From contig NZ_FONY01000008.1 in the NCBI RefSeq assembly GCF_900113045.1, forward strand, positions 1 to 64,000: a DNA stretch of 64,000 bases, written 5' to 3'. Source of the DNA: Thermoflexibacter ruber. Lineage in GTDB: Bacteria; Bacteroidota; Bacteroidia; Cytophagales; Thermoflexibacteraceae. A program made the position numbers and the translations under genes. Positions 1 through 64,000 of the stretch are shown here, one piece after another; position 1 is the first letter of the stretch, and every line of letters begins with the position of its first letter. The notes beneath the pieces were generated by a model. It was not told the origin of the DNA. It saw only the letters and a program-made list of their open reading frames with translations, and ran no database searches.

Positions 1-268
1 GTTCCAAAAGTTTAGGAAATAATGCTAAGTAGTTCTTCTTGACTATTTTATACCAAGCCTTCTCAGAATCGCAAACCATTTGACCGACAAGATTTAGACA
101 AATCACTTCACTATCCGAAAAAGTTGGTTTAGGTCCCGAACGTTCAACTAACTGACCGACTTCTTTGTAAATTTCATCTATAATGAAAAAAGTAAGGGTC
201 AGAAAATCTGATAAATTTAACTCTTTTATATTATCTTTGAATACTGAATCAATTGCGATTTGGTGCAT
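1..268 (-). CDS. IS982-type transposase, N-terminal part (cut by window edge)
   Basis: About 89 residues are visible, reading leftwards from an ATG at 268 and running off the window. The segment has the N-terminal look of IS982-family transposases: a helical stretch with IIDEIYKEV, then GPKPTFSDSEVICLNL and DSEKAWYKIVKKN, the 'SDSE' region before the DDE catalytic core. The catalytic aspartates lie outside the window, so activity cannot be judged. The coding frame is open and uninterrupted as far as it is seen. The start codon abuts one arm of a perfect 11-bp inverted repeat (269-307), which probably lies at or near the left end of the insertion sequence. No terminal repeat or target duplication could be confirmed because only one end is present. 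Confidence 0.72.
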   Translation of the reverse strand, partial: MHQIAIDSVFKDNIKELNLSDFLTLTFFIIDEIYKEVGQLVERSGPKPTFSDSEVICLNLVGQMVCDSEKAWYKIVKKNYLALFPKLLE

Positions 269-307
269 AGGTTATCTCTTTTTATGGTTGCACCTTAGAG
301 ATAACCT
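269..307 (-). promoter_or_regulatory. Perfect 11-bp hairpin just upstream of the transposase start codon
   Basis: AGGTTATCTCT (269-279) and AGAGATAACCT (297-307) are exact reverse complements separated by 17 nt. In the transposase mRNA the 3' arm contains the purine-rich AGAGATAACC just before the ATG (268-266), so a folded transcript would hide the ribosome-binding site. Many insertion sequences use such a hairpin to block translation from transcripts that read in from outside; that this applies here is inference. Confidence 0.55.
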
Positions 308-643
308 TTTTTACTGAAAATTCCAAACTAGCACAATCGGTATTATTTTCTCTGTTTATTCATTTCTTTTTAGCAATCTCATCTTCATACCCAAAACATT
401 AGGATTTAATATTTTCTTGTCTTAATATATCTATTTTTTTACCGACTTGCCGATTAAATAAGCCTATTTGTCTATTCCGAAAAATTAATTCAAACTAATG
501 CTGTTACTTTGTGTTTGTAATAACGAAGCAACAATTAAGCAACCGCGCCTTTTCACAATATCAGATGTCTAATTTTTACATATTCATTTAAAAACCATTT
601 AAAATTCACTATCGCATTTTCATTATCAAAAAAAATCAATACT
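308..643. other. Intergenic stretch between IS end and TonB-dependent receptor
   Basis: AT-rich, with no credible ORF. A box TTACTTTG (505-512) matches the Bacteroidota -7 consensus TAnnTTTG at 7 of 8 positions and could start the receptor transcript. No good -33 TTTG lies at the usual distance, so the promoter call is weak. Nothing else recognisable. Confidence 0.3.
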
Positions 644-3397
644 ATGCGTATTTTTATCCATTACAGATTATTGTTGCTTGTATTTTTCACATTTCTTGGC
701 TTAAACTTTTCTTTTGCTCAAACACTTACAGGAAAGGGCAAAATTTCTGGGGTTGTCATCGATTCTACCGACAGACAACCTGTATCATTCGCAACCGTTA
801 CGCTTACTTTAGTCAATTCTCAAAAACCTATTAGCGGTGCTGTAGCTGATGAAAAAGGACAGTTTACTATTAACAAAGTCCCTACAGGCGAGTACAATGT
901 GGCTATTAGTTTCATTGGGTTTAAGACGATTACTAAAACAGTAACCATAGAGGACAAAAAAGACAATGTCAATTTAGGTACAATTTATTTATATCCTGCT
1001 GTTACCGAACTAAAAGAAGTAACAGTAGAGGGACAAAAAGAACTTATTGAAGAGAAAGTAGATAGGACAGTATATAATGCAGAGCAGGATGCTACTTCAA
1101 AAGGTGGTGATGCAACGGACGTTCTTCGCAGAGTGCCTATGCTCACCGTTGATTTGGACGGGAATGTGTCTTTAAGGGGTAATCAAAACATCAGAGTATT
1201 AATTAACAACAAACCCTCAAGTATCATGGCAACCAGTTTAGCCGATGCCCTTAGACAAATTCCCGCCGACCAAATCAAATCTGTAGAGGTAATAACCTCT
1301 CCATCTGCAAGATATGATGCTGAAGGCTCAGCGGGTATCGTCAATATCATTACTAAGAAAACTACTATGCAGGGCTTGACTTTGGGAATCAACAACAGTG
1401 TGGGCTATCGTGGTTCTATGCTTGGCTTAAATGGCTCGCTCCGCACAGGAAAAGTAGGTTTTACTTTGGGTGGTTTTGGCAGGTCTGAATACAATGTAAT
1501 CGGTAATTTTGAAAATAGACAAAATACAGTTAATAGTATTGGTAATGAGCTGCTTACCATACAAAGTGCTGACACTCGTAGGCGAGGTTTGTGGGGACGC
1601 TATACGCTTGGCTTTGACTATGATATAGATAAGTACAATTCGCTAACAGCCTCTGTGCAGTTTGGGGTGAGAAACAATAGAAACTTCCAAGATGGCTTGC
1701 TGGCAAGAACTTTCCAAAACACCATTCTCCAAAATATCAATTTGAGAGATGTTGATATAAAAGATTTGTCCAATAACATTGATGCCAGCCTTTCTTATAT
1801 TCGTACTTATGAAAAGCCTCAGAAAGAGTTCAGCGTTTTAGCTTTATTCAGCAGAAATAATAGGACTAATGACTTCATCAACAATATTTTAAACCCAGAT
1901 TCAAGGGAAGTCATCAGTCGTTTGAAAAACTTGAACGACAGCTATAACCAAGAAGTTACCTTAGAAGTAAACTATCAGACACCTATCGGGAAAACACAAA
2001 TTTTAGAGATGGGGGCAAAGCAAATTATGCGTCAAGTTACCAGCGATTTTCAATATCTTTTTGCTACAGGAGCAACAGGAGAGTTTATTAGAAATACGAA
2101 TGCACAACTTTCTAATGTGCTTGATTATCTGCAAAATGTAACGGCTTCTTATCTTGCTTATACTTATGCTTCTAAGAGTGGGTACAGCCTTAAAACAGGT
2201 CTGCGCTATGAATATACACTCATAGATGCAAGTTTGAAAAACGAGCAAAAAGTAGAAATTCCTGACTATGGCGTATTAGTGCCAAGCATCAATCTTTCTA
2301 AGAAAATGAAGGGTGGCAATATTGTTAAACTTTCTTATAACCGCCGTATTCAAAGACCTTCTTTGCAGTTCTTAAACCCCAATATCCAAGCAGCTAATCC
2401 TTTGAATATTACCATAGGAAATCCTGCTCTCGACCCAGAGTTTACCAATAATTTTGAGTTAGGATATAGTACCTTTGTCAAAGGAGTTTCTTTGAACGTA
2501 GCTACTTTTGTTCGTAATACTAACAATGCCATTCAAAGTGTAAGAGATATTATTGGAGCGGATACTATTCGTACTACTTTTCAGAATATAGGAAAAGAAA
2601 ATGCTTACGGTTTCAACTTAAATATTAATATTAATGTAGGTAAGTTTAGTATAGGTACAGGTGGAGATATTTACTATGCTACTTTAAATAATAACGTACC
2701 TAATCCTATTTATAGGGCAAGCAATCAAGGTTGGGTTTACGGAGCGCGTTTGTTTGGAAATTATAAGATCAATGATAATTGGGCGTTGCAAGCGTTCTCT
2801 TTCTATCGTGGGAGAGAGGTACAGTTGCAAGGTATCAGAGGGGGATTTGGTATGTATAGCGTAGCTATTAATAGAGATTTCAAAAATAAGAAAGGAAGCA
2901 TAGGCTTAGGTATAGAAAACTTCTTTAACTTCAATGGGATTACTATTCGTAGCGAGTTAAACTCTCCTGTGCTTAACCAACAGAGCGTTAATGTCAATCA
3001 GAACCTAAGTTTTCGGGTGAACTTTAATTACCGTATTGGCAAGATGAGCTTTGATGCTCCTAAACGAAGAAGGTCTATTAACAACGATGACATGAAAAGT
3101 GAAGGAGGTGGCGATGGCGTCGGCGATGGCATGCAACAAGGTGGTGGAAACAATGGTGGAGGTCGTCCACAAGGCGTAAATGGTCAAGGGACAGGTCGTC
3201 CACAAGGAGGGCAAAACATGATGCAACAAGGCGGAGGTCGCCCACAAGGACAGGGAGGCAACCCTCAGTGGCAAGGGCAGGGTGGAAATACAGGAAAACC
3301 ACAAGAAGTGCCAAATCAAGACCAGAAAAAGAAGAAAAATGAGAAAGAAACTCCAAAGAAAGAAAAGCAAGAGGAAAAACCTAAGAATGAGGAGTAA
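644..3397 (+). CDS. TonB-dependent outer-membrane receptor, outer membrane beta-barrel family, with low-complexity tail
   Basis: 917 residues. Signal peptide at about 1-26 ending FSFAQ. Residues ~33-115 form a carboxypeptidase-regulatory-like beta-sandwich (GKISGVVIDSTDRQPVSFA, VAISFIGFKT). A plug domain follows (~127-235; DVLRRVPMLTVDLDGNVSLRG, then SVEVITSPSARYDAEGSAG), then a long beta-barrel of the OMP_b-brl_3 kind ending near FRVNFNYRIGKMSF (~804). This architecture is typical of Bacteroidota receptors that import ligands through the outer membrane with TonB energy; the substrate cannot be told. No SusD partner is adjacent. Unusual is the ~113-residue tail after the barrel: a basic patch (KRRRS), a Gly/Gln/Asn-rich segment with repeated GGRPQG units, then a Lys/Glu-rich end. 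It probably sits in the periplasm. The start is fixed by the signal peptide. Confidence 0.9.
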   Translation: MRIFIHYRLLLLVFFTFLGLNFSFAQTLTGKGKISGVVIDSTDRQPVSFATVTLTLVNSQKPISGAVADEKGQFTINKVPTGEYNVAISFIGFKTITKTVTIEDKKDNVNLGTIYLYPAVTELKEVTVEGQKELIEEKVDRTVYNAEQDATSKGGDATDVLRRVPMLTVDLDGNVSLRGNQNIRVLINNKPSSIMATSLADALRQIPADQIKSVEVITSPSARYDAEGSAGIVNIITKKTTMQGLTLGINNSVGYRGSMLGLNGSLRTGKVGFTLGGFGRSEYNVIGNFENRQNTVNSIGNELLTIQSADTRRRGLWGRYTLGFDYDIDKYNSLTASVQFGVRNNRNFQDGLLARTFQNTILQNINLRDVDIKDLSNNIDASLSYIRTYEKPQKEFSVLALFSRNNRTNDFINNILNPDSREVISRLKNLNDSYNQEVTLEVNYQTPIGKTQILEMGAKQIMRQVTSDFQYLFATGATGEFIRNTNAQLSNVLDYLQNVTASYLAYTYASKSGYSLKTGLRYEYTLIDASLKNEQKVEIPDYGVLVPSINLSKKMKGGNIVKLSYNRRIQRPSLQFLNPNIQAANPLNITIGNPALDPEFTNNFELGYSTFVKGVSLNVATFVRNTNNAIQSVRDIIGADTIRTTFQNIGKENAYGFNLNININVGKFSIGTGGDIYYATLNNNVPNPIYRASNQGWVYGARLFGNYKINDNWALQAFSFYRGREVQLQGIRGGFGMYSVAINRDFKNKKGSIGLGIENFFNFNGITIRSELNSPVLNQQSVNVNQNLSFRVNFNYRIGKMSFDAPKRRRSINNDDMKSEGGGDGVGDGMQQGGGNNGGGRPQGVNGQGTGRPQGGQNMMQQGGGRPQGQGGNPQWQGQGGNTGKPQEVPNQDQKKKKNEKETPKKEKQEEKPKNEE

Positions 3398-3404
3398 ACA
3401 AAGC

Positions 3405-3445
3405 TGATAAAGTTTCAAGCTCTGGTGGAGTTTGAAACTTTATCA
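3405..3445 (+). terminator. Long hairpin after the receptor gene
   Basis: TGATAAAGTTTCAA (3405-3418) pairs perfectly with TTGAAACTTTATCA (3432-3445), a 14-bp stem with a 13-nt loop, eight bases past the stop codon. There is no strong T-run behind it, so it may be a 3'-end stabiliser or processing site rather than a strict intrinsic terminator. Confidence 0.55.
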
Positions 3446-3479
3446 TAAATAAGTTTAATAAACACAAAAATAATCCTTT

Positions 3480-4286
3480 ATGAAAATGAAAAAGTTATTT
3501 TTTCTTTTCTCACTTGTTTCTATATTAGGTATGCAGGCATTTGCTCAAGATTTTGCCTTAGCCCAATTAGAGAAATCGCCTCGCCATCATGAGTGGGTAG
3601 AGGTAAAGTACGGAAATAGAACGGTTCATTGCTTTGTAGTATATCCTGAAAAGCCCAAGAATACGCCTGCCGTCATCGTCATTCACGAAAATCGCGGTTT
3701 GACAGATTGGGTAAGAAGTCTTGCTGACCAAGTAGCGGCAGAGGGATACATTGCTATAGCACCTGATTTACTTTCTGAGTTTAGCGAAAGTAAAAAACGT
3801 ACCAGTGACTTTATCAATTCCGACTCAGCAAGGAATGCACTTTCTCAGCTAAAACCAGAACAAGTTATTAATGACATTAATGCAGCGCAAGCATATATAG
3901 CTAAGTTGCCTTCATGCAACGGAAAAACGGCTATCATGGGCTTCTGCTGGGGTGGTGGGCAGTGCTTCCGCAGTGCTACCAATAACCCTAATATCAGTGC
4001 TGCTTTGGTTTTTTATGGAGGTTCACCAGACAAAGCTGAGGACATAGCCCGCATCAAAGCACCCGTGTACGGGTTCTATGCAGAGAACGACCAACGCATC
4101 AATGCTATGATTCCCAAAACAGAAGAACTCATGAAGGCAGCAAACAAAAAATATGAATACGAAATTTACAAGGGAGCAGGACATGCCTTTATGCGACTGG
4201 GAGATGACCCTGCGGGAAGTGCGGAAAATAAGCAAGCAAGAATAGATGCTTGGCAGAGAATCAGAAAAATTTTAGAAAAGATGTAG
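3480..4286 (+). CDS. Secreted dienelactone hydrolase family protein
   Basis: 268 residues with a signal peptide (MKMKKLFFLFSLVSILGMQ, cut near AFAQ), so exported. An alpha/beta-hydrolase fold of the dienelactone hydrolase family: IHENRGLTDW near residue 75 (oxyanion region), the nucleophile motif GFCWGGGQ with Cys156, Asp204 in ENDQR, and His235 in GAGHAFMR, giving the Cys-Asp-His triad of the family. Classical members open dienelactone rings in chloroaromatic degradation, but the broad family includes many uncharacterised hydrolases, and no catabolic genes lie nearby, so the true substrate is unknown. The gene follows the receptor by ~80 bp, after a hairpin. The next gene begins only 14 bp beyond its stop, suggesting co-transcription. 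Confidence 0.88.
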   Translation: MKMKKLFFLFSLVSILGMQAFAQDFALAQLEKSPRHHEWVEVKYGNRTVHCFVVYPEKPKNTPAVIVIHENRGLTDWVRSLADQVAAEGYIAIAPDLLSEFSESKKRTSDFINSDSARNALSQLKPEQVINDINAAQAYIAKLPSCNGKTAIMGFCWGGGQCFRSATNNPNISAALVFYGGSPDKAEDIARIKAPVYGFYAENDQRINAMIPKTEELMKAANKKYEYEIYKGAGHAFMRLGDDPAGSAENKQARIDAWQRIRKILEKM

Positions 4287-4300
4287 TACAATTTTATGTA

Positions 4301-5113
4301 ATGGCTATACATACACTTAAAAATAGACTTTTCTCATTTTCGTTTTTCGTTGCGTTTGTTAGTTTAACTTTTCACTTGGAAACGAGTGAAAAGTTTTTTT
4401 TTAATCATGAAACGCTTATGCAAAAAATCTGTGCTGCTTATCCAGACCATTTTGAAGGTTATGAAGGCAATTTTTTGATTTGGAAAGACGGTACAAAAAT
4501 GCTTTTTGATGATGGAAAAGAAAAAGACAAGCAGGCTTTACTCGACTCGGCAGACTTAGAAGACCAATTCAAGATACCTTATCCCAAAGGAAAAGATTTT
4601 TCTATTCCTCAAAAAGGACAAGACCCCGGAAGAGTACGCTATGAGCCTTTCTTTAGAAAAATGTATGGGAACTCCCCCCAAGAAGTCCAGAGGAAACTTA
4701 CTACTATCACTTGGCTTCCTAAAACACTGAATATCAAATTACAAGTAAGTACCGTAAATCAGATTCACCAAAAAATGAAAGCCATTTCTTCCGAATTAGA
4801 GGAACTTTTAGTAAAAACACCTCACCTTACAAAATACCTTCAAAAGCCCGCAGGCACGTTTAATTGGCGATTTATCAGCGGGACCAATCGTCTAAGTACG
4901 CATAGCTTCGGCATGACCATAGACCTCAATGTTACCTATTCTAACTATTGGCAGTGGGATAATAAAACTACCGATGAGAATGCCTTGCTTACTTACCGCA
5001 ACCAAATTCCTATGGAGATAGTGAGTATTTTTGAAAAATACGGCTTTATTTGGGGCGGAAAGTGGTATCACTATGATACTATGCACTTCGAGTATAGACC
5101 CGAATTACTTTAA
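4301..5113 (+). CDS. M15-family D-Ala-D-Ala carboxypeptidase-like protein, secreted
   Basis: About 270 residues from the ATG at 4301. An in-frame start at 4250 would overlap the previous gene by 37 bp and place a charged stretch before the signal sequence, so 4301 is preferred. The N-terminus is a signal peptide or anchor (LFSFSFFVAFVSLTF). Near the C-terminus are the zinc-peptidase motifs of family M15: STHSFGMTIDLN (His and Asp zinc ligands in the SxHxxGxAxD pattern) and YHYDTMHFEYRP (catalytic region and last His ligand). Known relatives (VanY, L-alanyl-D-glutamate peptidases) cut peptidoglycan stem peptides. A cell-wall role in the periplasm is likely; the exact bond cut is not determined by sequence. 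It probably shares a transcript with the hydrolase upstream and converges on mscL. Confidence 0.85.
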   Translation: MAIHTLKNRLFSFSFFVAFVSLTFHLETSEKFFFNHETLMQKICAAYPDHFEGYEGNFLIWKDGTKMLFDDGKEKDKQALLDSADLEDQFKIPYPKGKDFSIPQKGQDPGRVRYEPFFRKMYGNSPQEVQRKLTTITWLPKTLNIKLQVSTVNQIHQKMKAISSELEELLVKTPHLTKYLQKPAGTFNWRFISGTNRLSTHSFGMTIDLNVTYSNYWQWDNKTTDENALLTYRNQIPMEIVSIFEKYGFIWGGKWYHYDTMHFEYRPELL

Positions 5114-5121
5114 GTAAAAAT

Positions 5122-5520
5122 CTATTTTTTCAGCAAATCTCTGATTTCTGCCAAGAGCTTTTCAGAAGGAGTAGGTTCTGGTGGAGGTGCAGGCACCGCT
5201 TCCTCTTTCTTTTTCAAAGCATTCATGGCTTTTACTACCAAAAACATTACAAAGGCTACTAAGAGAAAATTAATAACAGTTTGGATAAATTTCCCGTAAC
5301 TAATCACAACAGCAGGTTTACTTTCCGTTGCTTCTCTAAGCGTAATTCCCAAGCTGGCAAAATCCATGTCCCCAATTAGTAAACCAAGTGGAGGAGTGAA
5401 AATATCGGCTACAAAAGAACCAGTAACAGAAGCGACAGCCCCTCCCATGACTACGCCTACGGCAAAATCTACGAGGTTGCCTTTGATAGCAAACTCTCTA
5501 AATTCACTGATAAATCCCAT
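5122..5520 (-). CDS. mscL: Large-conductance mechanosensitive channel MscL
   Basis: 132 residues, the usual length. Residues 1-14 form the amphipathic N-terminal helix (MGFISEFREFAIKGN). TM1 follows with the family signature NLVDFAVGVVMGGA, then the periplasmic loop starting after FTPPLGLL. TM2 is ~75-98 (FIQTVINFLLVAFVMFLVV), followed by a KKKEE cluster, a proline-rich linker and the C-terminal helix SEKLLAEIRDLLKK that makes the cytoplasmic bundle. MscL is a homopentamer in the inner membrane that opens under extreme tension to release solutes on osmotic downshock. It reads towards the M15 peptidase with 8 bp between their stops. The aquaglyceroporin gene 730 bp away is also osmotically relevant but is on the other strand. 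Confidence 0.97.
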   Translation of the reverse strand: MGFISEFREFAIKGNLVDFAVGVVMGGAVASVTGSFVADIFTPPLGLLIGDMDFASLGITLREATESKPAVVISYGKFIQTVINFLLVAFVMFLVVKAMNALKKKEEAVPAPPPEPTPSEKLLAEIRDLLKK

Positions 5521-5586
5521 ATTTTTCTAAGGTTTAATATGATTAATACAAAATTGAATAACTTTTCTAGGTAATAATTTTAAAAG

Positions 5587-5658
5587 GCTGATTTTACAGA
5601 TTAGACGGATTTTCGCCAATGAGTCACTTGAAAATTGCGTTTTTTCGGTAAAATCAGC
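5587..5658. repeat. 11-bp perfect inverted repeat upstream of mscL
   Basis: GCTGATTTTAC (5587-5597) is repeated inverted as GTAAAATCAGC (5648-5658) around a 50-nt centre. Right beside it ATTTACA-TTC-TGTAAAT forms a second small hairpin (5662-5678). Both lie in the ~170 bp between mscL and the MITE-like element. Could be an operator, a structured leader, or the ends of another small decayed element. Confidence 0.4.
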
Positions 5659-5691
5659 ATTATTTACATTCTGTAAATACTCAATAATAAT

Positions 5692-6048
5692 TTATACTCA
5701 ATCAAAAGTGTTTTTGAAATTTTCTTTACTCCAAAGTCCCTGTTCTCTGACACTTCCTGTGTAAAACTTATGTAAGCATTGGACTTTCACCTGCTCTTGA
5801 CTAACACCGTAGGTGTGCTATTTTTGTAGAAAATAATGAATATATCCACATAAAACCGCTTAGCGGTGGCATATCTCACGCCTACGGTCTTGCTGTAGGT
5901 GGCTTGGGCTTACTCTTTTCTAACAAAATGACAGCCCTATGGGCTTAAAGTTAGATGTAGTATTGTTCATTGGAAAAAGTGTCAGATAACCAAAGTTCCT
6001 TTCTCAGCAAGAGAAAGGGATTGAAAAATCATTTTATTTTAAGTATAG
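5692..6048 (+). repeat. MITE-like element, copy 1 (~357 bp)
   Basis: One of three related non-coding elements in the window (also 7549-7804 and 54331-54683). The outer ends are imperfect inverted repeats beginning TTATACTC... and ending ...AAGTATAG. A stronger inner inverted repeat is GTTCTCTGACACTT (5742-5755) against AAGTGTCAGATAAC (5977-5990). Inside are small GC-richer hairpins with 3-nt loops or nearly so: ACACC-GTA-GGTGT (5804-5816), ACCGC-TTA-GCGGT (5855-5867), CCTAC/GTAGG (5881-5899) and AGCCC-TAT-GGGCT (5933-5945). No transposase is encoded. Copies 1 and 3 share about 50 bp of flank beyond the inner repeats on both sides, so the element proper reaches the outer repeats. Confidence 0.75.
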
Positions 6049-6252
6049 ATGAATTAATAATCAAGGTTGAGAAAATAATCCATTGAAAATAAAACTGTAA
6101 AGGCACTAATATTACTTAAAATATTAAGCAAATATAGAAGGAAAGTCGTAAAATACAATTTTATAGGAAAAAATGTTAAAAACTTTTCCAATTACTTTGG
6201 CAAATCATTAATTTTAGCCAAGTTAATTATCACCATTTAAACCGTTTAAAAT

Positions 6253-6957
6253 ATGACTTCATTTTTAGGAGAATTAGTTGGCACGATGTTGCTCATCATA
6301 CTTGGCGATGGAGTAGTGGGGGGCGTTGTCCTCAAAGAAACCAAATCACATAATTCAGGCTGGATAGTAATTACCTTAGGCTGGGGCTTGGCAGTAGCTA
6401 TTGCCGCTTATACTGCGGGCAAGTTTAGTGGGGCGCATCTGAACCCTGCCGTAACCTTAGGACTTGCGGCTGTGGGGCAGTTTGCTTGGGAGAAAGTGCC
6501 TACTTATTGGCTGGCTCAATTCATCGGAGCATTTTTAGGGGCAGTAGTCGTCTATCTGCACTATCTTCCTCACTGGGCAAAAACAGAAGATAAAGATGCA
6601 AAATTAGGCGTATTCTGCTCTTCACCTGCTATTAGAAATCCTTTAACAAACTTTATCAGTGAAGTCATAGGAACTTTTGTCTTGGTTTTTGGTCTTTTAG
6701 CCATAGGGGCAAATGAGTTTGCTCAAGGGTTAAATGTATTGATTGTGGGCTTTTTAATTGTGAGCATTGGGCTTTCTTTGGGCGGTACAACAGGCTATGC
6801 TATCAATCCTGCCCGCGATTTAGCCCCACGATTGGCACATTTTTTACTGCCTATCCCTGATAAGCGAGATTCCGACTGGGGATACGCTTGGATTCCTGTA
6901 ACTGCCCCTTTGATAGGTGGAGTTTTAGGAGCGATAGTTTATACTTCACTCTTTTAA
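6253..6957 (+). CDS. glpF: MIP-family aquaglyceroporin (glycerol facilitator type)
   Basis: 234 residues with six hydrophobic segments and the two half-helix signatures of the MIP family: SGAHLNPAVTLG (Asn64) and GYAINPARDLAPR (Asn185). Asp189 straight after NPAR is the marker that separates glycerol facilitators from strict water channels, so passive transport of glycerol and small polyols across the inner membrane is expected. No glycerol kinase or dehydrogenase gene is adjacent, which is why the symbol is tentative. The next gene, a LEA-like lipoprotein, starts 12 bp after the stop and is probably co-transcribed. Upstream, TTACTTTG (6192-6199) is a 7-of-8 match to the TAnnTTTG -7 box. The MITE copy ends 200 bp before the start and points the same way. 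Confidence 0.92.
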   Translation: MTSFLGELVGTMLLIILGDGVVGGVVLKETKSHNSGWIVITLGWGLAVAIAAYTAGKFSGAHLNPAVTLGLAAVGQFAWEKVPTYWLAQFIGAFLGAVVVYLHYLPHWAKTEDKDAKLGVFCSSPAIRNPLTNFISEVIGTFVLVFGLLAIGANEFAQGLNVLIVGFLIVSIGLSLGGTTGYAINPARDLAPRLAHFLLPIPDKRDSDWGYAWIPVTAPLIGGVLGAIVYTSLF

Positions 6958-6969
6958 AATATTACGCTA

Positions 6970-7545
6970 ATGAAAAAATACTTTATTCTTGCTTGTGGCT
7001 TACTTGTGATTTTACCTGCCTGTCAGACCTTGCAAATGATGCAAAACTTTGCCAAATGCGAGTTTCGCCTGGCTCAGCTGTCCAATATCAATGCTTTGGG
7101 TATTGATATGACAGGCAAGCGTAGTTTTTCTGATTTCAGTTTATTAGATGCAGGGAAGGTGGTGCAAGCCTTAGCTGGCAATCAGTTTCTACTCAATTTT
7201 GTAGCAAATGTCGAGGTTAGAAATCCCAACGCCGAACCCGCAGGATTGAATCGCATGGATTGGATTTTGATGGTCGATAACAAAGAAGTGCTAAACGGTA
7301 CACTAAACCAAGCGGTCAATGTTCCTGCCAATAACGGCACGACCATCATGCCTTTGAATCTTTCTATAGATTTGAAAAAGATTTTTGCTAATCAAAGCAG
7401 AGATGAAACTTTGAGTTTGGCTTTTGACTTAGCTCAACAAGGAAATAATACGACAAGGCTCATGCTAAGGGTAAGACCGTATATCAATATCGGTGGGGCA
7501 GAACTTGCTTATCCCGGATATTTGAATATTAAAAAAGATTTTTAA
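6970..7545 (+). CDS. LEA14-like lipoprotein
   Basis: 191 residues. Lipoprotein signal with lipobox LPAC (Cys18). The body resembles the LEA type 2 / LEA14 (WHy) fold: a ~100-residue beta-sandwich with FVANVEVRNPNAEPAGLNRMD, whose NPN plus following strand is typical, then an NGTLNQAVNVPANNGTTIMPL region where such domains have alternating strands. LEA14-type proteins are linked to desiccation and water stress, but bacterial lipoprotein versions have no settled role. It lies 12 bp behind the aquaglyceroporin, so a shared role in osmotic or envelope stress is reasonable inference. Its 3' end is immediately followed by the second MITE-like copy. Confidence 0.65.
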   Translation: MKKYFILACGLLVILPACQTLQMMQNFAKCEFRLAQLSNINALGIDMTGKRSFSDFSLLDAGKVVQALAGNQFLLNFVANVEVRNPNAEPAGLNRMDWILMVDNKEVLNGTLNQAVNVPANNGTTIMPLNLSIDLKKIFANQSRDETLSLAFDLAQQGNNTTRLMLRVRPYINIGGAELAYPGYLNIKKDF

Positions 7546-7548
7546 GAT

Positions 7549-7804
7549 ATTTTTCTGGTTATCTGATATTTTCTGCGTAAAACTATGTAAGTGGCGGATT
7601 TTAGTCTACCATTGACTAACACCGAAGATGTGCTATTTTTGTAGATAATAATGAATGTACCCACATAAAACCGCGTAGCGGTGGCATATTTCACGCCTAT
7701 GGGCTGCTCTTTTCTACCAATATGACAGCCCTACGGGCTTAATTTACACTTAGTATTGCCCATTTGCTAACTCCACAAAAAGTGTCAGACAATCAGAGAA
7801 AATA
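7549..7804 (+). repeat. MITE-like element, copy 2 (core form, ~256 bp)
   Basis: Ends TATTTTTCTGGTTATCTGAT (7550-7569) and an inverted partner around GTGTCAGACAATCAGAGAAA (7782-7801). The interior repeats the same order of features as copy 1: an ACACCGAAGATGT variant of the first hairpin (7619-7631, pairing weakened), TATTTTTG box (7634-7641), ACCGC-GTA-GCGGT (7670-7682) and AGCCC-TAC-GGGCT (7727-7739). It lacks the long outer arms of copies 1 and 3, and 21 bp in the interior is missing relative to copy 1. It sits between the convergent LEA-like and Asp-box genes. Confidence 0.72.
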
Positions 7805-7827
7805 GAACATCGGAATTACTCATCTTA

Positions 7828-8832
7828 TCAAGGCACGAATAAGACCTTCCAAACTCTGCCATCACACTCTCCTATGCAATGAAAATTTTTCCCTCCATTC
7901 GTACTTTTGTAAAGTCCTCCCTCCAAACACCCTACAAAAATAATTTCAGGTTTCTCAGGGTAGATAGCAATGCTTTTAATGCTTTTCCCTTTCAATTCAT
8001 TATCAAGTAGTTCCCATTTCTCCCCGCAATTTTCTGTTTTGTAAAGCCCAGATTGATGCCCCCCACAATATGCAATATTTGGATTTTGAGGGTGCAGAAC
8101 TACCTCATAAATAGTTTTGCTATTCAAGCCATTATTCCTGCTTTGCCATGTTTTACCAGCATCTTGGGAGATGAATACCCCATTTTCTTCTGTAGCACAA
8201 AAAAGAAAATCTACTTTATTAGGAGAAGCGACTAAGGAGTGAATTTCCTGCCCTGCTAAAGCTAAGGTTTGCCAGCTTTCTCCTAAATCTTTGCTAACAA
8301 CAATGCCATCGGCTGTTCCTGCCAATAAATGTTTGGGATTTTTAATAGAAAAAAGTAGGCTGGTCATAAAAGTCTGGCTGACAGGTTTTAGTCCTTTGTT
8401 TTTGCATTGCCAACTTTCTCCTGCATCTGTGCTTTTCCATACTCCCGCAGAGGTCAAGGTGTATAGTATTTGAGGGTAGTAAGGGTGTGCATAGATTCTA
8501 AGGGCATCGCTTACTTCCCAATTTGTCAGGATTTTCCAAGTTTTTCCGTCATCTTTGCTTTGCATTACACCGTTTAAGCAGGCTAAAAAAATAGTCTTCC
8601 CCTCTAACTTTTCTTGTATCATTATGTCCCAAACGATATTGTTTTTCCAGCCTAAGTGCTGCCAAGTAGTAGCATTAGGCATACCCACATACAAGCCTTT
8701 TGTGTCGTTATCTCGTCCAATCAAGTTCCCTGACTTGCGCGCATTCACGATAAAATACAATTTTGGCTCTTGCAAGAAAAAGAAGGTGAAAAAAGCCCAA
8801 CTATAAATTAGAAACCATAGACTAAAAATCAT
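7828..8832 (-). CDS. Asp-box (BNR/Ycf48-like) beta-propeller protein
   Basis: 335 residues from the ATG at 8832. In-frame ATGs at 8853 and 8877 would overlap the upstream SDR gene. After an N-terminal hydrophobic stretch (FSLWFLIYSWAFFTFFFLQ), probably a signal or anchor, the protein has six Asp-box motifs SxDxGxTW: SKDDGKTWKIL, STDAGESWQC, SKDLGESWQTL, SQDAGKTWQS, TENCGEKWEL and STNGGKNFHC. They alternate with strands such as GVWKSTD, giving a sialidase/photosystem-assembly-factor type propeller. No sialidase arginine triad or other catalytic residues are evident, so it is more likely a binding or scaffold protein than an enzyme. Last gene of a minus-strand run after a pyruvyl transferase and an SDR. 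The N-terminal codons fall in a low-complexity repeat (8801-8853). Confidence 0.75.
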   Translation of the reverse strand: MIFSLWFLIYSWAFFTFFFLQEPKLYFIVNARKSGNLIGRDNDTKGLYVGMPNATTWQHLGWKNNIVWDIMIQEKLEGKTIFLACLNGVMQSKDDGKTWKILTNWEVSDALRIYAHPYYPQILYTLTSAGVWKSTDAGESWQCKNKGLKPVSQTFMTSLLFSIKNPKHLLAGTADGIVVSKDLGESWQTLALAGQEIHSLVASPNKVDFLFCATEENGVFISQDAGKTWQSRNNGLNSKTIYEVVLHPQNPNIAYCGGHQSGLYKTENCGEKWELLDNELKGKSIKSIAIYPEKPEIIFVGCLEGGLYKSTNGGKNFHCIGECDGRVWKVLFVP

Positions 8833-8853
8833 AAATCGTAAACTATAAATCAT
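8801..8853. repeat. Low-complexity 'ATAAATCRTAAAC'-type repeat at a gene boundary
   Basis: Degenerate units such as CTATAAATTA, AAAATCATAAATCGTAA and ACTATAAATCAT follow one another across the stop of the SDR gene and the start of the Asp-box gene. Their translation gives the odd N-terminus of the latter. The pattern looks like a slippage-prone simple repeat; it blurs the choice of start codon. Confidence 0.4.
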
Positions 8854-9577
8854 GCAGAACAGAACTAATCCCGCCATCTAATTGTAGGTTTGCCCCGTTG
8901 ATAAACTTAGCTTCTTCTGAGGCTAAAAATAAAGCTAACCGAGCCACTTCCTCTGGATAGCCAATGCGTTGGACGGGGTGTAATCTTTTTAAGGCACTCA
9001 AAGCGCTCTCATCGTTATTGAATCCTGCTCTGAGCATATCCGTTTCTATTGCCGCAGGGCTAATGCAATTTACCCTTACTCTACCTTGCAAATCTACTGC
9101 CATTGCCTTAGTTAGCCCAACTAAGGCACTTTTACTGGTAGCGTAGCTCACAAAGCGAGGTTTGGTAAGTTGCTGGTGAATACTTGCAATATTGACGATA
9201 GACCCTTTTGCCTTTTCTATCATAGGCAAAAAAAGTTGGCTAAGGAGCATAGGAGCGGTCAGATTGACATTCATGGTTTCGTACCAATCTGCCAATTTGA
9301 TATTTTCTGTATGGTCTAATAACTGCACTGCCGCATTATTGATAAGTACTTCCAGATGAGAGGTTTGCAAGCTAACTTTCTCTAAAATTTCTTGCTTGTA
9401 GTTATTTTCTTTGCAGAATCTATCCAAGTCTATGTGCATAGCAAAGTTGCAATGAGGAGCGGTATCTTGTATCCTGATGTCTGTGCCTATAACAAACCAA
9501 TTTTCTCCTTGAAAAACTTTGCATAATGCCTGCCCTATGCCTCCTAATGCACCTGTAATTAATGCCGTTTTTTTCAT
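8843..9577 (-). CDS. Short-chain dehydrogenase/reductase (SDR)
   Basis: 244 residues, the classical SDR length. N-terminal TGALGGIG is the glycine-rich NAD(P)-binding TGxxxGxG motif, and IGTDIR ends beta-2, with a basic residue favouring neither cofactor clearly. NNAA stabilises the fold. The catalytic set is Ser in IVNIASIHQQ, Tyr and Lys in SYATSKSAL. The C-terminal PVQRIGYPEEVARLALFLAS and NGANLQLDGG are standard for the family. A cytoplasmic NAD(P)-dependent oxidoreductase of unknown substrate. The start overlaps the stop of the upstream pyruvyl transferase gene by 4 bp (ATGA), so the two are translationally coupled, suggesting work on a sugar or polysaccharide precursor. Confidence 0.9.
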   Translation of the reverse strand: MKKTALITGALGGIGQALCKVFQGENWFVIGTDIRIQDTAPHCNFAMHIDLDRFCKENNYKQEILEKVSLQTSHLEVLINNAAVQLLDHTENIKLADWYETMNVNLTAPMLLSQLFLPMIEKAKGSIVNIASIHQQLTKPRFVSYATSKSALVGLTKAMAVDLQGRVRVNCISPAAIETDMLRAGFNNDESALSALKRLHPVQRIGYPEEVARLALFLASEEAKFINGANLQLDGGISSVLHDL

Positions 9578-10812
9578 GATTGATGTGTCTGTAATATTTT
9601 GATGATGTTGTTTTTTTGCTTAAAAAGTGTTTCTAACTGAATTTGCTCGTATTGGCTCGCTAATATATCTAAATTATAAAATAAGCAAAGCATGTCGTTC
9701 ACGGTTTCATTTCTCCAAAAATCTACACAATAGCTTTCCAAACCAATATTTTTAAAAAAGCCTCGTTTTTTGCCCTGCAAACCAATCCCAATGACGATAC
9801 TACCTGCAGAAAATGCCAAAATAGTAGCATGCAAGCGAGACGCCACGACCACATCGTGTTTCTCATAAATTTCATTTAACATTCCCAAACTTTTAGGATT
9901 AAAAGTTTGTAAACCATATCTTTGTCCTATTTTTTTTACTAATTCGTAATCTCCATCATCTCCCGTAGTAAATAGACTTACAACAAACTTTTTTTCTACT
10001 CTTTGGTCGTAAAGCAAATGCTCTATCATTTCGCACAAATGCCTTTCATACATTTCTTGCTTTTCCTTGTACTCACCTATATATCGCATTAAATTGATTG
10101 CCACTCGCACCTCATTTTTATGATTGATTTTCAAGTTTTCTTGCTTTCTATAGTAAATATGGTTTAAGTCAAGCGCAAAATCCCCAAAGATAGGAAACTG
10201 CCTTCCAAAATTCTCAAACAACATCTGAGCAGTATTTTCATCTCTAACCGCTACCAATTTGGCACTCTCTAAAAATTTTTTGGTAATATACCCACTAAAC
10301 CAATCATATTTGCTACTACTACTGCACCCTAAGCAATAGAAATCTTTTTTAGTCCATCTTTTCAATGTCAATAAAGAAAGCATAGAAATCGTAAAGTGAA
10401 AACTTACATTTTCTAATAAAGCACCTCCACCTACGACGATAAACTTGCAATCTCTCATTTGATTGGCTAACTTTTTCATAGATTTCAAATGCCTAAAAAA
10501 TCTAATGCAGTTCTTGAAAAAAGTAAAAAAGAAAGCAGGCAGTATTTTTTTTAGAAAAGAAACTTTGTACTGCTTTGAGAGAGATACAGGAGGTGGACTT
10601 TCCTCTTTTAAAAAATATTTTTCAATATCATTTTCACTTTTGACATGACCTTGATAAGAAAAACTACCAAAATTAAACAATTTGACTTGGTAGCCTAAAT
10701 CTAAAAAAAATTGGCTTGCATTTGCCCCAATTGCCTTATCACCCAAGTTTTGTGTATTCCATTCTCCAAAGATAGCTACTGTGTTGAAATGATTGAGATG
10801 ATTATCAAGCAT
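9574..10812 (-). CDS. Polysaccharide pyruvyl transferase family protein
   Basis: 412 residues, cytoplasmic. N-terminal VAIFGEWNTQNLGDKAIGAN matches the 'N-x-GD' beginning of the polysaccharide pyruvyl transferase family. The middle has FIVVGGGALLEN, and the C-terminal half holds the strongest signature, DVVVASRLHATILAFSAGS followed by a glycine-rich strand and KKRGFFKNIG. Family members transfer pyruvate from PEP to sugar residues of exopolysaccharides or secondary cell-wall polymers, or act on polysaccharides in related ways. No polysaccharide export cluster surrounds it here; its partners are the overlapping SDR gene and the Asp-box gene downstream. It seems the first gene of this minus-strand transcript, with 119 bp to the divergent SpoIIAA-like gene. 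Confidence 0.82.
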   Translation of the reverse strand: MLDNHLNHFNTVAIFGEWNTQNLGDKAIGANASQFFLDLGYQVKLFNFGSFSYQGHVKSENDIEKYFLKEESPPPVSLSKQYKVSFLKKILPAFFFTFFKNCIRFFRHLKSMKKLANQMRDCKFIVVGGGALLENVSFHFTISMLSLLTLKRWTKKDFYCLGCSSSSKYDWFSGYITKKFLESAKLVAVRDENTAQMLFENFGRQFPIFGDFALDLNHIYYRKQENLKINHKNEVRVAINLMRYIGEYKEKQEMYERHLCEMIEHLLYDQRVEKKFVVSLFTTGDDGDYELVKKIGQRYGLQTFNPKSLGMLNEIYEKHDVVVASRLHATILAFSAGSIVIGIGLQGKKRGFFKNIGLESYCVDFWRNETVNDMLCLFYNLDILASQYEQIQLETLFKQKNNIIKILQTHQS

Positions 10813-10931
10813 CTATTCAAACTTACTTAACAATAAAAACGAATCAAAGACGGGTAAATCATAAAGTTTGGAGGTAAAAACGAAGTAGTATTTTTACAAA
10901 GATAGGAAATTCATGCAGGATTTTGGGAAAT

Positions 10932-11393
10932 ATGCCAATAGATTTTTATCTTGCTGAGAAAATAGTACTTCTACCTTATATGGAACTTCTTTTTGAAAAT
11001 GTAGCAAAAACAGCGTCTATTTTTTTCTATCCTGAAGCAGATATGGGCAGACTGAAATTAGCTGGAAAAATAGACACTGATGATTTTAAGACTGCTTATG
11101 ATAAGTTATTGGAATATGCAGTAGAAAAAAAATTACATAAAGGCATCTTAGATTTGACAGATTTGCAATATAGTCCACCCTTAGCAAGGGCGTGGCTGGC
11201 GACTAATTTTGCAAAAAGAGCATTGAAATTCTTAGACAAAAGCCCTATCATCGGCATAGTCAAATCCCAAAATGCTTTTCAAAGGCTTGCCGCCTCTGCC
11301 GTCATCAGTTCTTTGGGTATGCTTGGAAGTAAAATCAAAATTGAGTTTTTTGAAACTTTGGCAGAAGCGGAAAATTGGCTAAAAAATCAATAA
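10932..11393 (+). CDS. SpoIIAA/STAS-like small protein
   Basis: 153 residues from the ATG at 10932 (a second possible start is the ATG at 10980). The pattern of strands and helices, with GRLKLAGKIDTDDFKTAYD, KGILDLTDLQYSPPLARAW, PIIGIVKS and a final helix AEAENWLKN, fits the SpoIIAA-like (STAS-superfamily) domain seen in many Cytophagales. The conserved phosphorylatable Ser of true anti-sigma antagonists is not obvious. SpoIIE phosphatases elsewhere in this window normally act on phosphorylated STAS proteins, so a regulatory link is conceivable but not shown. Cytoplasmic. It is followed 42 bp later by the SecA-domain gene on the same strand. Confidence 0.5.
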   Translation: MPIDFYLAEKIVLLPYMELLFENVAKTASIFFYPEADMGRLKLAGKIDTDDFKTAYDKLLEYAVEKKLHKGILDLTDLQYSPPLARAWLATNFAKRALKFLDKSPIIGIVKSQNAFQRLAASAVISSLGMLGSKIKIEFFETLAEAENWLKNQ

Positions 11394-11435
11394 ATCAATT
11401 ACTTAGAATATATCGCTCACTAAATCTATTTTCCT

Positions 11436-12071
11436 ATGTTTTCACTATTAAAAAAACTATTTAGTAGCCCTCCTATCATTCCAGAGAAAGTATGGGCTAT
11501 GAAAGCCTATAAGTATCAAGGATTGTATCAGGACATTCTCCAAGCCCATAAAAATGGCGAAAAAGTATTGATTTTTACCCAATTTGAGAAAACATTGGAG
11601 GAAGTCTGCTTTGTCTTGGAGCAGAAAAAACTAAATTTTTATAGGTTTAGTAAAGGAGAGGAGGTAGCTATCCTCAACTTTAACCAACTTGCCATTTTTC
11701 AAGCCAATGCTTTGCAGAAAAATACCGTCAAAGACCTGCAAAAACTACTCCATCAAGCCCCTGTCCAACTTTTTATCATTGAGCATCACCCGCTCAGAAC
11801 CAATGATGAGGAACTGATAGCTACGCTAAGGGAAATCGCCCCTCAGTCCCAACCTGTTTTTTACACTTCTCTGGAAGATGCCGTCTTAGCCCAATTTGCC
11901 ACAGACAATTTGAAGCAACTCTTGCATAAACTTGGTATGAAGCCCGAGGAGAGTTTTCAGCACAAACTCATCAGCAATGCCATCATCAAAGCACAAGAAA
12001 AATTAGCTTCCGAAGCCAAAGGCAATCGCCTTACCTACTCCGCAGAAGAATGGTTCAACGTTAATTTATGA
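11436..12071 (+). CDS. Stand-alone degenerate SecA helicase-2 (NBD2) domain protein
   Basis: 211 residues, no signal peptide. The order of motifs follows the second nucleotide-binding domain of SecA. AYKYQGLYQDILQAHKNGEK (24-43) corresponds to SecA 'K...vv.eI...H.kGqPvLvGT', VLIFTQFEKTLEEVCFVLEQ (44-63) to its '.vLvGT.siekSe.ls..L', FIIEHHPLRT (113-122) to 'viGteRHeSrR', FYTSLEDAVLAQF (142-154) to 'FylSLEDdLmr.F', and FQHKLISNAIIKAQEKLA (174-191) to 'i.H.miskaIe.AQkKvE'. The arginine-rich finger segment (DNQLRGRSGRQGD in SecA) is replaced by DEELIATLREIAP and there is no Walker A/B domain, so ATPase activity is not expected. It may be a regulator or a structural relic. Neighbours are a SpoIIAA-like and two YbjN-like genes. 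The SecA relationship was read by eye and needs a profile search. Confidence 0.6.
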   Translation: MFSLLKKLFSSPPIIPEKVWAMKAYKYQGLYQDILQAHKNGEKVLIFTQFEKTLEEVCFVLEQKKLNFYRFSKGEEVAILNFNQLAIFQANALQKNTVKDLQKLLHQAPVQLFIIEHHPLRTNDEELIATLREIAPQSQPVFYTSLEDAVLAQFATDNLKQLLHKLGMKPEESFQHKLISNAIIKAQEKLASEAKGNRLTYSAEEWFNVNL

Positions 12072-12156
12072 TTTTTTACATTTCTTTTGTCTTTTCTTTG
12101 TTTTTTTTAGTAAAATTCTTACTTTTAAGCCAAACACCAAAACCTACAATAAGCCA

Positions 12157-12567
12157 ATGGAACACAATGTCAAACGCAAAGAGTACTTTGTTAAATTAGC
12201 AGAAAGATTAGACGGAACTTACATAGAATATACAGATGAAATCTGCATCATCAGCCTACGCCTGCCAGACGGAAGGTCGCAAAGTGTCAGAGGTTTTTTC
12301 AAGCAAAGAGGGCAAGACCTTATGCTTATGCTCATGTCCAAAGTTTGTTTCTTAGATGAGTATCCTAATGTGGACTTTAGAGCCTTGATAGAGGAAAATA
12401 ATCACTTGCACTTTTCCAAGTTCGTCATTCATCATGACTATTTGGAAGTCTTAGCAGACGTACATTTCTCTGACGTTACCATAGAGTTCTTAGAACACGT
12501 AGCTTTGGAGGTCGCCCAAACCGCAGACGATTGGGAATACAAAATCACAGGGCAAGATATTCACTAA
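12157..12567 (+). CDS. YbjN-like small cytoplasmic protein
   Basis: 136 residues without signal or membrane segment. The alternation of strands and helices (YIEYTDEICIISLRLPDGR, FFKQRGQDLMLMLMSKVC, FSKFVIHHDYLEVLADV, FLEHVALEVAQTADDWEY) looks like the YbjN / type-III-chaperone-like fold, but similarity is weaker than for the protein at 12707-13162, so it is a tentative call. Start at the ATG before EHNVKRKEYFVK. It follows the SecA-domain gene by 85 bp on the same strand and ends just before a strong hairpin terminator, so it is the last gene of that transcript. No enzymatic residues recognised. Confidence 0.45.
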   Translation: MEHNVKRKEYFVKLAERLDGTYIEYTDEICIISLRLPDGRSQSVRGFFKQRGQDLMLMLMSKVCFLDEYPNVDFRALIEENNHLHFSKFVIHHDYLEVLADVHFSDVTIEFLEHVALEVAQTADDWEYKITGQDIH

Positions 12568-12593
12568 ACCTGTTTTGATTGAAGTAATTATTC

Positions 12594-12635
12594 AATGAGT
12601 TATAAGTTTTTTCCAACTTATAACTCATTTTTTGT
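12594..12635 (+). terminator. Strong intrinsic terminator between convergent genes
   Basis: AATGAGTTATAAGTT (12594-12608) pairs perfectly with AACTTATAACTCATT (12615-12629), a 15-bp stem with a 6-nt loop followed by TTTTTTG on the plus strand. It ends the plus-strand run 10932-12567 and may also help stop the facing YbjN gene. Confidence 0.85.
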
Positions 12636-12706
12636 AAGTACAGTAAGGAAATCCACATTCACACCCAACAGTCTTGTAAAACCCTCTGGGTATGAATGTA
12701 GATTAT

Positions 12707-13162
12707 TTAAAAATCAGTAGGACGCTCTCCTGCGGGTGGGGCGGAAAACTTCTGCTTCAGTTGGTCATCTAAGGTATCTGCCCACCACTCTAAGTCAGCA
12801 ATGCAGGTAGATAGCTCATCATAGTCCATGCCTACCACATCTCTTTCGTAAGTAGCATATACCCAATTCCCCAACACAGAAAGTTTTACCCCTAATTTGC
12901 TATCATTCAGTTCTAAGAGATAACGATAAAAATACGTTTCATTGTAGGTAGGTATTTCCATGAGAGGGGAAAAAATGCGAAGATAATAGCGTATCGCTCC
13001 ACTGCTCAACGGTACGGATTGTACGAATACTTGGATACTTGCTGAGCCTATGCGCCAGTTCCATGTATTTTTCATGCCATCATAGCACTTGCTCTTGTCT
13101 AAACCTACGGAAGTAACGTAGCGTTCTATCATTGCATTGACACTTGCGACAATATCATTCAT
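12707..13162 (-). CDS. YbjN domain-containing protein
   Basis: 151 residues, cytoplasmic. The sequence follows the YbjN (DUF1790-type, type III secretion chaperone-like) pattern: an N-terminal helix, WNWRIGSASIQVFVQSV, YYLRIFSPLMEIP, YFYRYLLELND, KLSVLGNWVYATYERDVVGMD and a C-terminal helix ADLEWWADTLDDQLKQKF. In other bacteria YbjN proteins are small regulators or chaperone-like adaptors with no enzymatic activity; their partners are not well established. It points towards the YbjN-like gene at 12157-12567, the two being convergent across a terminator. The upstream neighbour, 116 bp away and divergent, encodes a secreted protein of unknown function. Confidence 0.75.
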   Translation of the reverse strand: MNDIVASVNAMIERYVTSVGLDKSKCYDGMKNTWNWRIGSASIQVFVQSVPLSSGAIRYYLRIFSPLMEIPTYNETYFYRYLLELNDSKLGVKLSVLGNWVYATYERDVVGMDYDELSTCIADLEWWADTLDDQLKQKFSAPPAGERPTDF

Positions 13163-13277
13163 AATTTGCTTGTTTTAGAATTAAAAAAAATAAATTTGAA
13201 TTCTATTTTACATTGTAGCCCTGATTTTCCAAATCAGGTAATCAAAATCCAAAGTTGAAAATTAACACTTTAAAAAT

Positions 13278-14294
13278 ATGAAAAAATTTTTCTTTTATTT
13301 CCTATTCATCTTAATATTTAGTTTGAATTGTTTTGCACAAAAAAAAGGCAATCTAAAATCCATTCAAACAAAGGTCGAGGTCACTAAAAGCATCATCAAT
13401 ACTTTCAGTTTTCGTAACCGCTACTATTTTTATCAGTTAGAGCAAGACAGCAAAGACCCTAACAAATGGCTTATGTACATAGGCATAGTTACAGACGAAC
13501 ACAATGCCAATCTTGCCGCTTCGGTCAAAATCTTTAGTACCGATGTATATATCCTAACAGGGGGCAGCAAGCTCGCTAATGTGCGTATCCAAGCCGCTAA
13601 GCCTTTTGACTATTCTTGGGCGGTTTCTCGCGCTAACTTCTTAGAAACAAGTTTCTACTGGACTGACGGCACAGTGAAATATGCTCTTTTTGGTTCGCAA
13701 ATGCAAAATGAGTATCCCTCTCCTGTTGATGAGAAATTTATCGTTACTAAGTTCAACCCTGCCAAACTCACCTTTGCCGATGGTGTAAAAATAGCTGTCA
13801 ATCAATTCATCATGCAGTTTGACAAACTCTTTCAGTATCCTGAAAATGAAGATAAGAAACCTCAATTAGAAACTTTTGAGGGAGCGATAACATTTAAAAA
13901 CGAAAAATATGACTACGAACTTCGCCGCAGTTTCTTTAATGTAGGCGATGACAACTTAGCTATACGCAAGGGCAAAGATGGATTGATTTATAATACTTTG
14001 GTACGTATCAAAGATGAAAAAGCAAGCACTGGAAAAATCACGATTGACATTCATCACGTTACACAAAATGGCTTAGCTTGGAGCGTTTACGCTTCTGATT
14101 ACCTCAGAGCAGTTTTTGACTACCAAACAGGTACGATTACTTACCAACAAGTAGGCTCTGCGCTGCCTTACCCCGATGAGAACGAAGAGGTAGTAAAGGA
14201 ATTTAAACCTAATGAACTTCCTTTGGAAAAAGCCTTTGCAATCGCTATGCAAAACTTAGTAAAGAGGTACAACGAAGCCCTGCCGAGATACTGA
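13278..14294 (+). CDS. Secreted protein of unknown function
   Basis: 338 residues. Clear signal peptide MKKFFFYFLFILIFSLNCFAQ, so periplasmic or exported. The mature part is rich in beta strands with many Tyr, Phe and Lys residues (SFRNRYYFYQLEQDS, TSFYWTDGTVKYALFG, YDYELRRSFFNVGDDNLAI, ITIDIHHVTQNGLAWSVYA). No catalytic motif, lipobox or repeat was recognised, and I do not know this family. Two similar segments (..KFNPAKLTFADGVKIAVNQF.. and ..FKPNELPLEKAFAIAMQNL..) occur near residues 163 and 310, each a short strand followed by a helix, which suggests an internal duplication. Single-gene transcript: its stop codon overlaps the base of a strong terminator hairpin. Confidence 0.65.
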   Translation: MKKFFFYFLFILIFSLNCFAQKKGNLKSIQTKVEVTKSIINTFSFRNRYYFYQLEQDSKDPNKWLMYIGIVTDEHNANLAASVKIFSTDVYILTGGSKLANVRIQAAKPFDYSWAVSRANFLETSFYWTDGTVKYALFGSQMQNEYPSPVDEKFIVTKFNPAKLTFADGVKIAVNQFIMQFDKLFQYPENEDKKPQLETFEGAITFKNEKYDYELRRSFFNVGDDNLAIRKGKDGLIYNTLVRIKDEKASTGKITIDIHHVTQNGLAWSVYASDYLRAVFDYQTGTITYQQVGSALPYPDENEEVVKEFKPNELPLEKAFAIAMQNLVKRYNEALPRY

Positions 14295-14332
14295 GGAATG
14301 TGGAAAAATTTTCCACATTCCTACTTTTTTTT
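14294..14332 (+). terminator. Intrinsic terminator (first of two near-identical hairpins)
   Basis: AGGAATGTGGAAAA (14294-14307) pairs with TTTTCCACATTCCT (14309-14322), followed by a run of T. It begins in the stop codon of the preceding gene. The core ATGTGGAAAAATTTTCCACAT is found again at 16013-16035. Confidence 0.88.
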
Positions 14333-14363
14333 TATCTTTACTCTAAACCTAAATTTTAACTAT

Positions 14364-15725
14364 ATGAAAATGAAAAATAATGACCATAACGAAATCAATC
14401 GTAGAGAATTTCTACAAAAATCAAGCACAGTAGTCGCAGGGGCTGTACTGCTCAATCCTTTGGACTTGAACGCCAAACCCAAGGCTAAGATGAAGTTAGC
14501 AATGGTCGGTACAGGTGTAAGAGGGGCTGGTATGTGGGGGCGCGATGTGCTGAAGTCTTACAGCGACATAGTAGAGTTTGTGGGCTTGTGCGACATCAAT
14601 CAAGGCAGAGTAAATACAGTAAAGATGGGCTTAGGACTGTCCTGCCCCACTTTTACCGACTTTGAAAAGATGATGAAAGAAACCAAACCTGAATGGCTCA
14701 TCATTACTACGGTGGACGCTACTCACCATGAGTTCATCATCAAAGGTATGGAAATGGGGGCAAATATCATCACAGAAAAGCCCATGACTACTGATGAGCA
14801 AAAATGTCAAGCCATTTTAGAAGCAGAAAAACGTACGGGAAAAAAGGTAGTTGTTACCTTTAACTACCGCTATTCTCCGCATCGCCAAAAGATTTACGAG
14901 CTACTACGCAATGATGCCATTGGAAAAATTACTTCGGCTGACTTCCATTGGTACTTAGACGTGAGGCATGGAGCGGACTATTTCAGGCGTTGGCATAGAT
15001 TGAAAGAAAAGGGAGGAACGCTATTTGTTCATAAAGCCACGCATCATTTTGACTTGCTCAATTGGTGGTTAGAATCCGAGCCAGAGGAAGTTTTTGGCTA
15101 TGGCGCACTTGATTTTTATGGGAAAAATGGAGCAGTGCGAAGTACGAACTGCCGACCTTGCCCGCACAAAGGAGAGTGCCAATTTTATTGGGACATGACT
15201 AAAAGCCGTGAGTTAATGGCTTTGTATGCAGAAAACGAAAAATATGATGGCTATCTCAGAGATGGTTGTGTATTTAAAGAAGATATAAACATTTACGACA
15301 AAATGGCGGCACAAATCAAGTATGCCAATGGCGTGCAAGTAAGCTATTCTTTGACGACCTATTCTCCTTACGAAGGCTATAGGATTGCTTTTAATGGCAC
15401 AAAAGGACGCTTAGAAGCATGGATACAGGAAAGCCAAGCGGTGGACATGAAAGACTACGATGAAATCCACCTATGGACGAGTTTTGGTGGCTTGCAAACT
15501 TTCAAAATCCCCCAATCCGCAGGGCATGGCGGAGGCGATGAGAGGCTCAAAGACAAAATTTTCCGCTACCCCAATGCCGCAGACCCCTACAGGCAATCCG
15601 CAGGAACAAGAGATGGTGCTATGTCTATCTTAGTAGGTATCGCAGCGCGAAAAAGTGCAGAAACAGGAAAACCTGTAAAAATCGCAGACTTGACAGAGTT
15701 AAAGCCTTTGGCAAAAAGACCATAG
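14364..15725 (+). CDS. Gfo/Idh/MocA-family oxidoreductase with Tat signal
   Basis: 453 residues from the ATG at 14364. An earlier in-frame ATG at 14298 lies inside the terminator of the previous gene and is rejected. The N-terminus has a twin-arginine signal (NRREFLQKSSTVVAGAVLLN), so export in folded form with its cofactor is expected. The Rossmann domain begins KLAMVGTGVRGAGMWG. EKPMTTDEQKC is the family's EKP motif with the catalytic-site lysine, and the C-terminal domain carries HKATHHFDLLNWWL (active-site His region). A CRPCPHKGECQFYW cysteine cluster near residue 270 is noticeable. Tat-exported members are NAD(P)-dependent dehydrogenases, or GH109-like enzymes using NAD in catalysis, on sugars or inositols; which one is open. 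It stands alone between two twin terminators. Confidence 0.85.
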   Translation: MKMKNNDHNEINRREFLQKSSTVVAGAVLLNPLDLNAKPKAKMKLAMVGTGVRGAGMWGRDVLKSYSDIVEFVGLCDINQGRVNTVKMGLGLSCPTFTDFEKMMKETKPEWLIITTVDATHHEFIIKGMEMGANIITEKPMTTDEQKCQAILEAEKRTGKKVVVTFNYRYSPHRQKIYELLRNDAIGKITSADFHWYLDVRHGADYFRRWHRLKEKGGTLFVHKATHHFDLLNWWLESEPEEVFGYGALDFYGKNGAVRSTNCRPCPHKGECQFYWDMTKSRELMALYAENEKYDGYLRDGCVFKEDINIYDKMAAQIKYANGVQVSYSLTTYSPYEGYRIAFNGTKGRLEAWIQESQAVDMKDYDEIHLWTSFGGLQTFKIPQSAGHGGGDERLKDKIFRYPNAADPYRQSAGTRDGAMSILVGIAARKSAETGKPVKIADLTELKPLAKRP

Positions 15726-16162
15726 GGTTTAGGAATAGGTCTGTGCTTATGGATTATATGTTCTTTAACAGTCTATTTTTTTCTTGAATTAGAAATTATA
15801 CAAAAAGGAGAAGCTCCTTATTTAAAAAATGGCAAATATCGAGCCCCTTATCTAAAAAGTGAAGATTCCTACATGAATATCTCACAAAAAAAACCTATTT
15901 TATTTATAGAAACATACATGATGATAAATTTTCTTTCTAAATTGGCTCAATATTAAAAGCCTATTATCTTTTTTTTTCAGATACAAATGATAGTTTTTAT
16001 CGACAGTTTTGCAATGTGGAAAAATTTTCCACATTGCTTTTTTTTTTTTACATTTTTTTAAACCTTTTAAAACTTACATCATCTAAGTATCAGACTAAAA
16101 AAATTAGCCCAGAAGTTATTAATTAAGAAATGAGTACATTAAAACAAATTCACTGAAATTTT
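15726..16162. other. Long intergenic stretch after the oxidoreductase gene
   Basis: AT-rich with no convincing gene. It has a loosely repeated pair (CTCCTTATTTAAAAAATGG near 15813 and CCCCTTATCTAAAAAGTGA near 15844), a 27-codon ORF at 15873-15956 that cannot be supported, and the strong terminator at 16011-16049. A terminator 286 bp beyond the last stop codon implies either a long 3' UTR or a short unrecognised transcript in between. No promoter box was clear. Confidence 0.35.
16011..16049 (+). terminator. Intrinsic terminator (second of two near-identical hairpins)
   Basis: GCAATGTGGAAAA (16011-16023) pairs with TTTTCCACATTGC (16025-16037) and is followed by a 12-base T-run. Its core is the same as in the hairpin at 14294-14322. 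Confidence 0.88.
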
Positions 16163-16987
16163 ATGAAGAAGAACATTTTTAGAATTAGCTTAGTGCTTGC
16201 CTTGTTAGGGTTTTTAACTACTTCTTGTAACAAATTGAAAGACAAGTTGAGCTTTGATAGCACTGTAGTAGAAACCGACAATGAATTAGAAAGAGCAAAT
16301 GATGACATAGACCTAATCGTAGAAGATGCCTCTGACTTTGCGGCAAGTAATGGCAGAGTAGAGGAAAAGGATAAATTCGCACCTTGTGCAGTAATTACAC
16401 ATAACAGGGCAACGAGAACCGTTACCATAGACTTTGGTACAGGTTGCAAAGGCAGAGATGGCAGAGTGCGCAAAGGGAAAATTATTGCAGTACATACAGA
16501 CGTATTCCGCAAGCCGAATAGCAAATGTACGGTTACTTTTGACGGATACTCGGTAGAAGACATCAAGGTAACAGGCACCATAGTTACCACCTACAATGGC
16601 TTAGACTTAGTGAAAAAGAACGTACAGAAAACCTCTCTGGTCAATGTCAATCTTACTTTCCCTGACGGGAAAACAGCTTCAAGGAACGTAACAGTTACAC
16701 AAAATTTCACCCTTTCTGCAAATCTCTTGGATTCAGAATACCAAGTAACCGTCAATGGAACAGGAGTAGCCCGCAATGGAGTGGCTTTTAATACCACTAC
16801 TCTCAGTCCCATAGTGAAAAAAGTAGCTTGCTTTGCTGAGAAAGTCCCTTACCCAGTCAGTGGCATTCAGCAAATCACTCCTCAAAACGACAAAGAACCT
16901 ATCAAAATAGATTTTGGGAATGGAACTTGTGATAAAACCATTACCATTACTCGTGGGGAAGCCGTAAGGACTATTACCTTGAAGTAG
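16163..16987 (+). CDS. Lipoprotein of unknown function
   Basis: 274 residues. Lipoprotein signal with lipobox TTSC (Cys22), so membrane-anchored on the periplasmic or outer face. After an acidic linker (NELERANDDIDLIVEDASDF) the protein is almost wholly beta: repeated TVTIDFGTGCKGRDGRVRKG, TVTFDGYSVEDIKVTGTIV and IKIDFGNGTCDKTITITRGE. The two similar 'IDFG(T/N)G' units with nearby cysteines, around residues 91 and 251, suggest two related beta-sandwich repeats, perhaps joined by disulphides. I do not recognise an enzyme; a surface or adhesion role is possible but unproved. It is followed directly by a terminator and faces the esterase gene on the other strand. Confidence 0.6.
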   Translation: MKKNIFRISLVLALLGFLTTSCNKLKDKLSFDSTVVETDNELERANDDIDLIVEDASDFAASNGRVEEKDKFAPCAVITHNRATRTVTIDFGTGCKGRDGRVRKGKIIAVHTDVFRKPNSKCTVTFDGYSVEDIKVTGTIVTTYNGLDLVKKNVQKTSLVNVNLTFPDGKTASRNVTVTQNFTLSANLLDSEYQVTVNGTGVARNGVAFNTTTLSPIVKKVACFAEKVPYPVSGIQQITPQNDKEPIKIDFGNGTCDKTITITRGEAVRTITLK

Positions 16988-17010
16988 TAACTCATCTAAT
17001 TTAGCATACT

Positions 17011-17043
17011 AAAAAGCGAAGATTTTTTCAATCTTCGCTTTTT
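17011..17043. terminator. Bidirectional terminator between convergent genes
   Basis: AAAAAGCGAAGATT (17011-17024) and AATCTTCGCTTTTT (17030-17043) form a perfect 14-bp stem with a 5-nt loop. The A-run on one side and T-run on the other let it act in both directions, for the lipoprotein gene (+) and the esterase gene (-). Confidence 0.9.
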
Positions 17044-17045
17044 GT

Positions 17046-18107
17046 CTAATAAAAAATCTTATTCAGAAATGCTAACATCTTATCTAAGGCAGGGGGAGCA
17101 TCTTTAGCAAAGCTAATTCCTAAAAATTCATTAGAGCCTGAATCTAAAAAAGCATGTGGTCGTCCTTCATGCACCCAATATTCTATATTTGTATGCCCTG
17201 CCTCTTTTAATTTACTGATGAAGGTTTCAATAGAAGCAGGTGTAGTCAGTTGGTCTTTTGAACCTACCGTAAATAACATAGGAGGGAGTTTCCTTTCGCT
17301 TGCCTTTGGAATCAAATATACGGGAGAAATTTGCTTGTAATGGTCAGGGTGAGTATTGGCATTGACACCTTCGCCAAACATTCCCCTTGCTTTTGCCTTT
17401 GCTAAGTTCCAAAAAATATTACTTTCTTTCTCAAAACCTCCTAAGGCGCTTGCATAAAGGTCAAAAGCTCCATAACTAATCATTGCTGCTTGTACCGCTA
17501 AACCATTCTTTTTCGCTATCTTTTCTGCGGTTTTCCCCTTAGGCAAGTAGGAAGGGTTAAAGCCTAAGTTAGTCCCTGCAAAGCCTTTAGAGGACAGATT
17601 ATGCCCTTGCAATACCACCATAATTGCCAAATGTCCTCCTGCACTATCTCCCGTTACTGCTATTTTTGCGGGATTGCCCTTGTACTTACTAATATTTTCT
17701 TTTATCCAAAGTACTGCACCAAATACATCTTCTATGATTTCATTGATTTTTACCGTATTGTCTTGGTCGGGTAAAAGGCGATAATTGACATTACAAACTA
17801 CATATTCGCCTTTGGAAGCTAAATAAGCCGCTGCCTCATTCATAATACTTTTGTTATTAATGAGCCAACCACCACCATGGAAAATAACGATGACAGGATA
17901 GCTTGCTTTGCCTGAATTGGGCGTATAAATGTCCATCGTCAAGTCAAAACCTTTGGGAGATGCCCAAAGCACATCTGACACTTTAGTAAAGTTCCCTTCG
18001 ATAAAAACAGCCTGTGGATTATTAAAAATAGACTGCTCGGCAGTTTTAGCCTCTTGCAAAATAAAAATGAGCATGAAAAGAAAAATGAATAATCCTTTGA
18101 ATTTCAT
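17046..18107 (-). CDS. Secreted alpha/beta-hydrolase (HSL/BD-FAE-like esterase)
   Basis: 353 residues with an N-terminal signal peptide (FKGLFIFLFMLIFILQEAKTAEQ). The hallmark HGGG (VIFHGGGWLIN) forms the oxyanion hole of the hormone-sensitive-lipase and carbohydrate-esterase groups. The nucleophile Ser is in VTGDSAGGHLA (GxSxG), the acid probably Asp in GSKDQLTTP, and the His in EGRPHAFLD. Members hydrolyse short acyl esters, including acetyl or feruloyl groups on plant polysaccharides, and some act as arylesterases; substrate not determinable. A 340-bp gap and a terminator separate it from the SusD gene on the same strand, so it may be independently expressed, though closeness to a susCD-type pair fits a glycan-related role. 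Confidence 0.85.
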   Translation of the reverse strand: MKFKGLFIFLFMLIFILQEAKTAEQSIFNNPQAVFIEGNFTKVSDVLWASPKGFDLTMDIYTPNSGKASYPVIVIFHGGGWLINNKSIMNEAAAYLASKGEYVVCNVNYRLLPDQDNTVKINEIIEDVFGAVLWIKENISKYKGNPAKIAVTGDSAGGHLAIMVVLQGHNLSSKGFAGTNLGFNPSYLPKGKTAEKIAKKNGLAVQAAMISYGAFDLYASALGGFEKESNIFWNLAKAKARGMFGEGVNANTHPDHYKQISPVYLIPKASERKLPPMLFTVGSKDQLTTPASIETFISKLKEAGHTNIEYWVHEGRPHAFLDSGSNEFLGISFAKDAPPALDKMLAFLNKIFY

Positions 18108-18459
18108 AATTTTTAATTTTTTAGTTAGTTGTTAAGAAATAAATGTGCTATAAAAATAAAGTAAAGAATGATAAATATAATATTGATAAAACTTTTCCTT
18201 TTCAAACAGACCGTTTAAAGCTAAAATCAGTTTATGATATACCACTGCATAGTTTAGCGTGGGTTATCGCCTCAATGAAATGGGAAAAAGAGCAGAAAGT
18301 GTGAAAACCGAATATGGGGAAAAGGATTTTTAGAGGGGGAAAATTGCTGATTAATATTTTTTGCCATCAATTCTGGCTAATGTACGAAATAGAGAACTCG
18401 ATTATCAGTAATAAACCCCTAAATACATTTGAAAATACTTAGGGGTTTTTAGAAAAAAT
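18108..18459. other. Intergenic region with terminator for the SusD gene
   Basis: AAACCCCTAA (18413-18422) and TTAGGGGTTT (18439-18448) form a 10-bp hairpin with T-rich flanks on both strands; on the minus strand it lies right after the SusD stop codon and likely ends that transcript. The rest (18108-18410) is AT-rich and should hold the esterase promoter, but no clear TAnnTTTG box was picked out and no ORF is credible. Confidence 0.6.
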
Positions 18460-19938
18460 TTACTCCTCACTCGTCGCAAACCAAATAGGCTTTACGTGAT
18501 AGTCCACGTCCATGCCTCCAACTTTGGCAAACTCTGGTCTGTTCCAATCCTCCTCAGAGAAAGTCGTAGGTAACAGACGTTGCACAGTACGATTGTTGTT
18601 CTCTGGAGCTAAGGGATTAGGTAAAACAAATCCTGCAAAGACATCACCACTGTAATTGTAGCGGCGCAGGTCAGTCCAAGTTTCGTGGTAGTTCCACCCC
18701 CACATGGCAATATATTTTTGTGTCATAATGTCTTTCAAAGTCAAGGCAGCGGCACTTTGAGGTACTGCTGCACTTGCTAAATAGGTCGTGATGTTGGTTG
18801 CACTTACCCCAACTTCTTCCATGTGAGCACGTATGCCCGCTCGGAAAGCATTAAACGCCATGTCGCGATTTCCTTGGCGGAAAGCAGCTTCTGCTTTGAT
18901 GAACTGCATTTCGGAGTAGGTAATCAATGGAAAAGGAGCGCGGTCTGTAAAGATGTACTTTCCGTAAATGGTTGGCATAGTAGTAGTAGTGAAGCCTGTA
19001 GGAGTAATGCCTCTCACAGGCTCTACCCCTACAAAAGCCTGTGTAGTAGTAGTAGGGTTGAGCAGGAGCGGCGCGCGAGGGTCAGTAGCCCCAAGAATAG
19101 TCCCATTGACCAAATCAGCAAAATACTTACTTTGGCGGAAAGCCCCAAAGTTGGCTCTGGTAGGTCCCATGAAGCTGGACTGGTCGCTGTTTGCTCCAGA
19201 GAAACGCACTAAGGCATTGTCTGCATTGCTTGCCAACGCCTTATCTACAAACTCTATGACTTGGGCAGGATTGTAGCTTCTTTTGTTAGAGATATGATTC
19301 GCAATTCTTGCCTTCACTGCAAAAGCAAACTTAATCCACTTTGCATTATCTCCATTGTAAATCGTTTCTACTGTTCTTATCTGAGGGTCAACCAAGCCTG
19401 TGTTAGCAGTCAACTCTTGGATAGCCTCATCGCAGAGCTTATTAATGCCTGCATAGATGTCTTTTTGAGGGTCATACACAAAAGCGGTAAGTGTATTGTC
19501 CCATGCTTGATAAAAAGGCATTTCGCCAAACTGGTCAGTGGCTAACTGCCAACTCCAAGCACGAATGGCTTTGGCAATACCTACGTACTGGGCAAAATTT
19601 CTTGCTTTGGCTTGAATTTCTATTTGGTTCAAGTTAGAGCCAATAGACCAATAGTGATTACGCCATACTTGGCTGGCAGTCAATCCTGTTTGAGCAGCAG
19701 TACGGCGGCTACCGTGCCTGTCGTAGAAATCATTGGCTGTGGTCAAGTGCCAATTCTGTGTATAACGACCAATGAAACGTCCGTCAAACATAGGTCCTTC
19801 TGCCATCGCATAGATTACTTGTGGCATAAAAGGGGCAGGAGGTCCTTGCTGAGGCACAAAAGGATCATTGATGTAATCGATTTTGCATGAAGAAGCCATG
19901 AAAACCAATAAGATGAATAAAAAAGAAATCTTTTTCAT
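18460..19938 (-). CDS. SusD/RagB-family surface lipoprotein
   Basis: 492 residues. Lipobox ASSC (Cys18). The mature protein has the helical TPR-like SusD pattern: ATDQFGEMPFYQAWDNTL (the 'g.vPy' region), KFAFAVKARIANHIS, GKYIFTDRAPFPLITYSEMQFIKAEA (the conserved 'p.iTyaE..FIkAEA' motif) and WGWNYHETWTDLRRYNY near the end. It fits the SusD-like 2 group. SusD-type lipoproteins form a lid over a SusC TonB-dependent transporter and capture glycans or peptides at the cell surface. Its SusC partner lies directly upstream (34 bp between genes) but is broken (19973-22014), so this SusD may have lost its function or may work with another SusC. The gene itself looks intact. Confidence 0.9.
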   Translation of the reverse strand: MKKISFLFILLVFMASSCKIDYINDPFVPQQGPPAPFMPQVIYAMAEGPMFDGRFIGRYTQNWHLTTANDFYDRHGSRRTAAQTGLTASQVWRNHYWSIGSNLNQIEIQAKARNFAQYVGIAKAIRAWSWQLATDQFGEMPFYQAWDNTLTAFVYDPQKDIYAGINKLCDEAIQELTANTGLVDPQIRTVETIYNGDNAKWIKFAFAVKARIANHISNKRSYNPAQVIEFVDKALASNADNALVRFSGANSDQSSFMGPTRANFGAFRQSKYFADLVNGTILGATDPRAPLLLNPTTTTQAFVGVEPVRGITPTGFTTTTMPTIYGKYIFTDRAPFPLITYSEMQFIKAEAAFRQGNRDMAFNAFRAGIRAHMEEVGVSATNITTYLASAAVPQSAAALTLKDIMTQKYIAMWGWNYHETWTDLRRYNYSGDVFAGFVLPNPLAPENNNRTVQRLLPTTFSEEDWNRPEFAKVGGMDVDYHVKPIWFATSEE

Positions 19939-19972
19939 ATATTTTAAATATATTTAATGTTTTGGAAAAATA

Positions 19973-22014
19973 TTAGAAACCAGCCCTTACCCCCAAAGCA
20001 AAAGCAACAGTTTGTGGCAAAGAGAAATAGTCAAAACCCATAGCTCCACTACCTCTTGCAGAGGCGTTCAATCCGTTTACATCAGGGTCTGGACCTGAAT
20101 AGTTAGTAAACAAAAGTAAGTTATTACCAGTCAAGTTCACTGCTAAGTTTTTGATAATCTTTGTTTTTTCTATCAAACTTTTAGGCAAAGTATAAGAAAT
20201 AGTCAAGTCGCGCAAGCGAGCCGCATTGATATTTTTTTCTATGAACTGAGATTCTACTAAGCCTCTTAAACCGCTGGTGTACCATGCTTGGTCTAAGGTA
20301 ATAGGCACAGTATTTCTTTCTCCTGTCTGCGTTACCCCCTCAAAAACTATCTGCGTACCTCTATCTAAAGTACGCTTGCTCAATCCTAAGGCTACTAAAT
20401 CTCTTTCTGTGGCATTGTAAACGTCGCCTCCGATGCGGAAGTCAAATAAGAAAGAAACGGCTAAAGGTCCCATTTGGAATCTATTAGTCAGACCGAAAGT
20501 AAATTTAGGCTGACGGTTGCCTATGAAAGGGAAAGCCGTATTCACTAAAGGGAAACCATTTGCTCCGACTATGACCTCTCCGTTAGCATTTCTTTGATAA
20601 TCATACCCTGTAATAGACATCATTGATTCGCCCAATACGTAGCCTGCTCTGGCGTTACCCGCTAACCAAGTATCTGATAAATAAAACTCTGGCAAATCCG
20701 CAGGCATTTGTGTTACTTTATTGCGATTGAGCGTAAAGTTTCCTATAACGTCCCAAGTCAATTTATCATTCTTTACAGGCGAGCCGGTCAAAAGTATTTC
20801 TACCCCTCTATTTCGCACTACACCTGAGTTGATGAGCTGAAGAATATAGCCCGTAGCATAGCTAAGGCGAGGCTGTACGATTTGATTGCGGCTCTCCATA
20901 GAATAATAGGTAAAGTCTATGCCTAATCTGTTATTGAGGAACTTCAAATCAAAACCTCCTTCGTATGATACAGTAGTTTCAGGCTTAATTTTAGGATTAG
21001 GACCGAAGAAACCTACATTGTAACCACCACCTGATTTTGCATGAAGCCTGTTCTAAAAAAATTTCTCACATTATTAAAGGTAGGCTCCCCAGCAGGACGC
21101 TCTGCCCCCCAAGTACTTAACGTATTGCGGTTGGTGGTAGGAACATTATTCACCCAGCTACCATTGGCAAATTTTGTTTGGATTTCAGGGAAACGGGTTG
21201 CATTTTCTATGGTAAAATTATTGCTATAGTCTATCCTTACGCTTCCCTTTCTTCCTTTCTTAGTAGTGATGATGATAGCCCCATTTGCTGCATCTATCCC
21301 GTACAATGCAGAAGCAGCAGGACCTTTTAATACAGTAATGTTCTCTATATCATTTGGGTCAATATCTGCAATACGATTAGTATAGTCAGAAATACGATTA
21401 GGCGTATCCGTTAATAAAAAGCCCTCACTCTTGGTCGTATTGTCCACAGGAACACCATCAATGACGAAAAGCGGTTGGTTATTCGCTCCTAAAGAAGAGC
21501 CTCCACGCAGTACTATTTGCGATGAAGCCCCTGCCATACCGCTTGTAGTACCTATACTCACACCTGCTATCCTACCTTGCAAAGCTGTAACAAAGTTAGG
21601 GCGGTTGGTTTCTGCAATTTCCTGCCCTTTCACCTCTTGGACAGCATATCCTAACTCTTTCTTTTCCTTTTGGATACCAAAAGAAGTAACCACTACCTCG
21701 TTTAATTGGCGTGTATCTACCAAAAGCGTTACATTTACTTCTGTACGATTACCAATAAGTACCTCCGCCTTCCGAAAACCAATAAAAGAGAAAACTAAGG
21801 TGGTAGCATCTGCGGGAACACTCAGGCGGTAGCTTCCATCTGCATCAGAAACTGTCCCCGCAGAAGTCCCTTTGACTGTAATATTCACTCCCGGAAGCCC
21901 GCTTCCGTCTTCACTGGAAGTAACTTTCCCACTAATAGTTCGTTGTTGGGCATAAGTATTGCCCAACATTCCCGCAAGCAAGAAAGTTAATAAAAACGTA
22001 AAAATGTTCTTCAT
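19973..22014 (-). pseudogene. SusC/RagA TonB-linked outer-membrane protein, internal deletion and frameshift
   Basis: The N-terminal part (22014-21013) has a signal peptide (MKNIFTFLLTFLLAGMLG), a carboxypeptidase-regulatory domain (GLPGVNITVKGTSAGTVSD), a TonB-box-like RQLNEVVVTSFG stretch and a plug (ITVLKGPAASALYGIDAANG). It reaches the first barrel strand at NVRNFFRTGF, then runs off frame and stops after VVVTM. The C-terminal part resumes in another frame around AKSGGGYNVGFFGPNPKIKP (near 21020-20960) and continues to a normal end at 19973 (FALGVRAGF). Full-length SusC proteins have about 1000 residues; here about 330 codons of mid-barrel are absent between the two parts. The junction is near 21030-21040 on the plus strand. 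A deletion of ~1 kb explains this; an assembly error is the alternative. An in-frame start ten codons further upstream (22044) is less likely. Confidence 0.85.
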
Positions 22015-22184
22015 AAAAATTAATTTTTTTAGGATAAAAAACAAAAATAAGAATATTAAAACGTAGGTAAGTTAATAAATGAAAAATAAAAATAAAAACA
22101 TTTAACAAACTTAATATTGGAGCTAATCCTTCTTTGAGTTTTATGAACTATACGACTACTTCTACAACTATCTCAAGAAAATTA

Positions 22185-22213
22185 TTTGATTCTCACAAAT
22201 TATTGTATTTTTG
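22185..22213 (+). promoter_or_regulatory. Bacteroidota-type promoter for the TPR-SpoIIE gene
   Basis: TTTG (22185-22188) and a perfect -7 box TATTTTTG (22206-22213) are separated by 17 nt, within the range for sigma-ABfr-type promoters. The gene starts at 22285, giving a leader of about 65 nt. Confidence 0.55.
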
Positions 22214-22284
22214 CAGGAGTTATTCCTACTTTACAATCCCCTTTTGTTGTGTCAAAACGATGATTAGCTTGGTTAAAAACCGAA

Positions 22285-24345
22285 ATGAAACTTTTTTTCT
22301 ACCTCGTATTACTTTTATCCTTTAATGCTTTTGCTCAGCAAGCAAAGGTAGAAGCCTCTTTGACTTCACTAAAACAAGACACCTTCAAAGTAAGCCAACT
22401 ACTTTCCCTCAGCAAGGACTACGCTAACAAGAATTTAATCAAAATGAATAATTATGCAGATACAGCCCTGCGAATATCACAAGACATCAACTATGAACGC
22501 GGCGTAGCTATGTCCCTAAATTACATTGGACAAGCCAAAATTAAACTTGCTGAGTACAATGAGGCTTTAACTCTCACTTTCAATGCCTTAGAGATAGCAG
22601 AGCGACTAAAATATGAGGAATGTATCGGACTGAGCTATATCCTGATAGGGCATGTCTATATGCACCAAAACAATCTGGGTAAAGCAGAGGAATACTACGA
22701 AAAAGCCTTAGAAATAGCCCAAAAAATAGGTAAAGCCTCCGTAGCCTCAGCCGCACAGAACGGCTTAGGGAATGTGTTTTTTGCAAAAAAAGATAATAAA
22801 CAAGCCTTAGAAAGGTATTCTCTTGCCTTGCAAATAGCGACCAAAGAAGAAAATAAAAAACAAATCGCTGAAATGGAAACTAATCTGGGGCGGGTATATT
22901 TGGCACAGGGCATGAACAGTTTGGCTATAGAGTATTTTCAAAAAGCACTCAAAATTGCCAAAGAAATCGCTAATTTAGAAGCTATTGCTGATAACTCCTT
23001 ACTTTTAGGTGATTATTATTTTAAGAAAAACCTACCTAATGAGGCTTTAAAGTATGCCCAAGCAGGACTTACTGCCTCAGAAACTCTACAATCAAGATTT
23101 TTTAAGCAAAAAGCATGGGCATTAATGTCTGAAATCTATGGCATACAGAAGGATTACAAAAGAGCTTATGAATATAGTCAATTAAGTAAAACTTTACAAG
23201 ACAGCATTTTAGGCAAAGAAAGCGAACAGGATTACACTGCTATCTCCTCACTATACGAAACACAGATAAGAGATAAAGAAATGACTATTAAAAACTTGCA
23301 ATTAGAACAACAGCAAAGAAATATTCAAAATCAAAAAAGAATTATCTACCTTACTGTCGCTTCTTCCGCCATCTTTATTACACTTACCATTTTAGCATTT
23401 ATTTTGTACAGAAGGCAGAAAAAGGCAAATTTCCTCATCAAAGAACAAAACAAACAAATTAAGGAACAGAACGAGGAGATTAATGCTAAAAATGAGGAAA
23501 TCAATAAGCAAAAATCAGCTATAGAGAGTAAAAATAAAGCCTTAGAGGGAGCTTATAAAGAAATAGAGAAGAAAACAGAAAACATTTTGGCAAGTATCAG
23601 CTATGCCAAACGCATACAAACGGCTTTGTTACCAGACCAAGAAGACATTACACTGACCTTTCCTGAAAACTTCATCTACTACAAGCCCAAAGATGTCATC
23701 AGTGGTGATTTTTATTATTTCATGGAAGTAGAAAATTTACGTATTCTGGCAGTAGCGGACTGTACAGGACACGGCGTACCGGGTGCTTTTATGTCGGTGC
23801 TTGGAGTGCAATCTCTGAACAAAATTATCCAATCAGGAGTCACCTCGCCAGACTTGATTCTTTCTGAGTTGCACAATGAAATTCGCCAAGTGCTTAAACA
23901 ACAGGTCAATGAAGTTCGCGACGGCATGGACATCGTTCTTTGCGTAATAGACACTCAAAGAAAGACGCTTACCTACGCAGGGGCTATCAATCCTCTTTAC
24001 TATGTCCAAGCTAATGACAATGGTCTGCTTGAGTTTGTTGAGATTAAAGCTACGAAAAAACCCATTGGAGGTTTTCAAAGAGATGAAGAAGATAGATTTT
24101 TTGAAAAAACAGTCATAGATATTTCCAAACCCACTACTTTTTATCTTGCCACTGACGGCTACCGCGACCAATTCGGAGGCGAACACAATAAAAAATTCAT
24201 GGCTCGCCGCTTCAAAGAACTGCTTTACTACATTCACGATAAACCTATGCTCGCCCAACAAAAAATCTTAGATGAAGTCATTACCAAATGGTTAGGAAAT
24301 AATGAGCAAATAGACGATATGTTAGTCATAGGCATACGCGTTTAG
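22285..24345 (+). CDS. TPR-containing membrane SpoIIE-type (PP2C) phosphatase
   Basis: 686 residues. Signal peptide (KLFFYLVLLLSFNAFAQ), then periplasmic TPR repeats at ~75-310 (YNEALTLTFNALEIAERL, LGKAEEYYEKALEIAQKIG, MNSLAIEYFQKALKIAKEI). One transmembrane helix follows (~353-375), then a Gln/Glu/Lys/Asn-rich coiled coil (KEQNKQIKEQNEEINAKNEE), and a cytoplasmic SpoIIE domain from ~467. Metal-binding aspartates are visible in KPKDVISGDFYYF, VADCTGHGVPGAF and the C-terminal DDMLVIGI. SpoIIE-type phosphatases dephosphorylate serine on STAS-domain anti-sigma-factor antagonists; here an outside signal sensed through the TPRs could control it across the membrane. No kinase/STAS pair is adjacent. 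The same sensor layout occurs with a kinase output at 49831-51882. A good promoter lies upstream. Confidence 0.9.
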   Translation: MKLFFYLVLLLSFNAFAQQAKVEASLTSLKQDTFKVSQLLSLSKDYANKNLIKMNNYADTALRISQDINYERGVAMSLNYIGQAKIKLAEYNEALTLTFNALEIAERLKYEECIGLSYILIGHVYMHQNNLGKAEEYYEKALEIAQKIGKASVASAAQNGLGNVFFAKKDNKQALERYSLALQIATKEENKKQIAEMETNLGRVYLAQGMNSLAIEYFQKALKIAKEIANLEAIADNSLLLGDYYFKKNLPNEALKYAQAGLTASETLQSRFFKQKAWALMSEIYGIQKDYKRAYEYSQLSKTLQDSILGKESEQDYTAISSLYETQIRDKEMTIKNLQLEQQQRNIQNQKRIIYLTVASSAIFITLTILAFILYRRQKKANFLIKEQNKQIKEQNEEINAKNEEINKQKSAIESKNKALEGAYKEIEKKTENILASISYAKRIQTALLPDQEDITLTFPENFIYYKPKDVISGDFYYFMEVENLRILAVADCTGHGVPGAFMSVLGVQSLNKIIQSGVTSPDLILSELHNEIRQVLKQQVNEVRDGMDIVLCVIDTQRKTLTYAGAINPLYYVQANDNGLLEFVEIKATKKPIGGFQRDEEDRFFEKTVIDISKPTTFYLATDGYRDQFGGEHNKKFMARRFKELLYYIHDKPMLAQQKILDEVITKWLGNNEQIDDMLVIGIRV

Positions 24346-24506
24346 CATTTTTATGTTTTTGTGATTTGCATATATTATCTAAAAAATTACTTCCGCCTAT
24401 TTACTTTCATCACAAGCTCATCAACGACCACAAGTCTTGCGTTATTTTTATCTTGTGATAATAACTACATTTTTTGCTAATTTTGTTGCCTAAAAACTTA
24501 AACGAT

Positions 24507-25724
24507 ATGTTTCAAAAAATCCTCTCTCTCTATAAGAACGCTTACGGCGGTCTGCCGCGCTCCTCTTGGCTCTTAGCTACTATCATGCTCATCAATCGCA
24601 GTGGTTCTATGGTCATTCCCTTCATAGGGGTTTATCTCACCCAAAAACTTAAATTTTCCTTATCAGAGGCTGGCTCTATCATTACCGTTTTTGGTACAGG
24701 CTCAGTGATAGGTGCGTATTTTGGAGGCTGGCTTTCTGATAAAATTGGTAATTACAAAGTGCAATTTTGGAGTTTAGTAGTAGGAGGAGCAGGCTTTTTT
24801 GTACTAATGCTCATGCAGAGTTTTTGGCAAATCGCTTGTTGTATTTTTTTCCTTAGTATCATTACTGAATCTCTGAGACCCGCTAACACGGCTTCTGTGG
24901 CAGATTATAGTACCCCTGAAAACCTGACTCGCTCTTATGCTCTGAACAGATTAGCTACTAATTTAGGGTATGCCATAGGACCTACCTTAGGCGGACTATT
25001 GGCGGTGTATGATTTTCGTTATCTTTTTTTAGCAGACGGCGTTACTTGCATTTCCGCTGGCTTGCTTTTTAGCTATTGGTTCAAACCTTCTCGCAAAAAA
25101 CATAAAAAGCAAGAAATCTTACAAGAAAGCACCCAAGCAAAATCTCCTTACAAAGATTATGTTTTTCTATCTGCGGTTCTACTCACTACCATTTGCGTTA
25201 TTACCTTTTTCCAACTTTTTACCGTCATACCTTTGTATTTCAAACAAGTCTGCCTTTACTCTGAGCAGAAAATAGGCATTTTGCTGGCTTTAAACGGGCT
25301 TATAGTCGCTTTGTTTGAAATGCTTACTGTTTATATTATTGGAGAGCGTATTCCACAACTTCGAATGATAACTTTTGGGGTAATGATGATGATATTGGCT
25401 TTTATTCTAATTATTATCTCTAAAAATTTGTTTATCATTGTTTTAGCTATTGCTTTTTTCACCTTTGGAGAGATTTTTATTCTGCCTTACATGAACGTTT
25501 TTACTATCAATCGTTCTACAACCTCCACAAGAGGGAAGTTTGTAGGAATGTACGCCTCTATCTTTTCCATTTCTTGGGTAGTCGCTCCTTCCTTAGGAAC
25601 AAATATTGCCGAGCAGTACAACTTTCATACGCTTTGGTACACTATGATAGCCTTAAATATTATTGTTTTTATAGGATTTAAAATTTTAGAACAACAGGTA
25701 AAAGTAAACAAGAAAGTAGCGTAG
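24507..25724 (+). CDS. MFS transporter
   Basis: 405 residues from the ATG at 24507; a TTG at 24474 in frame is less likely. About 12 hydrophobic segments. The loop between TM2 and TM3 has the MFS motif A form GGWLSDKIGNYKVQF (GxxxDKxG), and NLGYAIGPTLGGLLA in TM5 is the motif C-like segment of drug/H+ antiporters. It belongs to the major facilitator superfamily and probably exports a small molecule, but the substrate is not readable. A 33-residue basic loop (SRKKHKKQEILQ) separates the two six-helix halves. It follows the phosphatase gene by 160 bp; any relation is unclear. Confidence 0.88.
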   Translation: MFQKILSLYKNAYGGLPRSSWLLATIMLINRSGSMVIPFIGVYLTQKLKFSLSEAGSIITVFGTGSVIGAYFGGWLSDKIGNYKVQFWSLVVGGAGFFVLMLMQSFWQIACCIFFLSIITESLRPANTASVADYSTPENLTRSYALNRLATNLGYAIGPTLGGLLAVYDFRYLFLADGVTCISAGLLFSYWFKPSRKKHKKQEILQESTQAKSPYKDYVFLSAVLLTTICVITFFQLFTVIPLYFKQVCLYSEQKIGILLALNGLIVALFEMLTVYIIGERIPQLRMITFGVMMMILAFILIIISKNLFIIVLAIAFFTFGEIFILPYMNVFTINRSTTSTRGKFVGMYASIFSISWVVAPSLGTNIAEQYNFHTLWYTMIALNIIVFIGFKILEQQVKVNKKVA

Positions 25725-25789
25725 GATAAATACTTTTCCCAAAAACATTTGTCCTTATCAATGGTTTTCCATTTTTATCAAAACATCTC

Positions 25790-25797
25790 TATCTTTG
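25790..25797 (+). promoter_or_regulatory. Candidate -7 box upstream of the FG-GAP/ASPIC gene
   Basis: TATCTTTG is an exact TAnnTTTG match 38 bp before the ATG. No TTTG sits at the normal -33 distance, so only half of the promoter is supported. Confidence 0.4.
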
Positions 25798-25835
25798 CCC
25801 TTTGAAAATCAAAAAAACCATAAAAACACATACCC

Positions 25836-28800
25836 ATGATGAATTGTAGATATACTTTCACGATATTTTATTTTATTATTCTCATTTCTTTATTTGCCTG
25901 TAATCAATCAAATACAGATGAAAGAACTTCTGACAATTCCCTTTTTAAACTTCTTGACCCCGCTCAGACAGGTGTGGACTTCGCCAATCTCGTCAAAGAA
26001 GATACTACTTTTAATATCTTGAATTACCTATACTTTTACAATGGAGGGGGTGTAAGCATTGGCGACATCAATAACGATAGCTTGCCAGATATTTACCTCA
26101 CTGCCAATCGTTTACCAAATAAACTTTACCTAAACAAGGGAAACTTAAAATTCGAGGACATTACAGAAAAAGCAGGAGTAGCGGGTAGCATAGGCTGGAC
26201 TACGGGAACGACTATGGCTGACGTAAATGGAGACGGATGGCTCGACATCTATGTATGTAATGTAAGCAATCTTTTGGGACTGAGCGGACATAACCAACTC
26301 TTTATCAACAATCAGAACGGTACCTTTTCAGAAAAAGCCAAAGAATACGGTTTAGATTTCTCTGGTTTTTCTACCCAAGCCGCTTTTTTTGACTATGACA
26401 ATGATGGTGATTTGGATTGCTACTTGCTCAATCATTCTACTCACTATGAGGGAACTTACCGCCGTGCTGCAGAAATTCGTCCTGAAAAAAACGAAAGGGC
26501 TGGCGACAGGTTGATGAAAAATGAAAACGGAAAATTCATTGATGTAAGCGAAAATGCGGGAATTTACAGCAGTGCAGTAGGTTATGGCTTGGGCATAGCG
26601 ATTGGGGACATCAACCAAGACGGATGGCAAGACATCTACATCGCCAATGACTTCCACGAAAATGACTACCTCTATCTCAACAACGGCAACGGAACTTTTA
26701 CAGAAAGCATTAGGCAAGTAGTAGGACATACGAGCAAGTTTTCTATGGGGGTGGACATGGCTGACTTCAACAACGATGGACGCTTAGATGTTTTTTCTGC
26801 GGACATGATGCCTGAAAATGAGCAAATTCGCAAAGCCTCAGAAGAAAGTGCAGATGCCTATAGCATTTATCAGTTCAAATATTCCTTTGGCTATTACCAC
26901 CAATTTGCGAAAAATGCTTTACAAGTAAATACGTCTATTAGCCAAGAGAAAAAGCTAACTAACTTTAAACTCCTCGAGATTGCTCAATTGGCAGGCGTAG
27001 CAACTACCGATTGGAGTTGGTCGGTGCTTTTTGCAGACTTGGACAACGACGGATGGAAAGACTTGTTTGTAGCTAATGGAATCCCTCGCCGTCCTAATGA
27101 CATGGACTATCTCAAATTTATTTCTGACCCCAACATCAGGTATCCGCTTTTGCAAGGCATAGATGAGGCAAAACTCAAATACACCGAACAGATGCCTATT
27201 ATTAAAATCCCTAACTTTGCTTTTAAAAACAATAAAAATCTCACTTTTAACAATTTATCAAAGGAATGGGGACTGGACAAGGCAGGATTTTCCAATGGTA
27301 CAGCCTATGCAGACTTGGACAATGACGGAGATTTGGACTTGGTAGTCAATAACTTTAATGAAATTGCCTCTATTTATGAAAATCAGAATATTGATAAAAA
27401 CAACTATTTGAAAATCAAATTAGTAGGAGAAAATCAAAATACGTCTGGCATTGGAGCAAAAATAATTTTAAAACTCAAAGACCAACTCATTTATCAAGAA
27501 CAATCGCCTACACGAGGCTTCCAATCTTCTGTCGACCACGTTTTAACTATTGGCTTAGGGAAAAATGAAATAATTGATTCTCTGATAGTTGCTTGGAACA
27601 ACGGCAACTCCCAACTTCTGACCAACGTAAAAGCCAATCAGTTTTTGACCTTAAAACAAAGCGAAGCAAGCGAAAAAAATTTATGTAATCAGTGTAATTC
27701 GTGGCTCAGCTCGCAGCAACTATTTGCAGACATAACTAATCAAGTCAATATCCCTTTCACTCACGAAGACAATGCCATCACAGACTTTGAAAGAGAGTTC
27801 TTGATTCCTTATGCTCTATCTACGCAAGGCAGTAAGATAGCCAAAGGCGATGTAAATGGTGATGGCTTAGAAGACCTTTTTGTGCCTAATGGCAAGTGGA
27901 AAACAAGTGCTTTACTCATTCAACAGAAGAATAGTTCTTTTGCTCTTAGTCAAAAAAACCTTTTTGAGCAGGATAGCATTTGCGAAGATGTAAGTGCCGC
28001 TTTTTTTGACGCAGATGGCGACAAAGACTTAGATTTGATAGTAGTAAGTGCTGGAAATGAGTTTTTTGGTAAAGACAAACAAATCCAACCACGACTGTAT
28101 TTGAATGACGGCAAGGGCAATTTCACAAAAACAGAAAATCAACTCCCTGAAATTTTTATTAATGCCTCTTGTGTAAAACCTGCTGATTTTGACGGAGATG
28201 GGGACGTGGATTTGTTCATTGGGGCAAGGGTAGAAGGACGCAAGTTTGGCATAGACCCACCAAGTTTTATATTGAAAAATAATGGAAAAGGCTTTTTTGA
28301 AAACGCCTCCGCAGATGTCTTGGGCAATAACCTCTTGGGCATGGTTACAGATGCGGTCTGGGCGGACTTTGACAATGACCAACAACTTGACTTAGTGGTA
28401 GTTGGAGAGTGGATGCCCATTACTTTCCTCAAAAACCAAAACAATAAACTCATTAACCTAACAACTAATAACCAACATCTAACATCTAATAGTGGCTTTT
28501 GGAACAGCCTCCTTGCTGATGACTTTGATGGCGACGGCGACATAGATTTTGTTGCTGGGAATTGGGGACAGAATTCTTACTTGAAACCCACAGAAAATGA
28601 GCCTATCACCTTATATGTCAAAGACTTTGATGCTAACGGAAGCACAGACCCTATTATTTGTATGTATCGCACCGCATCTGATGGAAGTCGCCAACTTTTT
28701 CCTTTGGCTTCCAAAGACGAGATGACCTCACAACTTCCGCATTTGCGTAAAAAGTTTTTGAAGTACAAAGATTACTCTACAGCTACTATTCATGACATTT

Positions 28801-29228
28801 TTACTCCCGAAGAACTCAAAGGAGCAGTAATGAAAAATGCTCATAATTTCTCGACTTCTTACATTGAAAACAAGGGGAAAGATGGTTTTGCTATCAAAAG
28901 TCTGCCCATAGAGGCACAGTTTTCTACTGTTTTTGCCTTGCAAGTGGGAGATTTTGACAAGGACGGAAAAAAAGATTTGCTCTTAGGGGGTAACTTCTAT
29001 GGGGTAACTCCCTTGCTCAGTCGCTACGATGCAAGCGTAGGACTCCTGCTCAAAGGCGATGGCAAAGGAAACTTTGCTCCTATCTCCCCAGCTCAAAGTG
29101 GTTTTGTAGTAAATGGAGAATGTCGTGATATTCAGTTGATTACCTTAGCCAATGGGAAAAAAGTAGCCTTAGTGATGCGAAATAATGACAAGTTGCAAGT
29201 ATTGGAGGTACTGAACAGACCTTTGTAG
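25836..29228 (+). CDS. Giant FG-GAP/VCBS repeat lipoprotein with ASPIC/UnbV domain
   Basis: 1130 residues. Lipobox LFAC (Cys22). At least twelve calcium-loop units of the DxDxDGxxD type are spread over the whole protein, for example DVNGDGWLDIYV, DYDNDGDLDCYL, DINQDGWQDIYI, DLDNDGDLDLVV, DVNGDGLEDLFV, DFDGDGDVDLFI and DFDKDGKKDLLL, arranged as integrin-like FG-GAP/VCBS propeller blades. In the middle (~residues 540-612) lies an ASPIC/UnbV domain (YQEQSPTRGFQSSVDHVLT, then WNNGNSQLLTNVKANQFL). Two propellers flanking an ASPIC domain are characteristic of surface lipoproteins common in Bacteroidota with CRTAC/ASPIC annotation, whose function is unknown; calcium-dependent binding of polymers or proteins is plausible. 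Free-standing gene. Confidence 0.88.
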   Translation: MMNCRYTFTIFYFIILISLFACNQSNTDERTSDNSLFKLLDPAQTGVDFANLVKEDTTFNILNYLYFYNGGGVSIGDINNDSLPDIYLTANRLPNKLYLNKGNLKFEDITEKAGVAGSIGWTTGTTMADVNGDGWLDIYVCNVSNLLGLSGHNQLFINNQNGTFSEKAKEYGLDFSGFSTQAAFFDYDNDGDLDCYLLNHSTHYEGTYRRAAEIRPEKNERAGDRLMKNENGKFIDVSENAGIYSSAVGYGLGIAIGDINQDGWQDIYIANDFHENDYLYLNNGNGTFTESIRQVVGHTSKFSMGVDMADFNNDGRLDVFSADMMPENEQIRKASEESADAYSIYQFKYSFGYYHQFAKNALQVNTSISQEKKLTNFKLLEIAQLAGVATTDWSWSVLFADLDNDGWKDLFVANGIPRRPNDMDYLKFISDPNIRYPLLQGIDEAKLKYTEQMPIIKIPNFAFKNNKNLTFNNLSKEWGLDKAGFSNGTAYADLDNDGDLDLVVNNFNEIASIYENQNIDKNNYLKIKLVGENQNTSGIGAKIILKLKDQLIYQEQSPTRGFQSSVDHVLTIGLGKNEIIDSLIVAWNNGNSQLLTNVKANQFLTLKQSEASEKNLCNQCNSWLSSQQLFADITNQVNIPFTHEDNAITDFEREFLIPYALSTQGSKIAKGDVNGDGLEDLFVPNGKWKTSALLIQQKNSSFALSQKNLFEQDSICEDVSAAFFDADGDKDLDLIVVSAGNEFFGKDKQIQPRLYLNDGKGNFTKTENQLPEIFINASCVKPADFDGDGDVDLFIGARVEGRKFGIDPPSFILKNNGKGFFENASADVLGNNLLGMVTDAVWADFDNDQQLDLVVVGEWMPITFLKNQNNKLINLTTNNQHLTSNSGFWNSLLADDFDGDGDIDFVAGNWGQNSYLKPTENEPITLYVKDFDANGSTDPIICMYRTASDGSRQLFPLASKDEMTSQLPHLRKKFLKYKDYSTATIHDIFTPEELKGAVMKNAHNFSTSYIENKGKDGFAIKSLPIEAQFSTVFALQVGDFDKDGKKDLLLGGNFYGVTPLLSRYDASVGLLLKGDGKGNFAPISPAQSGFVVNGECRDIQLITLANGKKVALVMRNNDKLQVLEVLNRPL

Positions 29229-29567
29229 TTTGATTTCAAAATGGATTATTTTGAATAGTCTTACAAAAATTTGCCGAGTTGAGCATCTTCATCATATTGG
29301 ACAACAGTACTCTCTATAGAAACAGTTCCTAAGTCGAAACAGAAGTTTTTTTTCATACGCAAAAAAATTAATATGAATAATTTGTTTTTCTGACGAAGGT
29401 TATCTATAATTGTGATAGATTTTAAGGTTTTTAAAATTCTTTAAAGATTTTCAGATTTTAACATTCATTTTTGTAATTTTATTACAAAAAAGATAAGTAC
29501 CAAAAGTTACAAAGCGGCTCTGCGTATTTGCGTAGAGCCGTTTCATTTTAAATCTATTCCCTTTCCT
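29229..29567. other. Intergenic region with two hairpins
   Basis: TTTTTGTAAT-TTT-ATTACAAAAA (29468-29490) is a perfect 10-bp hairpin, and CGGCTCTGCG / CGTAGAGCCG (29515-29540) a second, GC-richer stem with one G-T pair, placed just past the stop of the LytTR gene on the minus strand and probably its terminator. The first ~230 bp is AT-rich with no gene seen. Confidence 0.55.
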
Positions 29568-30317
29568 TTAATCCAACTTAATATTTTTCTGCTCTATAAA
29601 TTCTTTGAAGGTTTTGCGGTAGGTGTCGCTGACCGGGAGAAAAACCTTGCCTATTTGTACTTTTTCCTTTTCTATGGCATCTATTGCCTCTAAGGAAACA
29701 ATGTAGGAGTTATGGATTCTAATAAATTGATTAGCAGGTAGTTGCTCCTCTAAATTTTTCATTCTTTGCAGGCTTACTACCTTTTGTTGAGGAGTATGGA
29801 TAATTACATAGTCTTTTAGTCCTTCTATGTATAGAATGTCTTGCAGGCGAATTTTGACGAGTTTAGTGCCGTCTTTTACAAAGACAAAATGAGGCGTTAC
29901 TTCTGTTTCTGTTGCTCTTTCTTGCTTTTCTTCTCCATTTTCTGTCTTCAGCGGGTGTAGGCGTTGGGCTACCTTCTCCACAGCTTTTAGGAAGCGTTCT
30001 AAGGTAATAGGCTTGAGCAGGTAATCTACTATATCGAGTTCGTAGCCTTCTAAGGCATATTCAGAGTAAGCAGTGGTAAAAATAACTAAAGGCTTTTTAG
30101 AGATTATTTTGAGTAGGTTTACCCCTGTAATTTCGGGCATTTGAATATCTAAAAACAATAAATCCACTGAGTTTTCTCTTAAAAACTCTATGGAAGCCAG
30201 AGGATTAGAAAAAGATTGGACTAAGTGCAAATAAGGTACTTTTTGGATATACTGCTCCAAAAGGTTGCGTGCCAAAGGCTCGTCCTCGACTATGATGCAG
30301 GAAATATTCATTCTCAA
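29568..30317 (-). CDS. LytTR-family response regulator
   Basis: 249 residues. The receiver domain (1-~125) has the acidic pair in IIVEDEPLAR, the phospho-acceptor Asp57 in LLFLDIQMPE, Thr in IFTTAYSEYA, and Lys in DYLLKPITLERF. A short linker rich in Glu leads to the LytTR DNA-binding domain (~145-249; FVFVKDGTKLVKIRLQDILYIE, RIHNSYIVSLEAIDAIE). LytTR regulators bind short paired sites through beta strands. The gene begins 4 bp after the stop of its sensor kinase (30322-31380), so the two are a cognate pair on one transcript, a form of LytS/LytT-type system very common in Bacteroidota. The target genes cannot be told, and no repeated LytTR site was identified. The true start may be Met3. Confidence 0.95.
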   Translation of the reverse strand: MRMNISCIIVEDEPLARNLLEQYIQKVPYLHLVQSFSNPLASIEFLRENSVDLLFLDIQMPEITGVNLLKIISKKPLVIFTTAYSEYALEGYELDIVDYLLKPITLERFLKAVEKVAQRLHPLKTENGEEKQERATETEVTPHFVFVKDGTKLVKIRLQDILYIEGLKDYVIIHTPQQKVVSLQRMKNLEEQLPANQFIRIHNSYIVSLEAIDAIEKEKVQIGKVFLPVSDTYRKTFKEFIEQKNIKLD

Positions 30318-30321
30318 TCGT

Positions 30322-31380
30322 TTATAGCAAATCTAATTCAAGTTCTACAGCATATACATTTTCATCATTTCTTACTCTTAACTGGTAGTGATTGGGGTAG
30401 CTGAGTTCCAATCTTCTTTGCACATTTTGCAAACCAATCCCCGATTTCTCGAGAATATTTGCTGAGGGTAACTTACTGTTTTCCACTCTATAAATACATT
30501 TGGAAGGCATACCTTTTCGGTCATGGATTTCTATTTTGATTTTTACCCAAGCCTCAGAAAAATTGTTCCCGACCCCATGCTTGAAGGCATTTTCTAAAAA
30601 AGTAATCAATATCAGAGGGACTATCTGTACGCTGTGCATATTGCCAACCACCTCAAACTGCACGGGAATTTGGTCATTCAAACGCAATTTTTCTAAACTA
30701 ATGTAGTTCTGCATATACTCTATTTCTTTGCTTAGCAGTACCTTAGCATGATTGGACTCGTAAATCATGTAACGCATCATTTGAGAAAGTTTGGCAATGA
30801 CTTCTGTGGTGTTAGGCGATTGAGTAAAAGCCAAATAATACAAGTTATTGAGGGTGTTGAATAGAAAATGAGGGTTGATTTGGGCTTTGAGGAAGCGAAG
30901 TTCTGAGGTCAATTTTTCATTTTCTATTTCTTTTTTCTTTGCTTCCAGTTCAGACCATTGCGCTAAAAACTTCAACATAGCTACAAATACAACGATAAAA
31001 AAGCTATTGAATCCATACTGTAAGGCAAAACGCAAAGAATAAAAGTGATGCGCCTCTTGCGAATAAGAATAGCCGTCTGCATGAAATCGCTTGACATGCA
31101 CATAAAGAATCACCAATATAACAAAGACACTAAAAAACTCTAACAAATACTTACTCACTCTTTTATGCTCTAAAAAGCGAGGCAGCAAGAAAAAGTAGTT
31201 CAAGTAGGCAGTGATGAAAACAAAAGTAATGTGTAAAACAGCCACTTGAAAAGCTCTCCACAAATCTACTTCCTCTCCCTTGCGTGGTGAACTGACTTGG
31301 TAAAAGAAAAACGAAAAATACATACACCAAAAAGAAACGTGTATGAGCAAGGTTTTATTTCTCTGGAAAAAAGACTGCAT
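30322..31380 (-). CDS. LytS-type sensor histidine kinase (His_kinase family)
   Basis: 352 residues. Four transmembrane helices in the first 140 residues (about 11-29, 48-66, 78-95, 120-140), with almost no periplasmic domain, then a short coiled coil (LEAKKKEIENEKLTSELRF). The His_kinase box is KAQINPHFLFNTLNNLYYL with His171 as phospho-acceptor. The ATPase part follows with the N-box FLENAFKHG and the G-box SGIGLQNVQRRLEL. The missing sensor domain suggests membrane or intramembrane sensing. It passes phosphate to the LytTR regulator encoded 4 bp downstream. The region upstream (31381-31602) is shared with the divergent outer-membrane protein gene, a possible target. Confidence 0.93.
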   Translation of the reverse strand: MQSFFQRNKTLLIHVSFWCMYFSFFFYQVSSPRKGEEVDLWRAFQVAVLHITFVFITAYLNYFFLLPRFLEHKRVSKYLLEFFSVFVILVILYVHVKRFHADGYSYSQEAHHFYSLRFALQYGFNSFFIVVFVAMLKFLAQWSELEAKKKEIENEKLTSELRFLKAQINPHFLFNTLNNLYYLAFTQSPNTTEVIAKLSQMMRYMIYESNHAKVLLSKEIEYMQNYISLEKLRLNDQIPVQFEVVGNMHSVQIVPLILITFLENAFKHGVGNNFSEAWVKIKIEIHDRKGMPSKCIYRVENSKLPSANILEKSGIGLQNVQRRLELSYPNHYQLRVRNDENVYAVELELDLL

Positions 31381-31602
31381 GTCAAATTAGTTTTTACTCT
31401 CTTGAGCGTTCCAATATTTTGAATTTTAGTATGTAAATTTACATACTTTCTTACTCATTCATCGCATTTAAAAAAGGCTTTTAGACAGATAGGCATTTTT
31501 AATCGACTAATTTGATTTTTTTTCTTACCTTGTGCTGCTATCTGTAACTTTCTCTGCTAAAATGCTGTATAAACACAATAGATTTGAGAACTTCCATTTT
31601 TT

Positions 31603-32586
31603 ATGAAAACAGTCATTTTTTTAGCTTTAAGAATATCCTTGATAAGTATTTTGTTTTTTATCATTGATAATCAAATACTTGCTCAAGGCTGTAGCGATGC
31701 AGGCTTTTGTACTATGGGAGCTATGAAGCCCAATCAAGCTTTTAGTAAAAAAATGGATATTCGCCTGCAATCCATAGAGATTAGCCAAGGCTACGGTTTT
31801 GCCAAGTTTGGTACGCACATCTGGGCAACTACCATAGATGCCAATTTTAGTTTCAATACCAGAACCATGTTCCAAGCAAAAATTCCTTACATGGTTACCT
31901 CAGGCAGGTTAGGCGATACCAGAGGCATGAGCGATATTTCTCTGAGCCTTACTCGTAATGTTTTTAATAATGAGCGGTATCAGATAGGCGTTACTATCGG
32001 AACCAAAATCCCTACCAATCGCAGTGATTTGACCAATAGAGAAACAGGAGTACCTCTACCTATGTACTACCAAACGAGTTTAGGCACGTATGATTTGATT
32101 TTTGGAGCATCGCTCATCAGCCGAGATTGGCTTTTTGCCGTAGGTTATCAACAAGCCTTAAACGCAAACAATAATCAATTTATCAGGAACTTACAGGTAA
32201 CAGCTGACGGAAATGCTGCTATCATTCCTGAGGCTAAGTTGCTCTATCCACCAGCCCCCCGAATCTTGAGAGGCAAAGATGTAATGATGCGTATAGAACG
32301 CAATTTTCGTTTTGCAAGGTTTAACTTTTTTGTGGGCATCTTACCTATTTATCGGCTGACCAAGGATACTATCGTGCTTCCTTCCACAGGAAAAAGGGTA
32401 GAGGTGCAGGGTAGCGATGGGCTTGCTTTCACCGTGCTAACAGGTTTTGGCTATCAGTTTTCTATCCAGTCAGGCATCAAGTTTTTGTATGGGAAAAAAG
32501 AATTGGACGGCATATCAAGAGTTACTAACCCTGATGGGCTTTCGCGAGAGTGGGTTGCTTCTATAGGATATTTTTACAGGTTTTAG
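31603..32586 (+). CDS. Outer-membrane beta-barrel protein of unknown function
   Basis: 327 residues with signal peptide (ISLISILFFIIDNQILAQ). The mature part begins with an odd cysteine segment GCSDAGFCTMGAM, then has many alternating strands (MDIRLQSIEISQGYGFAKFG, RTMFQAKIPYMVTSGRLGD, DISLSLTRNVF, YDLIFGASLISRDWLFAVGYQ) and ends in aromatic Phe (WVASIGYFYRF), all typical of an outer-membrane barrel of about 14 strands, similar in outline to MetA-of-phenol-degradation-like transporters. No plug or TonB box. Substrate unknown. It is divergent from the LytS/LytT genes. TAGATTTG (31579-31586), an exact -7 box, lies 16 bp before the ATG but without a clear -33. Confidence 0.65.
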   Translation: MKTVIFLALRISLISILFFIIDNQILAQGCSDAGFCTMGAMKPNQAFSKKMDIRLQSIEISQGYGFAKFGTHIWATTIDANFSFNTRTMFQAKIPYMVTSGRLGDTRGMSDISLSLTRNVFNNERYQIGVTIGTKIPTNRSDLTNRETGVPLPMYYQTSLGTYDLIFGASLISRDWLFAVGYQQALNANNNQFIRNLQVTADGNAAIIPEAKLLYPPAPRILRGKDVMMRIERNFRFARFNFFVGILPIYRLTKDTIVLPSTGKRVEVQGSDGLAFTVLTGFGYQFSIQSGIKFLYGKKELDGISRVTNPDGLSREWVASIGYFYRF

Positions 32587-32614
32587 TAAGAATTGGTCAT
32601 TAAAGCTCTGTTTT

Positions 32615-32647
32615 TTTGATTTCTTCTGATTTATTATCTTAATTTTG
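32615..32647 (+). promoter_or_regulatory. Candidate promoter for the tandem glycosyltransferases
   Basis: TTTG (32615-32618), 21-nt spacer, TAATTTTG (32640-32647) fit the TTTG/TAnnTTTG promoter. A second TAATTTTG at 32690-32697 nearer the gene lacks a good -33 partner. Confidence 0.5.
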
Positions 32648-32749
32648 CTTTCATCTTTATTTTTATAAAAGGTAGATAAAAAACGTTTGTAATTTTGTGT
32701 TATCTAAATTGTCTAACTTTTCTACTACAGTTTCTAACTTGCCAAAATC

Positions 32750-33691
32750 ATGTCTGATTTAGTGTCTATTGTCATGTCCGCTTATAATGCTGAAAAATAC
32801 TTAGCAGAAGCCATAGAAAGCGTACTGGCACAAACTTACCCTCATTTTGAATTTGTTATCATTAATGATGGCTCTAAAGACCGTACACTTGAAATCATTA
32901 AGCAATACCAAGCCAAAGATGAGCGAATTATCATAGATGACCACGAAAATATGGGTATGGCAAATTCGTGTAATCGTATTTTACCTACTCTCAAAGGCAA
33001 ATTTGTAGCTCGCATTGATGCTGACGATGTAATGATGCCAGAGCGAATCGAGAAACAAGTAAAGTTTTTGCAAGAAAACCCAGAAGTAGATATGACAAGT
33101 TGTTACTGCCACCTTATCAATGCCAAGGGCAAAAAAGTGGGAGTACAACACCTTATGGGTTTTAAAAGCATAGAAGAGTCCAAGCAAGCAGTAGAAAAAG
33201 GCATCATTGCTATCTGCGCTCATACGGGCTTCATGTGTCGCAAAGAAGCATTGGAAGGAGTAGGCGGCTATCGGAATCGCTGGCCCTCTGACGACACAGA
33301 CCTATTTAATAGAATGATAGAAAAAGGGTATGTGTTAGTAGGCATACCCGAGTATCTGATGAAATATAGGGTGCATAGCCAGTCTATCATGGCAAGTACT
33401 GATATGAAACGAGCTTTAGCAAGTGAATGGGTTAGTTCCTCTATTTATAGAAGACGTAAGGGACTTCCAGAACAAAGTTTTGAGGAGTTCATGCAAACCG
33501 TACAACAAGAAGGCTTTTTTAAAAATCTGTATCGCAAACGCAAGCATTATGGGTATGCTTTTTACAGAAATGCAGGTATTAATTATTCCCTAAAAGATTA
33601 TCCTAAGTTTTTTATACAAAGCCTATTAGCTGTCTTACTTATACCAGGTTTTGTTTTTAAAAAAGTCCTTTTCCAATTAAAAAATAAATAA
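32750..33691 (+). CDS. Family 2 glycosyltransferase (first of tandem pair)
   Basis: 313 residues, GT-A fold. VSIVMSAYNAEKYLAEAIES opens the family, INDGSKDRTLEIIKQY holds the nucleotide-sugar binding Asp, and VARIDADDVMMPERI contains the DxD metal/UDP site. RWPSDDTDLFNRMI gives the acceptor-side acidic residues (usual ED/DTD position). No transmembrane segment in the core; the C-terminal ~40 residues are hydrophobic and basic (FFIQSLLAVLLIPGFVF) and may attach to the membrane. It transfers a sugar from an NDP-sugar to a surface polysaccharide, lipid or protein; the specific sugar is unknown. The following gene, 10 bp on, is a close paralogue, so the pair arose by tandem duplication. Confidence 0.92.
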   Translation: MSDLVSIVMSAYNAEKYLAEAIESVLAQTYPHFEFVIINDGSKDRTLEIIKQYQAKDERIIIDDHENMGMANSCNRILPTLKGKFVARIDADDVMMPERIEKQVKFLQENPEVDMTSCYCHLINAKGKKVGVQHLMGFKSIEESKQAVEKGIIAICAHTGFMCRKEALEGVGGYRNRWPSDDTDLFNRMIEKGYVLVGIPEYLMKYRVHSQSIMASTDMKRALASEWVSSSIYRRRKGLPEQSFEEFMQTVQQEGFFKNLYRKRKHYGYAFYRNAGINYSLKDYPKFFIQSLLAVLLIPGFVFKKVLFQLKNK

Positions 33692-33701
33692 GATTAACCC
33701 A

Positions 33702-34661
33702 ATGCAAAAGCTGGTAACAGTAGTTATTACGGTCTATAATGGTGAAAAATATCTTGCCGAAGCCATAGAAAGTGTGTTAAACCAAACATACCGCTCTATT
33801 GAACTTATTTTAGTCAATGATGGCTCTAAAGACCGTAGCTTGGAAATCATACAAGATTACGCATCCAAAGATGATAGAATTGTAATTATAGACCACCCTA
33901 ACAGAGGTATTTCTGCCTCTAACAATGCCGCTATTGCCATCGCCAAAGGATTCTATTATGCAAAAATTGATGCAGATGACACAATGCACCCTCAACGTAT
34001 TGAAAAACAAGTAGCTTACCTTGAAAATAACCCAGAGGTTACTATGGTAAGTTGTCAGGCTTATTACATCAACGGCAAGGGAAAAATCATAGGAGAACAG
34101 ATTACTCCCGGCTATACTAAGATAGAAGACAGCCATATTGCAAGACAAACAGGCGAGTTAGTGATTGCCTTACACTCTGGGTTTATGACTTATATGGAAA
34201 AAATGCGAGAAGTAGGAGGGTACAGAGAAGACTTAAAATGTATGGTGGATTTGGATTTGTACACTCGGCTTACACAGAAAGGGGGCGTAATGATTATCAT
34301 GCCTGATAAATTTATCAATTATCGTATGCACCTTTCTTCTGTAATGGCTGTAACCTCCAAAGATAATCTGATGCAAGTAACTCGCTCATGGCTAAGGGAT
34401 TCTTATAGAAAACAGGCGCAAGGTATTATTCCTCTTAGCTTTGAGGAGTACAAAGAAGCCCAGAAAAAAGATAGCCTTTGGACAAGACTCATGCGACAAT
34501 GTGCCAATCTCAGCTATCACTTCCGCCGAAATGCGATTATTTATTATGGGGACAGGGCTTATTTGCCGTTCATCTATTCGCTTACTATGGCTACTCTGCT
34601 ACAACCCACACATATTTTTAAGCGATTAGTAGTTTGGGGGAGAAGAAAAATAAAGCACTGA
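33702..34661 (+). CDS. Family 2 glycosyltransferase (second of tandem pair)
   Basis: 319 residues, collinear with the preceding gene product over its whole length: VTVVITVYNGEKYLAEAIES, VNDGSKDRSLEIIQDY, YAKIDADDTMHPQRI (DxD), then the shared cysteine position in MVSCQAYYINGKGKIIGEQ. The acidic acceptor motif is changed to MVDLDLYTRLT, so acceptor or sugar choice may differ from that of its neighbour. Ends in a basic, partly hydrophobic tail. Likely used in the same pathway and made from the same transcript, which ends at the hairpin 34669-34703. No other glycan genes are adjacent; the polysaccharide pyruvyl transferase at 9574 is far away. Confidence 0.92.
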   Translation: MQKLVTVVITVYNGEKYLAEAIESVLNQTYRSIELILVNDGSKDRSLEIIQDYASKDDRIVIIDHPNRGISASNNAAIAIAKGFYYAKIDADDTMHPQRIEKQVAYLENNPEVTMVSCQAYYINGKGKIIGEQITPGYTKIEDSHIARQTGELVIALHSGFMTYMEKMREVGGYREDLKCMVDLDLYTRLTQKGGVMIIMPDKFINYRMHLSSVMAVTSKDNLMQVTRSWLRDSYRKQAQGIIPLSFEEYKEAQKKDSLWTRLMRQCANLSYHFRRNAIIYYGDRAYLPFIYSLTMATLLQPTHIFKRLVVWGRRKIKH

Positions 34662-34668
34662 TAAAAAA

Positions 34669-34703
34669 CAACCCAAGAGAGTTTAATAGACTTCATTGGG
34701 TTG
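34669..34703. terminator. Hairpin terminator between glycosyltransferase and peptidase genes
   Basis: CAACCCAA (34669-34676) pairs with TTGGGTTG (34696-34703) over a 19-nt loop, with A-runs before and T-rich sequence after, placed between two convergent genes. Confidence 0.6.
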
Positions 34704-34716
34704 CTTTGTAATTAGT

Positions 34717-36882
34717 TTACATCGTATTCTTTACTTTTTTATCCTTGTACGGTTCTATACCCATGTTATAGAACATGAAAGACCACTTATCTGTCTGCTC
34801 CTCAATGATTTTACTTGTAGGCTTGCCCGCTCCGTGTCCTGCTTTTTCCTCTATTCTGATGAGTACGGGGTTCTTCCCTTTGTGCTTTTCTTGCAAAGTT
34901 GCTGCAAACTTGAAAGAGTGTGCTGGCACTACTCTATCGTCATGGTCGGCAGTTGTTACCATAGTAGCAGGATACTCGACTCCCTCTTTCAAGTTGTGTA
35001 AGGGCGAGTAAGAAAGCAAATTTTTAAAATGCTGCACGCTATCTGCCGAGCCATATTCTACCACCCAACCCCAACCAACAGTAAACTTATGATAACGCAA
35101 CATATCCATGACCCCCACCGCAGGGAAAGCCACCTTATACAAATCAGGTCGTTGCGTCATCGCTGCACCTACTAACAATCCTCCATTTGAACCTCCTGCT
35201 ATGGCTAAGCGGTCTTTGGAGGTATAGCCTTCTTTGATAAGATATTCAGAGGCTGCGATAAAATCGTCAAATACATTTTGCTTGTTGAGCAGCATACCTG
35301 CTTTATGCCATTTTTCGCCGTACTCACCGCCCCCACGTAAGTTTGCCAAAGCATATACTCCTCCATTTTCCAATAAAATAATGTTAGATATACTAAACGA
35401 AGGAGTTAGACTAATGTTAAAACCACCATAGCCATAAAGCAAAGTAGGATTTTTTCCGTCTAATTGGATACCTTTTTTATGTACTATGAACATGGGAATT
35501 TTTGTACCATCTTTGCTGGGATAGAAAACCTGCTTAGTTTCATATTCCTCTGGAACAAATTTGACTTCTGACTTTCGGAAAATTTCAGATTGTCCAGTGG
35601 CTATATCGTACTTGTAAATCGTTGGTGGATAGGTAAATGAGGTAAAAGTGTAGAATAAAAACGTATCTTCTTTTTCTCCCCCAAAGCCACTTGCATCTCC
35701 TAAGGCAGGCAGAGCTACTTCCCTGTCCAATTTTCCAGAAGCCATATCGTATTGATATACTTTGGTATTGACATCTTTTAAATAACTAGCAAAAAGTTTC
35801 CCTCCACCTGTGCTAACCCCTTCTAACTTTTCTTCTTTTTCAGGAATAAAATCCGTCATAGCCGACGGGTTTTTAGGGTCGACTAAGGAAACTTTGTAGT
35901 TAGGAGCATCTTGGTTGTGATAAACCAGAAGTTTGTCGCCAATATTGTCTATGACGCTGTAATTATAAGCGAAGCCTTTAAAAAGTAACTTAAACTCTTT
36001 ATCTCCCGTTTGGAGGTTCTTGTAGTGCAGTTCCCCCCCGTCTGTGCCTTCGGAGATATACAAAATTAAAAAGCGTTCATCTTCCGTAATTTGTGTGCCA
36101 AAGTAGCGAAGTGGGTGAGCCTTGTCCTCATAAACCAACTGGTCTTTTTCCTGTGGTGTGCCTAATTGGTGATAGTATATTTTCTGATACTCACTTTTTG
36201 CAGAAAATTCTTTGCCTTTGGCTGGAGTAGGATAGCGGCTGTAAAAAAAGCCATTTTTGTACCAAGAGGCTCCCGAGAATTTAACCCATTTGAGCGTATC
36301 AGGAAGAATTTTTTTAGTAGCTATTTCCATAAGAGCCATTTCTGACCAGTCAGAGCCAGATTTAGAAATACGAATGTTTACATATTTTCTATCATTGGAA
36401 AAACCTGATATGCTGGCTGTTACCGTTCCGTCTGAGGACAGCGTATTGGGGTCTAAAAAAACCTCAGGTGTACCGTCAAGTCCTTTTTGAAAATAAGTAA
36501 CATATTGATTTTGAAGCCCATCATTTTTTGAAAAAAAGTAATACTCTCCTATTCTGTAAGGCTGACCGTACTTAGGATAGTTCCAGATTTCCGTCAATCG
36601 CTCCTTGATAGTATTTCTATAAGGAATTTGCTCTAAGAAGCCAAAAGTAACCTTATTTTGCGCTTGTACCCATGCCTTGACGTTAGCGGCTGTATCATCT
36701 TCTAACCAGCGATACGGGTCTTCAATCTTTGTACCATGATAATCATCAACTTGGCTAACTTTTTCTGTCTTAGGATACGTAAGCATGGGCATTTCCATTA
36801 GCGAGCTATTCTCTTTGTTACCAGAACAGCTTATCAATAACAATACGAAAACACAAAGTAAAATGTGCGAGATTTTTTTCAT
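34717..36882 (-). CDS. Prolyl oligopeptidase family serine peptidase (S9A), lipoprotein
   Basis: 721 residues. Lipobox LISC (Cys19), so it is lipid-anchored outside the cytoplasm. An N-terminal segment DPYRWLEDDTAANVKAWVQAQN is a classic start of prolyl oligopeptidases. A beta-propeller covers ~75-430 and the alpha/beta-hydrolase domain the rest. Catalytic triad: Ser565 in GGSNGGLL, Asp648 in ADHDDRVVP, His683 in AGHGAGKP. The enzyme cuts short peptides after proline; the propeller excludes large proteins. Full length for the family. It faces the glycosyltransferases across a terminator and is divergent from the TPR-CHAT gene, with ~220 bp in between. Confidence 0.95.
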   Translation of the reverse strand: MKKISHILLCVFVLLLISCSGNKENSSLMEMPMLTYPKTEKVSQVDDYHGTKIEDPYRWLEDDTAANVKAWVQAQNKVTFGFLEQIPYRNTIKERLTEIWNYPKYGQPYRIGEYYFFSKNDGLQNQYVTYFQKGLDGTPEVFLDPNTLSSDGTVTASISGFSNDRKYVNIRISKSGSDWSEMALMEIATKKILPDTLKWVKFSGASWYKNGFFYSRYPTPAKGKEFSAKSEYQKIYYHQLGTPQEKDQLVYEDKAHPLRYFGTQITEDERFLILYISEGTDGGELHYKNLQTGDKEFKLLFKGFAYNYSVIDNIGDKLLVYHNQDAPNYKVSLVDPKNPSAMTDFIPEKEEKLEGVSTGGGKLFASYLKDVNTKVYQYDMASGKLDREVALPALGDASGFGGEKEDTFLFYTFTSFTYPPTIYKYDIATGQSEIFRKSEVKFVPEEYETKQVFYPSKDGTKIPMFIVHKKGIQLDGKNPTLLYGYGGFNISLTPSFSISNIILLENGGVYALANLRGGGEYGEKWHKAGMLLNKQNVFDDFIAASEYLIKEGYTSKDRLAIAGGSNGGLLVGAAMTQRPDLYKVAFPAVGVMDMLRYHKFTVGWGWVVEYGSADSVQHFKNLLSYSPLHNLKEGVEYPATMVTTADHDDRVVPAHSFKFAATLQEKHKGKNPVLIRIEEKAGHGAGKPTSKIIEEQTDKWSFMFYNMGIEPYKDKKVKNTM

Positions 36883-37106
36883 TTGAATTTCAAAAGTTTA
36901 AGTAAAATAAAAAGAAAGTAAAACGATTGATATGACTTTAAAGTACTTCCGCAAGGTAGCGAAAACTCAAATAAGGGCAAGCCTTCCCAAATTAAACACA
37001 ATTTGCTCAAAAACAAAAATAATTGTATATTTATCAGATAAAAGTAGCATAGACACATTGGAAGTTGAAATAAAGCTACAACTGCAAACCTCAAATGCCA
37101 CAAATT

Positions 37107-39959
37107 ATGAAAACATTTTTTTTTATACTTCTTTATTTTTTGCTGATAAACAATATTTTACTTGCTCAAAAAGCAGATGAGAAAACAGCAAAGATTTGGC
37201 TCTCTGCGGCAGATTCTCTCTTTGCAAAAGGAGAATACGAAAAATCTAATCAAATGTTGGAAAAAGCAAAACAGGTGTATTTGCAACTCGACAATGCCAA
37301 TATGCTGATGAATATGCAAAACAAAATAGGGCGTAATCTGATTCGTCAAGGCAAGTTTGATGAAGCTCTTGCCTTGCTTACTTCCGCAGAACAAACGTAT
37401 CAAAGCAAAGTAAATGCCTCAGAACAAAATAATTACATCTACAAAGGAGAGTTTTATAACCTCACGGGAGAAATCTATCTGAACAAGGGACGAAACGATT
37501 TGGCTTTGGAGTTTTTTCAAAAAGCAATGCAACATTATGATGCTTTGAAAACAGCTGCCAATACTCCAGAAAAAGCAGAATGTTATGAAAATTTAGGCTT
37601 ATTTTATTGGAATGCAGGAAACAATGAATTGGCTTTGGAATACCAAAATCGCTCCTTAGATTTGAGAAAGAAAATCTTTGGAGAAAATCACCCCGAAGTC
37701 GCTGATTCTTATAACAATATCGGTTTGATTTATGGTACCGAAGACCCTGCCCAAGCCCAAAAGTTTTATAGAAATGCACTCAATATTTATAAGGAAATTT
37801 ACGGAGAAAATCACCCCAAAATCGCCAATACTTACAATAACTTGGCTATTATCTCCCAAGTTCAAGAAAAATACGATGTCGCTCTGTTCCAATTGGAAAG
37901 TGCTTTAGAAATCACCAAAGAGGTCTATGGAGAAAATCACCCTAATAATGCTTTTATTTACAGCACGATAGGTCAGATTTTCTCTATACAAAACAAGGAT
38001 ACTGCTGCCCTTGCCAAGCAAGAAATCGCCCTAAAAATTTATAAACAAACCTACGGAGAAAAGCACCCTGAAATTGCCAACACTTATAATTTGCTTGGAA
38101 CTCTTTATTTCAAGCAAGGTAAGTTCAAAGAGGCTTTGCAAACCTACCAATCAGCCCTCATTGCCAATGTAGCAGAGTTTCAAAACACCAATATTTACGA
38201 AAATCCAAGTGCAGATAAAGCCTACAAGGTGATTTCTTTGCTCAATACTTTACGGCTAAAAGCAGAGGTCTTTGAAAATTGGCACTATGCTAAAACATTG
38301 AAATTAAAAGACTTAGAAACTGCCCTAATGACTTTGGAACTTTGCGATAAGATTATCGACAAGATGCGACAAACCGCACTAAACAAAAATGACAAAGTTG
38401 CTTTGGGAAAAATTGCGGCAGAGGTTTACGAAGATGCTATCAGAGTGAGTTTGGGAATGAGTTTGATAGTCCTGAAGAAGGATTTGTATAGACAAAAAGC
38501 ATTTAATTTCGCAGAAAAAAGTAAATCATACATTCTTTTGCAGTCTATCTCCGAAACCAATGCTAAAAACTTTGCAAAAATCCCTAAAAACCTGATAGAC
38601 AAAGAAAAGCAACTCAAAGAAGACATTGCCTACGCAGAGCAAAAATTAGCCAGCAAACCCAGTGCTTCCGAAGAGGTCATGTTTAGAAATCAACTTTTTG
38701 AACTTAACCGACAGTATGACAATTTTTCCAAAGACTTAGAAAAAAACTTTCCTGAATATTACAACTTGAAGTATAGCGTCAAAATCGCAGATGTAAAAAG
38801 TTTGCAACAAATCATTGATAATGAAACAGTTTTACTAAGTTATTTCATAGGAGATAAAAGCGGAAGGTTATATATTTTTGCGATTTCCCAAAATAGCTTT
38901 GAAGTCTTTGACTTACCCAAACTGAGCGATTGGGATACTAAAATTCGCCTAATGCGTAACACTATTTACTACAAAGTGCCTGATAAATTTATTCCTACAG
39001 CTCATGCACTCTATAAGCAACTCTTTCCCAAGTCGTTTGCAGGTAAAAAGCAAATCGTAGTTATCCCTGACGGCAGACTTGGCACTATTCCCTTTGAGGC
39101 ATTGCTTACCAGCAAGGTAGAAATCAAAGACCCTAAGAATATAGAAGTAAGTAATTTACCGTATCTAATTAAAAAACAAGCTATTAGCTATGCTTACTCT
39201 GCTACTTTGTTTCAGCAAAGAATGCAAATAGAAAGCAAAAACTCTGGCAGTGAAAATAATTATAAAAAAATCTTTGTATGCGCTCCTATCAATTTTTATG
39301 GTCGCAGCGGGCTAAACGACCTCCCTGCTACGGAAAAGGAAGTCGAGGGCATCAAGGGTTTGTTTGGTGAGGGTTTGTGCAGTATTTTTACTAAGGATAA
39401 GGCAAATGAAGGCTTGATAAAGTCGGGGATTTTGAAAGAATTTAGTTACATACATTTTGCGACGCATGGCATCGTCAATGAGAGTAACCCCGAACTTTCT
39501 CAAATTTTTCTTGCCAAACCAAGTGAGACTCCCTTAGTGCTTACACAGGAAAGTACAGGAGAAAGGGGAAAAAGCCTCTTAGAAGTAGGTGCAATGGAAG
39601 ACGGCAACCTGCACTCAGGAGAGATTTATGGCTTAGAACTCAATGCAGATTTGGTCATTCTCTCCGCCTGTCAGACGGGTTTGGGCAAGGTTGCCAAAGG
39701 CGAAGGAATTATTGGATTATCAAGGGCTTTGCTGTACGCAGGGGCTAAAAACCTACTTGTTTCTCTTTGGTCGGTAGCAGATGAGTCGACTGCAAGGCTT
39801 GCCTTAGATTTTTACAGTTTTTTGCTCAAAGGAGAAAACAAAACAGAAGCCTTACGCCTTGCCAAACTGAAAATGATAGAAGAAGGAGTCAATGCCAACC
39901 CTAATAAAAAAGAATTAGAAGTATATTATTGGTCGCCTTTTGTACTGATAGGGAGATAA
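37107..39959 (+). CDS. Secreted TPR-CHAT protease-like protein
   Basis: 950 residues from the ATG at 37107 (a start four codons earlier is possible). Signal peptide KTFFFILLYFLLINNILLAQ. The N-terminal half has about eight tetratricopeptide repeats; four are of the 42-residue kinesin-light-chain type with YGENHP(E/K)(V/I)A.(T/S)YNN at each junction (DNA period ~126 bp, 37677-38080). A helical linker leads to a C-terminal CHAT domain (~640-950), a caspase-like fold, with His787 in HFATHGIVN and Cys855 in ILSACQTGLG, both catalytic residues being present. CHAT proteins are cysteine peptidases used in several bacterial regulated-proteolysis and death systems; this one is exported, unlike the cytoplasmic Craspase type, and no gasdermin or nucleotide-sensor partner is next to it. 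Its substrate is unknown. Confidence 0.9.
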   Translation: MKTFFFILLYFLLINNILLAQKADEKTAKIWLSAADSLFAKGEYEKSNQMLEKAKQVYLQLDNANMLMNMQNKIGRNLIRQGKFDEALALLTSAEQTYQSKVNASEQNNYIYKGEFYNLTGEIYLNKGRNDLALEFFQKAMQHYDALKTAANTPEKAECYENLGLFYWNAGNNELALEYQNRSLDLRKKIFGENHPEVADSYNNIGLIYGTEDPAQAQKFYRNALNIYKEIYGENHPKIANTYNNLAIISQVQEKYDVALFQLESALEITKEVYGENHPNNAFIYSTIGQIFSIQNKDTAALAKQEIALKIYKQTYGEKHPEIANTYNLLGTLYFKQGKFKEALQTYQSALIANVAEFQNTNIYENPSADKAYKVISLLNTLRLKAEVFENWHYAKTLKLKDLETALMTLELCDKIIDKMRQTALNKNDKVALGKIAAEVYEDAIRVSLGMSLIVLKKDLYRQKAFNFAEKSKSYILLQSISETNAKNFAKIPKNLIDKEKQLKEDIAYAEQKLASKPSASEEVMFRNQLFELNRQYDNFSKDLEKNFPEYYNLKYSVKIADVKSLQQIIDNETVLLSYFIGDKSGRLYIFAISQNSFEVFDLPKLSDWDTKIRLMRNTIYYKVPDKFIPTAHALYKQLFPKSFAGKKQIVVIPDGRLGTIPFEALLTSKVEIKDPKNIEVSNLPYLIKKQAISYAYSATLFQQRMQIESKNSGSENNYKKIFVCAPINFYGRSGLNDLPATEKEVEGIKGLFGEGLCSIFTKDKANEGLIKSGILKEFSYIHFATHGIVNESNPELSQIFLAKPSETPLVLTQESTGERGKSLLEVGAMEDGNLHSGEIYGLELNADLVILSACQTGLGKVAKGEGIIGLSRALLYAGAKNLLVSLWSVADESTARLALDFYSFLLKGENKTEALRLAKLKMIEEGVNANPNKKELEVYYWSPFVLIGR

Positions 39960-40075
39960 AATTTTTCTAAATAAATCCCTTGAAATTTCGCTTGTAATTG
40001 AGAAAAAACACTTATTTTTACACTTCAAGTCTTCATTTTAGACTTTAATCAAAAAGAACTTAACTCAACAACGAT

Positions 40076-40621
40076 ATGGGATTCTTAGACATTTTCAAGA
40101 AAAAAAACCAAGAAGAACAGATACATTACGACCCTACTAACATCAAAATTATTGATATACGCAAAGGTTGGTTATTTGATTATGAGGGAAAAACATGGGA
40201 AGTAGTAGAGGAATTCGAGTATGACTGGGGCGATAATATTTTTACCTACGAATATAAAATCCAATCAGGTGCCGATACAGCTTATATGTTTATCGAGGAA
40301 AGCGAAAAAGTCTATTGCACCTTTACAAATAAAATCAAATTTGCCAAATTAGGGGAGGAGGTAGAACAACACCTGCTTGATTATCAGAAACCTCCCTCTC
40401 AAATTACTTATGAAGGCATTACTTTTTACAGAGAAAGAGAAAGCCCCGGTTATTTCAGAAGTTTGGAAGACGAAGATTCTATTGAAGTAATCTTATGGGA
40501 ATATTTTGACGATAGCGAAACCAAAATCTTGCTCATTCACCAATGGGACGAGGGGGATTTCGAGGCTTCGGTAGGAATTGTAGAGGAAGAAAACGTAATT
40601 ACCAATATTTTACCAAGATAA
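40076..40621 (+). CDS. DUF4178-like protein
   Basis: 181 residues, no signal peptide. Begins MGFLDIFKKKNQEEQ, a short amphipathic and basic start, then follows the DUF4178 pattern: IDIRKGWLFDYEGKTWEVVEEFEYDWGD (the 'G.....G..w.v......ydwg' signature), a beta-rich acidic body, ITYEGITFYRERESPGYF, and LWEYFDDSETKILLIHQWDEGDFEASVG. Very acidic. DUF4178 proteins have no known biochemical function; in other genomes they appear near genes for membrane or stress proteins (including spermidine-synthase-like and DUF350 genes), none of which is present here. It follows the CHAT gene by 116 bp and ends at a hairpin. Confidence 0.65.
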   Translation: MGFLDIFKKKNQEEQIHYDPTNIKIIDIRKGWLFDYEGKTWEVVEEFEYDWGDNIFTYEYKIQSGADTAYMFIEESEKVYCTFTNKIKFAKLGEEVEQHLLDYQKPPSQITYEGITFYRERESPGYFRSLEDEDSIEVILWEYFDDSETKILLIHQWDEGDFEASVGIVEEENVITNILPR

Positions 40622-40629
40622 TGACCTCA

Positions 40630-40658
40630 GCCTGTAAGATTAGTAAAACCTTACAGGC
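40630..40658. terminator. Hairpin between convergent genes
   Basis: GCCTGTAAG (40630-40638) and CTTACAGGC (40650-40658) form a 9-bp stem with an 11-nt loop between the stops of the DUF4178 gene (+) and the SpoIIAA-like gene (-). There is no strong T-run. Confidence 0.55.
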
Positions 40659-40666
40659 GGGGAATA

Positions 40667-41101
40667 TTACGCCTTGTTTTTCCACTCTTCCAAGAGCAAC
40701 TTTGCCATCTCCTTACCCTGTTCTATAGTTGCTACTTTGGGCGTAATAAGTCCTGTTTCTTTATTCACACTTTCATACATAAATTCTACAGAAATCTGCC
40801 CTATCAGCTCTCCTGCGTCCAGTACTATCTCTGCCTTTAATCCATTGGCTACTACCGTAGGAAACCAATAGTCCAAAAGCCATTGATTAGTTTCTTCAGG
40901 GACAACTTCTAAGTCTTTGTAATCTGTGAGCATAATTTTGATATTTTTTTCTTTGACATAATTCAAAGGAAAATGTAAGGCTTCCATCGCATCTTTGTCG
41001 CTCAGCTGCCAGAAGCCTCGCCAATGTCCAAATAATACATGAGGAATCTCATCACTCATATCGTATAACTCAGCATATTGATTTTCAAATACTTTTATCA
41101 T
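40667..41101 (-). CDS. SpoIIAA/STAS-like small protein (second)
   Basis: 144 residues, cytoplasmic. The layout resembles the protein at 10932-11393 and the Cytophagales SpoIIAA-like group: an opening strand pair around YAELYDMSDEIPHVLFGHWRG, a central IKIMLTDYKDLEVVPEETNQW (the 'l.D...l......W' stretch), GLKAEIVLDAGELIGQI, and a final helix GKEMAKLLLEEWKN. The exact function is unknown. Since two membrane SpoIIE phosphatases are encoded in the same window, it could be a protein substrate of that sort, but the expected phospho-Ser/Thr site is not obvious. Single gene on the minus strand, 70 bp from the start-distal end of the VWA gene. Confidence 0.45.
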   Translation of the reverse strand: MIKVFENQYAELYDMSDEIPHVLFGHWRGFWQLSDKDAMEALHFPLNYVKEKNIKIMLTDYKDLEVVPEETNQWLLDYWFPTVVANGLKAEIVLDAGELIGQISVEFMYESVNKETGLITPKVATIEQGKEMAKLLLEEWKNKA

Positions 41102-41171
41102 AGGAGTTTTGTTTTAATTGTACTAATTTAATTACAAGAATCTAACAAATATTATTTTTAATCAAACTTTT

Positions 41172-43913
41172 CTACTTCTTCTTCTTTGCTTCATTAATCA
41201 TAAATGCTTCTGCATTTTGCGAAGTGATACTAACCAAATTACCTTTGCCCTTGTCAGAAATTTGTTTAAGGCTCGGCGTTGGTTTTTCTCCAAACTTAAA
41301 AATAGTCAAGGAGATACCTGCGTTGGCATTTTGCCCAATTAAGTCCATGACCACGGGTCGCAATCCAAACTCTCCATCGGAGGCTAAGATGATTTTGTTA
41401 TTGCCTGCGTACTTGAATTTCTGATTTGCTACCTTATAGGCTAAGGTCAAACCTGCGTTGGCATCTGTTTTCCCTCTTGGTTCTAAACTTTCTATGGCTT
41501 TAATAATTTTTGCTTTTTCCTTGCCTGAGGTGGAAGGTAAAATAACCTGTGCCGTTCCCGAGTAAACTACAATCGCTATTTCATCTTCCTCTCTAAACAA
41601 GCTGACTAATTTTTTAGCAGAAGTTTGCAAAAGTGGAAGCCTGTCGGGGGCATTCATAGAACTCGATACGTCCAAAAGTAAAACCAAGTTATTAGGTGCG
41701 TAACCTTCCAAAGTGTAAAAGTCTTTGGTAACGGGAGGCGGTTTTTCCAAGTAAATCGTATCGCGAATATAGACCGTATCCCTAATCACTGTTTCTTTGA
41801 CGATAACAGTTTCTTTTTTTATCACTTCCACTTTCACTGTATCTATTTTTTCTTTCTTAGCTATTACTTTGGTAGACTCAGCCTCCACGCCTTTAGTTTC
41901 TACTTTTTCAGTTTTTGTTTGAGGCTTATCTTCTGTTTTGGTGATAGTTGGCTGCGTATTTTGTACTTGCGTTTGCGTTCTTGTTTCTCTTTTGTAAGGT
42001 TCTTTGAGTAAAAACAAATCCATTTCCAAAGGCTCTTTGAGTAAGGGAATTTTAGCCAAATCTACAAAACGATTTTTTTCATAAACAATACTGTTGTACT
42101 TATAAGTAAAATCCTCGTATTTGCTATTATTCAGCCTTTTAGGATATTCCATAAACTGCTGAGAGTAAGTCCCTACATCCTCATAAGGATTGTAAGGGCA
42201 AAGTCCATGATTACGTCCTATTCGCTCTATGCCTTTCATATTGGTAAACTCATTGGCTATCAGGCTTCTCATGCTTGTATTAAGCTTATCTGTATTGAAA
42301 ATGGGGTTGCTTTCTTCTCCTTTAAAATACTTTTTAGCAATCAGGAGCAGGTCTTTATCATCTTGCACTACTTCCGAAATCACCAAATAAGACTTTGTCC
42401 ATGAGTTTTGAGCATCAGCAAATTTGTACGAATCAAAGATTTTTTTCAAATCTAAAAAAAGCCTTTCTTTGTACTTATCAAAAGTTTCGTACAGTATTTT
42501 GTACCTATCTCTTATCTCTTCCAAGCGTTTGAAGCCCTGTGCTTGAAAGGTTTTTTTGCTGGCGAAAAGATAAACCTCTTGGTTGAGTTCACTCATTTCT
42601 TTCAAGATACTGAACAATACTTCTGCCTGCGAACTAATTGATTTCTTGGTATTTTCAGGAAGATTCCTATTTGCCAATAAAGTTTCTTGGAATAGTGTTT
42701 GGGGAAGTTGGAGGTCTTTATTGTAGTAGTAAAAAGTCTTTTTGTCATCAAAATTGGTTAGTGTTACGTCTTGATTAGCTAAACTCCTTAGCAAATTATT
42801 GCATAGCCTTATTCCTTCATTGATAAAATCTATATACTTGTTGAGCGAGTTATTGAGAGCAGGCGAGATTGCACTATTCTGTGTTTTTACTTCAAAAGCT
42901 TGGTAAGGAATATCTTGGAAAAACTTGGCTTTGCTGTCGACTATTACGGATTGGTTTTTTATCTCAAAAGTAGGGGCGATATTCGTAACTTTCAAAGGAA
43001 AAAGATTGCCTGCTTCCGTAAAATCAACAAATAAATTGAAAAAGGAAGCTATACAACCGTCATAATAGTTGATGTAACTCCAATAGGCATCGTTAGCGTG
43101 TTTGTCTGATTGCTGTGCTTCAAAATTATATTGGTCAATTGTGTATTTTTTGTTTTTTTGGAAATCTAAGGCACAGCTCACAAAAGATGAATAATAGGAG
43201 GAGGCAGGATAGCTAATTTTAGGAGTGTTCTTTTGGATTTCTTCAAGAAGTATATCTATTTCATTGATGTTCTTTTGGATTTCTTCTTTTGCCCAGCCTG
43301 TGTGAATATCCTCGTTGAAATTGCAAGTCAGGCTATTGATAAGTTTTTTGTCTTTTTCCAAGATAGTCCGCATATTTTTTTCACATTGGACATAAGCAGG
43401 ATTAGGCGAGAGTGTCTTAGATTTCTGATATATTTCTTGGATTTTACTTTCGTATTCTTCTTTTACTTTTCTAAAATCTAACACAAGCGGTTGAATATCA
43501 CTGATTAGCTTGAATCCTCCTTCTAAGTTGTCTTTTTCATAGTCTTTCAGGCGAACATAAACTTCTATTGCCTTGCATTTTTCATCTACAGTTTCTAAGG
43601 CTTTGCGAAATTTCTCAGATTGTGTTTTTAACTGAGTGCCGATACTTCCACTTTTGTCTTGTGCCTGCTCATAATAGTAGGCATCAAGTTGGCTTGGGCA
43701 TTTGTAAGAGAGCCATGTTCTTCTTTTGTCTTTTTTTGCACTATTCAAAGACTGGTAAAAATCTTGAAAGCTTTTAACCATGCTTTGTACTTCTTTGGTG
43801 CTTTGATTAATAAAAGCCATCTGATTGTTGAGTGCTTTTTGTGTGCTTGGAGTTACTTGGGCAAACACATTCATGGAAAGAAAAATAAAACATAAAAAGC
43901 TAAATTTTTGCAT
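41172..43913 (-). CDS. Large secreted protein with C-terminal von Willebrand factor A domain
   Basis: 913 residues from the ATG at 43913; an upstream in-frame ATG (44018) would add a basic stretch before the signal peptide MQKFSFLCFIFLSMNVFAQ and is rejected. Residues ~25-650 are long, helical and charged, probably coiled-coil, with little similarity to known domains. Residues ~640-740 are a Lys/Thr/Glu-rich linker that contains a run of paired strands (ETVIVKETVIRDTVYIRDT). The last ~190 residues form a VWA domain with a full MIDAS site: DVSSSMN (DxSxS), a Thr in RGKTDANAGL and Asp in ILASDGEFG. A metal-dependent protein-binding module on a stalk, exported to the periplasm or surface. Divergent from an M1 aminopeptidase gene. 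Confidence 0.8.
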   Translation of the reverse strand: MQKFSFLCFIFLSMNVFAQVTPSTQKALNNQMAFINQSTKEVQSMVKSFQDFYQSLNSAKKDKRRTWLSYKCPSQLDAYYYEQAQDKSGSIGTQLKTQSEKFRKALETVDEKCKAIEVYVRLKDYEKDNLEGGFKLISDIQPLVLDFRKVKEEYESKIQEIYQKSKTLSPNPAYVQCEKNMRTILEKDKKLINSLTCNFNEDIHTGWAKEEIQKNINEIDILLEEIQKNTPKISYPASSYYSSFVSCALDFQKNKKYTIDQYNFEAQQSDKHANDAYWSYINYYDGCIASFFNLFVDFTEAGNLFPLKVTNIAPTFEIKNQSVIVDSKAKFFQDIPYQAFEVKTQNSAISPALNNSLNKYIDFINEGIRLCNNLLRSLANQDVTLTNFDDKKTFYYYNKDLQLPQTLFQETLLANRNLPENTKKSISSQAEVLFSILKEMSELNQEVYLFASKKTFQAQGFKRLEEIRDRYKILYETFDKYKERLFLDLKKIFDSYKFADAQNSWTKSYLVISEVVQDDKDLLLIAKKYFKGEESNPIFNTDKLNTSMRSLIANEFTNMKGIERIGRNHGLCPYNPYEDVGTYSQQFMEYPKRLNNSKYEDFTYKYNSIVYEKNRFVDLAKIPLLKEPLEMDLFLLKEPYKRETRTQTQVQNTQPTITKTEDKPQTKTEKVETKGVEAESTKVIAKKEKIDTVKVEVIKKETVIVKETVIRDTVYIRDTIYLEKPPPVTKDFYTLEGYAPNNLVLLLDVSSSMNAPDRLPLLQTSAKKLVSLFREEDEIAIVVYSGTAQVILPSTSGKEKAKIIKAIESLEPRGKTDANAGLTLAYKVANQKFKYAGNNKIILASDGEFGLRPVVMDLIGQNANAGISLTIFKFGEKPTPSLKQISDKGKGNLVSITSQNAEAFMINEAKKKK

Positions 43914-44060
43914 ACTATTAAAGTTTTCGGTTCTCCTGCTATATAAAATCTGTAAAGATTTAAAATTAATGATTTTTTTTGCAGTTAGCAAATTCCTAAA
44001 TTTACAAATAATCGTCAAATCGATTATCTATTTGTTACAACGCAAATCAAATATAAACAG

Positions 44061-45662
44061 ATGAGATATTACATCATATTATTTTTAGGGCTAATAAGTT
44101 TTCACATTTTTGCCCAAGACCGTTATCACTTTCAGCCCATAGACGTAAAGCATTATGTCTTTCAGCTTCAGCTTAACGACCAAAATAATCAAATCAAAGG
44201 GCAAACTTTGATAAGTATTTTGTTTAAAGAGGGTAACTTACAACAACTTACAATTGACTTAGTAAGCCAACAAAATGGAAAAGGCATGAGAGTAAGCATA
44301 GTCAAAGAACAAGGTCGCCTGCTCTCATTCTCCCAAGAAAGAGAAAAACTTATCATACAATTAGACAAGGCAAGCCAAAAAGACGAAGTGAGAACTTTTG
44401 AAATTGTTTATGTAGGTGAGCCTGCTGACGGCTTGATTATCAGCAAGAACAAATATGGAGAGCGTACTTTCTTTGGCGATAATTGGGCAAATAGGGCGCA
44501 TCACTGGCTACCAACCATAGACCACCCCTCTGACAAAGCCACTTGTGAGTTCAAAGTTACCGCTCCCATACACTACGAGGTAATAGCCAATGGAAGGAAA
44601 GTAGAAGAAAGCTATTTATCTGATAGTTTGAAGTTTACGCATTGGAAAACCGAAGTCCCTATCCCTACCAAAGTCATGGTCATAGGAGTAGCGCGTTTTG
44701 CTATAAACTTTTTAGATACTTACAAGGGGATTTCTATAGAGTCATGGGTATATCCACAAAACAAGGAAGCTGGTTTTGAAGATTATAGCTTAGCAAAAGA
44801 AGTGTTGCAGTTCTTTGAAAGTCGGATAGGTGCATACCCTTATGAAAAATTAGCCAACGTGCAGTCTAAAACTAAATATGGGGGAATGGAAAATGCAAGC
44901 AATATTTTCTACTATGAAAACTCCATTATAGGCACGAAATCAGAGCAAATAGAACGGCTAATAGCTCATGAGGTTGCTCATCAATGGTTTGGCAATGCTA
45001 TTTCTGAAAAACGTTGGCAGCACGTGTGGATAAGCGAAGGTTTTGCTACCTACTTCACAGAACTCTACATGGAGCATAAAAAAGGAAAAAAAACCATGCA
45101 AGAAAGCATGAAAAGGCTTCAAAATCAAGTCGTTTTATTCTATGAAAGTCACCCAGACCTGCCTATTGTTTTTGAGAGAATCAACGATTTGAATGAAATA
45201 CTTAATACCAATTCCTACCAAAAAGGGGCTTGCGTGCTTCATACCTTGAGATACGAAATGGGTGACTCTTTATTTTGGCAAAGTATTAGCACCTACTATG
45301 AGCAGTTTCAACATCAAAACGTTGTTACGGAGGACTTCCAACGGATAGTAGAGCAGGTTTCAGGGAAAAATTGGGATTGGTTTTTCAAACAATGGCTTTA
45401 CAAAGCAGGACACCCAAAAATTAAAACTATGTGGGAGTTTGACAAAAAGAGTAAACAAGTAAAGATAAAAATTGCTCAAAAACAAGCAGATATATTTACT
45501 CTCTCCCCAGAACTTTGTGTATATAAATATAACGGTGAACTTATCTACAAAGAAAAAGTTTTTTTGAAAGAAAGAGAAACGACTTTGACCATACCGACTA
45601 ATGAGGAGATTCTAAAAGTAGTCATTGACCCTGAAAATTGGATTTTGATGGAAAAAGAATAA
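44061..45662 (+). CDS. M1-family metalloaminopeptidase (short form)
   Basis: 533 residues with signal peptide (YYIILFLGLISFHIFAQ). The N-terminal beta domain is followed by the M1 catalytic part: GGMENASNIFYY (the GxMEN exopeptidase motif), HEVAHQWFG with His303 and His307 as zinc ligands and Glu304 as base, and Glu326 in WISEGFATYF as third ligand. Short: the C-terminal helical domain of typical 850-residue aminopeptidases N is missing, as in many Bacteroidota M1 proteins that end after the catalytic domain plus a small beta domain. It removes N-terminal residues from peptides in the periplasm. The next gene starts 22 bp downstream, so the two probably share a transcript. The start ATG lies 147 bp from the divergent VWA gene. 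Confidence 0.93.
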   Translation: MRYYIILFLGLISFHIFAQDRYHFQPIDVKHYVFQLQLNDQNNQIKGQTLISILFKEGNLQQLTIDLVSQQNGKGMRVSIVKEQGRLLSFSQEREKLIIQLDKASQKDEVRTFEIVYVGEPADGLIISKNKYGERTFFGDNWANRAHHWLPTIDHPSDKATCEFKVTAPIHYEVIANGRKVEESYLSDSLKFTHWKTEVPIPTKVMVIGVARFAINFLDTYKGISIESWVYPQNKEAGFEDYSLAKEVLQFFESRIGAYPYEKLANVQSKTKYGGMENASNIFYYENSIIGTKSEQIERLIAHEVAHQWFGNAISEKRWQHVWISEGFATYFTELYMEHKKGKKTMQESMKRLQNQVVLFYESHPDLPIVFERINDLNEILNTNSYQKGACVLHTLRYEMGDSLFWQSISTYYEQFQHQNVVTEDFQRIVEQVSGKNWDWFFKQWLYKAGHPKIKTMWEFDKKSKQVKIKIAQKQADIFTLSPELCVYKYNGELIYKEKVFLKERETTLTIPTNEEILKVVIDPENWILMEKE

Positions 45663-45684
45663 AAAATTGGAAATCAGTAAAAAT

Positions 45685-46425
45685 ATGCAAGACTTTCACT
45701 TAGAACTCAAAGAAAAATTTAAAACCTTCGTACTGAGGCAAGAGCAAATGATAGTAGAGCGAATTAGATTTCAGTTCACAGGCTGGGAGCAGATTCCGTA
45801 TTTAGTCAAAGAAAGATATGATTATCAAGACTTTAAAGAGGTAATTCTAAAAAAAGAAACCTTGAACTATCAGCCTAAAAATTCTAAGCATAAGTTTGTT
45901 TACTCTTTAACTATTTTGGCAAGGGAAAAAATTACTAAAAAGACCAACAAGTTTGTTTTCAAAAACATGAAAATAGACAATAAACTTCACAACAATACGA
46001 ACGAGTTTATTACTGAGCAAGAATACTTTGAACCTTTCATCAAGGAACTTTTGGAGCGAATCAAGTCCTATCGGCAAGTCAAAGTTTTTGTCTATGAAAC
46101 AGTCAAAGTGAAAATACTAAATAAAGTAAACCAAATTTTCCCCACTTTGTACATAGGCAGTGCCGTCATTGGAGGTGTCTTTCTGCTCAAATTGCTGACT
46201 ACCGCTATGAAAATTAGCCTCAAACTCTCTGTGTTTTACTTTTTAGATAGCATTATCATGCATGTAGGAGGTGTATTTGCCTTGCTGGGTATGGGTGGAG
46301 CATATTTTATCAATCAACATATTAAAAAAAATGCACAAATCAGCCTTGATAGCGAGCAACCTTTACTTTTCTTTTTGGAGGCAGAAAAAAGCGAAGATGA
46401 ACAAAAGTATAACCCTATAAAATGA
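45685..46425 (+). CDS. Membrane protein of unknown function
   Basis: 246 residues from the ATG at 45685 (a TTG at 45667 would add six residues). The first ~150 residues are charged and probably cytoplasmic (WEQIPYLVKERYDYQDFKE, KFVYSLTILAREKITKKTNK). Two hydrophobic helices follow (TLYIGSAVIGGVFLLKLL and FYFLDSIIMHVGGVFALLGMG) around a basic loop, ending in a charged tail. Topology: N-in, two membrane spans with a short external loop, C-in. I do not know this family. Close spacing (22 bp) after the M1 aminopeptidase implies the same mRNA but says little about function. No catalytic motif is seen. Confidence 0.6.
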   Translation: MQDFHLELKEKFKTFVLRQEQMIVERIRFQFTGWEQIPYLVKERYDYQDFKEVILKKETLNYQPKNSKHKFVYSLTILAREKITKKTNKFVFKNMKIDNKLHNNTNEFITEQEYFEPFIKELLERIKSYRQVKVFVYETVKVKILNKVNQIFPTLYIGSAVIGGVFLLKLLTTAMKISLKLSVFYFLDSIIMHVGGVFALLGMGGAYFINQHIKKNAQISLDSEQPLLFFLEAEKSEDEQKYNPIK

Positions 46426-46511
46426 AAATCATCTTTGCATTTACTTTTTCAAAAATTTTTCTTAAATTCAAGCAATCGTTTGAAAAATAAATAATTATCT
46501 GCTTAGTAAAT

Positions 46512-49500
46512 ATGAAACCGATGAAGTCTATTCTGCTCGTATTCATGCGTAGCACGTATATCATGCCTGCCTTTGCCCTTGCTTTTCTTTTCCTTTTTAC
46601 CCATTGTCAGCAAAAAAGCCAAATTCCTGAGATAGTCGACGGCATAGCTCTCCCTGAAAAAGTAGATTTCAATTTTCATATCAAACCCATTCTCTCTGAC
46701 CGCTGTTTTGCTTGTCACGGTCCTGATAACAATGCAAGAAAAGCAGGTTTGCGGTTAGATACAGAAGAAGGAGCATTTGGCGAACTGCCAGAAAGTAAGG
46801 GCAGATATGCCATCGTCAAAGGCAATTTGGGCAAAAGTAGGCTTTTTTATCATATCAACGCCACGAATCCAGAGGAGATGATGCCACCTCCTGAATCTAA
46901 CTTGAAACTCAATGAATACGAAAAAGCCTTGATTGGCAAGTGGATAGAGCAAGGGGCAGAGTGGAAAAAACACTGGTCTTTTATTCCTCCTCAAAAACCC
47001 GAAGTCCCAAAGGTCAGTAATACTTCTTTTATTAAAAATGAAATTGACAATTTTATTCTGCAAAAATTAGAAAAAGAGGGACTTAAACCTTCGCCTTTGG
47101 TGAGCAAAGAAAAATTGATTCGCCGAGCAAGCTTTGACCTGATAGGTCTGCCCCCTACTGTAGAAGAAATAGATGATTTTCTGCAAGATAACTCTCCTAA
47201 TGCTTATGAAAAAGTATTGGACAGATTGCTTGCTTCGCCGCACTTTGGAGAACGCATGGCGGCGGATTGGTTAGATGTGGCTCGATATGCTGATACACAT
47301 GGCTATCAAGATGATATGCCGAGAGATATGTGGCCTTGGCGGGACTGGGTCATTCAGGCGTTTAATAAAAACTTATCTTATAAAGATTTTGTAACGTGGC
47401 AGTTGGCAGGAGATTTATTGCCTAATGCTACTGACGAGCATATTTTAGCCACAGGTTTTCTCCGAAATCATGCCCAAAGCCAAGAGGGTGGAATCATAGA
47501 CGAGGAGTATAGGGTGGAGTACGTAGCCGATAAGGTCAATACCTTAGGTAGGGCATTTTTAGGGCTAACCGTGGAGTGTTCGCGTTGCCACGACCATAAG
47601 TACGACCCCATTGAGCAAAAAGAGTTTTATCAACTTTATGCTTTCTTCAATTCCACACCAGAAACAGGCTGGATTCCTTACAAAGGTACGCCCGGTCCCA
47701 CCTTAGAAATCATGAGCAACAATGTCAAAGAGCAATTAAAGGCAGCACAGCAAGCAATTCGTGAGCAAGCACAGAAATTGGCAGAGCGAAAAAAACAAGC
47801 TGAGAGTGATTTTAAGACTTGGGAAAAAAACTTCATAGCTAACCCTAATCTATTTCTTGCCAAAGACTTACAAAAAGACTTGCTTATTTATTTGCCCTTT
47901 GAAGATACACTCCAAGACAAGTTTTTTGATGAGAGAGAAAAGAAATTTAAGTCCATTACCATCACTCCCAACAAAGCAGATAAAACCATTAAAGGCACGG
48001 TGTATGGCAAAAAAACGCTTCAATTAGTCGAGGGAAAAATAGGCAAAGCCTTCCAATTTGACGGAGATAATTTGGTGGCTTTGGGCAAACTGTCAGGGGA
48101 CTTTGAACGCAGTGATGAATTTTCGCTCATGGCTTATGTCAAACTCACTCAAAAGAAAAAAGATGTGCCTATTATTGCCAAAATAGAGGAGTTTAACGAC
48201 GGGCAGAGAGGCTACGAACTCGCTGTAACCGAGGACACGCTATATGTAAGAATCAATCACTTATATCCTTATAACTGCTTGGTCGTCAAAGCAAAATCTC
48301 CAATACTTATGAATGAGTGGGTGCATGTAGGCATGAGTTATGACGGCTCAAGCAGGGCAGAGGGTATAGAACTTTTTATCAATGGAAAAAAAATAGATAA
48401 AAATATAGAAATCAATCACTTGTATCGTACAATCAAAACCTATAATCGAGATGAGAATGCAAGAAATTGGGATTTGCAAGTGGGGAAACGCAATTTTGAG
48501 GGTCTGAACAATAAAATCATTGCGATTGATGAGGTAAAAATTTATGGAAGGAAACTCTCCGACTTGGAGTATGAGTTTCTGACTCATGCAAATCCAAAAG
48601 CTAATGTTGGAAACTTAAACTCCTTTGACTATTACTTAAACAATTATGATAAAATCTATATTGGTCAAAAAGAAACACTTAAAAAAGCAAGGCAGGTTGA
48701 GGAACAGATACGCCATCCTCTCATAGAGGTAATGGTGATGAAGGACTTGGAAAAGCCCAGAACTACTTTTATACTTAATCGCGGACAGTATGACGCACCA
48801 CAAAAAGATAAGCAAGTATCTCCAGCCACTCCTGAAAATGTTTTACCTTTAAGTAATTATCCTAAAAATCGCTTAGGCTTAGCACAGTGGCTTTTTGATG
48901 ATAAAAACCCCTTAACGGCAAGGGTTTACGCTAACCGCTTGTGGTTAATGATGTTTGGACGCGGTTTAGTCAATACGGTAGAAGACTTTGGCAATCAAGG
49001 GGCTTTGCCTTCTCACCCCGAACTTTTGGATTGGCTGGCTATCAAACTGAAAGAAACCAACTGGGACATCAAAAAGATGCTTAAACTTATGGCAATGTCT
49101 GCTACTTATCAGCAATCTTCGCAAATAGACCCTAAAATCCAAGAGAAAGACTCTGAAAATATCTTGCTTGCCCACGCACCTAATCAAAGGCTGACGGGGG
49201 AAATGATGCGCGATAATGTTTTGGCAATGAGTGGCTTATTAGTCAGAAAAATAGGGGGCAAATCTGTGAAGCCCTACCAACCTGAGGGCATTTTTGAGAT
49301 TACTACCTCAGGTAGGGGAGTAGTAGCTTACGAACAGGGACATGGAGAGGACTTGTATCGCCGCAGTCTTTATACTTTTTGGAAACGCACTGTGCCGCCT
49401 CCCGCTATGATTACTTTTGACGGTTCGGAACGCAACATTTGTGTAGTCAAAAGGCAAAGCACCAATACACCTTTGCAGTCTTTGGTCTTGCTAAATGACC

Positions 49501-49811
49501 CTCAAATCATAGAAGCGGCACGAGTTTTTGCAGAAAAAATCATACAAAAAGAAAAAGATACCCATAAACGCCTCATCTATGCTTTCCGTAGTGCTACCTC
49601 GCGTATGCCCACTGACAAGGAAATAGAAGTGCTAAAAAGCCTCTATGACAAGGAGTTAGCTAATTTCAAACGCTATCCTCAAAACGCTAAGGCACTCATT
49701 AGTGTAGGTGAGTATAGGGTAAATACGAACCTCAACTCAGCAGAATTGGCGGCGATGAGCATAGTGGCAAGTACGATTTTTAATATGAGCGAGGCAGTGG
49801 TCAAGGGATAA
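46512..49811 (+). CDS. Planctomycete-cytochrome-c / DUF1549 / DUF1553 protein with LamG insert
   Basis: 1099 residues. N-terminal signal/lipobox-like region (FALAFLFLFTHC), then a c-type heme site CFACH (Cys65, Cys68, His69) in the PSCyt1 domain, HWSFIPPQKPEVP and the DUF1549 domain (~165-385; GERMAADWLDVARYADTHGYQ, CSRCHDHKYDPI, a second heme-like CxxCH). A ~220-residue concanavalin-like LamG region (~470-690; GKAFQFDGDNLVALG, VHVGMSYDGSS) follows, then DUF1553 (~770-1080; NRLWLMMFGRGLVNTVEDFG, GGKSVKPYQPEGIFE, RQSTNTPLQSLVLLNDP). Such proteins are common in Planctomycetes and marine Bacteroidota and normally sit next to a DUF1501 gene in polysaccharide-utilisation regions; no DUF1501 gene is present here. 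Function is unknown; heme- and sugar-related roles are supposed. Confidence 0.9.
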   Translation: MKPMKSILLVFMRSTYIMPAFALAFLFLFTHCQQKSQIPEIVDGIALPEKVDFNFHIKPILSDRCFACHGPDNNARKAGLRLDTEEGAFGELPESKGRYAIVKGNLGKSRLFYHINATNPEEMMPPPESNLKLNEYEKALIGKWIEQGAEWKKHWSFIPPQKPEVPKVSNTSFIKNEIDNFILQKLEKEGLKPSPLVSKEKLIRRASFDLIGLPPTVEEIDDFLQDNSPNAYEKVLDRLLASPHFGERMAADWLDVARYADTHGYQDDMPRDMWPWRDWVIQAFNKNLSYKDFVTWQLAGDLLPNATDEHILATGFLRNHAQSQEGGIIDEEYRVEYVADKVNTLGRAFLGLTVECSRCHDHKYDPIEQKEFYQLYAFFNSTPETGWIPYKGTPGPTLEIMSNNVKEQLKAAQQAIREQAQKLAERKKQAESDFKTWEKNFIANPNLFLAKDLQKDLLIYLPFEDTLQDKFFDEREKKFKSITITPNKADKTIKGTVYGKKTLQLVEGKIGKAFQFDGDNLVALGKLSGDFERSDEFSLMAYVKLTQKKKDVPIIAKIEEFNDGQRGYELAVTEDTLYVRINHLYPYNCLVVKAKSPILMNEWVHVGMSYDGSSRAEGIELFINGKKIDKNIEINHLYRTIKTYNRDENARNWDLQVGKRNFEGLNNKIIAIDEVKIYGRKLSDLEYEFLTHANPKANVGNLNSFDYYLNNYDKIYIGQKETLKKARQVEEQIRHPLIEVMVMKDLEKPRTTFILNRGQYDAPQKDKQVSPATPENVLPLSNYPKNRLGLAQWLFDDKNPLTARVYANRLWLMMFGRGLVNTVEDFGNQGALPSHPELLDWLAIKLKETNWDIKKMLKLMAMSATYQQSSQIDPKIQEKDSENILLAHAPNQRLTGEMMRDNVLAMSGLLVRKIGGKSVKPYQPEGIFEITTSGRGVVAYEQGHGEDLYRRSLYTFWKRTVPPPAMITFDGSERNICVVKRQSTNTPLQSLVLLNDPQIIEAARVFAEKIIQKEKDTHKRLIYAFRSATSRMPTDKEIEVLKSLYDKELANFKRYPQNAKALISVGEYRVNTNLNSAELAAMSIVASTIFNMSEAVVKG

Positions 49812-49830
49812 GTTGGATTAAAAACGTGGC

Positions 49831-51882
49831 TTACCCTATGGAAGTATCAGTTTGATTATTAGGAAAATAAATTTTGAAAGTAGTTCCTACATCTAACTGA
49901 CTTTCTACCTCTATACTTCCTCCAAGCGATTCTACTTGCGTTTTTACTAAAAAAAGCCCCATGCCTTTGCCATCTACGTGGTCGTGTAGGCGTTGGTACA
50001 AGCCAAAAATTTTGTAGGTATCGGTTTTTGATAAATCCATGCCTAAGCCGTTGTCTTGTACAGATAGACAGATAAAATTGCCTACAAGTGCTGTTTTAAG
50101 TATAATAAGCGGTTTCCTTTTCTCTGACCTATATTTGATTGCATTAGAAAGTAAGTTATAAATAATGCTCTGCACATAAGATTTGATAGAATAAATGTAA
50201 TCAAAGATTTGGAAATTGGCTATAATCTCAGCATTTGTTTTTTGAATTTCATCTTTGAGTACCTCTTGGGTAAGATGCAAAACTTCATACAGATTGATTT
50301 TTTCTTTGGTTTTGTCCAGACTATTTCTTATCGCAATGATTTGCGTCAAATCCTTGATGACGGTATCTAACTCTGAAGTAGTTTGTTTCAAATGAGCAAT
50401 GATTTGCTTATTAAATTCATCTTCGTACTTATTTTCGTTAAAGATATTGATTAAGCCCAAAATTCTTGCCACAGGAGAGCGAAGGTTGTGAGATACAATA
50501 TAAGAAAACTGAGCTAAGTCTTGGTTTTGTTTGGATAAATTATCTACTGTAATTTTAAGTTGGTTAGTGCGGTCTTGTACGAGTTGCTCAAGCTGGTTGT
50601 TAAGAGTTTCTATTTCTTCTTTTTGTTGGCTGATTTCCTCATTGAGGGATTGTAAGCTCATATTTTGCTTTTCTATTTGCTGTTTTTGTTTGAACATCTC
50701 TTCTTTTTGCTTCAAGAGTAGGCTATTTGCTTTCTTTTGCCTTTGATTACTATAAAAAAGAATCACCGTAATCAATGTAATAAAAACAATGAATATTCCT
50801 CCCAAGTAAAGAAGTAGAGTCCTATTTTCTACTTCTACTTGCTTTTTTTCTAATTCTATTTTCTGCTTTTCTATTTCAGCATCTACTTGGAAAAAATTAA
50901 CCATTCTATTCTTTTCTACATTGTAAAGACTATCTTTTAGGCTTGTAGCGTATTCTAAATAGCATAATGTGCTGTCTATCCTTCCTAATTTTTTATGGCT
51001 CTGATATAATCCCCAATAGGTATTTTTCAAATCAGGAGTGGCATCTGCCTGCTTTGCCAAAGGCAGTGCCTTGTAAAAATACTCCAAAGAACCTTTGGTA
51101 TTATTTTCTTTCAAATAGATTTCTCCTATAAGATTCAATATTCTTGACTGCTGAATCAAGTTTTTATTTTTCTGGCTAATGCTAAGTCCTTCTTCTAAAT
51201 ACTCCAATGCTTCCTTATATTTAGCTTGCTTAAAATACACATTAGCAATTTGAAAAGAATATAAAGAAATCTGATTAGAGGCTTTTATTTCCTTAGCGAT
51301 GGTTAATCCTTCTTGATAATAAGAAAGGGCTGTCTCAAATTGATTTTGGTCACTGTATAATGTTCCTAATCTGTGTAGGGCATGAAGCAAATATAGTTTT
51401 TCAGGAACTTTTCTAAGTATTTCTATGCCTTTTGTGCCTAATTCTAAAGCTTTTTGGTAGTTTCCTTGCTCTCTATTGATGTCTGCAATGCGGGCTAAAT
51501 TTGCTCCTTTCATTGTAGGATAGTTGATTTTTTCGCTGATTTCCAAAGATTGTAAGAAGGCATGAATAGATTTTTCGCTGCTCCCTTGCATAGATTCGTA
51601 AATACCTTCCCAATGCAAGGCAAGGGCTTCCCCTCTTAGATAATTCGTCTTTTTGCTCAATTTTTCGCTTTCTTTAATTAATTCTATTGCTTTGTTTAAG
51701 TTATTGGCATAGTATAAAATAGATAAATCAATATACATCTTAGCCTTTGTGGTATCAGCTAACTGCGGGTTAGCTAATAAGGTTTCTAAGCTATCTATAG
51801 CTCTTTGATTTTGTGCAAAGGTAGGACAGTAGCTACCGAAGTAGATAAAAAAGAAAAATAGATAGGAAAAAAAGTATTTCAT
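49831..51882 (-). CDS. TPR-containing sensor histidine kinase
   Basis: 683 residues. Signal peptide (KYFFSYLFFFFIYFGSYC), periplasmic TPR repeats at ~75-330 (EKSIHAFLQSLEISEKI, YQKALELGTKGIEILRKV, YKEALEYLEEGLSISQK), one transmembrane helix near 355-376, a coiled coil (LLKQKEEMFKQKQQIEKQN), then the kinase core. The H-box is FSYIVSHNLRSPVARILG with His465, N-box IYNLLSNAIKYRSEKR, and G-boxes LSVQDNGLGMDLSK and GKGMGLFLVKTQ. No receiver domain and no response regulator gene nearby, so it is an orphan kinase. The extracytoplasmic TPR layout is the same as in the SpoIIE phosphatase at 22285-24345, and the kinase core closely resembles that of 59319-61637. It lies convergent with the DUF1553 gene and just downstream of the DISM-SpoIIE gene. 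Confidence 0.92.
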   Translation of the reverse strand: MKYFFSYLFFFFIYFGSYCPTFAQNQRAIDSLETLLANPQLADTTKAKMYIDLSILYYANNLNKAIELIKESEKLSKKTNYLRGEALALHWEGIYESMQGSSEKSIHAFLQSLEISEKINYPTMKGANLARIADINREQGNYQKALELGTKGIEILRKVPEKLYLLHALHRLGTLYSDQNQFETALSYYQEGLTIAKEIKASNQISLYSFQIANVYFKQAKYKEALEYLEEGLSISQKNKNLIQQSRILNLIGEIYLKENNTKGSLEYFYKALPLAKQADATPDLKNTYWGLYQSHKKLGRIDSTLCYLEYATSLKDSLYNVEKNRMVNFFQVDAEIEKQKIELEKKQVEVENRTLLLYLGGIFIVFITLITVILFYSNQRQKKANSLLLKQKEEMFKQKQQIEKQNMSLQSLNEEISQQKEEIETLNNQLEQLVQDRTNQLKITVDNLSKQNQDLAQFSYIVSHNLRSPVARILGLINIFNENKYEDEFNKQIIAHLKQTTSELDTVIKDLTQIIAIRNSLDKTKEKINLYEVLHLTQEVLKDEIQKTNAEIIANFQIFDYIYSIKSYVQSIIYNLLSNAIKYRSEKRKPLIILKTALVGNFICLSVQDNGLGMDLSKTDTYKIFGLYQRLHDHVDGKGMGLFLVKTQVESLGGSIEVESQLDVGTTFKIYFPNNQTDTSIG

Positions 51883-51962
51883 TAGGCTATGTGTGAAAGA
51901 ATGTAATAATCACGTTTATGTCAAAAATTAGACCGAAGGACTTACTTACCCTCCACGAGTAT

Positions 51963-54245
51963 TTATAGTTTAATCCCTACGATAGAAATATCATCTCTCT
52001 GTTCCTCTTGTCCGCAGTGTTGTTTTAAGGTATCAATGAGTATGTTTTGTTGTGCTTGTAAAGGTAAATGATGTATTTGATTCAATAGTTTTTTAAAATT
52101 GATGCTACCGTATTTCATTCTCTCTGCGTTGTTTTGGTCTATGTAGCCATCGCTTGCCAAGTAGAGCATTGTTCCCTCTGGTAGGGTAATAGTTTGGTTA
52201 GTAAATTTTCTTTCTTTTCTCAAACTCCCGCCGATGGAATATTTCTCACTTACTAATTGTACTATTTCTTGGTCTTTGCCATAAAAAGTAAGCCCTTTTG
52301 CCCCTGCAAAAGTAATCTTATATTCTTTTTTTCTCTCATCTTTCTCAAAATAGCAAACGCTCATATCCATACCATCAGTATTTTTGCTTTCAGATTGTTT
52401 GAGTAAGTTTTTAATGCCTGTATGTAAGTTTTTCAAAATAAAAGCAGGATTGTTAATTTTTTTGATTTCTACGATTTCATGCAACAAGGTATGTACTATC
52501 ATGGTCATAAACGCACCAGGTACGCCATGCCCCGTGCAGTCTATCATCGCTAAAACCGCTTTGTGTGTCAAAAATTCAGGATTAATACTTTCTAACAAAC
52601 TTTGGTTTTCTTTTTTCCATTTTTTATCCCACCCCAGTTCAACAAACCAATAAAAGTCTCCAGAAACTACGTCCTTGGGCAAGTAGATGACAAAGTTTTC
52701 TTGGAAAAAGTCTGTTAATTTCTCTCTGCCTGGCAGAATCAAGTCTTGAATATGTTTAGCATAGCGCAAACTTGTATTGAGACGATAAGAGGTATGATGT
52801 AATTCTTCGTTCTGTTGCTCTATTAGTTCTTTTTGTTTGATAAGTTCTTGATTAGCTATCATCAGTTCTCGCTCTTGGGCATGAAGTTCCTCGTTCTGCT
52901 CTAAAATCTCCCGATTAGCTATTTGTAGTTCTAAGGTTCTTTCCTTTACTTTTTCTTCTAAGATAACATTCTGTTCTTGGACTAAGTACACATTTTTCTC
53001 TGCCAGTTCTAAGTTTTTCTGCATCAAATTCAGATTTTCCTCTTTAGCTTTAAGGCGGTCTTCTTTGTAGAGATTGATTTTATCAGCTAGGGCAAAAGAG
53101 AGCAGCAACATTTCCAGTGCCGTGCCTATCTGATAAGCATTGTTGGTAAATATGTTAGTCGGGAGAAATTGATTAGTTTTAAGTACGTCTATCACCCCTC
53201 CTAAAATCACCCCTATCCATGCCAATAAGAAAAAGCGAGCAGGGAGAAAGCCCTTTTTGTAGATATAATAAGGAACGTAAACGCCTAAAACAGCTATGCA
53301 GAGAAAAATAATTTGACTACTGATGAAGGTGAACTGGCGAAAACCAATTAAGTTTAAAAGGATTAAAGCCGCTAAGAAGGAAATCAAAGAGATTCCTATG
53401 TAATAGGAAAATTTAAAGTAACGCTTAATTCGCAAAAATTGCATAGCAAAAGCAATATTGGCAATAACGACAAGGCAGATAAGGTTATTGTAATTGATGA
53501 AAGAGTTTAGCGAGGGATATTCAGGGAACAGGTATTGATACAGAAAACCTTTCATATAAAAGTTGGACAAGCCTGTAAAAAAACAACTAAAAACATAAAG
53601 CAAATACCCTATGTCTTTGACTATGGTGTAAATGAACAGGTTATAAAGAATGACTAATATTACGAATCCAAAGAAAATGCCTTGTAAGAATTTATTTTCT
53701 GCACTCTGCTCGCCTAAAACCTCTCTTGAGCCTATGGAAGCAAAGACTTCAATTGGCAATCGACTATTTACTCTGAGATAAATATCATAAATTGAATGCT
53801 GGGAAGAGGGAAGGTCAAAAATATAATAGTTAGTTTTTACATCTCTCTCACGAAAAGGAATCAGCAAACCTGCCTGTTTGCGGAGGATTACCTGCTCATT
53901 TTCAACCACAAAAACTTGAATAGTATCTAATAAAATATTCTTAATCTGCAAAGCAAGAGGTTCGTTAGTGCTGTTTATCAGGCTTAGTTTAATCCAAAAA
54001 CAGGAGGAGGAGAAGTTAAAAGCAATAACAGTTTTTTCATTTTTTCTAAATTGTTTTTGTATTTCCTTAGCTAAAATCTTTTGAATGTCTAAACGATTGG
54101 CTTTGTCCTCATAAACACTAACGTTCTTAGCTATATCAAAGACCATTTTGCTATCCTTCAAGATAAGCAAGTCCTGTGCCGTGATTGGGCAACTAACGAG
54201 CATTAGCAGTAGTATGCGTATAATATGAAAAAATCTTACTCCCAT
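51963..54245 (-). CDS. 7TMR-DISM sensor with SpoIIE-type phosphatase output
   Basis: 760 residues from the ATG at 54245 (an earlier in-frame ATG at 54281 is possible but places extra residues before the signal peptide GVRFFHIIRILLLMLVSCP). Residues ~25-180 are a DISMED2-type periplasmic sandwich (FSSSCFWIKLSLINSTNEPL), followed by seven transmembrane helices (~185-395; FGFVILVILYNLFIYTIV, LLYVFSCFFTGLSNFYMKG), a long coiled coil (LEEKVKERTLELQIANREIL), and the SpoIIE phosphatase domain from ~520 (VVSGDFYWF, MIDCTGHGVPGAF, RDDISIVGIKL: metal-binding aspartates). 7TMR-DISM receptors sense carbohydrates or other small ligands outside the cell. Its upstream region holds a 10-bp inverted repeat (54275-54313) and then the third MITE copy. 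The TPR-kinase gene follows 80 bp downstream. Confidence 0.93.
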   Translation of the reverse strand: MGVRFFHIIRILLLMLVSCPITAQDLLILKDSKMVFDIAKNVSVYEDKANRLDIQKILAKEIQKQFRKNEKTVIAFNFSSSCFWIKLSLINSTNEPLALQIKNILLDTIQVFVVENEQVILRKQAGLLIPFRERDVKTNYYIFDLPSSQHSIYDIYLRVNSRLPIEVFASIGSREVLGEQSAENKFLQGIFFGFVILVILYNLFIYTIVKDIGYLLYVFSCFFTGLSNFYMKGFLYQYLFPEYPSLNSFINYNNLICLVVIANIAFAMQFLRIKRYFKFSYYIGISLISFLAALILLNLIGFRQFTFISSQIIFLCIAVLGVYVPYYIYKKGFLPARFFLLAWIGVILGGVIDVLKTNQFLPTNIFTNNAYQIGTALEMLLLSFALADKINLYKEDRLKAKEENLNLMQKNLELAEKNVYLVQEQNVILEEKVKERTLELQIANREILEQNEELHAQERELMIANQELIKQKELIEQQNEELHHTSYRLNTSLRYAKHIQDLILPGREKLTDFFQENFVIYLPKDVVSGDFYWFVELGWDKKWKKENQSLLESINPEFLTHKAVLAMIDCTGHGVPGAFMTMIVHTLLHEIVEIKKINNPAFILKNLHTGIKNLLKQSESKNTDGMDMSVCYFEKDERKKEYKITFAGAKGLTFYGKDQEIVQLVSEKYSIGGSLRKERKFTNQTITLPEGTMLYLASDGYIDQNNAERMKYGSINFKKLLNQIHHLPLQAQQNILIDTLKQHCGQEEQRDDISIVGIKL

Positions 54246-54274
54246 GAAATATTGTTTCTGAAAGCAAGTTAATG

Positions 54275-54313
54275 AAAACACTTGACAAAATGAGTAGTTT
54301 TACCAAGTGTTTT
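54275..54313. promoter_or_regulatory. 10-bp inverted repeat upstream of the DISM-SpoIIE gene
   Basis: AAAACACTTG (54275-54284) and CAAGTGTTTT (54304-54313) are perfect inverted repeats 19 nt apart, 30-68 bp before the ATG on the minus strand. This might be an operator for a dimeric regulator, or a terminator for transcription entering from the MITE copy (ends rich in T on the plus strand). Confidence 0.4.
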
Positions 54314-54330
54314 CTTAGGAGTTTCGCGAG

Positions 54331-54683
54331 TTATACTCCATCAAAAGTGTTTTTGAAATTTTCATTACTCCAAAGTCCCTGTTCTCTGACACTTCCTGTG
54401 TAAAACTTATGTAAGCATTGGACTTTCAGACTAATACCGTAGGTGTGCTATTTTTGTAGAAAATGAATGAATATACCCACATAAAACCGCGTAGCGGTGG
54501 CATATTTCACGCCTACGGCGTTGCTGTATGCGGGCTTACTCTTTTCTACAAAGATGACAGCTCTACGGGCTTAAAGTTAGATGTAGTATTGTTCATTGGC
54601 TGACTCCACCAAAAGTGTCAGAGAACCAAAGTTCCTTTCTCAGCAAAAGAAAGGGATTGAAAAATCATTTTATTTTGAGTATA
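54331..54683 (+). repeat. MITE-like element, copy 3 (~353 bp)
   Basis: Outer inverted repeats TTATACTC (54331-54338) and GAGTATAA (54677-54684) are perfect; inner ones GTTCTCTGACACTT (54380-54393) and AAAAGTGTCAGAGAAC (54611-54626). Internal hairpin ACCGC-GTA-GCGGT (54486-54498) and the others are kept, including the TATTTTTG box (54449-54456); a single-base change alters the frame near AAAATGAATGAA. It lies between two minus-strand genes, pointing in the plus direction. Confidence 0.75.
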
Positions 54684-54696
54684 AAAAAATGTATTT

Positions 54697-56247
54697 TTAA
54701 AAGGTTTCTAATAGCTTTTTGCTCTCTTTGTGAATAATAGGTGCAGTTTCTGCTCCGACAGAGTTAATTTCGCCATAGAGTTGATAGGTAGAACCGTAAA
54801 TATACGGTGGCTTCGTATCCCACTCACTTTTGGGAATGATGTATCCAATCTCGTCATTTGCTAAGCCTAAGATGAACTTATATTTGCCCTTCATCAATTC
54901 TACTAAGGGAGGAACTTCTTGGGGTGATAAAGCAAAATCTTGTCCTTCTGGACTTTCTATGCCACCATACACAATTTCGGGGTAAATCTCGCCGGGTGTG
55001 GTCAGAAACATTGCGTTTCCGATAGTGAAAACAGCTACTTCCGTTCTCATCTTTCCCCAAGAGGAGTAGCCTCTATCTAAGACTCCTAAGGCAACTGCCA
55101 GTCTATACAAATCGTTGCTTAGAGGAATCTCAAAGGTGCGGGCTTTGAGGCGAATGTTTGTTTTATCTATCGTTTCAGAAGTACTTGTATCTTTTAGTGC
55201 ATTTAAGGTGATAATAGCCAAAGTATTGCCTTGTGCTTTGGCTTTTTCAAAAGAGGGTTCTTGAAAAATTTTATCAGAAAAAGGGTCTTTGACTGCCAGC
55301 TCTGGTGGTGTAGTCATCAAGCCTCCTATGGCTCCATTGATGAATACACACGTTCCACCTATTCCTTTCATTACTAAACTATCTCCATTATACACTCCCT
55401 TTTCCACTGCTTCTCTCCAATAGTGTACAAAATCAGAGGTAATGAGCAAGTTCTTGTTCCAAGTGGTTTCTGGGTGATTGCCCCAGACTAAAAGTGTTCC
55501 GAGTGTAGTATCTGCCTTGCTGTCAATAGCTTGCATAATTTTTACTGCATTGTCAAAAACCTCTGGCTTGCGAGTGTCAGCTACCATTACTCCTGCATTT
55601 TTTTCGTCAATAGCAAATCGAAGTTTAGCAGGTCTGAGGTTTTTTGCTGCCTGTTCTATGGCTTTGGCTGTTTGAGCATAAACGTACTTTTTAAAGTCTG
55701 CATTGATAGCGTGCTTGTACTCCTCCCCCCAAAGACCTATGAAGTCAGGGGCTTCGTGAGTGTGCGAGGCACACATAACAGAGTAGGTGATGTTGGCTTC
55801 TTTGGAAAGCATGTTTCTTACAGTAATTACGTCATCATGTCCAAAACCAATCAAGTCTATACCTACAAGTGCCAAACGAGTTTTACCATCGTCTATGACC
55901 ATTGCCCTTGCCCAAATATCATCATTTACCCCATTGGCGGGACGCATGTTTTGAAAGCCAGCTAACCAATAGGCGTCAAACTTTCCATTTTTATTGTTGT
56001 CTTGAAAAGTGTCGCCAGCTTTGGGGTCGTAGTAGGCATCTCTGTTGGCATCAGTCCAAGTATCTTCTATCTTGGGTGTAATAGGGAAAGCAGCAAACCC
56101 CACTTTAATTTCGCTTGGTTCAGATGCCCCAATGTCTAAGTCAAGAGCATAATTAGGAAATCTGTCTATGCCATTTTTAAAAGCCCACGCCAATAAAATG
56201 GCTATTAGGAAAATAAAGACAAACAAGATGCGAAGTATCCATTTCAT
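54697..56247 (-). CDS. Neutral/alkaline ceramidase-like membrane-anchored protein
   Basis: 516 residues. One N-terminal anchor (KWILRILFVFIFLIAILLAW), the rest outside. It matches the N-terminal domain of the neutral/alkaline non-lysosomal ceramidase family: VGFAAFPITP, LALVGIDLIGFGHDD, and the zinc-site ASHTHEAPD with two histidines. A calcium-like acidic loop, DANRDAYYDPKAGDTFQDNN, is inserted near the start. The serine nucleophile region of true ceramidases (GDVSPN) is not recognisable, the corresponding stretch reading FINGAIGGLMTTP, so hydrolysis of ceramide is doubtful. The family is broad and includes uncharacterised hydrolases. It begins right beside the third MITE copy (stop 13 bp from it) and is divergent from the methyltransferase gene. 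Confidence 0.75.
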   Translation of the reverse strand: MKWILRILFVFIFLIAILLAWAFKNGIDRFPNYALDLDIGASEPSEIKVGFAAFPITPKIEDTWTDANRDAYYDPKAGDTFQDNNKNGKFDAYWLAGFQNMRPANGVNDDIWARAMVIDDGKTRLALVGIDLIGFGHDDVITVRNMLSKEANITYSVMCASHTHEAPDFIGLWGEEYKHAINADFKKYVYAQTAKAIEQAAKNLRPAKLRFAIDEKNAGVMVADTRKPEVFDNAVKIMQAIDSKADTTLGTLLVWGNHPETTWNKNLLITSDFVHYWREAVEKGVYNGDSLVMKGIGGTCVFINGAIGGLMTTPPELAVKDPFSDKIFQEPSFEKAKAQGNTLAIITLNALKDTSTSETIDKTNIRLKARTFEIPLSNDLYRLAVALGVLDRGYSSWGKMRTEVAVFTIGNAMFLTTPGEIYPEIVYGGIESPEGQDFALSPQEVPPLVELMKGKYKFILGLANDEIGYIIPKSEWDTKPPYIYGSTYQLYGEINSVGAETAPIIHKESKKLLETF

Positions 56248-56426
56248 ATTTACTAAGTAATAGGTTTAAAAAATTAGGTATGTGTTTTCTTTTAACAAAT
56301 ATATGTTTTTTCTTTTAAGTGAAAATTAAATGAAGAAGCTTTGTTTAAAACGAATTTGAGTCAAAATTTGCATAAAACCCAAGATTTTGATTAAGATTGT
56401 GATTGCAAAATAGTAAGAATAAAGTG

Positions 56427-57266
56427 ATGAAACAAAAAAGAGATACGTTCAGAGATTTTATTAGTCAATTTTTAATAAAACACCAAGAATGGTTTAGGAA
56501 CAAAGTAGTGCTGGATTGTCCTGCTGGCGAAGGCATTACGGCAGCTTGCTTGCAAGGTTTGGGGGCGAAAGTGATTGCTTATGACCTTTTTCCAGAATAT
56601 TTTAAAGTAGAAGGTATTACCTGCCAGATGGTAGATGTAATGAAGGGTATTCCATTGGCAGATGAGTCGGTAGATGTGATAGTTTGCCAAGAGGGGATAG
56701 AGCATTTTAGCGACCAACTCAAAGTAATGAAAGAGTTTAGCCGAGTTTTAAAAAAAGGAGGTAGGTTGCTTATTACTACGCCTAACTATTCTAATCTGCG
56801 TGCTAAACTGAGTTACCTGCTCTCTGAGAGTGAGAGATTCAACGACTTGATGCCTCCAAATGAGTTAGACTCTATCTGGTTGAATAACCAAAGTGTAAAC
56901 AAAGAAATCTACTACGGTCATATATTTTTGATAGGCGTGCAAAAACTTCATGTATTAGGGCGAATAGCAGGCTTTAAAATTCAACAAGTAGTTTTTGAAA
57001 AAGCCAAACCTACCTCTTTATTGCTGTTCCCTTTTCTTTACCCTTTTATTTTTCTATCCAATTGCTTTACTTATGTTAAAAATATGTTAGGCAATAAGCA
57101 GTTTGACCTAAAAGTAAAAAAAGAGGTCTATGGCAAAGCATTTCGCTTAAGTATTAATCCTAAAATACTGGTAGATGGCTCATTGTTTATCGTATTTGAA
57201 AAAGAAGCAACCATTGAGGAAATGCGATTAAAACTTGAGCGTCAAAAGTTCCCTATCAAACCTTAG
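56427..57266 (+). CDS. Class I SAM-dependent methyltransferase
   Basis: 279 residues from the ATG at 56427; a TTG eight codons upstream (56403) is less likely. Rossmann-like fold with motif I VVLDCPAGEGITAACLQ (the SAM-binding glycine loop, with Cys and Pro before AGEG), motif II acidic end IAYDLFPEYF, motif III-like VDVIVCQEGIEHF, and post-I VLKKGGRLLITTPN. The last third is extended with hydrophobic residues (LLLFPFLYPFIFLSNCF), which suggests a membrane-associated methyltransferase acting on a lipid or polysaccharide precursor. The acceptor cannot be told. A hairpin overlapping its stop separates it from the convergent nuclease gene. Confidence 0.88.
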   Translation: MKQKRDTFRDFISQFLIKHQEWFRNKVVLDCPAGEGITAACLQGLGAKVIAYDLFPEYFKVEGITCQMVDVMKGIPLADESVDVIVCQEGIEHFSDQLKVMKEFSRVLKKGGRLLITTPNYSNLRAKLSYLLSESERFNDLMPPNELDSIWLNNQSVNKEIYYGHIFLIGVQKLHVLGRIAGFKIQQVVFEKAKPTSLLLFPFLYPFIFLSNCFTYVKNMLGNKQFDLKVKKEVYGKAFRLSINPKILVDGSLFIVFEKEATIEEMRLKLERQKFPIKP

Positions 57267-57277
57267 AGGGTTTGATA
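57254..57277. terminator. Hairpin overlapping the methyltransferase stop codon
   Basis: TATCAAACC (57254-57262) pairs with GGTTTGATA (57269-57277) over a 6-nt loop between convergent genes, followed by AAAAATAC on the plus strand. Confidence 0.6.
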
Positions 57278-57283
57278 AAAATA

Positions 57284-58249
57284 CTACCTTATGGCAAACT
57301 TTGCTACAATAGGCAAGTGGTCGCTAATTTGTTGCAATGTTTTTATGTCTAAACCTTCTGCTACTTTGACTCCGTTAGGGATTAGGTATTTTTGCATATT
57401 TTTATTGGCAATGATATGGTCTATTCGCCATCTTGGCTTTTCTGAAGGGTGAGAGAACAGATTTGTACCTGCTAAGGGGTCTATGAAGGTAACCTTTTTA
57501 TCACCTTTGAGTAAAAACTGAAACTCGCCGCTCTCAGGCGTAGCATTGAAATCACCTGCGATTACTAAATTGGTATTTTTGTCTTCTGCCAAGAATCGTT
57601 TACTTTGTGCGTGTAAAAGTTGGATTTGTCCTACACGCATGGCAGAGTCGCGTACTGCTCTTCCTGCTTTGAGGTGAACACCTGTAAGTATGAAAGAAAA
57701 CTGTTCATTGACGCGTATTTCTGATGAGATAATGCGGGTGTTAATGTTGCTTTGGGTTTCTATCCTGCCCAGCGAGTCTTTTATACCCAATACAGGAGTA
57801 TAGATGCTGCCATAGGAATACACTACTCCCATAGGCAGTTTGCTCATAATCACTACGTTCATGTACCAGTCTGGACTTTCTGTGCCACCGAAAAAGCGAT
57901 AACCCAAGTCGTTTAGTTTTTCTTTGGCTATCCTCATTGCCAAAGCCCTACTTTCAAACTCTTCTAATACCACTACATCTGCATTGATTTTTTTAAGTAT
58001 CTCCGCCAATAAGCCAATGCGTTTTTCTACTTCTCTTGGTTTATCTTCTCTATTATTGTTGATGTAAGGGTTGTCATGCTCATCTACAAAATGTTCCACG
58101 TTCCAAGCGAGTATAGAAAACGTATCTTTTTGCGGGAAAGTATAGCCTGCGGGTAGGCTATTTGCTTGAAAAAGAATGGTTTTTGTGCAGGAGGAAATAA
58201 GTAAAAGAGAACATATCACTAATATTGCAGTAGAGATGTATAGTTTCAT
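57284..58249 (-). CDS. Secreted endonuclease/exonuclease/phosphatase family lipoprotein
   Basis: 321 residues. Lipobox ISSC (Cys21), so anchored outside the cytoplasm. The EEP fold signatures are complete: ILAWNVEHFVDEHDN (metal-binding Asn), VVLEEFESRA (catalytic Glu), VIAGDFNATPESGEF (Asp and Asn), and SDHLPIVAKF (terminal Asp-His pair). Members are Mg-dependent phosphoesterases: DNases, sphingomyelinases or inositol phosphatases; sequence alone does not tell which. A ceramidase-like gene (54697-56247) in the neighbourhood makes a sphingolipid role worth considering, though the two are not in one operon. The 1-kb region upstream of the gene holds the phased motif array, with its own promoter unidentified. 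Confidence 0.88.
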   Translation of the reverse strand: MKLYISTAILVICSLLLISSCTKTILFQANSLPAGYTFPQKDTFSILAWNVEHFVDEHDNPYINNNREDKPREVEKRIGLLAEILKKINADVVVLEEFESRALAMRIAKEKLNDLGYRFFGGTESPDWYMNVVIMSKLPMGVVYSYGSIYTPVLGIKDSLGRIETQSNINTRIISSEIRVNEQFSFILTGVHLKAGRAVRDSAMRVGQIQLLHAQSKRFLAEDKNTNLVIAGDFNATPESGEFQFLLKGDKKVTFIDPLAGTNLFSHPSEKPRWRIDHIIANKNMQKYLIPNGVKVAEGLDIKTLQQISDHLPIVAKFAIR

Positions 58250-58660
58250 TTTTGATACAGGATTAATTGGACTGCGAAATTAGGTGTTTTTTGATGAAAG
58301 TTAAGTAAACAAGCTATGAAGTTTTATTGAACGATGTTATTTTCTGCTTGTAGAGTTGTTTTTACAAAAGTAATTGCTACATTTGCTTTACTATCCGAAG
58401 CGTAACAGGCTCTGCTGAGGAGCAACCTGCGAGGAATAAGATAGTTGCCGACGCATAGCATTTGTTTTCCTTTAAAAAATGTTATTTTTAAAGGCTCTTT
58501 TTTGTTTTCTTTACCCTACCTGCCATCATTACCTTTGGTGTTTTTTTCTCTTTTTATTTTAATTACTAAATTGTAATTTCCTAAGAAGTGCTTATTATGC
58601 AGAGGCATTTATGCCAAGAAAACCTCTATTATATTTAATTATTAGATTACTACATTATGG
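58250..58660. other. Intergenic stretch upstream of the nuclease gene
   Basis: No credible ORF. CCTTTAAAAAAT...ATTTTTAAAGG (58469-58494) is a hairpin followed by a T-rich stretch on the plus strand, so it may terminate a short plus-strand transcript covering the GC-richer 58390-58460 (with GCTCTGCTGAGGAGCAACC). A GGCAT-TT-ATGCC hairpin is at 58604-58615. No known RNA family was recognised. Confidence 0.35.
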
Positions 58661-59301
58661 GTGTAAAAAATAATAATGGATTTAAGCTAAATCTGCTTCT
58701 AATTGCGTAAAAAAGCTATTTTTAATAGATAGATGTGTAAAAAACAATAACGGTTTATGAATATAGTGTGAGAGAATATAACAGTAAACAAAAAATGTGT
58801 AAAATTTTATAATGCAAAATGTGAGAAAATATAACGCATTGATTAGCAAGCGTGTAAAAAAGTATAATTTATATCTTCCTTCATGTAAATATTTATAATG
58901 GTTTGATTTTGAATTGTGTAAAATATTATAACGGAAAATACTTGTTTTGTGTAAAGGAATATAACGGTATTTTTTGCAAAAAAATAGGACTATTACAAGA
59001 TAGTGAGATGAGGCTTTAGCTATGCTCACAATGTGTAAGAAAACATAACAGATATTGGAATGTGAAAATAAGGCTTGATACGTAAAGATATAATACCATA
59101 AGGCTTCCATACCACAGTATTTAATCACAACTTTTTAGAAAGCACAGAAATTTGCATAGGGAATCAATGACTGTATGAAATGTTTGTGTAAAAAAATATA
59201 ATGGTTAAAGTGATTCTGCAAATAATTAAGGGAAAAAACTATGCTATTGGTGGTATTTTGGAGTTTCAAAGCAAGGTAATATGTGTAAAAAAATATAATG
59301 G
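58661..59301 (+). repeat. Array of ~12 phased 19-bp motifs
   Basis: Direct, degenerate copies of GTGTAAAAAAATATAACGG, all on the same strand, begin near 58661, 58735, 58766, 58797, 58819, 58852, 58883, 58916, 58949, 59033, 59186 and 59283. Measured at the conserved ATAAYGG end, the steps from 58735 to 58949 are 31, 31, 22, 33, 31, 33 and 33 bp, that is about 3 (once 2) helical turns, so most sites lie on one face of the DNA. The last two copies share 27 identical bases. Spacers of 12-14 bp are unrelated. The array begins 17 bp past the stop of the histidine kinase gene at 59319. It codes for nothing believable. Confidence 0.75.
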
Positions 59302-59318
59302 TTAAAGTAAGACTTTAT

Positions 59319-61637
59319 CTATGCAGTGGTTTTGAATGATGTTTCATTAGGGAAATATACATAAAAAGTAGTCCCTACGTCTAACTGACTCTCTATTTCT
59401 ACTTTTCCTCCCAGCGATTCTATTTGTGTTTTCACTAAAAAAAGCCCCATCCCTTTGCCTTCTACATGGTCGTGCATTCTTTGATACAAGCCAAATATTT
59501 TATAAACATCTACATTAGAAAGGTCTATGCCTAATCCGTTGTCTTTGATAGCAAGGCAAACGAAATTGTCAGAGAGGCAGGATTTGATGCAGATAATAGG
59601 CTCTCTCTTCTGAGATTTGTATTTAATAGCGTTGGAGATTAAGTTATGAATGATGCTCTGCACATAGGACTTGATAGAAAATAATTCCTTGATTTCTAAT
59701 TGTTTTGTATCAATCATTGCTTTTGACTGCTCAATTTCACTTTTTAAGGCAAAAACTTCATGCTCTATGATTTCAGGTAGATAAATTTTCTCTTTGGTTT
59801 TGTTTAGGTCATTGCAGATACTAATGATTTGTGTCAAATCTCTGATGACTGTGTCTAAGTCTGCTGTTGTTTTTCTTAATAAGCTAATAATTTGCTTATT
59901 TTCCTCATCATCGTATCTCCCTTCGTTAAATATGTTTAACAGACCTAATATTCTTGCCACTGGTGCGCGCAGGTTGTGGGAAATAATGAAAGAAAACTGT
60001 GATAAGTCTTGGTTTTGCTTAGTCAAATCATCTAAGGTTTGTTGGAGTTCTTTGGTTCTCTGCGTAATGAGTTCTTCTAAGTTATTTTTCAAGACTTCTA
60101 TCTCTTGTTTTTGTTTAAAAAGCCTTTCGTTTTGTGCAATCATTTTTACCTGTTTCTGTGCGAGTTCTGCATTTTGCTCTCTAATTAGTGTTTCCTTTTT
60201 TATGAGTTCGCTATTTGCTTTCTCCAATTCGTAGTTAATTCTTTCCAATTCTTTTTTTTGCTGACCGAGTTCCTCGTTTTGTGCTTCTATTTCTTGGTTT
60301 TTTTCTTCTAAGTTTTCATTAATGATTTTTAATTCTTCTTGCTGTTGGTAAAGTTCCTCATTTTGCGTTTCTATGGCTTTTTTGCTTTCTTCTAATTGTT
60401 TGGTTCTCCTTCTTACTTCTTTTTCTAAGAGTTCTTTTTGGGTTCTAATGAGTTCGATGTTTTGATTTTTTAAAACGTTGATTTTGTCGGCAAGGGCTAA
60501 GGAGGCAAATATGGTTTCTAATGCTGTACCCAGAGGGCTGAGATACTTAGAAAAACTGTAAAAAGGTAGTACGCCAGTGTATGCCAAAGCCCCCCAGAAA
60601 ATAAAAAAGGCAAATGTCCCCCAACTTATCAAGTAAAAAAGCGCAGGTTTGTATCCCTTTCTGTAAACTACTATGCCTACAGCAATAAACACTGCCAGAT
60701 TGCTCATCAAAAAGATAATGCCACTGCTAAAAAGAAATTGCCCATAGCCTATATAAGTCAGAAAGGTGCGTAGGATAGAAATACCTAATAAAAAAAGCAA
60801 TGCTCTAAACCAAAATATGCTGTATTGCCTTACTTTGAGAAAGTGCATAGTAAAGATGATAGCAAAAAGAATAAAAAGAGAACTAATGAAAAAAGAATAT
60901 TGGGCGATGAGTTCTCTGTAATTTGGGAATAATAGGGTGAGAAAACCTCTGGTATTAAAAATATTTATACCTACTAAAAAGGTATAGATGACATAGTAGA
61001 GAAAAGAGGCATCTTTCACGGAAAAATAGACAAACAGGTTGTAGATAACAGCTAAAACGATGACCCCGAAGTAGGCTAATTCTATGACATATCTTTGAGA
61101 GATACTATTGATAATATTTTGTTTATTAATAATTCTTGCTTCTACTTGCATGTACCGTCTTGAAACGAATTTTAAGTAGAAAACTTGCTCTTGGTGAAAT
61201 AGTAGCTTAGGAATCGCCAAAATACAATGCGTTGAGGCGATGTCTTCTGTTTCAACGGGTAGGCGTTTGCCTGTGATTTTGACTTGATACGCTCCTGACT
61301 GATTAGGGAAATAAAAAAATACGCTGTCCAAGTAGGGATTGTCTATTTGGAGGTAGTAATCCTGCTCGGTTTGCAAGTTTATGACTATTTTTATCCAAGT
61401 AGGATACTCGGCTGTACCAAGGTTGAGGATTGGAGAGGAGAAAGATTGAAAGTTTTGCTGGAAATTAGCACTACTAACTTGCTCTATCTGAAGCATTTTG
61501 CTTTTGTCCTCAAAATAATACATGCTTTTCCCATTCAAGTCAATAACTTTCTCTTGCCCACTGATAAGTATGGGCAGCTGAGCCTTAGTGATGAAGGGAA
61601 AAAAGAGTATTAGTATGAAAGATAAAGGTAATCTCAT
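59319..61637 (-). CDS. 7TMR-DISM sensor histidine kinase
   Basis: 772 residues. Signal peptide (RLPLSFILILFFPFITKAQ), a DISMED2-like periplasmic domain (~25-180; YPTWIKIVINLQTEQDYYL, DSVFFYFPNQ), seven transmembrane helices (~185-395), and an unusually long coiled coil (~395-540) made of repeating 'NEEL.QQ.EEL' units (TQNEELYQQQEELKIINEN, AQNEELGQQKKELERINYE). The kinase core has His554 in FSFIISHNLRAPVARILG, N-box IHNLISNAIKYKSQ, LAIKDNGLGIDLSN and GKGMGLFLVKTQIE. No receiver or regulator partner. The core is very like that of the TPR-kinase 49831-51882 and the sensor like that of the DISM-SpoIIE protein 51963-54245. Directly downstream of its stop begins the phased motif array. Confidence 0.93.
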   Translation of the reverse strand: MRLPLSFILILFFPFITKAQLPILISGQEKVIDLNGKSMYYFEDKSKMLQIEQVSSANFQQNFQSFSSPILNLGTAEYPTWIKIVINLQTEQDYYLQIDNPYLDSVFFYFPNQSGAYQVKITGKRLPVETEDIASTHCILAIPKLLFHQEQVFYLKFVSRRYMQVEARIINKQNIINSISQRYVIELAYFGVIVLAVIYNLFVYFSVKDASFLYYVIYTFLVGINIFNTRGFLTLLFPNYRELIAQYSFFISSLFILFAIIFTMHFLKVRQYSIFWFRALLFLLGISILRTFLTYIGYGQFLFSSGIIFLMSNLAVFIAVGIVVYRKGYKPALFYLISWGTFAFFIFWGALAYTGVLPFYSFSKYLSPLGTALETIFASLALADKINVLKNQNIELIRTQKELLEKEVRRRTKQLEESKKAIETQNEELYQQQEELKIINENLEEKNQEIEAQNEELGQQKKELERINYELEKANSELIKKETLIREQNAELAQKQVKMIAQNERLFKQKQEIEVLKNNLEELITQRTKELQQTLDDLTKQNQDLSQFSFIISHNLRAPVARILGLLNIFNEGRYDDEENKQIISLLRKTTADLDTVIRDLTQIISICNDLNKTKEKIYLPEIIEHEVFALKSEIEQSKAMIDTKQLEIKELFSIKSYVQSIIHNLISNAIKYKSQKREPIICIKSCLSDNFVCLAIKDNGLGIDLSNVDVYKIFGLYQRMHDHVEGKGMGLFLVKTQIESLGGKVEIESQLDVGTTFYVYFPNETSFKTTA

Positions 61638-61693
61638 TTTGGAATATGATGAGTACTAAATGGTGGCTTGCGTATTAACACGAATTTGCTAAT

Positions 61694-63445
61694 TTAATCC
61701 TGAAATTTAAGGAAAAATTTTCCCTTTTCCCAATCCAATATCATTTTTGAGGTTTTATATTTGATAGTTAGTCTTTTACTACCCACCTTGGATTGTAGGA
61801 AAGGATTTTCAAACAGTGGATAAGATGAAGGATTTACTTTTTTACTATTGAGAAGTCCTATGCCCGCATAGGAAAATTGCATTTCTATATTCGTAGGCGT
61901 CCTTATTTGTAGGGTATGTTGCTTCTCGTTGTATTGGATTGTAAAATTTTGCGTAACTTTTGTTTTGAACTCCTCAAAAGAGGTGAAGTTTTGCGGATTT
62001 TCTGCGTAGAGAACAAAGCCATTTTTTTCTGCGGAACTTCTCAGCCTCTCGCCATACACTTCTTTTGAAAATTGATAAGGCTGCAAAGGGTAAAAGGCAA
62101 TAAAGACAGACTCGTGAGAGCAGAAAATCCAATGATTTTCACTTATTTCTTTTTTTAAATCTTTGGAAAAGAAGATATTATAATGCTTATACTGAATATT
62201 TTTTGCAGAAAAATCATACAATCCAATCAAAATATTTTTGTGCTGAAGTAGCTTTTCGTAAGGGGAAGCACCTACCCATTTTTCCTCTTTGTCATAGGAG
62301 GTCTTAGAACTGACTACTTCTGCTACTACATTTTTTCGCAAAGAAGCAAAGAGCGAAGCCATATCGTAGTCCGAGAAATAGGGGTGTAAGCCAAAAAAGG
62401 TAGTAATTTCTCCTGTTTGGCTTTCTCGCCAACTTAGTTGCCAAGAGTGTTGTAGGATTTCTTCTGTCTTGCCTGCTTGGATACTCCCCAAACTAAAATT
62501 CTTGTCCATGTAGGTATATTTGGCAACCATGGGACTTTTTTCAGTGGCATATCTGATGCGATTTCGGGAGCGTTTACGTTCTTTATTTTCATACGGCACT
62601 GAGCGGTCAGTAGCGATAGAGTAGAGTATATTTGGCAGGCGAAAGCGAGAGTAAACAAGCAAAAGTAGCTGAGGGATAGGGGTTTGCAAAGGCTTATCCC
62701 CCAATAAGAAGTTGGCTAAGGAAGACATCAAGGTTTTCCTCTTAGTAAAAATATCATACTCATAAATCCTGCTGTTTGCTCCGCAGTAAATCCCATCTAA
62801 GTATTCTACAAAAAAATCAGCCAAGAGCCAATACAACATAATTTCTGCCCTTTTTTTCATTAGGCTGTCCTCTGCAAACTCATATAGCATGGTAAGTGGA
62901 GCGATAAAAAACATAGCATACAGAGGAGAATCAAACTCGCCTTGCCCAAGTGTAACTGTAGTTTCCATCCATTGATAGAGCCACTCTTTGCTTTCTTGCC
63001 GATTTTCTGAGGAGTTTTTGCCATTGAACCAAAGCAAATTTTTTTCCTTCTCACTGAGCAAGTAAAGTGAAGCATAGTACATGCACCAATGATTTTCGGT
63101 ATCGCCTCTCAAAGGAGTATAATGTTGGAAAGCATGTTTTATTTTTAACTTATAATCCTCTGGCAACTCGGCGTATCCATGTAAGTACAAAGTCGTCATA
63201 GGGTATAACCAAAAAACATCGCCTTGCGGTTTAATAGTCAGAGAATCAATGATTTGGTAGGCAGTAAAGAGGTCGGTATGATTTTTAATTTTGGCTAAGG
63301 CACGAAAAGCATCTTTGGCAAAGGGCAGACCAGCATAATGACGACTTACTGCTTGACAACGAGCCAAGTACGAGGTGGTTAAGCTATCTTGGGAGAAAGC
63401 AGAAAAAGAAAGAAAAATAAACCATAGACTAATTTTACTTCTCAT
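61694..63445 (-). CDS. Large secreted protein of unknown function, possible alpha/alpha-toroid
   Basis: 583 residues with a signal peptide (RSKISLWFIFLSFSAFSQ). The first half is alpha-helical in pairs (HTDLFTAYQIIDSLTI, HWCMYYASLYLLSEKEKNL, EWLYQWMETTVTLGQGEF, LTMLYEFAEDSLMKKRAEI, LLADFFVEYLDGIYCGANSR); the second half is beta-rich (FSLGSIQAGKTEEILQHSW, FFGLHPYFSDYDM). That order, an alpha/alpha toroid followed by beta sheets with conserved TENHWCMYYAS and GEFDSPLYAMF, recalls heparinase II/III-like and alginate-lyase-like polysaccharide lyases. Catalytic Tyr/His residues could not be assigned, so this stays a structural guess. It starts 1 bp after the stop of the TerB-like gene and is clearly in the same operon. 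Confidence 0.6.
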   Translation of the reverse strand: MRSKISLWFIFLSFSAFSQDSLTTSYLARCQAVSRHYAGLPFAKDAFRALAKIKNHTDLFTAYQIIDSLTIKPQGDVFWLYPMTTLYLHGYAELPEDYKLKIKHAFQHYTPLRGDTENHWCMYYASLYLLSEKEKNLLWFNGKNSSENRQESKEWLYQWMETTVTLGQGEFDSPLYAMFFIAPLTMLYEFAEDSLMKKRAEIMLYWLLADFFVEYLDGIYCGANSRIYEYDIFTKRKTLMSSLANFLLGDKPLQTPIPQLLLLVYSRFRLPNILYSIATDRSVPYENKERKRSRNRIRYATEKSPMVAKYTYMDKNFSLGSIQAGKTEEILQHSWQLSWRESQTGEITTFFGLHPYFSDYDMASLFASLRKNVVAEVVSSKTSYDKEEKWVGASPYEKLLQHKNILIGLYDFSAKNIQYKHYNIFFSKDLKKEISENHWIFCSHESVFIAFYPLQPYQFSKEVYGERLRSSAEKNGFVLYAENPQNFTSFEEFKTKVTQNFTIQYNEKQHTLQIRTPTNIEMQFSYAGIGLLNSKKVNPSSYPLFENPFLQSKVGSKRLTIKYKTSKMILDWEKGKFFLKFQD

Positions 63446-63446
63446 C

Positions 63447-63920
63447 TCAATAAGCTGTATTCAGCAGAGAAGCATCTATTTCTAACTGATTAGCAAGGGA
63501 TTGTATGAGGTCATATTCTGCTTCGGAAATGCCATTTGAGGAGTCTGCAAACATAATCATGACCTCTAAGATATTTTCTTTGAGTAGGGGAACTTCGCGT
63601 AAGTATTCTCGCAGATTTTGTAAAAAAATGGCTTGCCACTGGCTCTCATGCTCATACAGATACATCAAACTCTTGTAAAACTGTTTTTCTAATGCAATGC
63701 GCTGATGGTGTTCGCTCACTCCATGACTATTTGCCATAAACTTGGCAATATGCTTGACATAAATGCCTTCTTCATGGTCTATTTCTCCATCAACGGCAAC
63801 GACCAAAAGTGCAGGGTAAAAAGTAAGTAAAGTAATAAATTGCTCATAAGAAAGTTCACACTTACTTTCCCTCGTGTACGCCTCGTGGATTGCTTGCATA
63901 GTAGTATTTTCAGTGGTCAT
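63447..63920 (-). CDS. TerB-like domain protein
   Basis: 157 residues, soluble, mostly helical. TFYPALLVVAVDGEIDHEEG and MFADSSNGISEAEYDLIQSL are the paired acidic 'A.aDG.i...E...i' segments of the tellurite-resistance TerB (DjlA-like) fold, where they bind metal. No DnaJ or transmembrane part is present. Stand-alone TerB-like proteins have many roles and no specific one can be given. It is followed at 1 bp by the 583-residue secreted protein gene and preceded by a partial gene ending 13 bp upstream, so it is a middle gene of an operon. No tellurite (ter) genes are seen here. Confidence 0.72.
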   Translation of the reverse strand: MTTENTTMQAIHEAYTRESKCELSYEQFITLLTFYPALLVVAVDGEIDHEEGIYVKHIAKFMANSHGVSEHHQRIALEKQFYKSLMYLYEHESQWQAIFLQNLREYLREVPLLKENILEVMIMFADSSNGISEAEYDLIQSLANQLEIDASLLNTAY

Positions 63921-63933
63921 AATTTCATCTCAA

Positions 63934-64000
63934 TTAAACTTTGGACTTTGTAGATTTTTTGCGTATTTCTTGCATTTTCTTTGCAATAAGGTCAAGTTTC
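63934..64000 (-). CDS. C-terminal end of a gene cut by the window edge
   Basis: On the minus strand an open frame enters from the edge and stops at 63936-63934 (TAA). The visible last 22 residues read KLDLIAKKMQEIRKKSTKS plus KV, a basic tail. Position and spacing (13 bp to the TerB-like start, which has a GAGATGAAATT leader) fit an upstream gene in the same operon. Too short to identify. Confidence 0.4.
   Translation of the reverse strand, partial: KLDLIAKKMQEIRKKSTKSKV

Follow-up and report, generated by a model that had tools for sequence, protein, structure and literature searches.

A MITE family with nested ends and an IS200-like hairpin module in Thermoflexibacter ruber

According to the available parts of the published reports, RUP of Streptococcus pneumoniae is an IS630-Spn1-dependent MITE of 107 bp, and small repeats inserted in one another are known for it (PMC2229807, PMC3049150). 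The PATEs of Haloquadratum walsbyi are portrayed, in the accessible sections of their description, as terminal-only IS605-type elements without a transposase, some of which arose by deletion of the core, and MITEs have been found inserted into them (PMC3119063).

The family described here was analysed in a window of 64,000 nucleotides (the whole stretch of DNA under study) and in the host genome. Its outer layer resembles RUP, as depicted in the accessible text, in measuring ~100 bp without the core, in having the ends of a resident IS630-family element, in its TA target, and in its intergenic location (PMC2229807, PMC3049150). Unlike RUP, the outer MITE appears to carry a second, independently mobile MITE that itself holds a third element, and to multiply as a composite; the available parts of the RUP reports do not mention a nested set multiplying as a unit (PMC2229807, PMC3049150). 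The inner layer is similar to PATEs, as far as their available description goes, in being transposase-free and in near-terminal palindromes that match complete IS200/IS605-type elements (PMC3119063). It differs from them in its bacterial host and in having four hairpins that mirror each other and are linked by TTTGTAGAAAA, and here the gene-less element lies inside MITEs, whereas there MITEs lie inside PATEs (PMC3119063). As in REP/BIME repeats with their RAYT, going by the accessible part of the source, the palindromes are related to Y1 enzymes and tagged with GTAG, but the module stands beside IS200-type tnpA genes and not beside the RAYTs of the host genome (PMC3733652). No bacterial three-layer nested MITE multiplied as a unit was recognised among the titles and abstract openings covered, in which subscription journals are thinly represented. 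The copies very probably constitute such a three-layer nested MITE, the composite of which would have been multiplied by an IS630-family transposase acting in trans.

Copies in the window and in related genomes

The original prediction placed three copies of a MITE family, with ends of two nested types, at 5692-6048, 7549-7804 and 54331-54683, and all three are present there (reading of the sequence; BLAST search of the window with copy 1). Copy 3 aligns with copy 1 over 54331-54683 (89%, E 8e-124) and copy 2 over 7558-7758 in two pieces (82-85%, E 3e-33 and 3e-9), similarities that are far above chance. The inner ends of copy 2 are degenerate (GGTTATCTGATATTTT / AAGTGTCAGACAATC). The features are as follows, with the layers named as they are read below.

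5693-5694, no strand: TA on the left of copy 1, putative target dinucleotide (present in 20 of the 21 copies with both ends)
5695-6045, plus strand: copy 1, putative outer IS630-type MITE with the core inside (BLAST, flank alignment, sequence)
5733-5740, plus strand: AAAGTCCC, left half of the 8-bp duplication attributed to core insertion, copy 1
5741-5991, plus strand: putative core MITE (second layer), copy 1
5800-5949, plus strand: third layer, putative four-hairpin module of IS200 type without a gene, copy 1
5992-5999, plus strand: AAAGTTCC, right half of the 8-bp duplication with one change, copy 1
6046-6047, no strand: TA, putative target dinucleotide, right of copy 1
7557-7794, plus strand: copy 2, core only, without outer arms (flanking 8-mers ATTTTTCT / AGAGAAAA mismatched)
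7615-7743, plus strand: putative IS200-type module, copy 2 (covariance model)
54332-54333, no strand: TA, putative target dinucleotide, left of copy 3
54334-54681, plus strand: copy 3, putative outer IS630-type MITE with the core inside
54372-54379, plus strand: AAAGTCCC, left half of the duplication, copy 3
54380-54627, plus strand: putative core MITE, copy 3
54430-54575, plus strand: putative IS200-type module, copy 3 (covariance model)
54628-54635, plus strand: AAAGTTCC, right half of the duplication with one change, copy 3
54682-54683, no strand: TA, putative target dinucleotide, right of copy 3

The statement that no copy encodes a transposase held for copies 1 and 2, which no open reading frame of at least 80 aa overlaps (ORF list for positions 1 to 14,000 of the window). 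The expectation of many copies in the genome was borne out: in the host assembly (5.5 Mb, 123 contigs), copy 1 as query found at least 42 places, with the best 40 of 111 candidates scored, and at least 37 copies are distinct. For the latter count, L010/L024 and L022/L023 were each merged as contig-end repeats of one copy on account of their common flanks, as were L016/L026 (two contig starts with equal module scores), one copy split between overlapping rows (C75:141438 and 141611) was counted once, and a 23-bp stray row was taken out. Among the best 12 candidates per genome, copy 1 gave short partial matches in 8 of 58 relatives and a full-length match in none; under the same scope, two genomes of the same genus (one 62% complete) yielded no match. 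Plasmid and phage collections returned merely matches of 21-22 nt (E 0.8). A reading of the copies as vertically conserved UTRs does not fit their mixed flanks or the result for the two same-genus genomes, one of them 62% complete. As predicted, the copies form a MITE family whose ends are of two nested types.

The outer MITE, the core and their nesting

The outer ends were studied in 21 copies picked because their alignment comes within a few bases of either end. In these copies the similarity breaks off at the same two positions, which contradicts the absence of fixed ends named as a refuting outcome. TA adjoins the outer end on the left in 20 copies, on the right in 18, and on both sides in 17, with mixed bases beyond. 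No longer target duplication of the outer element exceeded shuffles in the 21 copies. Flanking TA without a longer duplication is the pattern of IS630/Tc1-type elements. RUP, which depends on IS630-Spn1, displays the TA pattern likewise, according to the part of its description available (PMC2229807). The genome is AT-rich, and TA could be part of the element instead of its target. Twenty of the 21 composite sites cross no open frame of at least 300 nt when the flanks are joined, and the remaining one lies 50 nt inside a frame edge.

In the host genome, ends of a DDE_3 / IS630-family gene occur at 10 contig ends, and an 11th place, on C54, is decayed; a multi-copy IS630-family IS is thus broken at contig ends. 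The C-terminal fragment has IS630 as its best NCBIfam match (78.8 bits, with a cut-off of 100 bits set for the whole protein) and lies above the cut-off of Pfam DDE_3; the internal copy on C75 is a fragment only. All 10 IS630-bearing contigs carry the end TATACTCAATAAAAATTG. Out of 24 bases of this end, 21 match copy 1 and 20 match copy 3, against a window mean of 6.9 and next-best places in the window of 19, 18, 17 and 17. The outer MITE and the resident IS have terminal inverted repeats in common on the transposase-end side, the right side being the one read from C-terminal fragments at contig ends. The outer arms are, judging from the flanking TA and this terminus, an IS630-type MITE, and the full transposon with the same ends that was to be sought is represented by a partial IS630-family IS with a matching terminus at 10 contig ends. 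IS630-type ends with other interiors were also found in relatives (149 pattern matches in genome G003, 40 in G025, control 0). A different repeat of ~110 bp with IS630-type ends and the interior GGCGAACATTCCTGTTCGCC was noticed at three loci of G003 (L060, L062, L063).

The core measures ~230-260 bp and has the ends GGTTCTCTGACACTT...AAGTGTCAGAGAACC. As predicted, it exists alone: eight copies in the genome, including copy 2 of the window, are devoid of outer arms. With boundaries placed by eye beforehand and nine lengths tried, the 8-bp flanks of these eight agree at 44 of 64 positions versus 27.4 +/- 4.5 after shuffling (2 of 2000 as high). Lengths of 5-7 and 10-12 showed nothing, 9 a shoulder (77/2000), and 4 a weak signal (157/2000). 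Perfect 8-bp duplications border L043 (AATTAGTT), L034 (ATAAAAAA), and L036 (AAAATTAG); L039 and L031 agree at 7 and 6 of 8 positions. L037, L033, and L038 (copy 2 of the window) are alike at 4, 2, and 1 positions and therefore show no duplication. Target-site duplications, proposed as a check, are thus probably TA for the outer element and 8 bp for the core, the latter seen as a group with three of eight perfect. On this evidence the core appears to be a second MITE with fixed ends and an 8-bp target duplication.

All places that match the core end with no more than one mismatch fall within known copies of the host genome (positions inspected), and a core-like end with two mismatches occurs at four loci (L089-L092). 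Every core seen among the host copies contains the IS200 module. A transposase gene with core ends was sought in the host genome among the IS256, ISL3, IS1595 and DDE_Tnp_1 families, and none was found. An IS256 origin of the core, to which we took a TGTGTAAAA stretch as a pointer, was rejected with 0 transposase matches in the host assembly, and an ISL3 or IS1595 origin was likewise rejected with 0 matches each. For DDE_Tnp_1 (IS4/IS5-like), no paired core end appeared at 24 loci, scanned with up to four substitutions in 16, with three weak stray matches and many loci cut by contig ends. A multi-copy DDE_Tnp_1 IS with the end AATTCACGTTA occupies L162-L179, mostly contig ends, and breaks the assembly. 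The exact core end, scanned in a collection of genome contigs, matched once, on a Lewinella contig of which 760 bases around the match were inspected. There, L094 4876-4991 spans ~118 bp between inverted ends that resemble those of the core (GGTTCTCTGACACTTTTTGTG / ACAAAAATTGTCGGAGAAGGAAC); it may be related to the core or be a chance match.

How core and outer MITE came together is recorded in the 8-mer AAAGTCCC, one strand of a hairpin in the outer MITE. Counted over 23 distinct rows per side, nested cores have this exact 8-mer as their left neighbour in 13 rows and as their right neighbour in 13 (one copy supplies two of the right rows), and the others are one or two changes off. Four outer MITEs lack a core (L077, L078, L079, L088); aligned over 94-96 bases with the arms of window copies 1 and 3 after joining, they show 78-88% identity. 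Three contain AAAGTCCC once and L088 has AAAGTTCT instead. A fifth, L083, is of another subfamily and outside this comparison. Since the 8-mer is single in core-less MITEs and double around nested cores, the core appears to have jumped into AAAGTCCC. In a midpoint-rooted tree of 31 cores (23 nested and 8 core-only; the short nested row L044 was dropped beforehand), the nested cores are set apart from the others by a branch with support 99/95, and the labels nested and core-only change once versus 7.2 times after shuffling (0 of 500). Identity is 92% among nested cores versus 86% among the eight core-only ones. With the midpoint as the only root, calling the nested cores a clade requires the root to fall among the core-only copies. 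From the duplicated 8-mer and the single grouping, it follows most simply that a single insertion at AAAGTCCC brought the core into the outer MITE and that the composite then multiplied.

The original prediction had left open whether a small element inserted into another or whether the arms are co-mobilised flanks. Old flanking sequence made mobile together with the core, without any insertion into an outer MITE, would also make the nested copies group as one, arms and core having always been together. Core-less outer MITEs with the same ends at four places, 78-88% identical and with the 8-mer or its variant once and not twice, speak against it, and this origin of the arms is extremely improbable. 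Insertion of one small element into another is the alternative favoured by the duplicated 8-mer, the four core-less MITEs and the single nested clade.

The hairpin module

The mini-hairpins with 3-nt loops noted in the original prediction are real and look like remnants of an IS200-type element. The module spans ~130-150 bp and follows the plan hairpin 1 - TTTGTAGAAAA - hairpin 2 / hairpin 3 - TTTTCTACAAA - hairpin 4. A covariance model was built from 23 of 31 module rows, leaving out L003, L005, L011, L014, L016, L017, the half-length L020 and the opposite-strand row of L039, and a search with it found the module in 9 of 29 genomes, the host included. Three loci of sister genomes (L098, L100 and L120) have a gene for a 153-aa Y1 transposase (tnpA) enclosed by four hairpins on this plan. 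At L122 (Y1 gene of 155 aa), a module half is present on the 5' side only and the 3' side is without a typical half, so this element looks one-sided. All four genes match the NCBIfam IS200 model with 70-85 bits (cut-off 55) and stay below the RAYT cut-off. When their non-coding flanks were compared with 18 chosen modules, 144 aligned pieces were obtained, where 20 base shuffles gave 0.05 on average, and the 5' flank of L122 is 78% identical over 73 nt (E 2e-11) to the host core L036. Given this homology and the hairpins around tnpA, the module is best read as the two halves of an IS200-type element without tnpA. In the host genome itself no IS200 tnpA was found, only two RAYT-type genes.

The hairpins admit other readings. 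In one of them, the interior functions as an RNA or as a single-strand DNA device, its conserved structure being maintained by the host or by another element, and the MITE ends do no more than disperse it. The occurrence of the module in 9 of 29 genomes agrees with that, as do compensatory changes in the stems across genera: 120 double-change cells were counted versus 42 +/- 5 after shuffling (0 of 500; best slid control 25), in sequences found with a model that rewards pairing and so favours this result. The MAFFT alignment used comprised 25 sequences, 3 from the host and 22 of 73 matches, the latter chosen by best strand and without repeats, with a few more left out. As IS200-type transposases read hairpins, elements of this type need such covariation. 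Among the 23 host copies, moreover, covariation is not clearly above shuffles (3 pairs, 73/500) and helix 4 is unpaired in ~20% of cells, and positions 5000-8500 of the window gave no Rfam match above the gathering score (one match, E 0.74, far below it). A functional device is accordingly improbable, and the hairpin structure is one kept in the history of the family and drifting inside the composite. The palindromes with GTA loops in inverted pairs and the two RAYT-type Y1 genes of the host would suit REP/BIME-type repeats spread by RAYT, as would L117 (G003), where ~600 bp separate a hairpin with TTTGTAGAAAA from a Y1 gene that exceeds the IS200 type in length. Neither host RAYT (L107, L119) is flanked by the unit, both standing between other palindromes, which leads us to reject them as drivers of the module; across 30 loci scanned, the Y1 genes directly beside the unit are of IS200 type in all four cases. 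A RAYT-driven spread is very improbable on these grounds, and the IS200-type reading of the module is retained.

L107 exceeds the RAYT cut-off and L119 reaches 77.5 bits against 80. Both genes (L107 1310-2090, L119 1000-2000) lie between palindromes of their own, CTGCGTAGAGT... and AACAGTT...AACTGTT, which are unlike the module. At L121 (G014), a variant of the unit lies ~250 bp from a Y1 gene.

Proposed history

Mobility of all the layers is what we infer from sequence comparison, and the following order of events is suggested. An IS200-type element with a Y1 transposase would have lost tnpA, leaving its two non-coding halves (~130-150 bp). We infer that the core captured this module and not the other way round. 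The module-bearing core of ~230-260 bp would then have moved alone, presumably by a transposase that makes 8-bp duplications, and would have jumped once into AAAGTCCC of an IS630-type MITE of ~100 bp. Finally, the IS630-family transposase of the genome may have multiplied the composite in trans, mostly into intergenic DNA, by acting on the outer ends TACTC...GAGTA, bordered by TA on either side.

Each layer is of a known kind, and the set shows unusually clearly how small gene-less elements stack; that an outer MITE is able to carry and multiply inner ones is illustrated by the composite. As core-less, core-only, and composite forms occur in one genome, the sequence itself reveals in which order the last insertion took place. 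The link of a four-hairpin repeat, present in 9 of 29 genomes including the host, to IS200-type elements helps annotation.

The module is also found inside other inverted ends, of the GCTATTAAGCTAAG type in G009 (L126, L142, L135, L051) and of the TTTGA/TCAAA type in G005 (L127) and in four host copies (L151-L154), which suggests repeated capture. That it is portable cargo, wrapped several times within this bacterial family by unrelated ends (GGTTCTC and TTTGA/TCAAA-type in the host, GCTATTAAGCTAAG in a sister genus) and kept because it lets composites move by two or three routes, single-strand as well as double-strand, is an unlikely extension of this. No empty module site was found that would show insertion at a short fixed target without target duplication, and sequence changes at the 5' edge of the module were seen in L032 and L042. 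In these two copies (near 1024 in L032, near 1081 in L042), the left parts are alike and differ from all other copies, with known sequence resuming at the 5' edge of the module.
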